Shown one piece after another: positions 1 through 64,000 of a stretch of 64,000 nt of DNA. The notes beneath the pieces were generated by a model that was not told the DNA's origin, did not search any database, and saw only the letters and a program-made list of their open reading frames with translations. Origin of the DNA: Watersipora subatra. Its lineage: Eukaryota > Bryozoa > Gymnolaemata > Cheilostomatida > Watersiporidae. The stretch's first letter is position 1. Each line of letters begins with the position of its first letter. Location: assembly GCF_963576615.1 (NCBI RefSeq), contig NC_088716.1, forward strand, positions 56,615,415-56,679,414, written 5' to 3'. A program made the position numbers and the translations under genes.

Positions 1-1751
1 ATAAAATGCTCATAAAACTCTTTTGTTGTTTCATCTTGTAAACAGATATATTAGATTTGTAAAACTAGTTGAGATCTTATTTTCCTTTCAATATGGTATT
101 AATAGTAAGGATGCTATAGTTTTACTGCATTGCCTAAGAAACATTTTATGAGCAGTCACTTTGACGTTGCTGTTTTGCTTATTTGTTATAATTTTTCAAA
201 GCAAAAAAATACACTGGTTTGGCTCCTTGAGTTTTTACAGGCATCACACAATGACAACTACATTTCGTCTGTTAACGTCTATAACTTATTCTTCAAATGC
301 GTTATGCATGTGTACAATTTTCAGTTTTGTATAGTGTACATATCTTACTTCGACACGACAGAATGTCTAATGGAAGCTCTTACACAGTTCGAACATCTGT
401 GTGGGTCATCCTAATAAGGAGAGCAAAAATCCTATATTCAGCTTTCGAATGAATGTGAAAATGGTGTGCTTGGCTGAATAACTGGCTGGGCTAAAACTGC
501 TACGTATGGTTGACCAATTACAATAATAATTCTCACGACCGATATTCTGAGGGAAACGTGCCAAACCATGAAGGAACATAGATTTATGAATCGAGATACT
601 AGTAGAATAAGCATGATCATAACATTCAACAGAATATCAGCTTCGCAAGTTCTAACATGATCAACTCTTATTATACAAAATAGCAAAAAAAATTCACTTT
701 ATAAGTGAAAGTAAATTAAGGAAGCAGTGTTTCTGAGATAAGTTAAAGGTGCTTTGGTGATCACTTAAGCTGTTCCATACACTTGTATTTCATAGTTCCG
801 TACATGAATGCACAGAAGTATGAAATACAAGTGCATACTAGCCTCTACAATTGTATTGAAGCATCAAGGGAAAGAAAGCTATGTATAGATTTACTGTAAC
901 TATCGCAATTAGGAGCTCACCACAAGTCTCAACTGCACATGTTCACTTCACACAAAGTAGTTCAACAGCATACAACTCCCCATGAGTGTTCAACTGTTTT
1001 CAAACACAAACCTCCATTAGCATGTAACTCTTTATGAGCGTACAACTGTCTTCAATCATATAAAGCTACATGAGCATACAACTACCCATGAGCGTACAAC
1101 TGCCATTAAACATACAAACCTCTATAAGCGTACGAGTGTCTACAAATGTTGAATTTTTTAAAAAATGCAAACCTCTATGAGCAAACAGCTCGAGAAAAAC
1201 ACATGAAGGCAAAATGTATTGAATTTTAGTCATTTTACAAATTTATAAGCCTCACAGACTATCAGTTTTTAGTGAGAATTGGTTTCTGATAAAATGATAC
1301 AAAGATATGTAAAAGCACTGCAATACCTATTGCCAAAGCAAGGTTAGCCAATAATAACTTCAAGATAAAAAAATAAAAATTGAATTGCTGCTCTTTTGAC
1401 TACAAACTGCAAAAGTAACTGAAGGTTTTTTACAAGAATGCTACAAAAGCACATGAATCCATATGTATGCTCTGAGGATATCAAGTCAAGAGCTGCTGTA
1501 TACGCAAGTATAACACAAACACAGAACTGAATACGTACAGCATCAATGATGGACTTCCCAGAAAAGTATGATTAATTGCAATATATTGGGCAACTCAGAA
1601 AATAGCACCATTTTATAACATAAATATCGAGGAAAGGATTGAAGTTCCAGCTTCCACCAAGAAATAGGAAATCAACTTTCCTACTAAATAAGAAGGCACT
1701 AGTGACCATGTGCAAATTAGCTTGCACCGCAAGTCCAAATAACCATAAAAA
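1..1751. other. 3' flank of POLRMT, no gene recognised
   Basis: AT-rich sequence with short open frames lacking any family resemblance. Around 930-1180 is a loose tandem array built on ATGAGCGTACAACTG-like units of about 24 bp. No convincing polyadenylation signal for POLRMT was found close to its stop codon at 1752-1754. Confidence 0.6.
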
Positions 1752-4700
1752 CTAACTGAAAAAATATTCAGACTTCTTGACCAGACTGAGGTCAAGATTG
1801 CCCTTTGGAATGACACTCCTTACGAGTCTACCAAGAAACTCGTGTTCGGGGTCGTCTGGGTTGATGTAGTTCTTTACAAAGTAGTCAGAGAGGTTTGAGA
1901 GAATTGGCTGACTGTGTATATCATAAAATGACTCGCGACAGATCTAAAACATGTACAAATACACATGAGTCCTTCATCCAGTCAGTCATCATTCCTAGTC
2001 TCTTGTCAACAAAGCAGTGATGACAATAACAATGAGTTTATAGGTTGTTTGTCATATTTTAGTTAATATTAGTTGTCTTTGATGAACTCCAGAAAACTGT
2101 AAACTGATATAATTTTCTTTTCTACAACTCGAACAGTTAAAAAATAGAAAAACCCTGGTCAAATTGAACAGTAATATGTTGCTTATACTAGTGAAGCAAT
2201 ATGAGGAAGCAATATGAGGTAACACTTGTGCATTATTCTGATAAACTTTTGTGTAAAAGTATTAAACAACTTTAAAGCGTAAGGTAACTATCAGCCCCAG
2301 CTGACTAGAAACTACCTATGAGCATATTTGCCAAGTGACAGTTCCCCCTTTAGTCTACTGCTAACACTACAGCATCCTACCTTGTTCATAGTGTCAATGC
2401 TGTTAGCATGGGTCCAAAAACAGTCATGAATTGATGCAAATGTGATGCCGTGTCGATGGCAACGCAACGCCGTCAACATCATGTGACTGGCATCCAGGGA
2501 GTGAATGAAGTTTGGAGGAAAACCATTTCTGTTTTTATTAACATCAGGTCTCCTATAATGGTATAACAAAGTGGGAAGGTGACAAGTGTCTCTTGGAGAT
2601 TAGGTAGAACGGTAATAGCGAAGATTGTGGGTGTAAGCCCCGTAAAAGTCAACTTATTTATTTTTTGTTTTGATTCTCTTCAACTTTTATACAGGACTTC
2701 TTTTATATGGTCAATACTAGCTATTCTTTTATATGGTCAGTACTAGCTATTCTTTTATATGGTCAATACTAGCTATTCTTTTATATGGTCAATACTAGCT
2801 ATTCTTTTATATGGTCAATACTAGCTATTCTTTTATATGGTCAATACTAGCTATTCTTTTAACCCTATCGCTACCGAGCTCATATGGCGCCGAAGTGCCC
2901 AGTGTACCGAGCCAATTAGTAGCACATTTTGGAGTTCCCAGGCGTCGCCATGTTTCAGTAGGCCACATCTATTAATCTCATTCACTATAATGTTCATGAC
3001 ATCTGAAATTATAATAAGCCTTAAGTAAGTAAATATAATTATCTGGCCAGCAATTCAAACTTTTTATCAAAATGCAAACCTTTTGGTTTCAACTCGACTG
3101 GTTTTTGATATTCATTGTTAGCACCAGTTCTATCGCCAGCAATTTCACTGTCACTTTTGTTTGGTTTTGGTATGAAAAGGATTAATAATATACTGTTAAC
3201 ATTATGCCCTACATATTATACCCACAATTCTACACAAAAATAAAAGTAAAAACAGCCAAAACTTTAGAGGAAACTGAGGCATGACAAGAGAAAGATAGAG
3301 CCAAGAGCAAAGCAGCAACAAGACAATCGGTAACAAGTGTCAAGCATCATGATTCAGAACAAACCAGGAAGCAGGAAGTGTATGACAGGAACTAGGGAAG
3401 CTGAAACCCCTGAGCAAACTCATGTATACCATCAATCAGAGAGAGTTAGCCATTAATAGCATCAAGGTACATACCTAGTTACTGGCAAACTAGATCATTC
3501 TAACGAGGCTAATTGCATACCAGCGGGAGACTGTTCATGGGCATTAAATTTTGCTTAACTTTGACCAAAAAGCACATTACAAAACGAATCATAGGATTTT
3601 TTTTTATCATGAGAATCCTTGTCAAATACACTGAATGTAATGCACTTTGTGTGAAAAATGAACCACCTGGAATTTGTTGCAAAAACCATGAAATCCAAAG
3701 GCGCACTGTGACAGAAAATATTCCACCAATATTGAAGCACCGCCTCCAAAGTAGTAATTTTGATTTTGAGCATTTTTTCCTCACATTCGAAAATACAACA
3801 GCTGATTTCAGCTAACTCCATTCATTTGGAGACAAAACAGTTGATCAACCTGAGTTTATGCAAACATTTAAGGATTGACTTGCAACTAAATTCACATTAC
3901 AGTTATTTGGTATCAAAAGATTCACCATCTCTTTCTCTGCTGTGTTGTAGGTGCAAAATATGTGGAAGTGTGATTACAAGCATCAAAAACGATTAGTTAA
4001 TCGCCGCCACCATGAAAACGCCGTAGGTTGGAATCAATTTATTTCTTTGACGTACTCAAGCAATTTGGTTATTGTTTTGACACGTGATGTTATCATGTGA
4101 ATTGAGAAGCCAATAAAAGGCTCAATATAAAACTTCTCGTAGCACTAGTTTTATAGTTTATGACAAACACTTCAGGTTTTACCAAAAAACCCGTCTCAAA
4201 TATAGATGCTCGCTACTTTACAGTTTTGTTTTGGTCTAATCCTCTAGTCGTAATCTGATCATGTGACCCATACGTCCTGCCAAACAGCGCGAATAATTTT
4301 TGCAGCATTTGTCAACTATTACAGGTGACCAACAGGTTCCTCATGTTTATCAGAGGATGATATGCACTCCTTCGAGCTAAGGTTAAAAAATTAAACGAAT
4401 TTTTACGATGGGTTTTGAGATATTAGTGCTCAAAGTGATAACATTACGATGATGATGAAATAGACGCGTAAGGACAATAGACATGGTTTTATTGAATGCG
4501 AGAAGTATAATTGTGAAAATATTTCGACAAATGATGTTGCATTAAAATTGACACAGAAGCCATCTTGTTCAGCTATGTCCCATTTGAGCCGTTTTGGAAA
4601 GGGATTCCAATATATGGCGTTTTCATGATGATAGCGATTAACGGTTTGTTTTTTAGCTTTTAAGAGTTTGGAATCACATTCCCATATATTTTGCACCTAC

Positions 4701-7700
4701 AACACAGCAGAGTAAAACATGGGGAATCTTTTGATACCAAATAACTGTAATGTGAATTTTGTTGCAAGTAAACCTTCAAGGTTCAAAACCAAGTTTACCA
4801 TTTAATTGGCTCTTTACTTCTATAAATTGGGGTTCTTCACTTGATCATAACTATCAAGTGAAGAACCCCAATTTCTTCAACTTTATTTCATGGTCGATCA
4901 GCAAGAGCAAGCAGAGCATTGTTGAAATTCATTGTTGTTTATGGGATGTTAGGATAATACAATTATAGTTTCATTATTTTGTGATATTTCCCGACAAACG
5001 CACAAAACATTTATCATATTTTCTTGGCTTTCAGATAATATATAGTTTACTGCTTTCAAAATAGTAGTTCCGGAGCTATGAAGTGCAACTTGCGTAAATG
5101 ATAAAACATTTGTGATGTCCCATCATTTACGCATGTTGCACTTCATAGCTCCAGAACTACTATTTTGAAAGCAGTAAATTTTATATTATCTGAAAGCCAA
5201 GAAAGTGTGTGTGTGTGTATTTATTTTCATCAACAGAAACAATACAGAAAAATAAACTGCATATTAGTAAATATATCAGGTTAATTACAAATTAGTGAGA
5301 AAATGAAAAGAGTATAGCAAAATTCACTCAACCTGAGCACGAGATAATGATGATGGAGCCATAGGTGCGCTGTAGCCCAGCTAATGTTGCGCAAGCCCCA
5401 AAAACAGTCAACAGCAGCAGAACAAAGGCAGGCCTCAGCCCACCCTAGTCAGAGAGACAGGAGATAGCATTTTACTTGTTTTTTAAAGTCAAAATTGTTT
5501 ACAATTTTTTTCAACCTGTCAGGTAGATTATTCCAATAAAAGGTTGTTTGATATTGAATAGTTTTTTGCCCAGCACTAGATGTAAACAAGGGAATATGAA
5601 GATTTAGAAGAGAGTGACGAGTACTATAAGAGTGTGTTGGTCCCCCATTCCCAGATGAATAAAATACAGTATGACCCCTTAGCAGCAGCTTTAACGTATA
5701 TAACTTATCTATAGGTAAAATATTAGTTTGAGTAAACAATTCTTTTGATGGATAGTCAAAGGGTTTATGACATATAATTCGCACTAGCTTTTTCTGAAAG
5801 ACTTTAATTTTATTTAAAAATATGTCAGGCGAATTGCCCCAAGATTCGAGGCAGTAAATAAGTTTAGAATTCACCAAGGAGTTATATAATGTAATCATTA
5901 TTTCTCGTGGGAAGTACTTTGATAACCTATAGAAAAGTCCAACCGCTGGACGAAGGTCTTTTAGTATGTTAGATATATGAGTAGACCAATTCAGATTATT
6001 ATCAAGGCTTGCCAAGTACTGCATCATTTAATTCAAATAATTTTATAATGGGAGCAAATGTGCATGTGTAGTGGCATCAAATAACTCTAAATGTCAAAAT
6101 TTTATTTATGAACATATATAACATAAATCCCATATATAACATAGATAATCAATAAATGATATCTGTAATAACAGTAATATATATAATATAAAAGCGCATA
6201 TACTTACTCTACTGACGCGTCGTGGTGAAGGTCAGTGAATCCTGACTCTGATTGGCCATCCTTGTCAGCCTTGAGGCTGCCTGTCCAGTAATTTTGTGTG
6301 ACAGAAAGTCCGAGTGGAGTTTTCCAGGAGACCGGCTTGCCAACGGTAGTTGTGATCTCTTGAGCGCAGAGGGTGAGCCAGTTCTACAATATTTAATAAT
6401 TTAAAATGCTAGTCATCTTTTAACTGACTATTTTAATAAGACAATAACAAAACAACAGCTGTTGTGTTGATTAGCTATGCTAAAAGATATTCTGTGTTGG
6501 TTAGCTATAACGTACAGTCGTATCTCGTATGGCATAAACCTCCTTTTATGAAAATTCCGTTGAACGTAAATATTTGTAAAGTTATCGTATTGCGTAAGAA
6601 ATTTCATATAACGGTAAAGCGATGGAAGACAGCGCAAGTTGTCAAATTCGACTTAAATAACAAAAGCCCCATTGTTAGACTTACAAGTATAATTCTCTCT
6701 CTTGCCACAGCTGGGAGAGAAAATGAAGAATATTATGAAGACAATATCATGAGGCATTTTAGAAAAGTTTTAAAAAGCCGTCAAGGGCGAGTATCATTAA
6801 AGAGGTATTTTAAAAAATACTCATGACGGGGCTGGTTCATCAGAAAAGACGAAAAATTTCGATCAATAAAAAAGTGAGATGAAAAACAAAAAATTTAGAT
6901 AATGCTAAAAAATACAAGTTTGAAAATTTAAAACAATTTCTAGGTTTAGTTCTCATTTTATTGCAGCCATGAAATAAAAAAGTTAAGTATAGTTTTTTTA
7001 TTGTAAAAGGCCAATTGGGTGAGTTAGGAAAGATCTTGAAATTAGGCCGTTTACATTTATTTTACGTTCCGTATAACATAAAAACCCTATAACTTGAATG
7101 CTGTCGGAACGGATTATTTACGTTGTATTTACAGTATATTAATTAGACTGGCAAAGATGAACTCTTCTCTGGTCATTTTTGAACAATAATGGTGCTTTTG
7201 CTGATGCAGATATAATTTATATAAAAGCTCACTGGCCTTCTACAGTACAAAAGTATGCTGATTGTTCAGCTATAACCAAAGAGAGAAGCAGGACAACTGC
7301 TATTGGCTGTCGCTGGAGACTAGCCAGGCGAAGAACAGAGCTACTAATGCAACCTATTTTTTGTTTTTAAAAGCGATATGTAGTGCAATATCGCGCTGTG
7401 TGGGGCCAATCTGCGCTGAAACTCACCCAGCGAGTTGATGATTAGCGATAACGCCAGACTTTCTCAATCAGAACTTTTTTGCACGCAAGATGCATTTCGA
7501 TTGGTTGTTTTACCCAAAATTCATTTTTTTGTGTCAATGTTTAACAACATACAGTTACAACATTTTGATATTTTTTTACGATTGAAACATCATGAAAATG
7601 AACACTGAATCATTCATAGATTTATTAAGAGCACATATACTCCTGCACGACACAACACACAATTACAAAGATCCCCAGTTGAAAACAACATCTGGGAGTC

Positions 7701-10700
7701 AATCATTGTGCAGGTTGACCATCTTGAGAATGGTAACCATAATATTAAAAATGAAAAACTACTATGAAGTAAATTATATATAAAAACTTAAATTTTTTCG
7801 TCAAAATTGTAAGAATCATTTTTTTCTTATGTCTTCTTGTAGTGTGCAATTCGTGAAAGTGAGATAGGCCTAGCAAAAGCAGAAGCTGTTTATGTCGTTG
7901 TCTACAAGGCACCATATTTACTTAAATTTATAAACAACTCCGAAGAAACTCATAATATGGAATTTTATTGGCCGTTTGCAAGCGTGCACGCGTTATCGCT
8001 CGCTGGTGAATCGCCCAAGTGTGTTTAGGCAGACGCCAGCGATATCTCTGCGCTCCTCATGACGCATCCGATAAAATCGAATAGTGTGTTTGCGCCTTCA
8101 GACCTCTTATTGTAAATACAGATTGTCGCAACCATCCATCTTTAATGCATGTGTTAACCTCCTGTCCTAAAAGAACATTGATGAACCTTGGTTAATGAGT
8201 AGATCCATGACCTTCAGAGTTGGTGATACGACATTAAGTGTGACATGAAAAAATATAAAACTCTTTAATATAATTACATGCAATAGTGTTCAAAACCATC
8301 AATTGTTCATATAAAAACATTGTTGCTAATGGCCTATAAATCCCATATTAACAGTTATCTGAAAAAGGACTGGCACAACGAGGTACCCTTAATGACCATG
8401 TACACTTAAGTTGTGCCGTACTTTTCGGACTTCTGATGATTTGAGCCATGCGGCTTATATAAGGGTGCGGCTATTCTGTGGTTTTTTCTTTCACTGCTAG
8501 GGCGCATTAACCAGAATCTCTGACTAGTGCGCCTCTAGCGGTGAAAGAAAATACGAAACAATGTCTAACGGTACTGTTCCATTAGTCACTAGGTTAAAAA
8601 GCGTCGATTAATACGAAACTCTGCCGTTAGGCACTGTTCCGTTTTAAACAGGAAAATTCTGCGGCCTATACAAAGGTGCGTAATATGTATTGTTTTATCA
8701 TTTTTTTGGAAAATAAAGCATATGTGGCTTATATAGGAGTGCGGTTTATAGTCCAAAAAGTACGGAAAGTGTACAGTTTGTGAAGGTATGATAAACATAG
8801 CATATGTATTAGAAGTTGTGACTTGATTTTGAAAAATAAACCCACACAAATAGTATTTTATAGGCTGTGTTTAACTCTAGTGCGTCATGCTGCATTACAC
8901 AATATTAATCCTTTTACTGCCTAACGCAAGTTTGTGCGAAATCTATGATTGACTGTCGTGGACGCATTTTTGCGAAATTTACAGTGGCTGTATAGTAACT
9001 GAATTTTATTGATTCGTGAAAACATAACCAACAAACTTTTGGTACGTTTATGGCAGTAATGTTCGAATAATTCTCATTAGCCTATATTCGTGAAGCAAAT
9101 TATAATCTTTGATCAAAAAATTTGAAAAAGTTGAAAACTTACATTTTTTCTGGCGCTCAAATTTTTTTACTTGGAATTTGATTTCCGCAAGCCCCTCCAG
9201 TTTTAAAAAAGAATAGCTTTTGTTGATGACATTATAGCCGATTCAGATTGAGACATTACTGAATGCTTAGACAATAAAAGTGACAGCATTGACTCTGACA
9301 GTTGTATAAATAATAGTGTTGCAAGAGTAAGAAACATTGTAGAGGACCATAATTGCTTCGTAGCAACTGTAGCTTCACATTGCTTTAGCAATGCACAATA
9401 TATAGATACATTGAATTTTTTTGCAGTTTTGTTCATTAACACGCTGACAACATGAAATGTCGACACCAAAAATTTTTTAAGTAGTGTTTGAAATTGAAAC
9501 AAGTGTTATGCGTATTACGCTGCAAAGTCGACAATTCTGAGTAAAATGGCTGTAGGCGAAAGGTAAATTTGTATATGGATGGCAGTTGAAAGGGTTAAGA
9601 AACAACAATACTCAGTGACAACACAAAATTAATTATTTTTCTGGTCAGAGTATCTTTATTGTCTTCAAACACATTCCTGAGAAGCGAAGAACCAGCGTAC
9701 TCTGTTGACCTTTGACCTGTTGACCTTATTACGCTTTCAGCTGTGAAAGTGAATGTCTAAGACAGATAAGACATCTAAGTCATAAGTGACATCTAAGACA
9801 GTGTCTAAGACAGACAACAATTATAGAGGCTCTCAAGGAAAATAGTGTCATCTAAACAGGACACTTCTTACGAAGCTAGGATGATAAGAGAAGGAAAAGG
9901 AAACATGCCTGTATCTCTGTGCTGCTGATGAACATAGAGGCCATGCTTTCAAATAGCTTGCTAGAGAGATACGCGGAAGCTTTCTGTAGGTTGGCAGATC
10001 CAAGGCCTGGTGATTGTTCAGACAAGTGCTTGTATATCTGCAGCTTGGAGCCGTATTGGGTGACGCCGTAGACTTTGGTCATCACGGTCTGCTTCACTAC
10101 CTGTGCTCAGACCAACATGAGGCATTTACTAACTGTCATTACAGCTGCTCATGGGCACACATGCTACTCAGACCCACATGAGGCATTTACTAACTGTCAC
10201 TACAGCTGCTCATGGACATATGCTAGAGGTTATCACATATATGCATGCGGCATACACTACCAATAATAAGTCATACAAGTTGTACTTGCTTAACGACGGG
10301 GGAGGGGGGGGGGTACGTTCCGTAAGCCCAACGTAACGTGATTCCATTGTTAAACGAACTTCCCTTTCGAGTGTTCGTTGCATAAATCTAGGCTATTCAC
10401 GCTGGTACTTCCTCACCTTTTCTCTTTCTCTACTTTCTATTGAGTTTTTTAATAATAAATGTAAACATTCAAAAAATTAAATTAAATTTTAACTTTTTTC
10501 ATTTAGTTTTTACGTGTGCACGAGTGTTTGAACAAATGTTAGGCTACCGTAGAGTAAATTGTGGTAGATTTTACATATTTTACCCTATTCTTCATGACTA
10601 CTTTCTCAGGATTTCTCTTTTCAATCGGCACTTTTATATAACATAAGCCTTCCTTATAATGCTTCAACTGCAGCATATCTTGTTTTTAACAATTTTCACA

Positions 10701-13700
10701 ATTTCTAACAGGCTTTTATAACTCGGAGAGAGGAGTACTTGTACTGACAGCCAACAACTGAAACCAGATATAACATCAATAAAGAGGCGAGACAGAAGGC
10801 TGCCGGTATAGCTAATGTAAAACAATGTTCAAATGAGAACACAAAGATCTTACCTTGCGAGTGATGTGGCCTTCAAGCATCTGCGCTATCGGATTTCCGT
10901 TTGCTGCATCCCTAGCCCGACAGAGCTCAGCCCTGTTAGCTACATCCTGATAAGTGTCATGGGGACGATCGGCAGGCAGAAGGTTAACTGCTGAGGCACC
11001 AACCGTGTCACCACCCAAAGCTGCATAGTGTTGAAGGCCATTACATGAGCCATCCTACAATGAAGCACTGTGTCAGAAGGGCTAATAGTCTAGATGAGTG
11101 CTAATCGGAGAATTATTTTTTCTTGGTTTAAATCGACTAAGTTGCATTGGGAGTAACTTATATTTCAATTTCGACTTCAAATGCTTACACAAACATGAGG
11201 GATTTTCATTTATGCTCCTACTAGCTGTATTACTCAGCATTGCCTGTATAATAAAGAGTCTTTAGACAAAAAATTGATTTGTATTTAACATATAAAAACA
11301 TTTGCCATTCTAACTTTCAAACTATGTATCATGAGAGAAGTGTTTTGTGTAGTTGAAGTAAATTGAGAGAAAATAAGACAACTGTAAAGGTTTTCAAAAC
11401 TGGTCAATCAACTGTAACTTCCAAACTTCATATCATGAAGAAAATGTTTTGTGCGGGTCAAATAAACTAAAAAAATATAACAGCTATAAAAGGGTTTAGA
11501 TGTAAATGTGAAATAATTAGCAAGTAATAGCTAAATTAAGCCTGTTTTGCTACAATTACAATAAAAGATGATTCGGTAATGATACAATTAATACGAACTG
11601 AGAAAACTAAATAAAAATCTTGAATATGTTGAACTAATAATAACAATTCCTGCACAGAAGTGTGCGTGTGTATAAAAAGGGTTACTGTTCCAGCAGAAGC
11701 TATCAATCCTCTCGATACTGGTACAAATGTAAAAATGAGATATCGTAGTGTTTTTGTTTGACCAAACGGAGAGAAAATGTCGAGGCTCTTCCTATGGAGA
11801 TAATACAATTTTCTGCGTAAAAAGAATTGGCCTTGACCACAAATTTTAGCAAATGAACTTTACGAAAAACCGAAAATAGAAGTTCAAGAAAACACGAAAA
11901 AAGCGTCGTGTTTCATAGAGTTTATAGAATTCATAGTTTCAAATTATATGTCATTTAGAGGGTGCATACGCTATACGGTATATGATAGCGTCTTTGATCA
12001 ATACACCCTGTACAGTTTAGAGTGCACGGATTTAAGACTTGCGGTTGCAATCTCCGTGAGTTCAAATCAATCAGAATGTGAAATTATAATTTGAATATTT
12101 TAATAGCTATAGCTGGACATACCGAAGGACAGACAGACGACCCCGATTGAGAAATATACATACAAGAATATAGATTTACTATGATTCCATATTAGAGCTC
12201 TTAAAAATACTATTGAACAGGGTCTTAGTAGAACAATAAGTACATGAAGTGGTTGCCATTGTGAGACAATAACTCCATAATGTTGTGGTAATGTAAGAAG
12301 ATAACTCCATAGTTTGGTGCAAACTTGAAACACCAAGTTCATGGAGTGGTGGCAATGTGGGAAAGCAACTACGTAAAAAGTGGTCTCATAACAGAGAATA
12401 GGATGGAGGAGAGGCGCTATTTTAGAGCAATAGTTGTTTAGCGAAAAATAGCCATGAAATGCAAAACATACCTGGTGAACAGGAAGAGTGCTTAGGTAAT
12501 TGACTGGATCACCGCTGTCAAAGGCAGCCTTGAGCTCCATGCAGGCAGCCAATCCTTGCCAAGGGCTGTCCAGGTCCTGCCACCACTGCTTTCCCTATGC
12601 ATAAATATTAATTCTAATATTCACTCCTCAGTCAGATTAACAAAAAGATACCCTAGTAAGACGGACAGGAGATATCCTAGTAATACTGACAGGAGATACC
12701 CTAGTAAGATTGACAGGAGATCCAGTCTTCTAATTTATAATGCAGATTACTAAAGAGCGAGGAAAAGATAAAAAATGTATAAACTGGTATCAAGGCGCAT
12801 ATACAAAAGCTAAATGAGCCAGATTAAGAATGAAAAAAAGCTTTTTATTTCCAACATTCCTACCTCTAGAGGCCTGGCAGCACTTTGTAATGCCAAGGGC
12901 AGCACTTCATCAGCAAAAGCCAAGCGAGTCGTGGTCGACTCCTTCTTTTTGAAGCCAGATAGATTGACAAGGTGAATCTTCAACCAGTCCAGCCCTCGCT
13001 CTCCCAGCGGCTGGCCTATGGCAGCAGTAACTAGCATTAATGATGTGTACTTTACACTATGCCAAAAACTTTCCCGCTAGCGACACAGAACTGAGTGACC
13101 AGTAGTAATATTAGTTGATGAATTAGTTGCTAATAGTATTAGTATAGCATAAGTTGATGAGCGCAATAACTAGCACCGTGAACTATTAGCAGTGACTACT
13201 ACAGCTAGTGAATAGTAATAGGCTCACCTTTGGCAAATGTTAAGATGGCTCTGAGTGGGTCACTGCTGACCTGACTAAGATACCGCGATATTGGGTACGC
13301 GCGGCCCCTGAAGTCGACATCATGTGGCATCCAGAATGTTCCATTTTTAAACTACGCAAACAAAACAAAAGCGCTAGAAGTTTTAGGAAAGTTGGAAATA
13401 ATTTGCAAGCGACAAAGGCTTTTACACAAGCAGTAGTCTTTATGAAGGTGGTATGTGTAATAAAAGACTCTTATTTTACTGCCAATGTCAACAAAAGAGA
13501 TCAATTGAAACTATTATTATTGTCAATAAACTATTATTGTAATGTTTACCGAATGATTGATCTCTGCTTGGTTAATAAAGACAGACAGTAAAATCAATTA
13601 AGTTAGAAACACAAAGTGAGGCAAAAGCAACTGGATAATAAGAAATAGGCATGGAGAGAGGAGACAGACATAAGAAGAGGGAGGGAGGTAAACAAAAGAA

Positions 13701-14464
13701 AGGAAGTTACAGGGTGGAGGGAGAGGTAGAGAAAAAAAAGTGGGGGGAGGAAGAAAAGTAGACGGAGGAGGGTACAGCGAAGAAGGGAGAGAGAAGGTCG
13801 ACAGAAGAAAAAAGTAGAGAGGAAGGCGGACGGAGGAGAAAAGTAGTGAGGAAAACAAGGAGGATAGCCGAAAAAATAGAATGGAATGATAAGGATATAG
13901 GAAAGAATAAGGTAGAAAGAATAAGGTGGAAAGAATAAGGTGGAAAGAATAAGGTGGAAAGAATAAGGTAGAAGGAATAAGGTGGAAAAAGGGGAGAAAA
14001 TGAAACACTTGCACTTACATGGTTCGCTACAGATAAAGCCAACTCAAAAGATACCCTTTCAGAAAATGCCTCGGCTTGACTTTTCTTCAGCAAGGCATCG
14101 ACCTCCTCATCACTGAGGTTCTCTTTACTAAGAATTAAAAACAGTGGGTGTTAAGGACTCATAATAAATTCCCTCATACTAGATAAGTGAGACGAAATAA
14201 CATCAGAGTATAATGTGATCAGTCGGAAGTAACCATTTATTCATACCAACCTTTTATCAGAGAGCGCAACTTTCTCTTCACTGATAGGAACTTTGAGCTT
14301 AGCATCACCTCCAGAGTTGAAAACGTTAAGGAGGTGCGGGTAGACTGCGTTATTAATTTTCCATGGCACAGCTCCAAGGACATTCAACGCATCAAAGACT
14401 GGCAACAATTCTTGATCACTCGACTCACCAAAATAGTTGCCTCTAATGCTTCGTACCAGAGGAT
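1752..14464 (-). CDS. POLRMT: POLRMT exons 14-23: catalytic polymerase domain
   Basis: Family motifs are visible in order. DFRGR, which binds template and product strand, is at residues 805-809 (exon 16, 13228-13351). [11 protein letters not shown] is in exon 17. Motif [15 protein letters not shown], begins at D926, the first residue of exon 19. Motif [15 protein letters not shown], has K995 and Y1003 in exon 20. The segment NWLT...WKTPLG lies in exon 21 (6208-6383). Exon 22 has [17 protein letters not shown], then motif C, IHDCFWTH, with D1158. The two metal-binding aspartates (human D922 and D1151), the lysine and the tyrosine are all present, so the enzyme should be active. Exon 21 sits isolated between introns of about 3.5 and 3.7 kb filled with transposon debris, and is easily missed by automated annotation. 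Confidence 0.96.
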
Positions 14465-17400
14465 CTACAGAAGCATTAAAAGATTGGACAAAGGGACCTA
14501 CAAATACCGTTTTTGTAGGTTTTTATTGTCATTATGTTTTTAGTGATATTATCCTCTGTAATGCCAACACTTTTTATGTAGTTACTTTCCCACATTGCCA
14601 CCATTCCATGAACTTAGAGCTTCAAGTTTGCACCACACTACGAAGTTATTTTCCTACATTACCACAACATTATGGAGTTATTGTCTGACACTGGCACCAC
14701 TTCATGTAGTTGTTGTTCTACTAAGACCTTGTTCGATAGTATTTTTAGGAGCTAGATTATGGAATCATAATAACATTATGTTTTTAGTGATATTAGGTCA
14801 TCTTGTACACATGTGTACATGTGAAGAGCATGATTGGAATAGAAATGACTAAAAATGCAAACAACCTAGGCGATTTTATCATGTGCGTCATGAGTGCGGA
14901 GATATCGCTGGCGTGTACCTAATCACGCTTGAGCGATCCACCAGCAAACGATAACGCGGGCACACGCACAAACTGCCAATAAAATTCCGTATCATCAGAT
15001 TTTTCAGAGTTGTTAATAAATTTAAGCAAGTATGGCCCCTTCTTGACAACGACATAAACACCTGCTTTTGTTATTGGACCTATCGCACTTTCACGAATTA
15101 TACACTACAAAGTCATAAGAAAAACGATGATTGTATTTTAACAGTAATATTTTACGATGTTTATATATAATTTACTTTATGGTATTCTTTATTTTTAATA
15201 TAATAAATATTTACTATTCTCATGATAGTCAATATGCGCAATGATTGACTTCCAAATGTTGGTTTCCAATTGTGTTGTTTGTAGTTTTTGTGTGTTGTGT
15301 CAGGATTGGGTGTGCTCTTATTGAATCTATGAACAATTCAGTGCGCTTTTTGATGACATTTTAATCGCAACAAAATAGCAAAATGTTGTTGATGTCCGTA
15401 GGTGAATATTGACACACAAAAATTAAAAGCCAGAGTATTGCATTCTGGGAAAAACAACCTATCAAAATGCACCTCACGCGCAATAAGGTTCTAATAGAGA
15501 AAGTCTAGCATTATCGCCAGCATCAACTCGCTGGATGAATTCTAGCGCAGATTGGTACCACGCCGCGCAGCATCTTGCTACATATCGCCTAGTGTGTTTG
15601 AGCCTTAACAGCTGAATTACAGGATGAAACAAAACTACATGTACTTGCACATATTTGCTCTGGCTCTGCCTTTGACTATGCATTAAACACTGGTGATTGA
15701 AATAAAGCAATTAATTCAGTGCAAGAATTGTCATGCTTACCTACACAGTGCTGCAAGAAGAACCATGCACTGTGTTTAGCAAGAACACAAGATGAACAAC
15801 CTACTGTTAGAGAGGAGGAAGGGACCTCGATGTTGGACCCTCCATGGTACAGGAGGAATGACCATGGGCACACAATCCACTTCAATAATATGTCTCCTCA
15901 GTTTAGCTTCATTTACTGCCCTGACAATGCTTGGGTGAGGCTACAAGGAGATTGGATACGAGGAGATTGGATACGAGGAGATTGGACACGAGGAGGTTGG
16001 ATACGAGGAGATTGGATACGAGGAGATTGGATACGAGGAGATTGGATACGAGGAGGTTGCATACGAGGAAATTGGATACGAGGAGATTGGATACGAGGAG
16101 GTTGGATACGAATAGATTGGATACGAGGAGGTTGGATAGGAGGAGATTGGATACGAGGAGATTAGATACGAGGAGGTTGGATACGAGGAGATTGGATACG
16201 AGGAGATTGGATACGAGGAGATTGGATACGAGGAGATTGGATACGAGGAGATTGGACACGAGGAGATTGGATACGAGGAGATTGGATACGAGGTTGGATA
16301 CGAGGAGATTGGATACGAGGAGATTGGACACGAAGAGATTGGATACGAGGAGATTGGATACGAGGAGATTGGACACGAAGAGATTGGATACGAGGAGATT
16401 GGATACGAGGAGATTGGATACGAGGAGATTGGATACGAGGAGATTGGATACGAGAATATTGGATACGAGGAGATTGGATACGAGGAGATTGGATACGAGG
16501 AGATTGGATACGAGAATATTGGATACGAGGAGGATGGATACGAGGAGATTGGATACGAAGAGATTGGATACGAGGAGGTTGGATAGGAGGAGATTGGATA
16601 CGAGAAGATTGGATACGAGGAGATTGGATACGAGGAGATTGGATACGAGGAGATTGGATACGAGATTGGATACGAGGAGATTGGATACGAGGAGATTGGA
16701 TACGAGGAGATTGGATACGAGGAGATTGGATACGAGGAGATTGGACACGAGGAGATTGGATACGAGGAGATTGGATACGAGGAGATTGGACACGAAGAGA
16801 TTGGATACGAGGAGATTGGATACACAGAAATGAAGGCTCTAACAGTTGTTTATATTAGGCACTGAGGAAAGGAAGTGAATAATATCAAAAATGGCCTATA
16901 AGAGTTAAAAAAGTAGACAATTACACTAGGGATATAATGAATTGAGTGGGTTATCATGAAATGCATGGAATAGCTGAGTGACATGCTATTGCTGGTTTTG
17001 AAAAGGTCACCTTCACAAAATACTGCTAAACATGGGTAGCATTTCACATTGCATGTAAACATTCATACAGCCCAAAGTCGGAATGATTTGTGGTAACCTG
17101 CTTTTTAACTCGCTAGAATGACAATAAGAAACATATTCAGCAGTCACGTTAACCTTGAGATCTGCTGACCAATAATATTGCAAATAATATATACGGATAC
17201 CACATTTATGTAAGCTGAATTACTATGGCTACATTCAGTTCTAATACAATTTGGAACAATTTGGACATGCATATCTTCGAATTTGAAAAACTGATTAAAC
17301 AACCAAACAAAGGGGAAAGGAAGGAATTGGGCGAAGTAAAACATATGGACAGGATGAACATGCACATGTAGAAGTTTTACCTTGACTTGCTTGGCACGCT

Positions 17401-20400
17401 TGACACCATTAAATCTATCAACAGTGTAAAAAGCGAGAACAGGCTGGTCAGAGGTTTCCTCCAGCATCTCTCCAGGTACAGTAAGGGAGTTAAGGATAAG
17501 CTTGTAAAGGGCCTCCCCGATCTTTAGTAAACAGAGAGTGATGAAACAGCACAATAAAATACTACCATGTGGCAATGTTGACCTGCTGCCAGTAATGTAC
17601 ATGTAAATACAGTTATGAAACCTAACATGTATGTAGAATATACAGTGTACAGTTAATTTCTATGCAAACTCTATGATACGCAATAAATACAAATATAGAA
17701 ACACAGTGCAATAAATAGACATCAAATCAGCAAAGGAATCTAGTGGGCTGACGATCATCCCGGTGACTGTAACCGACTGTCACACTGAACTCTGGTTCAG
17801 GCTGCAGAAAGTACAATGAATTCACTCTAGTTGCTGCTCAATGAGTAATAAAAGTGTCCCTTAGCCAGAGCTACAGGAAACCAAATCGACCTCGGATAGT
17901 TTTGGCTTAGAGAAGTGTACAAGCTTCTTCTGTCTTATTCAAAGTACTGGTGAGTAACAGATTCAATGAAGAGCTGAATGAAACAAAAAATCTAAAGCTT
18001 TTCTAAAATATGCCATAAATACTGACTTAACTTGGAGATTGTGCTAGATGGGTTGCTGTTATGACAATCTAAATTGTTTTAAAACTCCATCGATTTTTAT
18101 TCCCTAGACCGTTGTTAATTTCAGATACACCTTGAAATCTACACAAGCTGTGCTAATCGATGTTATAATGCTGACGATTAGACGCTGATAGTTTTTTTTG
18201 ACACCCAGCTATTATTGACAGAAATATAATTGCAAGCTATATGGAAGTGTATAGATTCAGTTTGTACCATGTACTTGGAACAATGAAGTGTGTAGTGTTA
18301 TGTAGTGTCAAAGAACAACGCACCAAATGTGTGACAGAATCAGGCCAGACCTGATCCTCAGTGAGCTCCAGAAGTGATGACTCATCAGTGTCCTCATACA
18401 GCACACGAAATGTATCTCTGTGGGAGGCCGAGTTGTAGGCTTGCATGTATCTCCGGTGCATGGCTTCCAACTGCAAGGACAGATAGATTTCATGGTTATA
18501 ACTGCAGGACAGATGGATTCTAAGGTTTATAATTGCAGGACAGATAGATTCCATGGTTTCTAACTGCAGGACAGATAGATTCTATGGTTTCTAACTGCAG
18601 GATAGATAGATTCCACGGTTTACAACTGTAGGACAGATAGATTCCATGGTTTATAACTGCAAGACAGATAGATTCCATGGTTTATAACTGCAAGACAGAT
18701 ATATCCTATGGTTTATAACTGCAGGACAGATAGATTCCATGGTTTATAACTGCAAGACAGATAGATGCTATGATTTCAAACCGCGAGGACAAATATATTT
18801 TATGACTTCCTTTCCATAAAGAAATATGCTTTAACTATCTTCATGAAGCTCATTGCCTAGCTGACTACTTGCGCGTCACATTAAATAAAATACAATATTA
18901 TCCCAAGCTTGCTTCATGGATTTGAAGCTTATTTACACTTCTAGCCGATCAGTACATCACGATCACGATGGCCACAAAAGGCCATCGAGCTCCTTTAGAA
19001 GGATTATAGCTTATAGATTATAGCTATCCATGAGTAGAAGACCACGTCATGCTGCATATCATTACGATCCTCCGTTTTTATGCTTTCTGAGAAGTACAAA
19101 CGTGTCATATGATAGAAACATGACATATTATATTTTGCTGAGTCCGAGATTAACTCAATATGTAATGATTACATAAACATAATGCAGATCTACATGTATC
19201 TATTACGTCTACATATATTTTATCTACATGTATATATATTTTATATATCTGAAAATCTACATCATATTCCTGCATATATTATTCCAACGAATGATCTTTT
19301 CAAATCTTTGCGTCTTCTTACTCTGCCTATGCTAAATGTTTATTTTCCTTCAATTCAAGGTTTCAAGATTTTTCATGGTTTGTGTCCTCATTTTTCACAT
19401 GACAGTTACAGGTTCTCAACTCATTTCAACTTACGTGATAGGAAAAAATTGCATACAATCACTAACAATTATTTTGAAAATATCATTGCCAGCTGCTTTA
19501 ACAATCTTCCACCTAATATCCGTTCTCTTAGCAGAGAAAGGCATTTTAAACACTATTTGCCAAACTATTTATTCAATTTTAATAGCTAACTGTTTTTTTT
19601 TCCTTTTTTTGTTTTACTATTGTTGTATGGCCTAATTAGGAAAAATTTCTATTTGTGAAACGAAATTAATGCCAATAAAGTACTATATACATATTTCAGC
19701 TTTGCATGTATTCTACTTACAGGAGTATATGATATATGTATATGAAGTATACATAGTCCCTTTCATAATTATATTTTGTTAAAAATATTGATAAATTATG
19801 TAAAATTAATGTTAACTGATTATTTTTTGATATCCCATCAACTCATGCATAGTCACAAAATTCACTAACCCACTAGTTTTCAGGAGTTGTTTCACCATGC
19901 TACTGATTCAATCATTAGCAATTTAACTGCCTTCTAATGCAATTGAACTATTAAAACAAAATTATTTAATGAAAATATAACTGAAAGCCAACAGCAAATA
20001 GGAATTACGACGGACTGTCACATTTTGCCTTCCAAAGCCTGGATAAACGATGCAACGCAAAAACTTTCTTTGCACGTTGTTCACAAAACATCTAGCTATA
20101 GAACATTTACTAATCACATAAATTTTAGTAACTGTGGGTTTTTTGGTCAAACATGCTTGCCCTGTTTCATCTCTAATACATATTTTGCCCCATATACATT
20201 TCCCTGGCATTGCGCTAAGGAAACTGCTCTACTGCATGTGTGCGTTAATATGGTTATGAATGAATCTTTTAAATGCTATGTTGTTTGCTACTTGAGACAT
20301 CAGAGTGTTTGTACACCACTTTGTACAGGGTGCTTGAAAACCACATTTTACAGAGCGTTTGTACACCACTTTGTACAGAGTGTTTGTACACCACTTTGTA

Positions 20401-23400
20401 CAGAGCATGTGTACACCACTTTGTACAGAGTGTTTGTACACCGCTTTGTACAGGGTGTTTGAACACCACTTGGTAGAGTGTTTGTACACCATTTTGTACA
20501 GAGCGTTTGAACACCACTTTGAACAGAGTGTTTGTACACCACTATGTACAGAGTGTTTGTACACCAATTTGTACAGAGTGTTTGTACACCACTTTGTACA
20601 GTGTTTGTACACCACTTTGTACAGAGTGTTTGTACACCACCTTGTACAAAGTGTTTGTGCACCACTTTGTACAGAGTGTTTGTACACCACTTTGTACGGA
20701 GTGTTAATACACCACTTTGTACAGAGTGTTTGTACATCACTTTTTACAGAGTGTTTGTACACCTCTATGTCACTCTATGCTCCACTGATGAGTCCCATTA
20801 AGGATGAAATGGTTAGCAGTTTGTATTTATTCTACACACTTGGCACTAAAATGTTGAAAACTCGTAATACCTTCTAGACTTCTCCTTAGCATTAGCCTGA
20901 AGATCGAGTTATCCTCACAAACAGCACTTAAAAATATCCTTACATATGGAAAATCTAAACCCATCTTTAGCAAATCTTTACCTCCGAGTGTTTCAATTTT
21001 AATATGCCAAAAGTCTATATGCTGAAAGCGACAGGTTAGCACAGTAGATGTTTATAATGAAGTATTTTTATACATAGTATATAAAATCATGAATATAACA
21101 TGAATGACGTATGAAGGTAACAAGAAATAGGTAGCAATAAAACAATATAATATAATAACATTATATAATAATATAATGTACCTCCGATGCGCGAGTATGG
21201 GACTTCATGTGACTGATATACTTGCAACGAACTCCTTTGCCAAGGCTGAAGGCGAGGTAAGTGAGGTTAGGGCTGTAGTAGTCAGACATCTCACAGAGCC
21301 TCTCCGACTCTCTCAACATCACGGATACTATCTGGTCTGTGGGTAAACACTGCAAAAACTCACTCAGCCGGAATCTACTTGAGATCTCATCATGCACTTC
21401 GGCGTCAAATGACCGAAGAAGTTGTGAGAACTCCCTTTCAAGACTGAGCTTCCATTTTCTCATCATAGCCTTGTACTGGTCTCGCTGCAGCAAATAATAA
21501 ATCTCATAGACAACACTCTTGCATATGGAGGATAAAATAATGCTTGCGCACAAATAGATCTCCTCGTGTAGACACTTTGACAGAGGACACAAATCTTCAG
21601 CAACTGATATTATATGGTGCCGCCTTTGCATACACAATAATGGGCTTAAAACTTTAGCTAAGCCAAACATAGAGCGGTGCTAGGCAAGAATGAAAGACAC
21701 TGATTGGTTAAATAATCCTAGTGAATCAAGCTGTCTGCTAAAGGAAACTACACCAGCAAACATCACATATACTAAAAAAACATGTTGCTAAATATATGGC
21801 AACATGTATCCGACAAAGGATTATATATATATATATAATATATATATATTGAAATGTATCATACTTCGAACTAAAATTAGAGTGCTCAACATAGGATGGA
21901 GCAGTATAAATTAGAAAATTAAATAGTTCACTTATCTTTTTTTCAGCTACTGACAGTTTCCTGCTAGTGCATTCTTCAGGCTGTAGACTTCAACTCTTTG
22001 TTGAAGTTTGAGTTGAAGTCTACAGCCTGAAAAATGCACTAGCAGGAAACTGTCAGTAGCTGAAAAAAAGATGAGTGAACTATTTAATTTTCTGATTTAA
22101 TATATATATATATATACTAAGGTCTAAATCCGATCCAGAGTCTTCAGATTCGCCCATAGTTTGGTTCTCAACCTGATATGAAGAGTTAAAATGTTTTGGT
22201 GAACAATAAGAACACTTTTAAGAACACCATACGACATAATAGCAGCCATTGTTATGGTGTACCAAAGTATGTTTTATAACTTCAAAGCTTTACAGTTTTT
22301 CTTTAAAACATTGAAAGTAACACCATCAAAATAATTAATAGCTTTATTCGTCTAATGGTTTACTTCAAATAATTGCTTGTTTAACTCCGTCTGCTATGTC
22401 AACGTACAGTATATGAAAAACGGTTTAGCATAAATGCTGAAGCCGACAACAGTAATGTCGCTCCGTCTGAAGGAGAGTGCCAAATATAGGCGACATTCGC
22501 ATTGCTTCGGCCATAAAAGCCTAAAAGGGTTAAATCAATCTTTCTAAAATTCTGACGAGCTATTTAAAAATAAAGCACCACCCTCTATTTAAATGCCATC
22601 TCTAATACAACGCCACTATAAGAGAAGGATTGAAAAATACATCGCCATAGTGTTCAAATAAAGGTTTTACGGTGCATACAGTTGACGCTTCTGTGTGAAG
22701 CAGTCAAATCAGTCGAATAAGCCAGTAACTCACATGTCTTGCAACATCCTCATTTATCTGTACAGGAACAACCGACTCTATTTCGACCAGCCCTTCATTC
22801 TCACTAGCCATGTGATCATCTAGAAGTTTTGTCGCCCTCTCCACAGGTAAGACCCCAGCACTAGAGTTCTTTAGGACCATGGGTTCATTCAATTCATTCA
22901 CAAGAACATTGGAATAGCGAAGCTTGTCTGGCTTCGCATTGCGAGACTCCATATGGAAGTTGGGGTGAAGTGACATCATATCCTGAAATGCAAAAGCGTG
23001 GCAGCATAGTATCAACTGAGTTACTATGTCAAACAAAGTTTTAGCACCGATGCACAAATACAAATAATGTAGAGAGAGACTCACCTCCCGTAGCTGAGAC
23101 ATGGCTGCTGGATAAGCCCTCAGACTAGGGTGGTTAGCAGCTGATTTGAGTAGAGGGAGTAAAGACTGGACAGACATGCTGTCTAACACCTGCGAGGAAT
23201 ATTACATATACGAGAAAGGAAATGAAAAAGAATGAACCTACGAACCACAGTTCATAGTGAACCTAAGTTCACTATGAATACGTGCTTAACTTACCTTAGT
23301 GCTGTTAGCTAGCGCATCACCTGAGCCAAGAGATGCGCGTAGCAGCCACACAAATGTGACTAGGTTGGGCACTACAGCAGACGAGTCAACAACTGCTTGG

Positions 23401-26400
23401 TACAAAGCCCATGCCTCATCAAAGCGCCCCTAAAAAGGAAAGGCTTTTAAAGAGGAGAGATGGATGAACATAAAACTATATGGCGTCGCTGAAGGCATTG
23501 GATAAAAGCGATGCATAGTAATTACATAGTATACCCCAAAGAAAGATATACACTTTTTAAATTTTCATAGCATCTATTATAAAGGAAATCACAAATATAG
23601 ACGGTAAACAAACTTCTCACCTGATTTGAATACGCATGCAGTAGAGTGTTGGGTACTTCAATATCAACAATCTTTCTTAGAAAGAAGTTACTGATACGGC
23701 CATTTGTGTTGAGAAGACAACCATTGATTACTGAGAGTGCTGTGTCAAGCTACAAGCAGGCAAATACCTGTTACAAATCAAATACAAAAAGATGACTACG
23801 GAAGAAATAACCATAGCTACGACAGCGATATTGAATCTACCAGTAGATACTCTATTAAAAGCTGTCTTTTCCTGAGATTGCAAAATTATCGCTTCTACAG
23901 ACAAAAAGATTCATAAATATTTACAGATGTCCATTTGTAGCAATTTTTCTTAAAGGGTGGACCATTCCTCATTTTTTATTTTCGCCAAGAAACTTTCAGC
24001 TTGATATGTTTGCTAGTCTAACTCCTTCAAATTGGTATTTAGCATTAGTCTAAACTGTTAAATCGCAAGCAATATAATTTGATGTTCATCATGACAATTT
24101 TTCACATATCCTCTAAACATATTGCGGTTACAAAAAAAATCCATACTACCAATCCTACTGCAAAAGTCCCACAACAGTTATTGTTTACAGTCCACAGCCT
24201 GCTTGTGTGTTGGCATGTGACAGCAGGTAGCATGTGTCTAATGGCAACATTAAGTCTAAAGATAAGAGTGTTTAGTGTCCAGTTTATTTAGTTATAGTCT
24301 TAAATTACGACACGCATGAATTGACTGAAAGCAGTTTTTTTAAATATTTATTTGTCAAGCATGTGTCAGGCAGCTGACGTCTTTCGCAAATGAATCATTC
24401 AGGGCTATTTTGCAGTCTTAGTGCCGCTTTCCTTAGTAAACAGGTATAAATAGATTTGTATTAAAACATCAACGCATGGCAGCAGTGTTGTTCACTGTCA
24501 GGCTTGCTCTACTTCGTATATAAAAAATATGTATAAGTTATACATATTTTTTATATACGAAGTATATAAAAGATACTTACTAAAATACGACAATACTTGT
24601 ATTGTTCTATTACCATCTGAACAATTGCTAAATACCAACATAAAACATCATGTTTATTGTTTCTCTTGAAGGACAAAAAAAGTCGCTGCTAGGCAATCCG
24701 ACACTGACAGTTACTAGAAACATAAAAAATAACTCCACCTTTACCAAATAATGCCGTCACCTGCCACCAAACTCATATCCCCAGCATTTTACAAAACCAC
24801 TATCTTTATAAGTGATGTCTTTGAAATACGGTTAAAAAGCATTTGTTTTATAGAGAGACAACCAGGCCTTGACCTAGGAACGTCTCAATTGTTACATGTG
24901 ACAAAATTTGAGCAAACATTTCCTTCAACGTTCAAAGTAATTAATAAGATACCATGTGCAGTTTTTCGAAACATACATATTCAAACTATACATATTATAT
25001 TATCATTAGTTTCTCTTATAGATATTATATTATCAGCAGTTTCTTTTATACGTTGGTAGAAATGGAAAAGATAGTATAAAGAAACTGTACAGTATAAAGA
25101 TAGTATAAACAGTATAAAGAAACACGAGACTGTCCAGATAAAAGTCACACTGAGACTGTATTGCAATGGTGGGCATATTAAGTTTTCGCATCGAGCGTGT
25201 ATAATACAGGAAAGAGATACTATGAACCAATGACAACAGATCTATGAAAAATAATAATAAAGGGAAAGACAACAGTAGGTAAAAAATAACTGGCACGATT
25301 GAATGATGTGGCACAGCGCAAGTGTAGCTGTTGGCGCAAAATATAAAAATATGCATGGAACTAAAGGGCCAAGACGTTGAAAACTGACCTTGCCCTGATG
25401 AGCGCAGATCCTAACATAGGTGATCATCTGTTGGTTGAATGATTGAAGGGATGAAAGCTGTGACATTGTATAATCAGAGTGCGCTTTTTCCTCAACACGC
25501 TTGGAAAGTTTTGGCCTCTCTCTTGCAGACTTTTCATAGACCGAGAACTTAGTTTTGCTGAAGAGTAAATAAGGGAAATAATGTAAGTAGTGGAAACAGT
25601 AAAGATAATAGATATCACAAAAAAGAGTTTTAACAACTGAAGAAGAGAATTAAGCAGTAAGAGTTAGAAAAGAGCACTTATGTGATGATAATAATTTAAC
25701 ACTGAGGTTACAGACAGGGGAAGAAAACACGTCTGAATTCATTGCTGGGAATTTTTATGTCAAATAGTCAATGAGTCACACGCGCATACGCACATACTCA
25801 CGTTCATACATCCACATACATAAATACATAATGTTCTAAAAGCACATTATACTTATGAAAAATATTATACTACAGTTGTAACAAACAAGGCTTTCGTACG
25901 TGCAATAACCACAAGAAAACTTATAGCATTTTGAAATGTTTCTTGTCTCAAAAAATAACTAATTTATAACTTAATTCAACAATTTCTGTCTCAGCCAAAA
26001 TTCCAAATTTGGAAGCATAAAAACATTTGTAATATTCTGAAACATGTGTGAGAGTTTTAGGCAGCATGAAAAAAGCAAAACCTACAAAATGACATTAACT
26101 TGTTTCTTTATCACATCACTCCTCACTACTTTGAATTGTCTCAAAACATAATTCGGTATGTAGCAGTTTCGACAGATATGCTAGCCATAGTTCAGATACA
26201 AATTAACTTGATCAGATTTATTTACATGTATATTCACAGGCACAAAATTTTGGCTGATGAAATGAGGTCACTGCAACCCGTGAGGTATACCTTTGGTTAC
26301 TATATAAAAATGGTCAAAACCTTGTGTCCAGCAGTGAGAGGCTCAGACTTTCAAAACAACCTAGACCAAAAATGTACTAAATTGGTTGATATAACCATGT

Positions 26401-27457
26401 AGCTAAACTAAACTAACAGTTGATTGATAGGTGCATGCCAATGCCCCTATCAGTCATCTGCCAATGCCGTATATTTGATAGAATTGTGTGGCTCACCCAT
26501 ATGTCTCTTCTTTCTTCGCCGATGCAGCCTGGGACTCGGATATCTCTTTTATTCTAGTCCCACCTGTCAAAAAATATCATAAGAAGCATCGCAACTGCCA
26601 CTCACCTACTGCTTTACCATCGCCACTCTACTTGTTAACTCTGCTAAAAAGAGGTGATGTCAAACAAGTCTGAAAATATTTGGGTAGACTCACAGATGAA
26701 AAGCATAAATACAAAAAGACTACCTGTGGTCGTTTCCTTCAGGGGTGAGGCAGCAGACGAAGTCATTTCCTGTTGACTTTCACATGCAGGAATGTTTTTA
26801 AGGAACTGACTCCCTCGATGAAATCGTATGTCGAACGTCTGGAGACAAGCAGTCCAATCTCGTGTACCACCAGACACATTCAGTCTTCTTTTTTCTGCAA
26901 ATCAAAAATTCTTACTATTTGTAGCCAAAAATTATTAAATACAATAAAAAAATTTAAAAGTTGACAAATAAAATAAGATATAAATGCAACTAAGGTTGAC
27001 AGCGAGTGAACAAAATGATTACCTCATTCTATTAAATTGTTTGTACTACACAAATAAAAAATAACAGGCACCTACTTGTAGAATAGAGTAAATCCAGAAG
27101 GTCTGTCGTTTTCTCAAGACCAGTGTGTAGTTTTCTCTCTTCTTTGCCGCCTTCAATAGTTTTTATGTCGACAGCTCTAAAAAAGGGCTGCTCGTCAACA
27201 TGTGGCACTTGACATGTTGTATCTCCCGCGTTGTCTGCCACATCGCTCTCCGCAGCTGACTTTATCTGAGCATTTGTTCCATGACCTAATATGCACACAA
27301 AAAACAATATTTACATCAGTTATAGCACAGTCGATGTAGTCCGAATATTGTGAGAAGGGAAGAAATTACCTTGGCTGTAGTGCCTGTTATGGTAGGCGCA
27401 GTAAAAGCAGTAAGCAGTATGTGAACGAGAGGTTGTTCGAGTTGTCAGCTTGTTCAT
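1752..27457 (-). CDS. POLRMT: Mitochondrial DNA-directed RNA polymerase, complete, 23 coding exons
   Basis: Single-subunit T7-like polymerase that transcribes mitochondrial DNA and makes replication primers. Exons in transcript order: 27370-27457, 27076-27288, 26724-26894, 26497-26563, 25389-25557, 23621-23749, 23295-23429, 23085-23189, 22734-22982, 21182-21484, 18324-18470, 17381-17521, 15805-15940, 14251-14464, 14019-14127, 13228-13351, 12864-13015, 12472-12594, 10854-11054, 9909-10100, 6208-6383, 2381-2552, 1752-1943. They total 3708 nt, 1235 codons plus stop, against about 1230 residues in human POLRMT. Phase is consistent at all 22 junctions, and 21 introns are GT-AG; the one after 9909 appears to be GC-AG. 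The protein ends in EYFFS before TAG, as the family does (human TYFFS). Exon 4 (67 nt) was found only because phase demanded it. Not seen: transcript support, so the 5' UTR and exact start are inferred. Confidence 0.95.
2698..2860. repeat. 26 bp tandem repeat, about six copies
   Basis: Near-identical units beginning TTTTATATGGTCAATACTAG repeat every 26 bp, with one A/G difference (TCAGTAC) in the second unit. The array lies in POLRMT intron 21, between exon 22 and the LINE fragment. Confidence 0.95.
2863..3177. mobile_element. Possible TTAA-flanked MITE
   Basis: Just after the 26 bp array the sequence reads TTAACCCTATCGCTACC, and about 315 bp later GGTATGAAAAGGATTAA. Each side carries a TTAA next to an inverted CC(C/T)-rich end, the arrangement of piggyBac-type elements. 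The ends match only partly, so this is tentative. Confidence 0.3.
3869..4782. mobile_element. DNA element with long inverted repeats of about 170 bp
   Basis: The stretch 3869-4040 recurs in reverse complement at about 4595-4782: both contain ACTTGCAAC, AAATTCACATTACAGTTAT, TTGGTATCAAAAGATTC, GCTGTGTTGTAGGTGCAAAA and CATGAAAACGCC. Arms of about 170 bp at roughly 85-90 percent identity enclose about 550 bp with no recognised gene. This looks like a foldback or non-autonomous DNA element in POLRMT intron 21. Further hairpins follow immediately at 4824 and 5018. Confidence 0.65.
4824..4874. repeat. Perfect palindrome, 22 bp arms, 7 nt loop
   Basis: The arm AAATTGGGGTTCTTCACTTG plus AT (4824-4845) is exactly inverted at 4853-4874 around the loop CATAACT. 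It would form a strong hairpin in DNA or RNA. Confidence 0.95.
5018..5204. repeat. Long hairpin, about 83 bp arms, about 20 nt loop
   Basis: The sequence from TTTCTTGGCTTTCAGATAAT (near 5018) to GCGTAAATGAT (near 5101) is inverted at about 5121-5204 with only a few mismatches. The loop is AAAACATTTGTGATGTCCC. It lies in POLRMT intron 21 beside the LINE fragment and may be a fold-back MITE. Confidence 0.9.
5205..6030 (-). mobile_element. Non-LTR retrotransposon (LINE) 3' fragment, reverse-transcriptase C-terminus
   Basis: An open frame of about 190 codons (5449-6027) encodes the C-terminal thumb region and tail typical of Jockey/CR1-like LINE reverse transcriptases: [18 protein letters not shown], then [20 protein letters not shown], later [13 protein letters not shown] and [11 protein letters not shown]. 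Catalytic palm motifs are absent, so this is a 5'-truncated copy, as is usual for LINEs. It lies in the same orientation as POLRMT, inside intron 21. A GT-rich stretch near 5205 may be its tail. The uninterrupted frame suggests a fairly young insertion. Confidence 0.82.
6500..7135 (+). mobile_element. Possible pogo/Tigger-like DNA transposon relic
   Basis: A frame ending at 6826 has a basic tail, [16 protein letters not shown], which resembles the C-terminal tail of pogo/Tigger transposases. The flanks CAGTCGTATCTCG (near 6513) and CGTTGTATTTACAGTA (near 7120-7135) could be decayed ends. No catalytic motif is visible, so the family is a guess. Confidence 0.28.
7350..8098 (+). mobile_element. 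PIF/Harbinger-like element carrying a MADF-domain relic, copy 1
   Basis: This is about 750 bp sharing most of its length with an inverted copy at 14850-15606. The right end reads, in reverse complement, AAGGCGCAAACACACTATTC, which pairs with AAGGCTCAAACACACTAGGC at one end of the other copy, so the family has inverted ends of about 25 bp. Inside, from 7592, the frame reads [20 protein letters not shown] then HNYKDPQLK and, after a frameshift, [12 protein letters not shown]. This is the MADF DNA-binding domain pattern (FI..R..P.LYD..H..YKD...N.W..I). MADF or Myb accessory proteins are typical of PIF/Harbinger elements. The copy is broken. Repeat status is sure; superfamily is inferred. Confidence 0.6.
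8399..8782. mobile_element. DNA-transposon/MITE with GTACTTTTCGGAC ends
   Basis: The left end has CCGTACTTTTCGGAC and the right end GTCCAAAAAGTACGG, nearly exact inverses. GCGGCTTATATAAGGGTGCGG or close variants occur three times inside (near 8449, 8661 and 8725), and an internal hairpin is built on TTTCACTGCTAGGGCGCA. No coding capacity is recognised. Confidence 0.55.
8909..9594 (+). mobile_element. piggyBac-like element flanked by TTAA
   Basis: TTAA at 8905-8908 and 9595-9598 flank 686 bp whose ends are inverted variants: TCCTTTTACTGCC on the left, and CCCTTTCAACTGCC on the right in reverse complement. TTAA target duplication and CCCTTT-type ends are piggyBac hallmarks. On the plus strand, 9215-9300 reads VDDIIADSD, stop, [13 protein letters not shown], resembling the acidic N-terminus of piggyBac transposases. 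The catalytic core is missing. It sits in POLRMT intron 20. Confidence 0.5.
9907..9908 (-). other. GC 5' splice site of POLRMT intron 20
   Basis: Exon 20 coding runs to ...ACAGAGATACAG and is followed by GCATGTTT rather than GT. Joining here keeps phase 0 into exon 21 (AAC TGG CTC ACC) and gives EIQ-NWLT, matching the human AIQ-HWLT. I see no GT nearby that preserves the protein. GC-AG introns are a known minor class of U2-type introns. Confidence 0.75.
10101..10222 (-). repeat. About 60 bp tandem duplication abutting the POLRMT exon 20 acceptor
   Basis: Two copies sharing CATGAGGCATTTACTAACTG and TACAGCTGCTCATGG lie back to back. The first begins at the AG of the exon 20 acceptor (CTGAGCACAG then GTAGTGAAG on the minus strand); the second begins with the related CTACTCAGACC. 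Confidence 0.85.
11995..12065 (+). repeat. tRNA-like sequence, probable SINE remnant
   Basis: CAGTTTAGAGTGCACGG resembles a Pol III A box, and 30-odd bases on GAGTTCAAATC resembles a B box. No proper acceptor stem closes, so this is a degraded tRNA-derived SINE head rather than a tRNA gene. Confidence 0.35.
12160..12400 (-). repeat. Dispersed repeat family X, copy 1
   Basis: In reverse complement this matches 14560-14790: TTACATTACCACAACATTAT, GGAGTTATTGTCT, ACTTCATGTA, GTTCTACTAAGACC and AATAGTATTTTTA are shared. Protein frames on both copies read HCHHSMNL and LPQHYGVIV. No known family is recognised. Located in POLRMT intron 18. Confidence 0.7.
12640..12722. repeat. 24 bp tandem repeat, about 3.5 copies
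   Basis: Units of the form GATACCCTAGTAAGATTGAC plus AGGA repeat in POLRMT intron 17. Confidence 0.9.
13605..13995. repeat. Purine/pyrimidine-asymmetric tract with 15 bp tandem units
   Basis: About 390 bp that is almost pure A/G on the plus strand (C/T in the POLRMT transcript). From about 13905 it resolves into a 15 bp unit, ATAAGGTGGAAAGAA, in about six copies. It fills most of intron 15, close to the donor of exon 15 (14018). Long open frames on the minus strand here are composition artefacts. Confidence 0.9.
14560..14790 (+). repeat. Dispersed repeat family X, copy 2 (inverted relative to copy 1)
   Basis: Same family as 12160-12400 but on the plus strand, in POLRMT intron 13, just upstream (in transcript order) of exon 14. 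The two copies are about 80-85 percent identical by eye. Confidence 0.7.
14850..15606 (-). mobile_element. PIF/Harbinger-like element carrying a MADF-domain relic, copy 2 (inverted)
   Basis: Reverse complement of the family described at 7350-8098. Shared landmarks on the minus strand are CCAATCTGCGCT, CCAGCGAGTTGATG, TTTATGTCGTTGTC and CGCCAGCGATATCTC. The MADF-like reading [11 protein letters not shown]...[11 protein letters not shown] is preserved in pieces with frameshifts. It lies in POLRMT intron 13, opposite in orientation to copy 1. Confidence 0.65.
15945..16823. repeat. 15 bp minisatellite, about 59 copies, abutting the POLRMT exon 13 acceptor
   Basis: The unit is GAGGAGATTGGATAC with few substitutions and a few shortened units. 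On the transcript strand the last unit is followed directly by GTAG and then exon 13 (PHPSIVRAV...). The intron terminus CCAATCTCCTTGTAG differs from a plain unit, CCAATCTCCTCGTAT, by two bases, one of which creates the AG. Because 15 is a multiple of 3, the array is open in several frames on both strands, giving artefact frames of about 300 codons such as (LVSNL)n. Confidence 0.97.
18471..18790. repeat. 31 bp minisatellite, about ten copies, abutting the POLRMT exon 11 acceptor
   Basis: Units are variants of GGACAGATAGATTCCATGGT plus TTATAACTGCA. On the transcript strand each carries CTATCTGTCCTGCAGTT, while the real acceptor is CTATCTGTCCTTGCAG followed by TTGGAAGCC. The array is therefore a ladder of acceptor copies upstream of the true one. 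Confidence 0.95.
19182..19690 (+). mobile_element. LINE 3' fragment, second family member, antisense to POLRMT
   Basis: The reading frame ending at 19589 has the LINE reverse-transcriptase tail pattern: [29 protein letters not shown], then [13 protein letters not shown]. It is followed by a T-rich 3' UTR and AATAAAG near 19675-19681, consistent with a retrotransposon polyadenylation end. Only the last 110 codons or so remain. It sits in POLRMT intron 10 on the opposite strand. It is too diverged from the copy at 5205-6030 to call the same subfamily. Confidence 0.7.
20300..20775. repeat. 25 bp minisatellite, about 18 copies
   Basis: The unit GAGTGTTTGTACACCACTTT plus GTACA repeats through 475 bp of POLRMT intron 10. 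Each unit holds two TGTACA palindromes. Several overlapping open frames on both strands (VFVHHFVQS type) are artefacts of the repeat. Confidence 0.95.
21182..27457 (-). CDS. POLRMT: POLRMT exons 1-10: presequence, linker, PPR-like region, N-terminal domain
   Basis: The chosen start, ATG at 27457-27455, opens a 29-residue segment rich in R, S, T, H and Y with no acidic residue, ending in RHYSQ. This is what a mitochondrial targeting sequence looks like, with a plausible arginine-guided cleavage. An in-frame open stretch continues upstream to 27610 but starts at GTG, so the ATG is preferred. Residues 30-200 are a low-conservation linker. Residues about 205-325 (exons 5-7) align by eye with the human pentatricopeptide-repeat region, for example [18 protein letters not shown] against the human LSGQQQRLLAFFKCCL stretch. 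Exons 8-10 cover the N-terminal domain (residues 325-543). This half is less conserved than the catalytic half, so small exon-boundary errors are more likely here. Confidence 0.88.
21907..22102. repeat. Near-perfect fold-back, about 93 bp arms, flanked by AT repeats
   Basis: The left arm runs from about 21907 through CAGCTACTGACAGTTTCCTG to GACTTCAACTC; the right arm is its inverse from GAGTTGAAGTC (about 22011) to about 22102. The loop is around 10 nt. (TA)n tracts lie on both sides, at 21820-21848 and 22100-22118. It is probably a fold-back MITE inserted into a TA repeat in POLRMT intron 9. Confidence 0.9.
24511..24563. repeat. Perfect 25 bp arm palindrome
   Basis: ACTTCGTATATAAAAAATAT plus GTATA is exactly inverted after the 3 nt loop AGT. 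It lies in POLRMT intron 5. Confidence 0.95.
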
Positions 27458-30400
27458 TTTAAGTTGGTTCACTCTGCAACTTTCAATATTTACATGTAAC
27501 CATCGTCGGCTAAAACAACATCTGAAATCAATTGATTTACAATAGATAAAGCATAAATGAATTATGAGAAACATGGCTTGCAGATTAAACTTTCTGCGTA
27601 CTATACTCACATTGCGTAGGATAGCCCTAAGCTATATAAAATGATTAGTTTAGTCACAGTAAAAATGGTATCTATTTTTGACCTCATGTAAAAATTATTT
27701 TATGTAACACCTGCATTCAAGTAAAAAGATTGCTTGAATAAACTACGTACAAACAATTTACTTCCAATTGATTTCTGTCAGTTTCTAATTACTTGTTATC
27801 TATTCGATTCCTCGGTAAGCTTGACATATGGAATTAGCAACATTATGTACAAGTAAATAAAAAATATTTAAATTTGATGCACTAAATTATATGATTAAAA
27901 CTTTTGGTGTTGCTGGCTATCACACCTATTTTAGACAAGAAATCGATACGTACGTTTTCCAGAGGTGCCGATCAGGTTACGCAAGCAAACTCCATGCTGA
28001 AATCGAGCGGCCGGGATATAGATTAAGATTTATCGGCCACTAAAATAGGTTTACGAGGGTATGTATAGTCTACTCGAGCATGTATTAGACTTTTAAAGCT
28101 AAACATGTTAACTTTGTTGCTCGTTACAAGACTGCGAACTTCGGATGCTACTGACATATAGAAATGTAGCCCAAAAAGAGAAAATTTAAGTTTTTGAAAT
28201 AGACGTCAATAAAGTATTATACCGAAATAATTATTCAATTTGGTTATGTCTATGAGGCATTTTTTCATCTGGAAAGTTCATTCGTTGCCACTGAAGCCTA
28301 CAGTGTTAGTAGAGGCTGACTTTATTACTTAAGTGGACACATTGGACGACTAACACTAAGATTGAGTTAATGTAACGCAAGATGGTGCTACATTATTTAA
28401 ATGGTAATTTAGGCAAACACAGCGGATATTTTTTAAGCAAAATCGTTTTTCAATAACGGGATTATAAAATGTCGAAAAAACTGGTATAATTGCATGTGGC
28501 GTACTGGTTGTGTGCTAGGTTGAATAACGATTTAATAATGGGATACGTATACTCCAATCTGTGACCAGTAAATAATTCATAGTGTGCAAAAACTAGCTCA
28601 GCAGCAACGAGTAGATATTTGAAGGCTAGACATTAGACTACCTATTTTAGCTATGCCTAGCCGAAGTTGGAAAGAAAGTTTTGTTTTACCGATATTGTGT
28701 ACACTGGCTGATGTTTCAAGTTGTCGAGATATTAACCTTACGGCTTACTTAAGAGCTCACGGCACGATAATTATTTTAGTATTTATCAAACAGGAAGAAC
28801 AAAGAATAAAACACATTTTTGTTGTTTATCATTGTTAATAGAAATATGGTTTGATATTATATTATTATAGTATACTCTTAGATAATGCATTTTTGTTAGT
28901 GATAATGCTAACATAGTGATGATAATACTACGTAGTTGTAGTCTTAGTAGTAATAGAAGCTGTGGTAATAGTAAATAGTTGTAATATTATTTGGCAGTAG
29001 TATTAGTAGTAGTATTAATACTAGCAATAGTACAGTAGTTTACTAGTAACCTGCATCATTCTATTAGTCCCACAAACTTTTGTGTTGCCTTTCAGTTCTC
29101 TGACATGTCTGTATGTTTTAACTTACTTTTCCAAAACATGCATTACTTTTTTGCATGCTTTTGATAAGTTGGTAGTACAAACGTCTGTCTGCTCTTGGAG
29201 GCTTTATAATCTAAGACTATTTTGCAACATCTGTACGTTGTTTCACAATTCAAATTTCAAATTCATGGTTAGAGACATATACAAGCCTCTTCAGCAATAA
29301 TCTTACTTGCTTTACTAGTTCATGGAGGTTTATTGATTTTTTACATGCACCAAATTATGCACAAGGCTCTAGCTTGACAGCATTTTTAGTTCTCATTCTA
29401 AACATAATGTGAAGGATTTGTTTTTTTTAAATATGCTGCATCGGCTGAAACAATTTTGTTTGCATTAGTTTTCTCTAAAAAATGTCTGGCAACTTCACTG
29501 TGTCAAAAACATGCAGAGCAAGACTTTGGAATCATCTTTATGAGCTATACATTTTTGCTGCTGTTGGCACTCTTATAAAAAGTACCCATAGATTGAAGTT
29601 CATGCATGCTAGCATAGTGTAGTGATTGGGTAGGGCAGCTGGTGATTGCTGGTGCATACTGCTGAGCAGGCCTACCCAGAATGGGTGTGCTTTATAAGTT
29701 AGCTTGTGGTCAAGCTATATGAGAAAAAAGGTAGCGAGGCAAAACATTTGCATAAACTCGACAAATATCCTGCAAAGTGTTGGTGGGCGTATTACGCATG
29801 CATCTAAACTTTGCTGCTGCTAAAATTCTAATCGGGTTTTTGAAAGGAATAACTATTTGTCAGACAAGAAAAATCTAGATTTTGTTCTAACACTATTTAG
29901 CAGGCAATTACTTAAGCCTTAATCTAAAAGCTCTCCATAAACAAGCAGTTAGTAAAACAATAGTAAACTATTACAGTTATTTTATATAAAGTTAGGAGGA
30001 ATTTTTCCAACTTTAAAACTACTTTTTTTGTTAGTGTTAAAAGTAGACATTGTGTAATTTCAACAGTGATAGTAATATTTTAGTGTTGTTTTAGTGCTGG
30101 CATTATATTCTTTTTATAAGTTTTATGATTTTATCAAAAAGTTAATTGGCAGACTAATTTGTAATTCAATTCTACATATTTAAGCAATTTTAAAAAGAAG
30201 CCCTCTGGCTATGATTTAACTCTCATCAAATTTAATATAGTGACTAATTGACTTCTGCTGAACTGAAGGTGATATGTCAGAATCCCTAAAATACATTTGT
30301 ATTGTTTGTTGATGAAATGCCGAGATCCCTAGAATACATTTCATTGTGTTTAAACCTAAAAACTAAATACTTATTACGAGCGATTGTATCGCAAGATAAT

Positions 30401-31301
30401 GCTGCATTGCTGAACGGATACGGTAGATTTGTTCATTATACAAAAACAGTTTAAAATGCATGTATGGTTTGTTTGATTGGTTTTAATTTGATTATTTTAG
30501 ATAAATTATATGGATATCTAAAGTAGGGCTTGTTCTTGTTCCAACTAGTGCATTAGAGAAAGTATTGAAGCTTGCATATACTTGTTAGCTAGTTATTGTC
30601 ACAGATTCGGTTATATTGTTTTTGGGTATAGTTAATGGTGAGAGCACATGTACCTATGAATGCAATTAGAAACAATAGGCATAAGCAAACGATTGCATAG
30701 CATAATAGCGACAGGTAATGTGTTCTGATACTATTGTGCTTATCTAGTTTGCCTGCGCAGCTTGTTTGCTGTTATGGCCGTGTGTGGTAGCATTGTTAGT
30801 AATGCATTCTTGAGGAACCGCGACCCTATCGGCTAACAAGTATTTAGTTTCCTGGAAATATGTTTAGGTATTTATTATTTACTACATATGGTAAAAAGTT
30901 TTTTGTTTCAATTGGAATAAAGCTTTTATATAACGTCAGCTAAAATAAGTAAAAGATCATAGTTCGCAGACTTCGATTCGGCTTCATAAAGTACACAAAT
31001 TCTTTAACTGGATTGCATTAACAATTCTGTTATTATAGGCTTTTTTGACACTTTGTTGTTTCTGTACGAGGTCTAAAAACTTTGTCACTGCCATACCTTC
31101 TACACTTGTCACACCTGCCAAACCTGTCACACTTGCCAAACCTGTCACACCTGCCAAACCTGTCACACTTGCCAAACCTGTCACACCTGCCAAACTTGTC
31201 ACACCTGCCAAACCTGTCACACTTGCCACTTAGGATACTCAATAATAAAGGAGCCTGGTTTGATTAGCAGGTAGCTGAATTCTAACAGATAATGATTGAA
31301 C
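27458..31301. other. Divergent intergenic region between POLRMT and the SPRY gene
   Basis: No protein-coding exon is recognised in these 3.8 kb. It should contain both promoters. A donor-like AATGTGAGTA on the minus strand near 27610 and an acceptor-like TTGATTTCAG near 27530 would fit a POLRMT 5' UTR intron. Around 28900-29050 is a loose TAG/TAA trinucleotide-rich stretch. Confidence 0.5.
31100..31229. repeat. 18 bp tandem repeat, about seven copies
   Basis: Units of CCTGTCACACCTGCCAAA alternate with CCTGTCACACTTGCCAAA, giving a 36 bp higher-order period. It lies about 70 bp upstream of the proposed SPRY gene start codon, so it may be in its 5' UTR or promoter. Confidence 0.93.
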
Positions 31302-34300
31302 ATGGGAGTTCGAAGTTGTACCCCTTGTGACGTTGACATTTTGTTCAAATGTAGTAGCAATTCTATCAGATATGACAACAGACCTCCTAACCCTGGTGAG
31401 TTTGAACTAAGTTTTGTCTGATTTATTATGAAAATATGGAGCAAATTAAATGGTATATTACAACGTGACACATCTATGCTCTGATAAATAAATGTGATAC
31501 ATCTATGTTCCAGCAAATAGACACTGTTGCTTGTCTTAGCTGTTAGAGTAAACTCAGTCAGACTCTGTCAGTGAACACTTGATAGAAAGTTCTCTTTGTG
31601 GTTTGATTTTTTGTGGTATAAACAGTGGCTACTGTCTAGCTTCGATACCGCCTAGATGTCAGGGTTGGAAAAAACCACGGTTTTTATGAAAAATCTGTGG
31701 TTTTTTTTCATAAAGAACCATGAAAAAAATGTTGAACATAAAAAAAAATTTTTTTTATAAAAAAACCAGGTTTTTATGGTTTAAACCGGTTTTCATGGTT
31801 TAAACCGGTTTTTATGGTTTAAACCGGTTTTTATAATTTTACCAAGGTTTTTGCAATTTTAAGTCTAATTAACATCCTTTACTATAACTGCATGATTGAG
31901 TATTGAACATACATATGTGGAATCATCTGTTAAAGATGGTACTATGGGAGTTTTTATGGGAAAAAAGAGAGAAACTGTATGGAAATTTAAGAATGAATCT
32001 TAAATCAAACATGATCGATGAAATACAGAGCAGAAATCTTATCACATAAAGTGAATATTTCACATACAGCTCTATGTATAAGTAGGAACTTTAATCCCAG
32101 TGATTAGTCGTGTGGTAGTGTAGAGCATAGCATAATGCAGATGCATTGCTAGTGTATGGAGCAGTGGCAGACGACTCAATTTCTATCACCTGAATATTAG
32201 CATCAATGTCTAAATTGGTGTTTTCAACTTGACATTTTGCTATGTGAGCTTTAAGCCTATCTGTGTGACCTCGCGTTACGACAGCACACCTATTACATTT
32301 TACCTCAAAACCTTTGCCTTTCAAAGCTTTTCAAAACACAACAAACTTGATAAACTGAATTATAACAATCCAACCACTTTGGCTTGTGCCCAACAAATGA
32401 AACATTAGTTTGCAAACTTAAAGCTTTTGCCCAAAAGGATTTTATTGTTTTAATTTCTAATTATAAGTAATCCTGTCTCACTGGCCAGACTTGAGAAAGT
32501 ATTTATTCATTATTAGAGACGATGATTGGATTAGTATATTTCACGTGGTTTTTATATTTCATCAGTAAAGAGATCATCATATCACTTGATAAAACCAATT
32601 GAAAATGAAATTCACTACTTCATTGTTGTGCTAGGATATCATGTAGTTGCAACTTGAGCTCTACCATCACTTTACTACTGTGTCCTAAATAAACTTCCAC
32701 AGCTGATAATTACATATAATTGCATTTCTACCACACATGAACCACTAGGAGCTTAAAATATTATGTTTTTCACAAAAAATAATGAAAAACCATAAAAACC
32801 GGGTTTTTTTGGGCTGGTTTAAACCAAGCCAACCCTGCTAGATGTCACTTATTATTTCCCCAGAATATGCTGCCTTTTGGTACAGCGTACATCCGTCAGC
32901 TGTACCAACCCATGAATGTTCACTTTGGTTTTTCGCTAGTATCTTTTCTGAGCAGCAAGTCTCGTAGCTACCAACAACTATGACTCTATGACTCATCGAG
33001 CCTTATACTTTAACTTTAATTACACAGTAATTTTAGTTGATTTCAGTGAGAGGTTGTCGGCTCAGTTACTTATGATGTTATTTTTAGTAAGCAAAAACTC
33101 TCTTCAGTGAAATAGCTACTAATCTGCTATAAACTGTAATGTTATTTTATCATTAAAAAAATTGTGTGACCAATATAGAATAGACATGTCATTTTCCGAA
33201 AGTTTGAAAAATTTAGAAATGCCTTCTTTCTATATATATATATTTCTCGAAGTTTGTGGGTATGTGTGTAGTTCCAGCTATAGCTATTAAAATCATGGAA
33301 TAAAGAATCCGTAACACAGAAGATTCGATCTCAGACCCTCCGGTTCACCAGCCGGACGGACTGCCTTACTAATTCAGCCTCACAAGCTTGATAGATTCCT
33401 AGGTGATATATGTCGGTATATGGGAGCAAATACACAACGGCTTTCAGTTACTACACAGGGTGATGGCATAACGTCACAAGAAACTGATAGCTCTTATTAG
33501 TAAGCTTACTCAAATTATCCATTGGCATTGTGCCAGGCTAATAGCAAGTAGCAGGCAACTCTCATTACCTCTCATTGTTCATAAGCTGATTTTTAATACC
33601 CGAGCAAAAAATTTTTGGTAAACTTTATTGCTGAGGTCAATGCTTTTACAGGACACAAAAGCTCAGTGAAACTAAAACCTTATTCAGAGGCATGCAGCTA
33701 CCTGCAGTACAAAGTGCCTCTTACCAAACAACATCCTTATTTCTGTGCACAGATTGGTCTCATGTGTGAGTTGTCTTCTCCATATTTATGCTTCCAACTG
33801 TTGCATACTTTCTCCCATTCCATTATGTTTTTATTATCTTTTACTTCACTCCTCAATTTTTTCTCATTCTTCATTCTCTTTTTCTCACTAGTCTACTTAG
33901 TGCTCTCATATGTTTGTCACAACTGCATTGAGTAGGCTGCCATTTTCTAACTATACTGCCTTCCATTTTTGTATGGGATGATCTGCAAATGACTACTTTC
34001 TTGTCTATCAGAAGACTGTATCTATGTTGGCTCATAAGCAGTAGAGAATATATGTATATATCACATTGACATCTACATGTAGTAAAATCTTTTTAGCAAC
34101 TTCTAGCAAGGTTACCATTGGCATAGCTGGTGACCATTTGCGAGAAGACACTCATCTTGGCTGTCATAACAACACTATCGGCTACCATAGCGATAGTGGT
34201 GTTGTGATGAGTAGTCACTGCTGCAGATCTCAAACAAAGCCACCAAAGTACACTGTAGGTGGGTGTCCATTAACAATCGGTTTTGTGCCGGCTGTTTGAG

Positions 34301-37300
34301 GTTTCACTTATTCAATGATGTATATGTAGAAGATATATTTTGGAGGATTTTCCTAATCTGTAGGAGACACTGAGCCCGTGTTGGTTTGTGATGCTCTTGA
34401 GATGTCGTTGATGCTTGAGATCATATCACGGTTTCCCTTAGATGATTATATTATGGTATTATTATATTATTACGTTACTATTACTATAATTTAGATGATT
34501 ATACTATAATTCAAGTTGCGGAACTAAAGTATATACCTCGCGGACTTTTCATCTTTCTGCAGGAGATGTAGTCGGCATTTTGGTAACTGAGTTTTATGCA
34601 GAGAAATCTTGCATCATGGTCCTGAAGAACGGACATCCTGTCTGCACCAAGTACCACTACGAAAGAGACCACTCGCAGTACTTCCCGACCATAACTTTAG
34701 AGTATGGCCCTGTGGACATGGTCGTCTGTTGGCAGACTTCTATATCTCACATTCCTTCCTTCCTGCATGTAAGCACGCTCCCAATCACTTGTTTCCAATG
34801 TTTATGTTTTATCTCTTGCCAGGTTTGTATGTAAGCTTTTAACTAATCACATCTTATTTCTTGTTATTCTGCTGTTTATCATCACTATGCACCATTTTCC
34901 TTAACATAAGCATCACGTACCATTAGGGTATTGTTAGTATTATTATATTATTACTATCATGCACCATTAGATATGCTACAGTATAAAACATAAGTGTACC
35001 TCATTCCTTAATCTTTCACAAATTTTTCACATAAATAACGCATGATTTGTTGTAGATTTACCTGTAGTTCTCCATTCCGACCAAGTCTGTGTGCCACATT
35101 ATATCCCTAAGATAATTTCACACATGTTACATGTATGTTATGAGCCGCACTTCACAGTTCTGTTCAATTGTAAGGATGGTAAACATTTCTTCTTTAAAGA
35201 AAACTTGCTATAAGCAAATGAGTTGATCAACTGGTTGTTTTATTGTAATGCTAGCAGTAAGCCTGGAAAAGCCCAATATTACTTTCATTTTATCAGATAG
35301 CCTGCGTGTGGTTGCTTATGAGGCGGCAGTCTCAGGAGCCAGATGGAGTTTTGAAACTAAGTATTTGCGGTAATTCAGCAGAAGGCACGGATCATACACG
35401 AATCATAAACTTGTGTAATCCTACACTTATCCGTACGGACTAACAGACACACGGACACGCGCATACAAAGTGTTATTTGTTAATATAGGCGATAATGTCT
35501 GGGCAGTGAGTAGCCGCTTATTAGTAAAGTTGAGCTTTACACATTTGCAACCACCTCTTGCTGTTTGTGCAGTATATTAGTTTGAGGTTTTTTATGCTTG
35601 ATATAAGAATATACAATCAAGCCATGTATTGGTTGCAGACAAGTCCATCTGATTGGTTAGTTATGGCTGGTTTCTCTTTGGAGTCGCATACTCAGACATT
35701 CTGTAAAAAAGACGTTAAAGCTGGTAAGAGTGTGAGGGACAAGCTCTGTCTCGCCTCCATACAAGGACCTCAACCATTAACTCCAGGTCTGGCAGCGTGT
35801 TTGAAAGATTATTTTTAAAACATACCTTTTTGCATATCTCAGCTTTCATAAAAATCATGCTTGTTCATGTACCATGACAAAATTTTGTACAATTCTTTGA
35901 TAGGCCTGGTTCTGCTGTCTATAGTTGCTGTAGTGTAGGCGGGAGGTTCAAAGGGTGGGACGTTGCTAATTATTGTTGTTGTTTGAGGAGTTCATATCAT
36001 CTGAGAAGACAAATCTTAGGAAATATAAAGATTTGAAAAGTTTGTAGGAATATACTGTACTTTATTGCCTATAATATTATTGGCAGATATACATATCACA
36101 AACTGACAACTACTCTGCAACTACCTCGCTCTAGTTCAGCTCAGAAAGATCAGTGTAAAACAATAAGGCCTATCATTCTTTTACCAGAATCGTATATTGT
36201 CTATCTTGTCTTACGCTGCTTCAAGCTGACATCCCTTTGGGTCAAAAACTAATTAAGAAAAATTGGAACAATTTCAAAAATTATGCTTAGGATTATGCTA
36301 CCGGATATGAACAGTTATGACCAGCGTCTAAATATCCTGAATGCTGAGGAGCTAAATGCGTTTTTAGATATTTGCTGTTTGAAATACTCAAATCGTATCT
36401 CCAATCCGCACTATCTATAACATTCCTACTTCTTCATAAAAACCCACTACACCTTTTACCAGACACCAACACTTTACCAATTTACATTATATAACAGAGT
36501 TATGCGAAAAGAGCTATTTTTCTGTACACATGCTTCACTTTAGTATTTGTCTCCATTTCATGGTCTGATTTACTGTTAACAACGGTGTAAATAAACTTAA
36601 TTTCTAGCTATAAACAACTATTTTGAAAAAAAAAATTTCTGCGTAGATATAGTTTTGCTGTGTCATCACAAATTAGTTGAATTATTGGTGATTGCTATTA
36701 TATAAAGTCTCACTGTGAAATACTAACAGTTTTGTTACAAGCGACTCACGCATCTGGTTATGGCTTACATTGTATATAGAATTTGAGTTCTTTTCTTATT
36801 TACTTGCAGAGAGGAGCTATTATGAGGTAGAGCTCACGGAGGCTTCGCTGAATAGTCATTCCCCTAGTCTTATTATTTGTCTTGTTTCGTGTGGAGCTCA
36901 TTTATCAGCTTCTTCCTCCTCTCTCTACCACGAAGTACTTAAATTTGCTATCAACACGCAAGGCATGTTCTAGTAGTGACTATAGTGTCAGTAACTGGTG
37001 GTGATTGTGATAGCACTAGTGCTAGCTTGACTAGATATTGTTAGATAGAGTATGTATCTTTCTTCTATGTTTAAATTCGGCTAATATTGTACTTAGAGCC
37101 AGAGCTGAGTGAAATGCTGTATCATGGTTGGTTCAAGAGTTGTTAGTAATCTCTTTATTAACTGCAACATTTATAGTTTTAGTTTTAAACTGATTCTTTG
37201 TCATTTAAGACAGCATATTTTAATTAAGAGCAGTTTGCGTTGATTTGTTCTATATTGTGTCTTCTTTCAGCATTGCACTCCCACAGTTCACTTACTCTTC

Positions 37301-40300
37301 CTTCTATTTCATATTTTTATATAAAAATAAAAATACTGTATATAAAATACATAAATTTTTGATATTATTAAAACAAACATAATTAAAATAATATAATTTT
37401 ATATAGAATATAAATATATTTTTTATTTTCAAATATACAATAAAATGTATTTTGTATTTAAAAAATATGAAATAAAATTTTCATTTCATTTTATATTTTT
37501 TCTGTCTCTTCATTTGTTGTTGCTTATCGTCTGAGTCTAAAGTTGACCTGAACCTTTTTTACTGTCATGAATGTTGCCACTTTTTATTTTAGTGGTTCAA
37601 GCTGGTGATAGATTTGGATGGGGCGTACAGTACCCTCCTCCTATCATCGATGGTGGAGTTGTAAAACAGCCTATACTATGTTGTGTGGCTCTCAACGGTG
37701 CATTTCAGACTAGTGTTTGCTACTTGGAACCTGAGGGCGGTTACTATCCCTTTGTAGCTTTTACTCCACAAGGTAAAGCATTTGCCATTGTTTCTTACAT
37801 TGTATACACACATTTTAAGGGTAGCAATCAGTACCAGACTAATAAAAATTTATATTTTTAAGATTTCCGGTTACGAATTAATAGCTCAGCAAAACAGCTA
37901 CCCTTTCCTCTCCAATCAGCACAGGCGGATGAGCATGTTTCTGTGTTAAGACAACTCCTTACAATGGAAAGAGAAAACAGAGGTAGTTATCCTACTCGAT
38001 TTTTTTAGTTTCTTTCTCGTTTCTTAACTCGCTGCTCCTTTCACCTTGGATAATTTTTTTAATTCACTTAAATTTAATTTACTCAATTACACTGCTTGAA
38101 CACTGTTCATGATTTGTCATCTCAACTTTTAAGCACAACTCAAGTTGAGATGATTGTCTTGAAAAAAATTTTGTCTGTGTTCATTATACGTTTGCATAGA
38201 CTATAACAGACAAGCTTTAAATAGCCTCTAACCAAATATTTGTTTGAATGACATTTTAGAGCTAAATTCAACCGACTTGGCATACTCAAGCGATTTGGAT
38301 GTCGATATCCAGTTAGATCATGTCACAGTTTCTCTTCAAGAGGATACTGTAGGTGTTCACACTCTCCAGTATCTTGGACACCCATTGACAAAGGAAAGGC
38401 CTGTCTTCCAAGTAAACATCACTAAACTCAGTAAGGAGTTGTGTTCTCTCATCTTTATTGGTAACTTTAGAAGTAAAAAAATTTGTTTATGCTTTAAATT
38501 CTTGCACTTGATTAAAGTAGACAACTCAACACACACTAAAGTAGACAACTCGACACATACACTAAAGTAGACAACTCGACATACACTAAAGTAGACAACT
38601 CGACACACACACTAAAGTAGACAACTCAACACACACTAAAGTAGACAACTCGTTACATACACTAAAGTAGACAACTCGACACATACACTAAAGTAGACAA
38701 CTCGACACATACACTAAAGTAGACAACTCAACACACACTAAAGTAGACAACTCAACACACACTAAAGTAGACAACTCGTTACATACACTAAAGTAGACAA
38801 CTCGACACACACACTAAAGTAGACAACTCGACACACACTAAAGTAGACAACTCGTTACATACACTAAAGTAGACAACTCGACACATACACTAAAGTAGAC
38901 AACTCGACACATACACTAAAGTAGACAACTCGACACACACACTAAAGTAGACAACTCGACACATACACTAAAGTAGACAACTCGACACATACACTAAAGT
39001 AGACAACTCGACACATACACTAAAGTAGACAACTCGACACATACACTAAAGTAGACAACTCGACACATACAGTAAAGTAGACAACTCGACACACACTAAA
39101 GTAGACAACTCGTTACATACACTAAAGTAGACAACTCGACACATACACTAAAGTAGACAACTCGACACATACACTAAAGTAGACAACTCGACACACACAC
39201 TAAAGTAGACAACTCGACACATACACTAAAGTAGACAACTCGACACATACACTAAAGTAGACAACTCGACACATACTATAAAGTAGACAACTCGACACAT
39301 ACACTAAAGTAGACAACTCGACACACACACTAAAGTAGACAACTCGACACATACACTAAAGTAGACAACTCGACACATACACTAAAGTAGACAACTCGAC
39401 ACATACACTAAAGTAGACAACTCGACACATACACTAAAGTAGACAACTCGACACACACTAAAGTAGACAACTCGTTACATACACTAAAGTAGGCAACTCA
39501 ACACATACACTAAAGTAGACAACTCAACACACACTAAAGTAGACAACTCGTTACATACACTAAAGTAGACAACTCGACACATACACTAAAGTAGACAACT
39601 CGACACATACACTAAAGTAGACAACTCGACACACACACTAAAGTAGACAACTCGACACATACACTAAAGTAGACAACTCGACACACACTAAAGTAGACAA
39701 CTCGACACATACACTAAAGTAGACAACTCGACACATACACTAAAGTAGACAACTCGACACAAACACTAAAGTAGACAACTCAACACATACACTAAAGTAG
39801 ACAACTCGACACATACACTAAAGTAGACAACTCGTTACATACACTAAAGTAGACAACTCGACACATACACTAAAGTAGACAACTCGTTACATACACTAAA
39901 GTAGACAACCCGGCACATACACTAAAGTAGACAACTCGTTACATACACTAAAGTAGGCAACTCAACACATACACTAAAGTAGACAACTCAACACACACTA
40001 AAGTAGACAACTCGTTACATACACTAAAGTAGACAACTCAACACATACACTAAAGTAGACAACTCAACACACACTAAAGTAGACAACTCGTTACATACAC
40101 TAAAGTAGACAACTCGACACATACACTAAAGTAGACAACTCGACACACACACTAAAGTAGACAACTCGACATATACACTAAAGTAGACAAGTCGACACAT
40201 ACACTAAAGTAGACAACTCGACACACACACTAAAGTAGACAACTCAACACACACTAAAGTAGACAACTCGTTACATACACTAAAGTAGACAACTCGACAC

Positions 40301-43300
40301 ATACACTAAAGTAGACAACTCGACACATACACTAAAGTAGACAACTCAACACATACACTAAAGTAGACAACTCGTTACATACACTAAAGTAGACAACTCG
40401 ACACATACACTAAAGTAGACAACTCGTTACATACACTAAAGTAGACAACTCGACACATACACTAAAGTAGACAACCCGGCACATACACTAAAGTAGACAA
40501 CTCGTTACATACACTAAAGTAGACAACTCAACACATACACTAAAGTAGACAACTCAACACACACTAAAGTAGACAACTCGTTACATACACTAAAGTAGAC
40601 AACTCAACACATACACTAAAGTAGACAACTCAACACACACTAAAGTAGACAACTCGTTACATACACTAAAGTAGACAACTCGACACATACACTAAAGTAG
40701 ACAACTCGACACACACACTAAAGTAGACAACTCGACATATACACTAAAGTAGACAAGTCGACACATACACTAAAGTAGACAACTCGACACACACACTAAA
40801 GTAGACAACTCAACACACACTAAAGTAGACAACTCGTTACATACACTAAAGTAGACAACTCGACACATACACTAAAGTAGACAACTCGACACATACACTA
40901 AAGTAGACAACTCAACACATACACTAAAGTAGACAACTCGACACATACACTAAAGTAGACAACTCGACACATACACTAAAGTAGACAACTCGACACATAC
41001 ACTAAAGTAGACAACTCGACACATACACTAAAGTAGACAACTCGACACATATACTAAAGTAGACAACTCGACACATACACTAAAGTAGACAACTCGACAC
41101 ATACACTAAAGTAGACAACTCGACACATACACTAAAGTAGACAACTCGACATATACACTAAAGTAGACAACTCGACACATATACTAAAGTAGACAACTCG
41201 ACACATACACTAAAGTAGACAACTCGACACACACACTAAAGTAGACAACTCGACACATACACTAAAGTAGACAACTCGACACACACTAAGGTAGACAACT
41301 CGACACATACACTAAAGTAGACAACTCGACACATACACTAAAGTAGACAACTCGACACATAGACTAAAGTAGACAACTCGACACATATACTAAAGTAGAC
41401 AACTCGACACATACACTAAAGTAGACAACTCGACACATACACTAAAGTAGACAACTCGACACATACACTAAAGTAGACAACTCGACATATACACTAAAGT
41501 AGACAACTCGACACATACACTAAAGTAAACAACTCGACATATACACTAAAGTAGGCAACTCGACACATACACTAAAGTAGACAACTCGACACATACACTA
41601 AAGTAGACAACCCGACACAAACACTAAAGTAGACAACTCGACACAAACACTAAAGTAGACAACTGGACACAAACACTAAAGTAGACAACTCGACACACAC
41701 ACTAAAGTAGACAACTGGACACATACACTAAAGTAGACAACTCGACACATACACTAAAGTAGACAACTTGACACATACACTAAAGTAGACAATTCAACAC
41801 ATACTAAAGGGGACAACTCGACACATACACTAAAGTAGACAACTCAACACATACTAAAGGGGACAACTCGACACACACACTAAAGTAGACAACTCGACAC
41901 ATACACTAAAGTAGACAACTCGACACATACACTAAAGTAGACAATTCAACACATACTAAAGGGGACAACTCGACACATACACTAAAGTAGACAACTCAAC
42001 ACACACTAAAGTAGACAACTCGTTACATACACTAAAGTAGACAACTCGACACATACACTAAAGTAGACAACTCGACACACACACTAAAGTAGACAACTCG
42101 ACATATACACTAAAGTAGACAAGTCGACACATACACTAAAGTAGACAACTCGACACACACACTAAAGTAGACAACTCAACACACACTAAAGTAGACAACT
42201 CGTTACATACACTAAAGTAGACAACTCGACACATACACTAAAGTAGACAACTCGACACATACACTAAAGTAGACAACTCAACACATACACTAAAGTAGAC
42301 AACTCGACACATACACTAAAGTAGACAACTCGACACATACACTAAAGTAGACAACTCGACACATACACTAAAGTAGACAACTCGACACATACACTAAAGT
42401 AGACAACTCGACACATATACTAAAGTAGACAACTCGACACATACACTAAAGTAGACAACTCGACACATACACTAAAGTAGACAACTCGACACATACACTA
42501 AAGTAGACAACTCGACATATACACTAAAGTAGACAACTCGACACATATACTAAAGTAGACAACTCGACACATACACTAAAGTAGACAACTCGACACACAC
42601 ACTAAAGTAGACAACTCGACACATACACTAAAGTAGACAACTCGACACACACTAAGGTAGACAACTCGACACATACACTAAAGTAGACAACTCGACACAT
42701 ACACTAAAGTAGACAACTCGACACATAGACTAAAGTAGACAACTCGACACATATACTAAAGTAGACAACTCGACACATACACTAAAGTAGACAACTCGAC
42801 ACATACACTAAAGTAGACAACTCGACACATACACTAAAGTAGACAACTCGACATATACACTAAAGTAGACAACTCGACACATACACTAAAGTAAACAACT
42901 CGACATATACACTAAAGTAGGCAACTCGACACATACACTAAAGTAGACAACTCGACACATACACTAAAGTAGACAACCCGACACAAACACTAAAGTAGAC
43001 AACTCGACACAAACACTAAAGTAGACAACTGGACACAAACACTAAAGTAGACAACTCGACACACACACTAAAGTAGACAACTGGACACATACACTAAAGT
43101 AGACAACTCGTTACATACACTAAAGTAGACAACTCGACACATACACTAAAGTAGACAACTCGACACACACACTAAAGTAGACAACTCGACATATACACTA
43201 AAGTAGACAAGTCGACACATACACTAAAGTAGACAACTCGACACATATACTAAAGTAGACAACTCGACACATACACTAAAGTAGACAACTCGACACATAC

Positions 43301-46300
43301 ACTAAAGTAGACAACTCGACACATACACTAAAGTAGACAACTCGACATATACACTAAAGTAGACAACTCGACACATATACTAAAGTAGACAACTCGACAC
43401 ATACACTAAAGTAGACAACTCGACACACACACTAAAGTAGACAACTCGACACATACACTAAAGTAGACAACTCGACACACACTAAGGTAGACAACTCGAC
43501 ACATACACTAAAGTAGACAACTCGACACATACACTAAAGTAGACAACTCGACACATAGACTAAAGTAGACAACTCGACACATATACTAAAGTAGACAACT
43601 CGACACATACACTAAAGTAGACAACTCGACACATACACTAAAGTAGACAACTCGACACATACACTAAAGTAGACAACTCGACATATACACTAAAGTAGAC
43701 AACTCGACACATACACTAAAGTAAACAACTCGACATATACACTAAAGTAGGCAACTCGACACATACACTAAAGTAGACAACTCGACACATACACTAAAGT
43801 AGACAACCCGACACAAACACTAAAGTAGACAACTCGACACAAACACTAAAGTAGACAACTGGACACAAACACTAAAGTAGACAACTCGACACACACACTA
43901 AAGTAGACAACTGGACACATACACTAAAGTAGACAACTCGACACACACACTAAAGTAGACAACTGGACACATACACTAAAGTAGACAACTCGACACATAC
44001 ACTAAAGTAGACAACTTGACACATACACTAAAGTAGACAATTCAACACATACTAAAGGGGACAACTCGACACATACACTAAAGTAGACAACTCAACACAT
44101 ACTAAAGGGGACAACTCGACACACACACTAAAGTAGACAACTCGGCACATACACTGCAGTAGACAACCCAACACAAACACTAAAGTAGACAACTCGACAC
44201 AAACACTAAAGTAGACAACTCGACACATACACTAAAGTAGACAACTGGACACAAACACTAAAGTAGACAACTCGACACACACACTAAAGTAGACAACTGG
44301 ACACATACACTAAAGTAGATAACTCGACACATACATGTAGGTTAGACGCACAAGTGATCGCTGGCGGATGCTTGTTTGTCTTTTGCACTCATGTTAGCTG
44401 CTATGCTTCGACGGGTTTTATTTCATTGTAATTGAACAGAATGCAATTTTAGTCAATTTGAAACAGTTTGTCTTTGCTAGGGCATTTAGCTTTAAAGTCA
44501 TTATTGTGTACCCGGGCTGCGATTGCGCCATTGTCACCAAATTTTGTTTTAACCAGAATATACTTACAGAAAGTGTTTGATGTTCTTTAGTTGCTATTTG
44601 GTTTCATTTTTCTTTTATTCACTTTATTTTTACCGCTCGTTGTAGCTGAAGATGCAGTGCTTTGTGTTGGAGTTGCGAGCAAGTTCACTTCAAGCAATAA
44701 ATATCCTGGTAGAGAATTATCGTCTCTCGGCTATCACTCGAGAGATGGAAAGATTCTTTACGATGGAAGATCACAGGCAAACACACAAGGTCACAGGTTT
44801 ACGGAAGGTACTCGAAGAAGCCATGTAATGCAAGCGAGTATTGCGACGAACTACTAGTTTATAAGCATTGTGTCGTCTTTGCTTTGCCACAATGAGTGTA
44901 ATAGAAGCTTGTTTTGTCAGGTGACCAGGTGATGATTGAACTTTGCCCTCTCTCCAAATCAGCTAAAACTATTATGGTGAGGGTGTGGAAAAATGAGCTT
45001 CCGGTTGCGCTTCGATACCTGGACATAAGAAGTCAGTCACACCTTTATCCCACAGTCTCTCTCTATACCAGCGGCTCAACAATTTCCTGTGAGGTTATAA
45101 CTCCTAACATGATAGAGCAACTCCCAACCTACTTTGTAAGTATTCATTGGTTGCAGGTGTAAGACAGTTCATTAGTTTTAGAAGACTGTCTTATGTATAA
45201 TGTAATGATGTTTTATAAGAATAATGTAGAATTACTCCATCTCTCCGATCAATATAATGTTTGTGAGAATGGCATGCATGTTTGACTCCTGTATTTCCCT
45301 TCCTTTTTTTCTCTCATGCTTTTTCTCTTTCCTTTTCTCGCTTCTTTTTGGTTGCTCTCTTTCTCTCTGTCTATCGTTCTCTGTTTCTTTCCTTTATTTC
45401 TTCCCTTTTTCCTTCTTTCTCTCTTTTTTTCTTTCTTTTCTTTCTTACTTTTTCTCTGTTTGCCCCTAGAGTTGGAGTTGTTTCTCCTCTTTGTTTTTTC
45501 TTTCTCTTGCTTTCTTTTACTCTCTGTTATCTTTTTGCTTTATAATTCAGGTAAACAACCCAGAATATTGGTGTCTGCCTTCTAACGCCCATGTCCTGGC
45601 TGACTCAACTGATGTCATTCTCTCAAATCAAGCCATTACAGGCAACTGTATAGTCTGTCCAGTGCCTATGTCTCGAGGTATGCACCACTTTGAAGTGAGA
45701 GTCTTGGAAGAGCCAACTGACGATGGAGTTGTGCCCCCTATGATAGCACTCACTACAGCTTCCCCGTATGATCCTCCTAGAGAAAGCAATTTTCAGTTAG
45801 ACCTTCTTAGATTTTGGCCTCGCAATGAGGGTGAGTCCCATTTTTCTGTAAGATATAATGGTCCCTGTTTCATAGCAAGCCTTGAATTAGTTTATGGTTA
45901 TTAGTGTGCAGCCACAGTATCAATCTAATTTGTATAATCTCTTCAGATAATTCAGTTTGATTCTGATAAACTCATGTACTTCACAGGAAATGTTGAGATG
46001 TGATTGTTGGATTCACAACAGACTTCTGTAAAACATTGTGCTTTGAGACCTCTTATTTCTATTATATAACGAAGTATTTTTTAGGTTTTATTCACACGGA
46101 CTGTAAGTAGCCTTTATCCAAAGATAGTGAGCCATGACCAATATTCTGCACAGAGCCATTTTCCTGCCACCTATATGTTATGCTTGAACACTTTGAAGCA
46201 CCACCATTTGCCTTTCGCTCTGATTGGTCAACTTTAGTTCGCTCTCTTCTATGTTAATATTTTGATAGATCGTTCTATGATCGATAGTTGGTGATATGTT

Positions 46301-47105
46301 GCAGCCGCTACACTCATCCAGAAAGATGATACGATGGGTTGGGGTGTGATATTCCCTAATGAGGAACTCTCCGATATAGAAGAGCAGATTGTTGTGTGCT
46401 ACCTAACAATCAACAGAGACGTGATACTGACTCGTGCTCTCATACAGCCAGCAGGCGGACTGCATGCTACCGTAGTTTTGCCTTACGGCTGTAAGTACTC
46501 GTTACAAAGATACTCTTTTGAGTTTTTTCTATGTTTTGTTTTTACCTTTATTTTGTTTTGTATATACCTTTGCTGTCCTTTTTTACATACACTCCTTCGC
46601 TATTCCTCTCTTACCCCCAGGGCACCTCCTTCTTCATTTCTGACCAGACTGCACAAATATTCGTCATTTGTTTTAGGTGAGAGAGTGAGGTTAGAGTTTG
46701 AAGCTCTCACTATTCACTCACACCCCTTCACTAAACACAACGTAAGCCAACTTTATAGCCAAGCTCAGCAGATCATAAAGGATGAGAACAATGCTGTAGC
46801 CTTAGGTTAGTAATTTCACCGAAGCCTTTATTGAATGATGGTTACATTAGTTTCTGTAGCCTTAAACATTGAGAGAGTTACTTACCAGCTCTTTCGTATT
46901 TGTTTTACTGAATAAGCCTACAATTTTAGGAGTTGACTTACCATTTGAGCACAAGAGGCTACAAGACTTTTATAAACCACTGCCAGCTGAAGGGAATGGG
47001 GACATGACTCCGCATAGACTAGGTGATACTGACCATATCGGAGTTCATGCAGCCGATCATATAGTCATAGGGAAGTCCAAGTCTAAAGCATGCACCATTC
47101 TATGA
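31302..47105 (+). CDS. Multi-SPRY-domain protein with C-terminal CaaX box (SPRYD3-like), 15 coding exons
   Basis: Exons: 31302-31395, 33652-33765, 34097-34258, 34563-34768, 35639-35723, 36810-36962, 37593-37772, 37863-37982, 38260-38430, 44646-44807, 44921-45135, 45551-45830, 46305-46490, 46677-46805, 46930-47105. These total 2433 nt, 810 residues, with consistent phase at all 14 junctions. SPRY folds are protein-interaction modules, often in adaptors. Diagnostic strings recur: TIGYHSDSG and TVGDVVGILV (SPRY 1, residues 40-190), SYYEVELTE and GDRFGWGVQYPPP (SPRY 2, 195-330), VLCVGVASKF and LGYHSRDGKILYDGR (SPRY 3, 390-554), MHHFEVRVLEE and DTMGWGVIFPNEE (SPRY 4, 560-750). Human SPRYD3, about 440 residues with two to three such units, is the closest protein I recall; this one is nearly twice as long. 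Start: ATG with an in-frame stop just upstream. One junction (exon 6 to 7) appears to be GC-AG. Confidence 0.87.
31660..32837 (-). mobile_element. hAT-superfamily transposon with BED zinc-finger relic and perfect 8 bp target duplication
   Basis: CTAGATGT at 31652-31659 and again at 32838-32845 flanks 1178 bp. Ends are inverted: CAGGGTTGG on the left, CCAACCCTG on the right, continuing into related runs built on GGTTTTTATGG and GGTTTAAACC. An 8 bp duplication and CAGGGTT ends are hallmarks of hAT elements. On the minus strand, 32324 down to 32091 encodes KCNRCAVVTRGHTDRLKAH then IAKC, a CxxC...HxxxC BED finger, the usual N-terminal domain of hAT transposases. The catalytic part is deleted, so the copy is non-autonomous. 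It sits in intron 1 of the SPRY gene. Confidence 0.88.
33300..33395 (-). repeat. tRNA-derived SINE head
   Basis: On the minus strand GAGGCTGAATTAGTAAGG resembles an A box and GAGATCGAATCTTC a B box, with CCGGCTGGTGAACCGG between them like an anticodon arm. The loop is one base too long for a working tRNA and the acceptor stem does not pair, so a SINE or decayed tRNA copy is likelier. It lies in SPRY gene intron 1. Confidence 0.45.
36200..36610 (+). repeat. Dispersed repeat family Y, copy 1
   Basis: Shares GCTGAGGAGCTAAATG, TATTTGCTGTTTGAAATACT, CATTCCTACTTC and CAGACACCAAC with 47530-47945 and, inverted, with 51850-52140. A broken frame reads [20 protein letters not shown]. It may be the 3' part of a LINE but no diagnostic motif remains. 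Confidence 0.75.
36963..36964 (+). other. GC 5' splice site of SPRY gene intron 6
   Basis: Coding runs through ATC AAC ACG CAA G and then GCATGTTCTAG, where the frame stops. Splicing at GC joins G to TG of exon 7 (37593), giving NTQVVQAGDRFGWG in frame. Nearby GT dinucleotides give the wrong phase or come after the stop. The donor GCATGTT is the same as that of POLRMT intron 20. Confidence 0.65.
38511..44336. repeat. Giant 26 bp minisatellite, roughly 225 copies, in SPRY gene intron 9
   Basis: Units are variants of ACTAAAGTAGACAACTCGAC plus ACATAC, mostly 26 bp with 24 bp forms, over 5.8 kb. Rare variants recur at fixed offsets: CACACTAAGGTAGAC and ACATAGACTAAAG each appear three times, about 1365 and then about 831 bp apart, and AAGTCGACACAT recurs about 566 bp and then about 1366 bp apart. 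Large blocks have therefore been duplicated, giving a higher-order structure. The intron splits SPRY domain 3; exon 9 ends 80 bp before the array and exon 10 starts 310 bp after it. No coding role. Confidence 0.98.
45280..45550 (+). repeat. Extended polypyrimidine tract before SPRY exon 12
   Basis: About 270 bp that is strongly T/C-rich leads into the acceptor TATAATTCAG at 45550. Open frames made of F, S and L here are artefacts of the composition. Confidence 0.8.
46930..47105 (+). CDS. Last exon of the SPRY protein: linker and CaaX prenylation signal
   Basis: The final 58 codons follow SPRY 4 and end KSKSKACTIL then TGA. CTIL fits CaaX, with Leu at the last position favouring geranylgeranyltransferase I, and the preceding KSKSK is the usual basic partner for membrane attachment. 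The N-terminus MGVRSCTPC also has Gly2 and two early cysteines, which could allow acylation, though it lacks the preferred Ser/Thr at position 6. Confidence 0.75.
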
Positions 47106-48569
47106 TCATAGTTTTTTATGATATCAAGGGTTGTCTTCTCCTGCTGCACTGTAATTGTTTTTTCTCTAAAATAATTATGTTAGAGGCTTTATGATATCTC
47201 ATTGTTATCATATGGATCTAGAAATACTCGTCTAGTTATGGACTGCTCTTTCCTTAATGCTGTAAAGTTTTATTTTTCTTATATATATATTCAATAATCT
47301 TCTAATATTTCCTCTGCTCGTAGCGTCATCTTACAGACAACTTAATACCTCAGATGTTTTCAATCTCCTGTATATTGTTTAATCATTTCTTATATTCTTG
47401 TGCATAACCTGTATATTGTCTATTCTAATACTTGAAGTATTTTTTTAGTAATATATATATACTACTTATTTTTTATTCCACATGTACTTTTAATAATAAT
47501 ACATGTATATTGTCTATTTTTTTCTTACGCTGCTCCAAACTGGTATACATTTGTATCGAAAACTGATATTGAAAAACCAGAATGTTTTCAAAAATTATGC
47601 TTTAGAGTTATGCTACGTGATATGGATGATTATAATTAGCATCTAAATGCTGAGGAGCTAAATGTCTCCTTAGGTATTTGCTGTTTACAATACTCAAATC
47701 GTATCTTCAATCTGCCTGACCATCCCTAGCATTCCTACTTCTGCCAAAAACCACCACACATTATATCAGACACCAAAAACTTACCAATTTACAATGTAGA
47801 ACAGCATTATGCATAAATAGCTTTTTTTTAATACAATAATTTACTTTACTATTGTTTGTTTTTTGTCTCATGGTCTAATTGGTTTAAAGCCGCATTGACA
47901 TGTTTAAATAAAGTTAATTTTTATCTATCATCCATATCGAGTTTCACTTCTATAATAGTTTTTTTGTATGGAATGGATGCACTATTGTTAAAATAGTTAC
48001 TACATTTTGGTTGTGTTTTATCATAGTGTTTAATCTCTTACAAAACCATGTTGATTTGTGTACTTTCAAAAGATAATTTGTTTTTTAAGGTTTTAGAAGC
48101 GAGTATATTTCAGAGATAGTCAATTGTACTGCCAGTTCAAACACCAAGCTGACACGTGTTGTCATAACGTTACAGCACAGTGTGACAATAGCAAATGGTT
48201 ATGTCGTGTAAAATGGAAAAGGTCAAAGTTCAAAAATAGAGGCAAAAAGTTCGAAGTTGGTTTTGTTATCAGCATTGTTACAGGCGCAATCAAGAAACTG
48301 TCAGGTGACACTCATCCTTCTGTTCTATCCATCATATGAGCTGTGTAGAGGCAATGGGCTTTTGAAATAATGAGGTATTTAAAAATTATTTAGTGTGTGT
48401 TGAGGTAATAGTCATAGTACTGTCACTGCTTTAAATCATTTTCAAAGTAAAAGGAAGAAAAGGAGTGAAAGGGAGTTTTGAAAAGTTGTAAACATTGATC
48501 GTGTTAGTTCTGTCAATAGTCTGGGTGTCTCTATTGCGTCTCGCACAAAGGAAGTAAATCAAACGGCTC
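47106..48569. other. Convergent intergenic region, SPRY gene and decarboxylase
   Basis: Apart from repeat family Y (47530-47945) no gene is recognised. A 71-codon plus-strand frame at 48124-48339 has no family resemblance. Confidence 0.5.
47530..47945 (+). repeat. Dispersed repeat family Y, copy 2
   Basis: Member of the family at 36200-36610, lying in the 3' flank of the SPRY gene, between it and the convergent decarboxylase. AAATAAAG near 47913 is the family's own 3' end signal and could also serve the SPRY transcript. Confidence 0.75.
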
Positions 48570-51500
48570 TTATTCCTTGAATAACTCCTCTCCATAAGAA
48601 GAGATTGTGCTCACAACAAAGTCCATGTCCTGTCGCTCGTGGTTGGCCTTGGCAACGACCATCCTAAAGAAATTGACAAACTCTCCTTGTGGCTGATAGC
48701 CGACTAACATGCTTCCTTTCTGCTGCATTCGGGCTTTAATTGCGGGAGCCACCTACAAATTGTTAATGGAGCATGGGGAGCAGTTTTTATTTAGCTTAAC
48801 ATTTTAGCTCACATGTATTAGAGTTCTTATAGAAAAGATGTTTGGTTGCAAGAAAAACCAAGGAGGAATTTTATGTCGTTACAATTTAGGTTTAAAACAT
48901 AACTTTTTCTTTTTATTAAAATAAAAAAAAAGGTTCACTTCAACATAACTAGTTTGCTGACTGAGTCTTATCTGCTACCATAAATTGTAATCTGCAGAAT
49001 TCATACACTCACAATTTTTTAAGCCGTCTGGATAATGTTCCTTTTGATCTAAGCTAATCCACAAACCCAAAACCTCAACACTTGCAAGTATTTAGCATCA
49101 TTTTAACAGCATATATGTATTATTTATTTATATTATTTATGTATATATATTTCAAACAAAAATTCACTGAGTATATCTTAAAATCTGATAAACGCTGTTA
49201 AAAGCAACAGCGACAGTAATCTACAAATTTTTTGTATTTATCTTAGAATGATTTCTGATGCCTTCATGATTTGCAGAGCTACTGAAACAATAAATTTATT
49301 AAACTGTATTTGCATGAAGCGTAGGAGAATTTCAAGGAACTGTTTTTTTATTGAAGTAGTAGATGTTTGCCGCTATCTGTTACATAACTATAGACATGTT
49401 TTGATTGTTTTGTAGAGTATAAGAAATAATAATCGGTGATATGCAACATACAAGCTGACAAAACCTCTGGTTAAACATACCCGAGAAAGTTTCTCCCACC
49501 ACTCACTATTCTCTTCCTTGCCTCTCATACATTTGGGAATGTACCAGAAACAGACATTGGTGCACTCTGGTTCTGATATCAGTAGCCTGAACCCTGGAGT
49601 CGTTTCTAGTCGGTCGCGAAGGTAGAGGGCCGTATCGAAACACTTTTCAATATCTTTTGCCAAACCTTCAGTGCCTCTAGATTTCCATTGCACCTTCAAA
49701 ATGTATTAGTTGTTAAGTTTAGCAGAATCAGTGCCTGAACAAAATTTTGCAAAAAATATCGATTTACTCGCAATGTCACACAGCGGGTAGTCAACTGCAA
49801 ACTCATGGGTGATCAGAGCGACAGGAACTTCTGTAAACAGTAATTGGTAGTTGATAGTATTGGTAATTGATAATTGATAGTAGTTGGTAATTGAAAAACT
49901 ACTAGCAAGAGACAGGTTAGGGCTTGAGTTTGACATTTCAACAAACCAAATAGTTATTACTAGGCATCTTATGTTGATGAATTATCTTTTTACAAAGTGA
50001 CTCACTGTGAATTACTAAATACATGTCTAAGACTATGTAAAGTTCTTAAAACTACAAAAACATTTTTGAGTAGATGCGAAGCAAACTAGTGTGGTCGTGT
50101 CCAGCGACAGTGGCAAACTAGTGTGGTCGCGTCCACCGACAGTGGCAAACTAGTGGTCGTGTCCAGCGACAGTGGCAAACTAGCGTGGTCATGTCCAGCG
50201 ACAGTGGCAAACTAGTGTGGTCGTGTCCAGCAACAGTGGCAAACTAGTGGTCGTGTCCAGCAACAGTGGCAAACTAGTGTGGTCGTGTCCAGCGACAGTG
50301 GCAAACTAGTGGTGGTGTCCAGCGACAGTAGCAAGCTAGTGGTGGTGTCCAGCGACAGTGGCAAACTAGTGTGGTGGTGTCCAGCGACAGTGGCAAACTA
50401 GTGTGGTCGTGTCCAGCGACAGTGGCAATTATCTCAAAACGCTAGCAAGAGTTATGGCACTTACATGCATCTATGGTGCCAGAACTAGTCACATGTTTCC
50501 TAGTAGAGTTTACACTTTATCACAGTTAGAGTTGTTGTTCTATGTGATCATTATTTTATTGCTTCTCTAATAGCCCAATTTTTAGTTTGTGTACAAAACT
50601 TTCTTTTGAGCACAAATGTGAAAGTTGTCTTTTTAAATATCATCATCATAAAGTTAATGTTGGCAACATGATAGTTAATACATTCGTTCTATTGTTCAAT
50701 CCAACGAAGGAATGGAAAGGAAGCGGGTAACGCCCTGTAATCTTTACTATAATAGTAGCCATGTTTGTCTGTCTGGATCCATGCTAAGAGCGTTTGGAAA
50801 AGTAATTGAACTGCGCAGGAATCAAACCTGGATACTCAGTTTCTCAGCCAATCACACTATCGTATGCACCACTCTACGAATAATTATGAGGATATTTATC
50901 ACGCATGATGATCTCTCACGGTTCACGAGACTGCCATCAGACTAACGTAGGATAAAGATACCTACCCAAAGTTTCAAGGCATCCACCTTTCTGCCGCACT
51001 GTATCGACTTGTCACCCGTGTCATAGCTAATATCATAGACCTTGTCTTGTTGAAAGAGGTACTTTGCTTTAGCGCTGTGAGCGTTTGCCAACAATCCAAC
51101 CTGACAGTATAAATACATGTATATACTATAGCAAACAAGCACCTGCTACCGCCTATCATTTGATTTTTAAAACAATTCATTGAACATTCATTCATTACAA
51201 CATTCATTGATTCTTAAATTTTTGTTAACCTTTTGTCACACCAACATAGCCTGCAATTCTTCCGACTTTTCAAGCCTTTCGTTACTTCCTGTTTGGCAGT
51301 GACCAGCTTTTGTAGTAAAAAAGTTACGGTTTTGCTTATCCATGCAGGATTACCATAGAAAGAGTGGCTTTGGCACCAGATTTATATTCTTGACATGGAG
51401 CCTTTATAATCTAATTATATTTTGATCAGCTTTTTTCTTTAATCAGAAAAGGACAACTCAAGCTTCTCAATATCCAAGACTGCTCCATCACGCACTGTAT

Positions 51501-54500
51501 GTACTTGAAATCTCTATAAGATTTGCTATAATGGTGTAAGAAAAATGAACTTTTTGGCTGAACACGAGACATACAGGAAGAACTTACATGACGAGTTAGG
51601 ATAACAGAGCACTGCAGCAGCGGGCCGGCCATCTTATGTGGATCCCAGGTGAAAGAGTCAGCTTTCTCAACACCCCTCAATTTGTGTCTGTGAAAAGGCC
51701 ATCATTCAACATGTCAGCGAGCAGCGGGGTTCAATTGATAGCTAGTCATATTGGGCATAAATCATCTATCTGGTTACCATATAAAATTATAAAACTGGTT
51801 CATTTATAGTAGATAGATATTAATTTTATTTACATAGCTTTTTTAATGCTATTTAGAGCAAATTAAACCATGAGACAAAAACAAAAAATACTAATGTAAA
51901 TCATGTTTTTGAAAAAGCTCTTTTTGTATAACGTTGTTATATATTGTAAATTGGTAAGGTGTTGGTGTCTGGTATATGGTGTAGTGGTTTTTATAGAGAA
52001 GTAGGAATGTAATAGATGGTCAGACAGATTGAAGATATGATTTGAGTATTTCAAACAGCAAATATCTAAAAACGCATTTAGCTTCCATTTAGCTTCCCAG
52101 CATCAAAGGTATTTAGATGCTGACCATAACTGTCCATTGTAGTATGAAAAATCATAAACAGAGTCAGATGCCACATGAAAAATCAATGCTTAACAGGAGT
52201 TATCTCCCTCTGAATGCATTTTCCTACCTTAGCTTCGGTGAGAGAATTGCTGAACCTCCCCAAGCAGCATCAACATGCAGCCAAATTTTTTCTTTGCCAG
52301 TCTGGTTTCGTCGACATATTTCAGCAATCTCTTCAATCGGATCAAAGGCTCCCATGACGGTCGTGCCCGCTGTTGCATTCACAAACAGCGGTTCAAACCC
52401 CTGCAATGTCAATTCATGTTGTGAGAAGAGCCAATAAAAAGGACAACATAAAATAACCTCAACAGGCTTGCGGCTGTATAACAACAATCCAAAACTTATG
52501 CCATACCATGGAAATAGATTTCTTTATGGCCTTGTCTAACTCTCCTGGAATCATTCTTCCAACATCATCAGTTTCAACGCCAACAATGTTGTCCAATCCA
52601 AAGCCAAGGAAAAAAGCAGCTTTTGACAGTGAGTAGTGTCCCTTGAAAATCATAAAATGGTGGCTTAATGAAGAATTCCAAAAGTGAAAAGGCTTTTAAA
52701 ATGTCCCGTGTTGTCTATGGATTGCTATGACAGATCGGAAAATACACAATCCTTTACGCTTACACCTAGCCTAGAGCGCATACCTCGCTTTATGAAATGA
52801 GACGCATAATTTCACTAATTCAAAACAATTGAAGAAGCTTGACTAGAAGCTTGGATTCTTTCATCAAGGCTTATGGCATTAATAATTTAGATTCATTAAT
52901 ATTCTTTTCAATCGAGGATGGGTCTGTTAGCGAGCATTACATAAGGCTATCAAAATTATTAATGTATTATATGAATATTTGTGATATAATGATAAGTGGT
53001 GATACTGAAGCTCTTCAACAGCTTGGGCACGCAGTGCGAATCTTTGCTCAGCCATTTAGATAACCTGATTTATGAAGATTTCAAATATTGCAAGCATTTG
53101 GCTTACAGCAGATATTGCCTATATCTTCAAACAATATTTAAGAAATAGGGGTATTCACTCTAGATATAACTGATCGAAGGTAACAGCTGTAAAAACTGTT
53201 TTATCGAGTTGTAAACCTTTCTAGCGTACTAGTGAACCTTTCCTAGTACTACTGGCGCACTAGTACACCAATGTACTAGGTTGGCATACAGCATGCCAAA
53301 GTAACAATACATTATTCCTAGTGACCGGTCACTGCTTGCTGACTTTGATGATCTGTTTGGTTGGTTAAAAAATTTTGTTTTGATGTGAAAACTAAAAAAA
53401 ACAATAATAGTCACTTTTTAATAAAAAACAACAGATTTGTCTAAATATATCATAAATGTTGTTCCGTATGAAACACAAAAGTTTCTCTTAACATCGCAAC
53501 TATAGCGACTGTTTACGATGTCGAATAGATTACAGTTAAAGTTCGGTTTGTTTTATATGAGAGCTACTTACCTGTACTTACTGTACTTACCGATTTAGAG
53601 GTATAGAGATGTACTGGTGGCAGGGCACGCATTCCCTGAGTCTTACTAAACGGGTATCTGTAGTACCTGGCCAAGCTTAGAGCATTCATGTTGGCTGCGG
53701 AACCTCCAGGACAAAATATGCCATCTCCCTTACAAGATGTACAAATAGATAAATTACCGGAATTCTGGTAGAGACAGAATCAAGATGATTTTAACTTTGA
53801 GCTTATAGATACAGAAAAGGTCTTTTCATTTGGTGATCAAAGCTTGGGAACCAAGGATTATGCTTGCCTACCTGAGGGAAATGAAGAAACTCGCAACACA
53901 GCTTTTGGACTAGTTCTCTTTCCATCAAGGTGAAAACTGGAGCTACTTCAAAGGTATAGCTAAAATTGAATATCAGTGTTGAAAAAGGTAACAAAAGGAT
54001 AAAACTCGTAAACCGAACAAAAAAGGTCATCTCTGAAAATATTCTAGACTACTAGCCGTGGGCTAGGTGTCCAGAGCACCTGATTTGTAAACAACAGCTT
54101 TGAGTTCAATCCTTAAAAAGACCGCCGGTCGCAGCAATAAGGGCATTTAGCCTAAATTCTTCTTTCTATCAAACCGACAGGTTACTGCAGGTTACTGCAG
54201 GTTACTCCGGACTCTGACAGGCGATTGCCTTAACCAGATTTACCAGAGTTTGGGAAGGAAGACAGAGCAAAAATGACATTATTGTGAAGCCCTCAGCTTT
54301 GGTGCTATTCAACATTAAAACATAGAAACAGAAAGGACCTTACCCAGAGGTATTTAGAGCTTCCGCAAGGATAGCCCCGCTCAAGGCCACTCTGTCGACG
54401 CCACCAAATAGCTGGTTAAAAAAATGAGGATGTCCTACAAACAGAGAGAGGACAAATGAGTAGAGGCAGACAGTATAACAAAGACATTCTTGCGTCGGCG

Positions 54501-55510
54501 TAAAATCATGGTTGCCATTAATGACCAAGCATTTTTACTCCTAGCGCAATTGTGAAAATGCATCAATTAACGGCACGTTTGTTTATGATTGAGATTCTAT
54601 AACAATGCTCTTACATTAGCTCATAGAACCTAGTGCAGTGCCTGACATACTTACAGAGTAACATAACCTGTGAGCCCCCTCAAAGTTACCTCTGAAGAGC
54701 CGACATCTAAGACCAGTCGTAACACAACTATCGAGTATGACATCGTACCTGTTTTCACCGAATATCTGACGACCTGTTCCATGACAGTCTTTAGCTCATT
54801 GTCACTCATAGACTGTTCCTTCAAGCTCAAATCTACTCGCTTCCTCAATTCCTCCGGCTGATAAAACTCCAATATCGGTCTACAGCAACAAAACTCACTC
54901 TTCAGTTTAAAGCTCTCATGACACCACACAAGCAGGCAACGACAGATTTCATTACAAACTCATAGCTGACTTTAGAGTGTTATCATACGCAATAGAAACA
55001 TTGATGACAGTATCTATGTTGTCGACAAATGCTATGATGTGTAGACATTTCTGGCAAGTGTTTGTTTCTTAAACTGAATCGGAAGTTACTATAATGTTAT
55101 TTTTTAAAAAGCAGTTTGTTCTCACGTTAACAATCAATACCGAACAAATGATAGCTTTCTATGTTTAGGATTTTTGATAATCATTTCAAACTTTCAAATC
55201 AATTAAAAATCAAACAAGTCACTTTCAAATTTTTTGACAAACAATTGTCTCCATAGCGTACATACAAGCTGAGCCTGTTTCTGTGTTGAGACATTGTTTG
55301 CTAGAATTGGTGAGTTTTTGATATCTGAACTCACCGGCTTCGGTCTTCATAGCATTTAAGTATTTCTTTTAAAAACTTGTTCATGACAGCATCCAAGAAG
55401 TCTTCTTCGGAAGAAACGCCATTCGTGTGTGGCAGCACCTTTCCATTACAGTAGTTTCCAATCCCATTTGTTTGACGTGCCGTTTTTATTTTGAGCTTTT
55501 CCGTGGTCAT
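48570..55510 (-). CDS. CSAD: PLP-dependent acidic amino acid decarboxylase, CSAD/GADL1 family, complete, 11 coding exons
   Basis: Group II decarboxylase expected to act on cysteine sulfinate (towards hypotaurine and taurine) or aspartate, in the cytosol; relatives in this family differ in substrate, so the symbol is a family call. Exons in transcript order: 55335-55510, 54749-54879, 54344-54434, 53872-53959, 53591-53728, 52507-52641, 52237-52400, 51588-51687, 50966-51100, 49481-49693, 48570-48752. These total 1554 nt, 517 residues, against about 493 (human CSAD) and 521 (GADL1). Motifs: [23 protein letters not shown] (H210 stacks on PLP), [24 protein letters not shown] (D297 contacts the pyridine nitrogen), WDPHKM (K326 binds PLP), [11 protein letters not shown] and [11 protein letters not shown]. 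Start ATG at 55510; the first 45 residues are variable, as in relatives. All ten introns are GT-AG with matching phase. Confidence 0.95.
50080..50428. repeat. 32 bp minisatellite, about 11 copies
   Basis: Units are variants of GCAAACTAGTGTGGTCGTGT plus CCAGCGACAGTG; some lack two bases (30 bp). It lies in the decarboxylase intron between exons 9 and 10. Confidence 0.95.
50715..50945 (-). repeat. tRNA-like SINE candidate
   Basis: On the minus strand TTGGCTGAGAAACTGAG resembles an A box, and CCAGGTTTGATTCCTG a B box (GGTTTGATTCC). The spacing is shorter than in a tRNA, so this is a decayed SINE head. Confidence 0.35.
51588..51687 (-). CDS. CSAD: Decarboxylase exon 8 carrying the PLP lysine
   Basis: Codes [18 protein letters not shown] then [16 protein letters not shown]326 is the Schiff-base lysine. 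The residue two before the histidine is Asp (DPHK); most animal CSAD and GAD enzymes I know have NPHK. The exon begins in phase 2, completing Arg308 with the previous exon. Confidence 0.93.
51850..52140 (-). repeat. Dispersed repeat family Y, copy 3 (inverted)
   Basis: Reverse complement of the family at 36200-36610 and 47530-47945. It lies in an intron of the decarboxylase gene (51688-52236). The minus-strand frame reads [20 protein letters not shown]. Confidence 0.75.
52780..53063 (+). other. Antisense intronic open frame of unknown nature
   Basis: A 74-codon frame (52839-53063) reads like ordinary protein sequence, for example [18 protein letters not shown] and [20 protein letters not shown]. 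It lies on the plus strand inside a decarboxylase intron. I recognise no family; it may be a fragment of a mobile element or processed copy. Confidence 0.25.
54060..54125 (+). repeat. tRNA-derived SINE head
   Basis: GGGCTAGGTGTCCAGAGCAC (A-box-like) is followed about 30 bases on by GAGTTCAATCC (B-box-like), the usual Pol III promoter pair of tRNA-derived SINEs. A short 3-copy AGGTTACTGC repeat follows at about 54178-54207. In a decarboxylase intron. Confidence 0.5.
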
Positions 55511-58500
55511 TTTGAGCTCTGCTGAGACTTGTTGAAAATTGATGAGGCCTGCTCAATTTTTTGCAATCATCCGGTTCTTGTGACTCCCAACAGCGCTCAT
55601 CTACCTCTGTAACAAAGTGGCAGCAGAGATTACTAATGAGGGTCTCAGAGTAATATCATGTCTGAAACAAACATTCAAAATCGTAACAGATATGCGTATC
55701 ACTTCAACTCTTTTTCCCGACCTTGACCTAGGAATTTGGAACAAAGTTGCACACAAATGATTTTAAAGGGTACGTAATAAAAGCTTTAGAATTCTTATAA
55801 CTATTTTATTATTAGAAAATTTAACAGCTAATAATGACAATACAGTTTTATTTAAAAGTTTTCAATTGGTTAAAGATAAACAGAATTTTGGCACTCAGAA
55901 AGCAAGTTCTAAACAAATATTTTAACCTGAAAAAGCATAAAAAGTCATAATGTTAAAACTTGATTTATGGCTAGTGTGTTCAGCACATTTTAATTTTACA
56001 AATGCAGTTCATAAATCACAGTTAACTTATGTATTTGCACATTCTATAATCATTCACATCGCGTACCAGCGTCGAACCACTTGATGCTTTAGGTTATAGC
56101 CTCGTTTTTTCTTTAAATATTCTACGTCATAAACATTTTATTCACAGTGTGTAAAAGCAAGAGCCATGTTTACTATAACCTATCTTACCAGGTCTTCTAG
56201 GTGGCTAGTAGGTCCCCAAGACTGTGTGAATGCATTCGACACTCCCACAGGCTAGCCAACTGCTCTGCTTGACACGGTATGCTCACAGCTTATATAGTTT
56301 TCATCAAATGCGCAAAAGGGCATACTGAAGGAAAATATAAGCAGTGCTGGTGCGTATACATATTTATGTCAGTATTACATATTTATTTTCCTACAGTTGA
56401 CCATTTAACAACAATTTTGCCAATTTTTTTCTTTGTTTCTGCAAATGTAGGTTTATATAAATGGTCATTTAATGCTATGTCAAAATTATGTAAAGAGAAA
56501 GTTTTATGGTCCATTACTTGTTTGATCAACTGGAAGATTGACATTTATGTTAATCGGTTAGATATCCTTCATTTTCTTCTCTCAAATATGTCTATTTGAT
56601 AGAGCGGTTCATTTCCAAGGTAAGTGCAATCTATTTTATGCGTGCAAATTTTAAATCGGTACACAAAACAGTACTCGTTGAAAATCAGCCAAAACTACAC
56701 AAACAGAATTGTGTGCTCACTTGGTATGACAACTACAAATGCATCATACAAGCTAATCCATGCATAGAAAGTTTTATTCAACAATAGAAATATTTCAGTA
56801 CACAAACTACTACTACAGCACTAGTAATGTTAATGCTAGTAATAGAAACATCGCGTTGTCAGGCCAACAGAGGCACTTTTCTACTCAGTCTATTTTTTAA
56901 TATTAAATTTATATATTTGACTGTATTTCATAGCGATCGCCGCATCGTAAATAGGAGGTGCAATTTCTTAGACTATTTGGCGTAGTCTGTCACAGAGCTT
57001 AGGTATAATTTATGTCATCATAAATTGTATTGCATCAGACTGGTCATTTTATGTATTAGTCCAAACAATGGGATCAGCTCAGTTTCAAAAACTGTAATAT
57101 AAAACTCACTTGGCTTGCAAATAAAATTAACCTAAACTGTCACATATCAGAATACAAATTATTTCACGTAACTCTGTCACACTCTGGTAGTAGGATGACT
57201 AATAGGTAAGAGAATAACTCGATTGTAATCTAGCAAAGAGAGAATATCTCCGATAATGTTGTAAAATGATTAACTGGAAATTAGATGTCTGTGTCGACTG
57301 GTGGATTAACCAGCTTTAAAGTTTACCTTCATACAAAATATGTCTAGATAAAAATATGTCAACCAATCAAAGAGTTGCTTCCACTCTATAAAATTAGCTT
57401 TAAAAAGTTATCTCTTACAATTGATTCTTATAGTATACTGTTTTCATTTTTATAGAACAGTGAATAATTGGTTATGATAAAGCCTTTTTTACAAAATTAT
57501 AGTCAAGTGAGAACCATAGAGATGGTTTTTTGGATTACTATAGTCTTTCAGATATTCTGCTAGTTTCTATGGAAACAGAAAGTAGCCGTTGGCCATCTTC
57601 TCACAAATCTTTGCTTTTATTTTCACTATCGATTTTCAAGTCAAAACAAAAAAGGTTTTTGGTTTCATGAACACATTTTCACTCCATCAAAATCTTAATT
57701 AAAACATATTTGAAATTACACAAATATAGTAATTTTATAGTTTCATCAACAAATGAACTACTTTTAGTTAATTTTTTGTCAGTAAAAATATGTTTGTTTT
57801 AGTGGCATTTTTACTCAACATTATTCGTTTTGATAAATTCCTCAGTTATATACATCTTGATTTCATTTCTAAATAATGTATTATTGTTAGCTGATGCCAG
57901 TAATAAAAGCAATATAAGAAAAAAACTATAATTTAAACATGTACAGTACATATATATACTATATGTATACTATATATCATAATAGAACCAGCTTCTCAAC
58001 AGCACCTTGAATTAAAATCAAACTGCCTCCTAGTAGTAACGAGTAAATTCCATCAAGCCTTTACTTGTATCAGCTTTTTTAGATAAAATTAAAAAAAGTC
58101 TTCGAAGTATGTGCAAATTTTATAAAAAGCTGTACCAAAACAGGAAACAATCATATTTAATTAATTCTATGAAAGGAACAAGAAATAACTTGTTTAGTTT
58201 GCATATTTTAAAAATGGGAAATTGTTGTCTATTTGGAATAAATGGTGCTAGCAGAAATACATGGCGTTGCTCGAATCACTTCTATGAAAGGAATTTGCAT
58301 GTGGTTTAATTTTCAGCTTTACTCATCAATCACATCATATTCTACAATAATGTCTAATAGAATCAACAATTTAATTTGATTATAAAATCTTAATTTTTAA
58401 TGACATAACACTTAAAACGCTTAAAATGATATTTCAAAATGTTTGTCTTACACCTCCATATGTCTACACCTTTCTCACACACATTTAAGTTTATTCTCAA

Positions 58501-59324
58501 AGGTTTAATTTAATTTCTGCAACCGTGATTTAAGTTGCAGTGGTGACCTACAACTAATAAGGTCTAGGCCTCAGAAGACCTCCAACTCGGTCTTCCAGAA
58601 CATCCAAATCTTTAAATCTTGTTTAAACCAACCGAAGTTTAACTGCACATGTTTCATTATATCTAACAACTATAGTTTGTGTTATAGTTGTAACACTAAA
58701 ATAAAATTATAATGATGCTAATTTTGTCCACTTGGAGCCTCTAGCCTCAGCCTCTATAACTATATAGCCTAAAACCATCTCTGGACTCATAGAGTTGGTT
58801 GGTAAAAGTTTGGTTCAAGTCCGTTCACTAATTTCAGAATGAATAGAACAAACATACAGAAACATACAAACCAAGACAAATTACATGTATGTATAGATAT
58901 CATTCTCCACTCTCTAAGATCTGACGGACCATCACTAAACCTTTTGTGTTGCTCTCAGACCTTTCAGTCACGATGGGCTACTCCCTCTTTTGATTACGTC
59001 ACAGGTATTCTCCACAAGAAATTGGACTGCGCCCACCTTTGGAGCCAAGACTCGTTGCAACACATAGAGCTGCACCCATCTCATAAGCATTGATGAGGTG
59101 AACAAGCCCATTAATCATAATATTGTTTTATAAGACTCTGCCATATGGCAGACCAACTGCAAGCTGACATGCAACTGTATATCATTAAGCCAATCAGCAA
59201 ATACACTTTTTTATTATTATTTTTCAGAGCATCAAATTGATTATTAAAGATTGCTCGGTCATCACACTATTTCCAGGCCTCATTGTCAAGGCCTTGCTCA
59301 AGGTCACACTTGTTCATGCTATGT

Positions 59325-59815
59325 ACCTAAGCAGGTGCTCTTTGTCCTTGCGAAGTACTTCAGCAGGTGCTCTCTGTTCTTCCGATGTAGCTCAGCGGGT
59401 GCTCTCTGTTCATGAGATGTAGCTTAGCAGGTGCTCTTTGTTCTTGCACCGTGTGTCAGCTGATGCTTTATTTTTCTGAGAACAGAAACAGAAAGATCTG
59501 CTGAGGCTCCTCCTCTATAATATATCTCAGTAGGTGTTCTTTGCTGAGGGCACCTCTTGTAATGTATTTTAGTAGGTGCTCTCTGTTTCAGCGATGCACT
59601 TCAGCAGATGCTCTCTGTTCTTGTGACGTAGGCCTACCTCGGCAGGTGCTCTCTGTTTTTTCGATAAACCTCAGCAGGTGCTCTCTGTTTTCCGGATGTA
59701 CCTCAGCAGGTGCTTTCTGTTCTTGTGGTGTACCACAGCAAGTGCTCTCTGTTTTTGCTATGTACCTAAGCAGATGCTCTCTGTTGTTGCGATGTACCTC
59801 AGCCGATTCTTTCAA
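59325..59815. repeat. 32-33 bp minisatellite, about 14 imperfect copies
   Basis: Units vary around CAGCAGGTGCTCTCTGTTCT plus TGCGATGTACCT. Copies are more diverged than in the intronic arrays, which suggests an older array. Confidence 0.9.
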
Positions 59816-60029
59816 TGTAATAATAATTGAATTAGTTGTATACACAAATCTTTAGCATTGGTGTAATATTTTACGTAAATATTTTTCTAAAATAACAGAA
59901 AATTTTGTTGTTGCCAAATTTAGTTAAAAATAGAAAGTTGTCAATTGGAATTGTAAGTTCAGATGTAAATATGGTAAAATTAACAAAGTTTTAAATGCTT
60001 TATTATAAATGTTGAGCTGCATGAATGAA

Positions 60030-60470
60030 ACTTCCACTTGCAATCTGTTTAATAACAGCATCCGTGTCAAGACCTCCTGTCATCCACTTTGTTTCTCTCG
60101 CAGCAGTTTCTTTCTCTCTTGCAGTCGGTCATTCCGACAATGACGTTCTTATGCCTTAGGTTGGATCATTGACTTCCGTGCAGCTCTGTTTTTTACTTTC
60201 TCTTGCATCTGTTTGTGTCTAGTTCCCTCATCTTCATGTTACGCTTAGCTACAACTTTGTATCTCAGTCTGGTTCTACCCTGATTCCTCTTTGTAGAGTT
60301 GTGAATATAATAGATGTCTCAACAATCACTCATTCACCTATTCTGCTCACATGTCCCGGTCATCTTAGGTCTTTTTTCAACAGAATGTCCGCTATAGATG
60401 GGAGGCCAGCCCACTTTAGGATTTCAGTGTTCTTGACCTTATCTTTCCAGGTGAGATTCATTATACTCTG
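60030..60470 (-). mobile_element. Degenerate LINE reverse-transcriptase C-terminal remnant
   Basis: Read on the minus strand from about 60455, the sequence gives WKDKVKNTEILKWAGLPSI, then ADILLKKDLR, a stop, and PGHVSRI. This is the pattern of a widespread LINE tail (in intact copies W-x-D-x-V...LRWxGHVxRM). Stops and frame changes follow, so it is dead. It lies upstream of the right-hand gene and is not part of it. Confidence 0.6.
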
Positions 60471-60701
60471 TAGTTGTCTCATCATGTAGTCTCAGCAGTA
60501 CTCACACCTATTCCTATTCTTTTTTTCCACTCTCCATCCTTCAGGCAGATTTGTGTGCACTTAAGGGATTTCCCCGTTTTGTTTCAGAGCTGCTGATGAA
60601 GCTTTTCAATACAATGTTTGCTAGTTTCTATTAGCTAACTTGCTGTTTATTGTTTCAGATTATTGCCCGGCACACAATACCTTCAGAGTGTTATCACAAT
60701 C

Positions 60702-62205
60702 ATGGCTGAAGCAGTTAGCACTGCCCATTGGAAGTCGAGAAAAGATAAACTCACAGAAGATCAGTTGGAAACAGTTAACGCACTTTTAAGTAAGATCTAT
60801 ATTTCAAGAGTTGTACTGATGATATACTTGCATTTAGAGGATATGCAAGTCAAATAGTGACACTTGTCATGGAAGCGAAACTTGTCATAGAAGTGACACC
60901 TAGCATTGAAGTGACCCTTGTTAAAGTGTGTGCAAGAATTTTTTGAAAACATTGCAAGCTTTATTCATTTTCTTTTTTTAGAAAAATTTAAGTACGGCAA
61001 AGATAAAAACGGGAATTTCTTAACAAGAAGTCAGCTGAAAGCGCGGAAAAAAGAAGCTATTAAGCTTGGTAAAGAGCGTAAGTATGTTTTGTTTTAGTAA
61101 CTAAAACATTGTTCTCATGCCTTAAGACAGATCCCTTTCTGTCTCGAGTACTGCACTGCCTATGACCTTGAACTTGGAGCATAGCTGGCATGTAAAACTT
61201 TATACTATGTCGCAGAGGCTCTAACAAAACAAGCTAACACTATCTTTCTTTGGCTCTCATGACTCTGTGGCTGTGTTCTGGTGGTTCATGACATTGACTA
61301 GTGATTTTCATGCAAATGAAATACCCAAGAAAACCTCCGGGCTGAATCAGACAATAGCTATTTAAATATTCTCTTTTATCCTGAACACATCAGCAATCAC
61401 CTAACGTAATAGCAATTGCATGGTTTTCATATAGCGTGAGTTTCATATAGGAAAGTCTGTATCTAAATACTTTATTATTCAAATATCTTATTATCCAAAT
61501 AAAATTGATTTTGAAGAAACTGGTTAGATTAAGATGGAATGCAGAATTTAGCTGTTGTAACATCTATTTGGTAGAATCACTATGGGACCCTTGCATGACC
61601 TTCCAATATGTGCACTTAGCAAGTTCTTTCAACGCCTGCATAGCTTTATGATTTTCTAGACAAGTTAACATTGAAGATCAAAAACTGTTGATCTATGAAC
61701 CACATAATCTGCATGATAGTGTTTTGCAGTCAATCGTTTTAGAACTACTGCACTTGTGCATTTATGGTAGCAGAAAGTTTGACCCCTTTAATCAATACAG
61801 GAAGTGCAAGCTGATGTTTTTTAAAGCCTACGACCATATATGAGATTTAAAAACAGTGTTTACATGACCATGCTTGGCAAGCAGCATACCAAAAACTCAC
61901 AGCCACTCGTGTAAGACAACAGCTTCATGCATGAGCTCTGCTTGATATTAGTTATAACTTTCTGTTTAAACTTCCTTAATATTTTTTCATTTATTTTAAT
62001 ACCACACTTTTTGGAAAAGTGAAAATCAAATTCTCTTGCAAATACTTCTGACCAACGTAGTGCGACACATTGTGGCAGGTATAGTTTTTATTTGCTAACA
62101 TCAACCGGTTATTTTATTCTAGGCAAATTCCAGCCACCGAAGACGGAGATATGCATAACTACATCAGGAAAAATCAAAGAAACTCCTCTTTTATATAATA
62201 CTAAG
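60702..62205 (+). CDS. First three coding exons of an unrecognised lysine-rich protein, continues past the window
   Basis: Exons 60702-60789, 60982-61077 and 62123-62205 join in phase (88, 96 and 83 nt) to give the first 89 residues. Segments read MAEAVSTAHWKSRKDKLTED, then NALLKKFKYGKDKNGNFLTR, then KARKKEAIKLGKERKF, then PLLYNTK. It is strongly basic, with about a quarter Lys or Arg and no signal peptide or membrane segment, suggesting a nuclear or nucleolar protein; I do not recognise the family. Donors are AGTAAG, CGTAAG and AAGGTATAG; acceptors are TTTTTTTAG and TTTATTCTAG. An upstream acceptor at about 60658 (TGTTTCAG) suggests a 5' UTR exon. The next exon must lie beyond 64000. Confidence 0.7.
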
Positions 62206-64000
62206 GTATAGATAGTGAACTTTATAACAGTAAGGTATAGATAGTGGACTTTATAGCAGTTAAGTATAGATAGTGAACTTTATAACTATAAGGTATAGAT
62301 AGAGAACTTTATAACAGTCAGGTATAGATAGTTAACTTTATAACAGTAAGGTATCGATAGTGAACTTTATAACAATAAGGTATAGATAGTGAACTTTATA
62401 ACAGTAAGGTATAACTAGTAAACTTTATAACAGTATGGTATACATAGTGGACTTTATAACAGTCAGGTATAGATAGGGAACCTTATAACAGTAAGGTATA
62501 GATAGTGAACTTTATAACAGTAAGGTATACATAGTGAACTTTATAACAGTAAATTATAGATATTGAACTTTACAACAATAAGGTATAGATAGTGAACTTT
62601 ATAACAGTAAGGTATAGATAGTGAACTTTATAACAGTAAGGTATACATAGTGAACTTTATAACAGTAAATTATAGATATTGAACTTTACAACAACAAGGT
62701 ATAGATAGTGAACTTTATAACAATAAGGTATAGATAGTGAACTTTATAACAGTAAGGTATAGATAGTGAACTTTATAACAGTAAGGTATAGGTAGTGAAC
62801 TTTATAACAATAAGGTATAGATAGTGAACTTTATAACAGTAAATTATAGATATTGAACTTTACAACAATGAGGTATAGATAGTGAACTTTATAACAGTAA
62901 GGTATAGATAGTGAACTTTATAACAATAAGGTATAGATAGTGAACTTTATAACAGTAAGGTATAACTAGTAAACTTTATAACAGTATGGTATAGATAGTG
63001 GACTTTACAACAGTCAGGTATAGATAGTGAACTTTATAACAGTAAATTATAGATATTGAACTTTACAACAATGAGGTATAGATAGTGAACTTTATAACAG
63101 TAAGGTATAGATAGTGAACTTTATAACAGTAAGGTATAGATAGTGGACTTTATAACAATAAGATATAGATAATGGACTTCATAACAGTCAGGTATAGATA
63201 GTGGACTTTATAGCAGTAAAGTATAGATAGTGAACTTTATAACTATAAGGTATAGATAGAGAACTTTATAACAGTCAGGTATAGATAGTTAACTTTATAA
63301 CAGTAAGGTATCGATAGTGAACTTTATAACAATAAGGTATAGATAGTGAACTTTATAACAGTAAGGTATAACTAGTAAACTTTATAACAGTAAATTATAG
63401 ATATTGAACTTTACAACAATAAGGTATAGATAGTGAACTTTATAACAGTAAGGTATAGATAGTGAACTTTATAACAGTAAGGTATACATAGTGAACTTTA
63501 TAACAGTAAATTATAGATATTGAACTTTACAACAACAAGGTATAGATAGTGAACTTTATAACAATAAGGTATAGATAGTGAACTTTATAACAGTAAGGTA
63601 TAGATAGTGAACTTTATAACAGTAAGGTATAGGTAGTGAACTTTATAACAATAAGGTATAGATAGTGAACTTTATAACAGTAAATTATAGATATTGAACT
63701 TTACAACAATGAGGTATAGATAGTGAACTTTATAACAGTAAGGTATAGATAGTGAACTTTATAACAATAAGGTATAGATAGTGAACTTTATAACAGTAAG
63801 GTATAACTAGTAAACTTTATAACAGTATGGTATAGATAGTGGACTTTACAACAGTCAGGTATAGATAGTGAACTTTATAACAGTAAATTATAGATATTGA
63901 ACTTTACAACAATGAGGTATAGATAGTGAACTTTATAACAGTAAGGTATAGATAGTGAACTTTATAACAGTAAGGTATAGATAGTGGACTTTATAACAAT
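62206..64000. repeat. 29 bp minisatellite starting exactly at a 5' splice site, at least 61 copies, runs off the window
   Basis: The exon ends ACTAAG and the intron begins GTATAGATAGTGAACTTTAT then AACAGTAAG, which then repeats. Every full unit contains TAAGGTATAG, a copy of the real donor context CTAAGGTATAG, and just before it CTTTATAACAG, an acceptor-like string. Variant units (CTATAAGG..AGAGAAC, GTATAACTAGTAAAC) recur about 957 bp apart, 33 units, so a block of about 1 kb was duplicated. Confidence 0.97.

Follow-up and report, generated by a model that had tools for sequence, protein, structure and literature searches.

In the bryozoan Watersipora subatra, a tandem repeat with a 29-bp unit runs across the end of a coding exon and deep into the intron that follows, and every unit is a more or less exact copy of the exon–intron junction. 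This raises the question of how the repeat and the splice site came to coincide: whether repeated duplication of the junction made the intron, whether the copied donors take part in splicing, or whether a minisatellite was simply seeded on a donor that was already there. The DNA under study, referred to here as the window, is a stretch of 64,000 nucleotides of NC_088716.1 (shorthand C9), from 56615415 to 56679414. Positions are counted from its first letter, and those above 64000 are continued coordinates. A slash in a sequence marks a splice junction.

Extent and composition of the array

In the window, TRF detected an array of 29-bp units that starts at 62194 and reaches the window end, with 62.2 copies and 0% indels. 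A unit-by-unit reading found 62 whole units in the window, each with 0 to 4 differences from the consensus TATAACAGTAAGGTATAGATAGTGAACTT. Once the downstream DNA was included, the array comprised 118 units (62194–65625), with the 29-bp register kept. The minisatellite that a sequence-only reading of the window had reported at the exon–intron junction is thus genuine, and it goes on for 1.6 kb past the window. The same reading had let the unit begin at the first intron base, which turned out to be a choice of phase, since the array starts 12 nt inside the exon.

62194 to 64000 in the window and on to 65625, plus strand: minisatellite with a 29-bp unit, 118 units in all, of which 62 lie whole in the window
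62194 to 62222, plus strand: unit 0, its first 12 nt in exon 3 and the other 17 nt in the intron, TATAATACTAAG/GTATAGATAGTGAACTT

Unit 0 equals the consensus at 27 of its 29 positions, with both mismatches in the exon part. Its two differing letters are found in none of the 117 other units, showing that the edge unit escapes homogenisation. The exon part of the unit consensus, TATAACAGTAAG, carries two mismatches against the exon end in the window and also two against TACAATAGTAAG, the corresponding exon end of the paralogs L040 and L041.

The AG/GT junction (AGGT) is unbroken in 95 of the 118 units, that is, in many but not in all. The donor 9-mer AAGGTATAG is exact in 56 of the 118, unit 0 included, which leaves 55 of the 117 further copies. 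An upstream CAG, ending in the consensus 4 nt before the AG/GT junction, is kept in 77/118 units. The donor context that had been ascribed to each unit is a feature of many of them and does not hold for each. Blocks of units recur at a 29-unit lag, at which 31% of the units are identical; this points to ordinary block duplication and minisatellite turnover.

The whole assembly (783.7 Mb in 239 contigs) was searched for the unit with up to 3 mismatches allowed. This search returned 110 matches, all on one strand, and a reversed control pattern gave 0. The same pattern counted within the array DNA also gives 110 matches, so all of them lie at this locus, and a dispersed repeat family is ruled out. 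No match to the unit was found in viral_contigs, phage records gave none, and Rfam and tRNA scans of the 64-kb window gave no matches. A 27-bp AT-rich array on C1 (L014:4539-5525), which is 67–71% alike to the 29-bp array along AT-rich stretches, was not used as evidence: its matches fall within arrays, and the likeness is probably one of composition or a distant link.

The 29-bp array gives way directly to one with a 42-bp unit, present in about 171 copies (continued 65617–72805; L009:3617-10000 and L010:1-805). Neighbouring copies match at 98% in the 42-bp array, versus 88% in the less uniform 29-bp array. Elsewhere in the window, a 26-bp array of 226 copies (38513–44335) is the longest and has no tie to a junction here, and a 15-bp array of 59 copies (15942–16823) is traversed by several long ORFs on both strands.

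The host gene and the age of its third intron

The array lies in a gene for which six exons could be joined, three in the window and three beyond it.

60702 to 60789, plus strand: coding exon 1 (ATG), placed by its frame, a GTAAGA donor and a protein match at C9:56676116-56676214
60982 to 61077, plus strand: exon 2, with a TTTTTTTAG acceptor, a GTAAGT donor and a frame open across the joins
62123 to 62205, plus strand: exon 3, ending ...KIKETPLLYNTK, with 89 codons from the ATG to the exon end, which is homologous in six paralogs
62206 to 62211, plus strand: intron 3 donor GTATAG, phase 0, with an in-frame TAG at 62209–62211
62206 to 64000, plus strand: window part of intron 3, whose whole length is 11,171 bp, with exon 4 beginning at 73377 (L010:1377)
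73377 to 73544 (continued), plus strand: exon 4, first CCCH finger, with a phase 0 join with exon 3 on both sides
73746 to 73967 (continued), plus strand: exon 5, with a GC donor
74694 to 74984 (continued), plus strand: exon 6, joined in frame

Exons 1 to 3 are in one frame, ending ...PLLYNTK at 62205, while unspliced reading on would give NTKV and a stop. A hand reading shows that the open frame of exon 1 extends upstream as far as an AG whose last base is at 60658, and a longer exon is possible. The six joined exons make 948 nt without a stop. The GC donor of intron 5 (GAG/GCAAGT at 73968, L010:1968) brings the CVYAH of the next exon into frame, as would suit a third CCCH finger. In the joined protein through exon 5, Pfam found zf-CCCH PF14608 and PF00642 above cut-off. 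Its matches to solved structures were modest and fell on CCCH fingers, e.g., those of tristetraprolin and Roquin (best E 8.2e-6). The peptide of exons 1–3 alone matched no Pfam family and no PDB chain. On these matches, the host is a multi-CCCH zinc-finger gene.

The two arrays take up 10,600 bp (62206–72805), around 95% of the 11,171-bp intron 3, and the true acceptor of this intron is found 571 bp past the end of the 42-bp array. Further along, downstream of exon 6, two arrays with a common 30-bp unit are inverted relative to each other and separated by about 120 bp (L010:3075-3537 and L010:3655-4345), and a transcript of this region could make a very long hairpin.

When the genome was searched with the protein, 25 places matched, including five that are the gene's own exons. 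The other 20, some of them weak, comprise a cluster on C10, copies on C4, C1, C2 and C5, and another part of C9. Thirteen paralog stretches (L035-L047) were compared, and exon 3 was located in six of them: L035, L037, L038, L039, L040 and L041. The other seven (L036 and L042-L047), in which exon 3 was not found, stand outside all counts of six paralogs. The six have a common exon end (Y/F-N-S/T-K) with a phase-0 intron placed there, and none of the six carries an array in the intron after exon 3 (TRF, score of at least 80).

L038 and L039: exon 3 ends YNTK, TACAACACTAAG/GTGAGT
L035 and L037: exon 3 ends FNSK, TTCAATAGTAAG/GTAAAT
L040: exon 3 ends YNSK, TACAATAGTAAG/GTGAAT
L041: exon 3 ends YNSK, TACAATAGTAAG/GTATATAG

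A CCCH-type exon, degenerate in L035 and L037, comes next in all six, and the distance to it from exon 3 is about 140–215 bp in the four counted by hand (L035, L038, L040 and L041). The stretches L035-L041 form a cluster of CCCH zinc-finger paralogs at C10:51.42-51.56 Mb. Upstream of exon 3, six of these seven stretches carry an array with a 41-bp unit (82 bp in part); it is absent in L036.

Since the exon end and the intron phase are common to six array-free paralogs, the exon end and the intron are older than the array. It follows that unit 0 carries conserved coding sequence in its 12 exon bases and that the array is the newcomer. The proposal that the unit copies a real exon–intron junction is supported in this way by an exon end conserved where there is no array. 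The array itself is best read, from these homologies, as having grown from the donor junction of an old intron.

Splicing and the use of the copies

The repeat is most probably a splice-junction ('mirage') minisatellite, seeded on the old exon 3/intron 3 donor and expanded inside the intron. A 29-bp segment across this donor would first have undergone tandem duplication; slippage or unequal exchange, during replication or recombination, would then have raised the number of copies in the intron to 118. To judge from the frame, the productive donor would be the outermost copy only, which holds the last four exon codons, and the other copies would be intronic decoys, mostly ignored. Any use of a decoy is predicted from the computed frame to end the protein after NTKV. 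The link to splicing would be a by-product of the seeding place, with no function required, and seeding at a junction would need no special cause if introns are short and array-prone, as in this family. The mirage anatomy is supported by unit 0, which is in register across the exon edge, and its boundary by the six paralogs.

The strength of the donor was assessed with a matrix of 24 family sites, some of whose paralog sites are close copies of one another; it excludes the donor under test, the near duplicates L037 and L039, and unlocated sites. The donor AAGGTATAG scores 6.9, while the 24 family donors, each left out in turn, range from 0.9 to 11.8. Among the 3328 plus-strand GTs in window positions 1–60000, 1.7% score at least 6.9. 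It is an ordinary, middling donor. The score of the first donor is found in 56 of the 118 copies (first included), a further 21 score higher, and 95/118 units reach a score of at least 5. With equal or better decoys in such numbers, strength cannot favour the first donor, and the silence of the decoys is unexplained by site strength.

These scores lend some weight to the alternative that the decoy donors are used: as in human IFI6, splicing would select one of the first few units, and the resulting stops would lower or tune the amount of zinc-finger protein. Splicing computed from decoys 1, 2, 3, 4 and 117 leads each time to a stop after NTKV, at 90 residues and before the zinc fingers, because the TAG in the first GTATAG is retained by any later donor. 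In IFI6, according to the excerpted text of PMC4526556, downstream repeat units do serve as donors. However, the donor part of the unit is no better preserved than the rest: over 117 units, the number of variant copies per position is 8.6 in the donor 9-mer versus 6.6 elsewhere in the unit. The 9-mer is thus slightly more variable, with no sign of selection keeping the decoys. In amphioxus mirages, regular splicing was undisturbed by RT-PCR (PMC3087553, in excerpt), which also argues against this alternative. Decoy use of this kind is considered unlikely.

It is very improbable that exon 3 is the last exon, with a protein ending ...NTKV-stop and an array of 3´ untranslated or downstream DNA. 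The in-frame TAG just after the junction would allow it, but exon 4 is in phase, and in the paralogs a donor sits at this very codon, with a CCCH-type exon shortly after. The paralog donor at the same codon led to the rejection of a terminal exon 3.

The units had also been likened to recursive (ratchet) splice points, by which the intron could be removed stepwise. At 11 kb the intron is long, and a CAG is kept shortly before the AG/GT in about two thirds of the units. Nevertheless, on a matrix of 21 family acceptors, which score 2.3 to 15.2 when each is left out in turn, the CAG of the unit scores −2.7 and the AG that abuts the GT −14.1. The value of −2.7 is reached by 31.5% of the AGs in window positions 1–60000. 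The acceptor-like element noted before the junction, present in many units, therefore scores as background. As the scores give no good acceptor before the donor, recursive splicing was rejected as scarcely credible.

Equally hard to credit is the proposal that intron 3 was itself born by many rounds of tandem AGGT-segment duplication (Rogers model): the AG/GT kept in most units and the fission yeast genes with several AGGT duplicates described in the excerpted PMC4974935 are in its favour, but the six paralogs have the intron in the same place and phase with no array, and the real acceptor lies well beyond the end of the second array. De novo creation, which presupposes that the intron was absent before the duplication, is contradicted by these six and was rejected. 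Being older than the array, the intron was lengthened by the repeat and not created by it.

Related arrangements and the seeding of arrays

The published cases compared here are taken from excerpts of the papers cited. Amphioxus 'mirages', described in globin genes, are minisatellite-like tandem duplications of exon–intron boundaries, of both boundary kinds, with AG/GT in many units, an unstable length and regular splicing by RT-PCR (PMC3087553). The PGBD5 paper reports further lancelet genes with mirages (PMC3902484). The mirage genes of amphioxus given in these excerpts are Adh3, the globins BflGb6 and BflGb9, TnC and PGBD5 (PMC3087553, PMC3902484). BflGb6 has 3 and 6 units of 150–160 bp in two haplotypes, whereas the array described here has 118 units of 29 bp. 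Units of 10–72 bp are found in Adh3, while here the 29-bp array is followed by a second array of 42-bp units. Haplotype instability and RT-PCR are known for amphioxus; here the anatomy is that of one assembly. In comparison with amphioxus mirages, the present case offers a larger scale (118 units in an 11-kb intron) together with array-free paralogs. The array has the anatomical features of a mirage and, as far as anatomy goes, is an unusually long and well-rooted case of a known oddity.

Two human minisatellites are related in arrangement. The 31-bp VNTR of CBS, c.1444_1467+7, has 16–21 copies (PMC2630376). Its unit likewise lies across a donor, with 24 nt of exon and 7 nt of intron as read from the VNTR name, but CBS differs in its fewer copies, in more exon per unit and in its population polymorphism. 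The minisatellite of IFI6 (6-16) supplies multiple splice donors (Turri 1995, cited in PMC4526556 and PMC2572611). Its downstream repeat units are used and give isoforms, whereas here a decoy keeps a stop codon. Finally, AGGT tandem duplications have been tied to introns in ATP2A1 and in the 24-bp repeats of fission yeast (Rogers 1989; PMC4974935). They likewise place an AGGT segment in tandem, although the intron described here predates the repeat.

Two further arrays at junctions were found in another paralog stretch, L044 (C4:1048001-1058000). The first is a 30-bp array at reverse-complement 8813–9229 (native about 772–1188), with the unit TCTAATCTCTTGTAG/TGTGTATATGACAGC. Its last copy is the acceptor together with the opening bases of the CCCH exon that encodes CVYAH at 9220. 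Ten units could be read back from the exon before the register broke, nine of them with AG, and the edge copy has 3 mismatches in 30 positions. By its anatomy this array is clearly the mirror case, at an acceptor. The second, a 40-bp array at reverse-complement 4387–4732 (native 5269–5614), starts inside an ATG-bearing open frame and keeps CAAG/GTATG in six of the eight copies read. It probably sits on a real donor, which would make it a second donor case.

Arrays are also found away from any junction in other introns of these CCCH genes. Under random placement with a simple geometry, one junction or the other would be touched in about 2–27% of arrays, a rough estimate for introns of 200–1000 bp, units of 20–40 bp and an overlap of at least 8 nt. 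At such chance rates, contacts with junctions can be explained without any particular attraction of arrays to splice sites.

The frequency of the donor word [AC]AGGT[AG] in arrays was counted in a small, non-random sample that includes the finding itself (the window, its continuation to 112000, L014 and L035-L047). The word occurs in 14 of 64 arrays, against a shuffle mean of 3.4, and 0 of 200 shuffles reached as high. Counted by independent array families, it occurs in 10 of 56, versus 2.7 expected from non-array DNA. The excess is the highest among 360 orderings of [AC]AGGT[AG]. Six of the arrays lie in CCCH genes of known direction; the word is on the gene strand in four (the window array, L042, the L044 40-bp array and L046) and on the opposite strand in two (L040 and the L044 50-bp array). 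Only two of the ten word-carrying families were placed at a donor, one of them firmly and one probably.

The donor-word excess speaks against pure chance. For this reason, more weight was given to a wider reading, and slightly less to seeding without special cause. According to this wider reading, which we regard as rather unlikely, splice junctions, both donors and acceptors, would be favoured minisatellite seeds in this genome. An intron would then grow at its ends, where copies of its own splice sites are added, and position alone would decide that the first or last copy is used and not one of dozens of equivalent decoys. If true, favoured junction seeding would let introns grow in this way across the whole genome, and would offer a natural test of spliceosomal choice among many identical donors.

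Under the preferred reading of a mirage seeded on an old donor, the locus already provides a natural competition test: behind one exon stand 117 more copies of its donor region, the 9-mer is identical in 55 of these, and the array-free form of the intron survives in the paralogs. The intron would have lengthened from about 0.2 to 11 kb mostly by junction-seeded tandem repeats, not by transposons. The human relatives of this arrangement vary, CBS in copy number and IFI6 in splicing. With the clear acceptor case and the probable donor case that L044 adds, mirages may be common in the genome of W. subatra.
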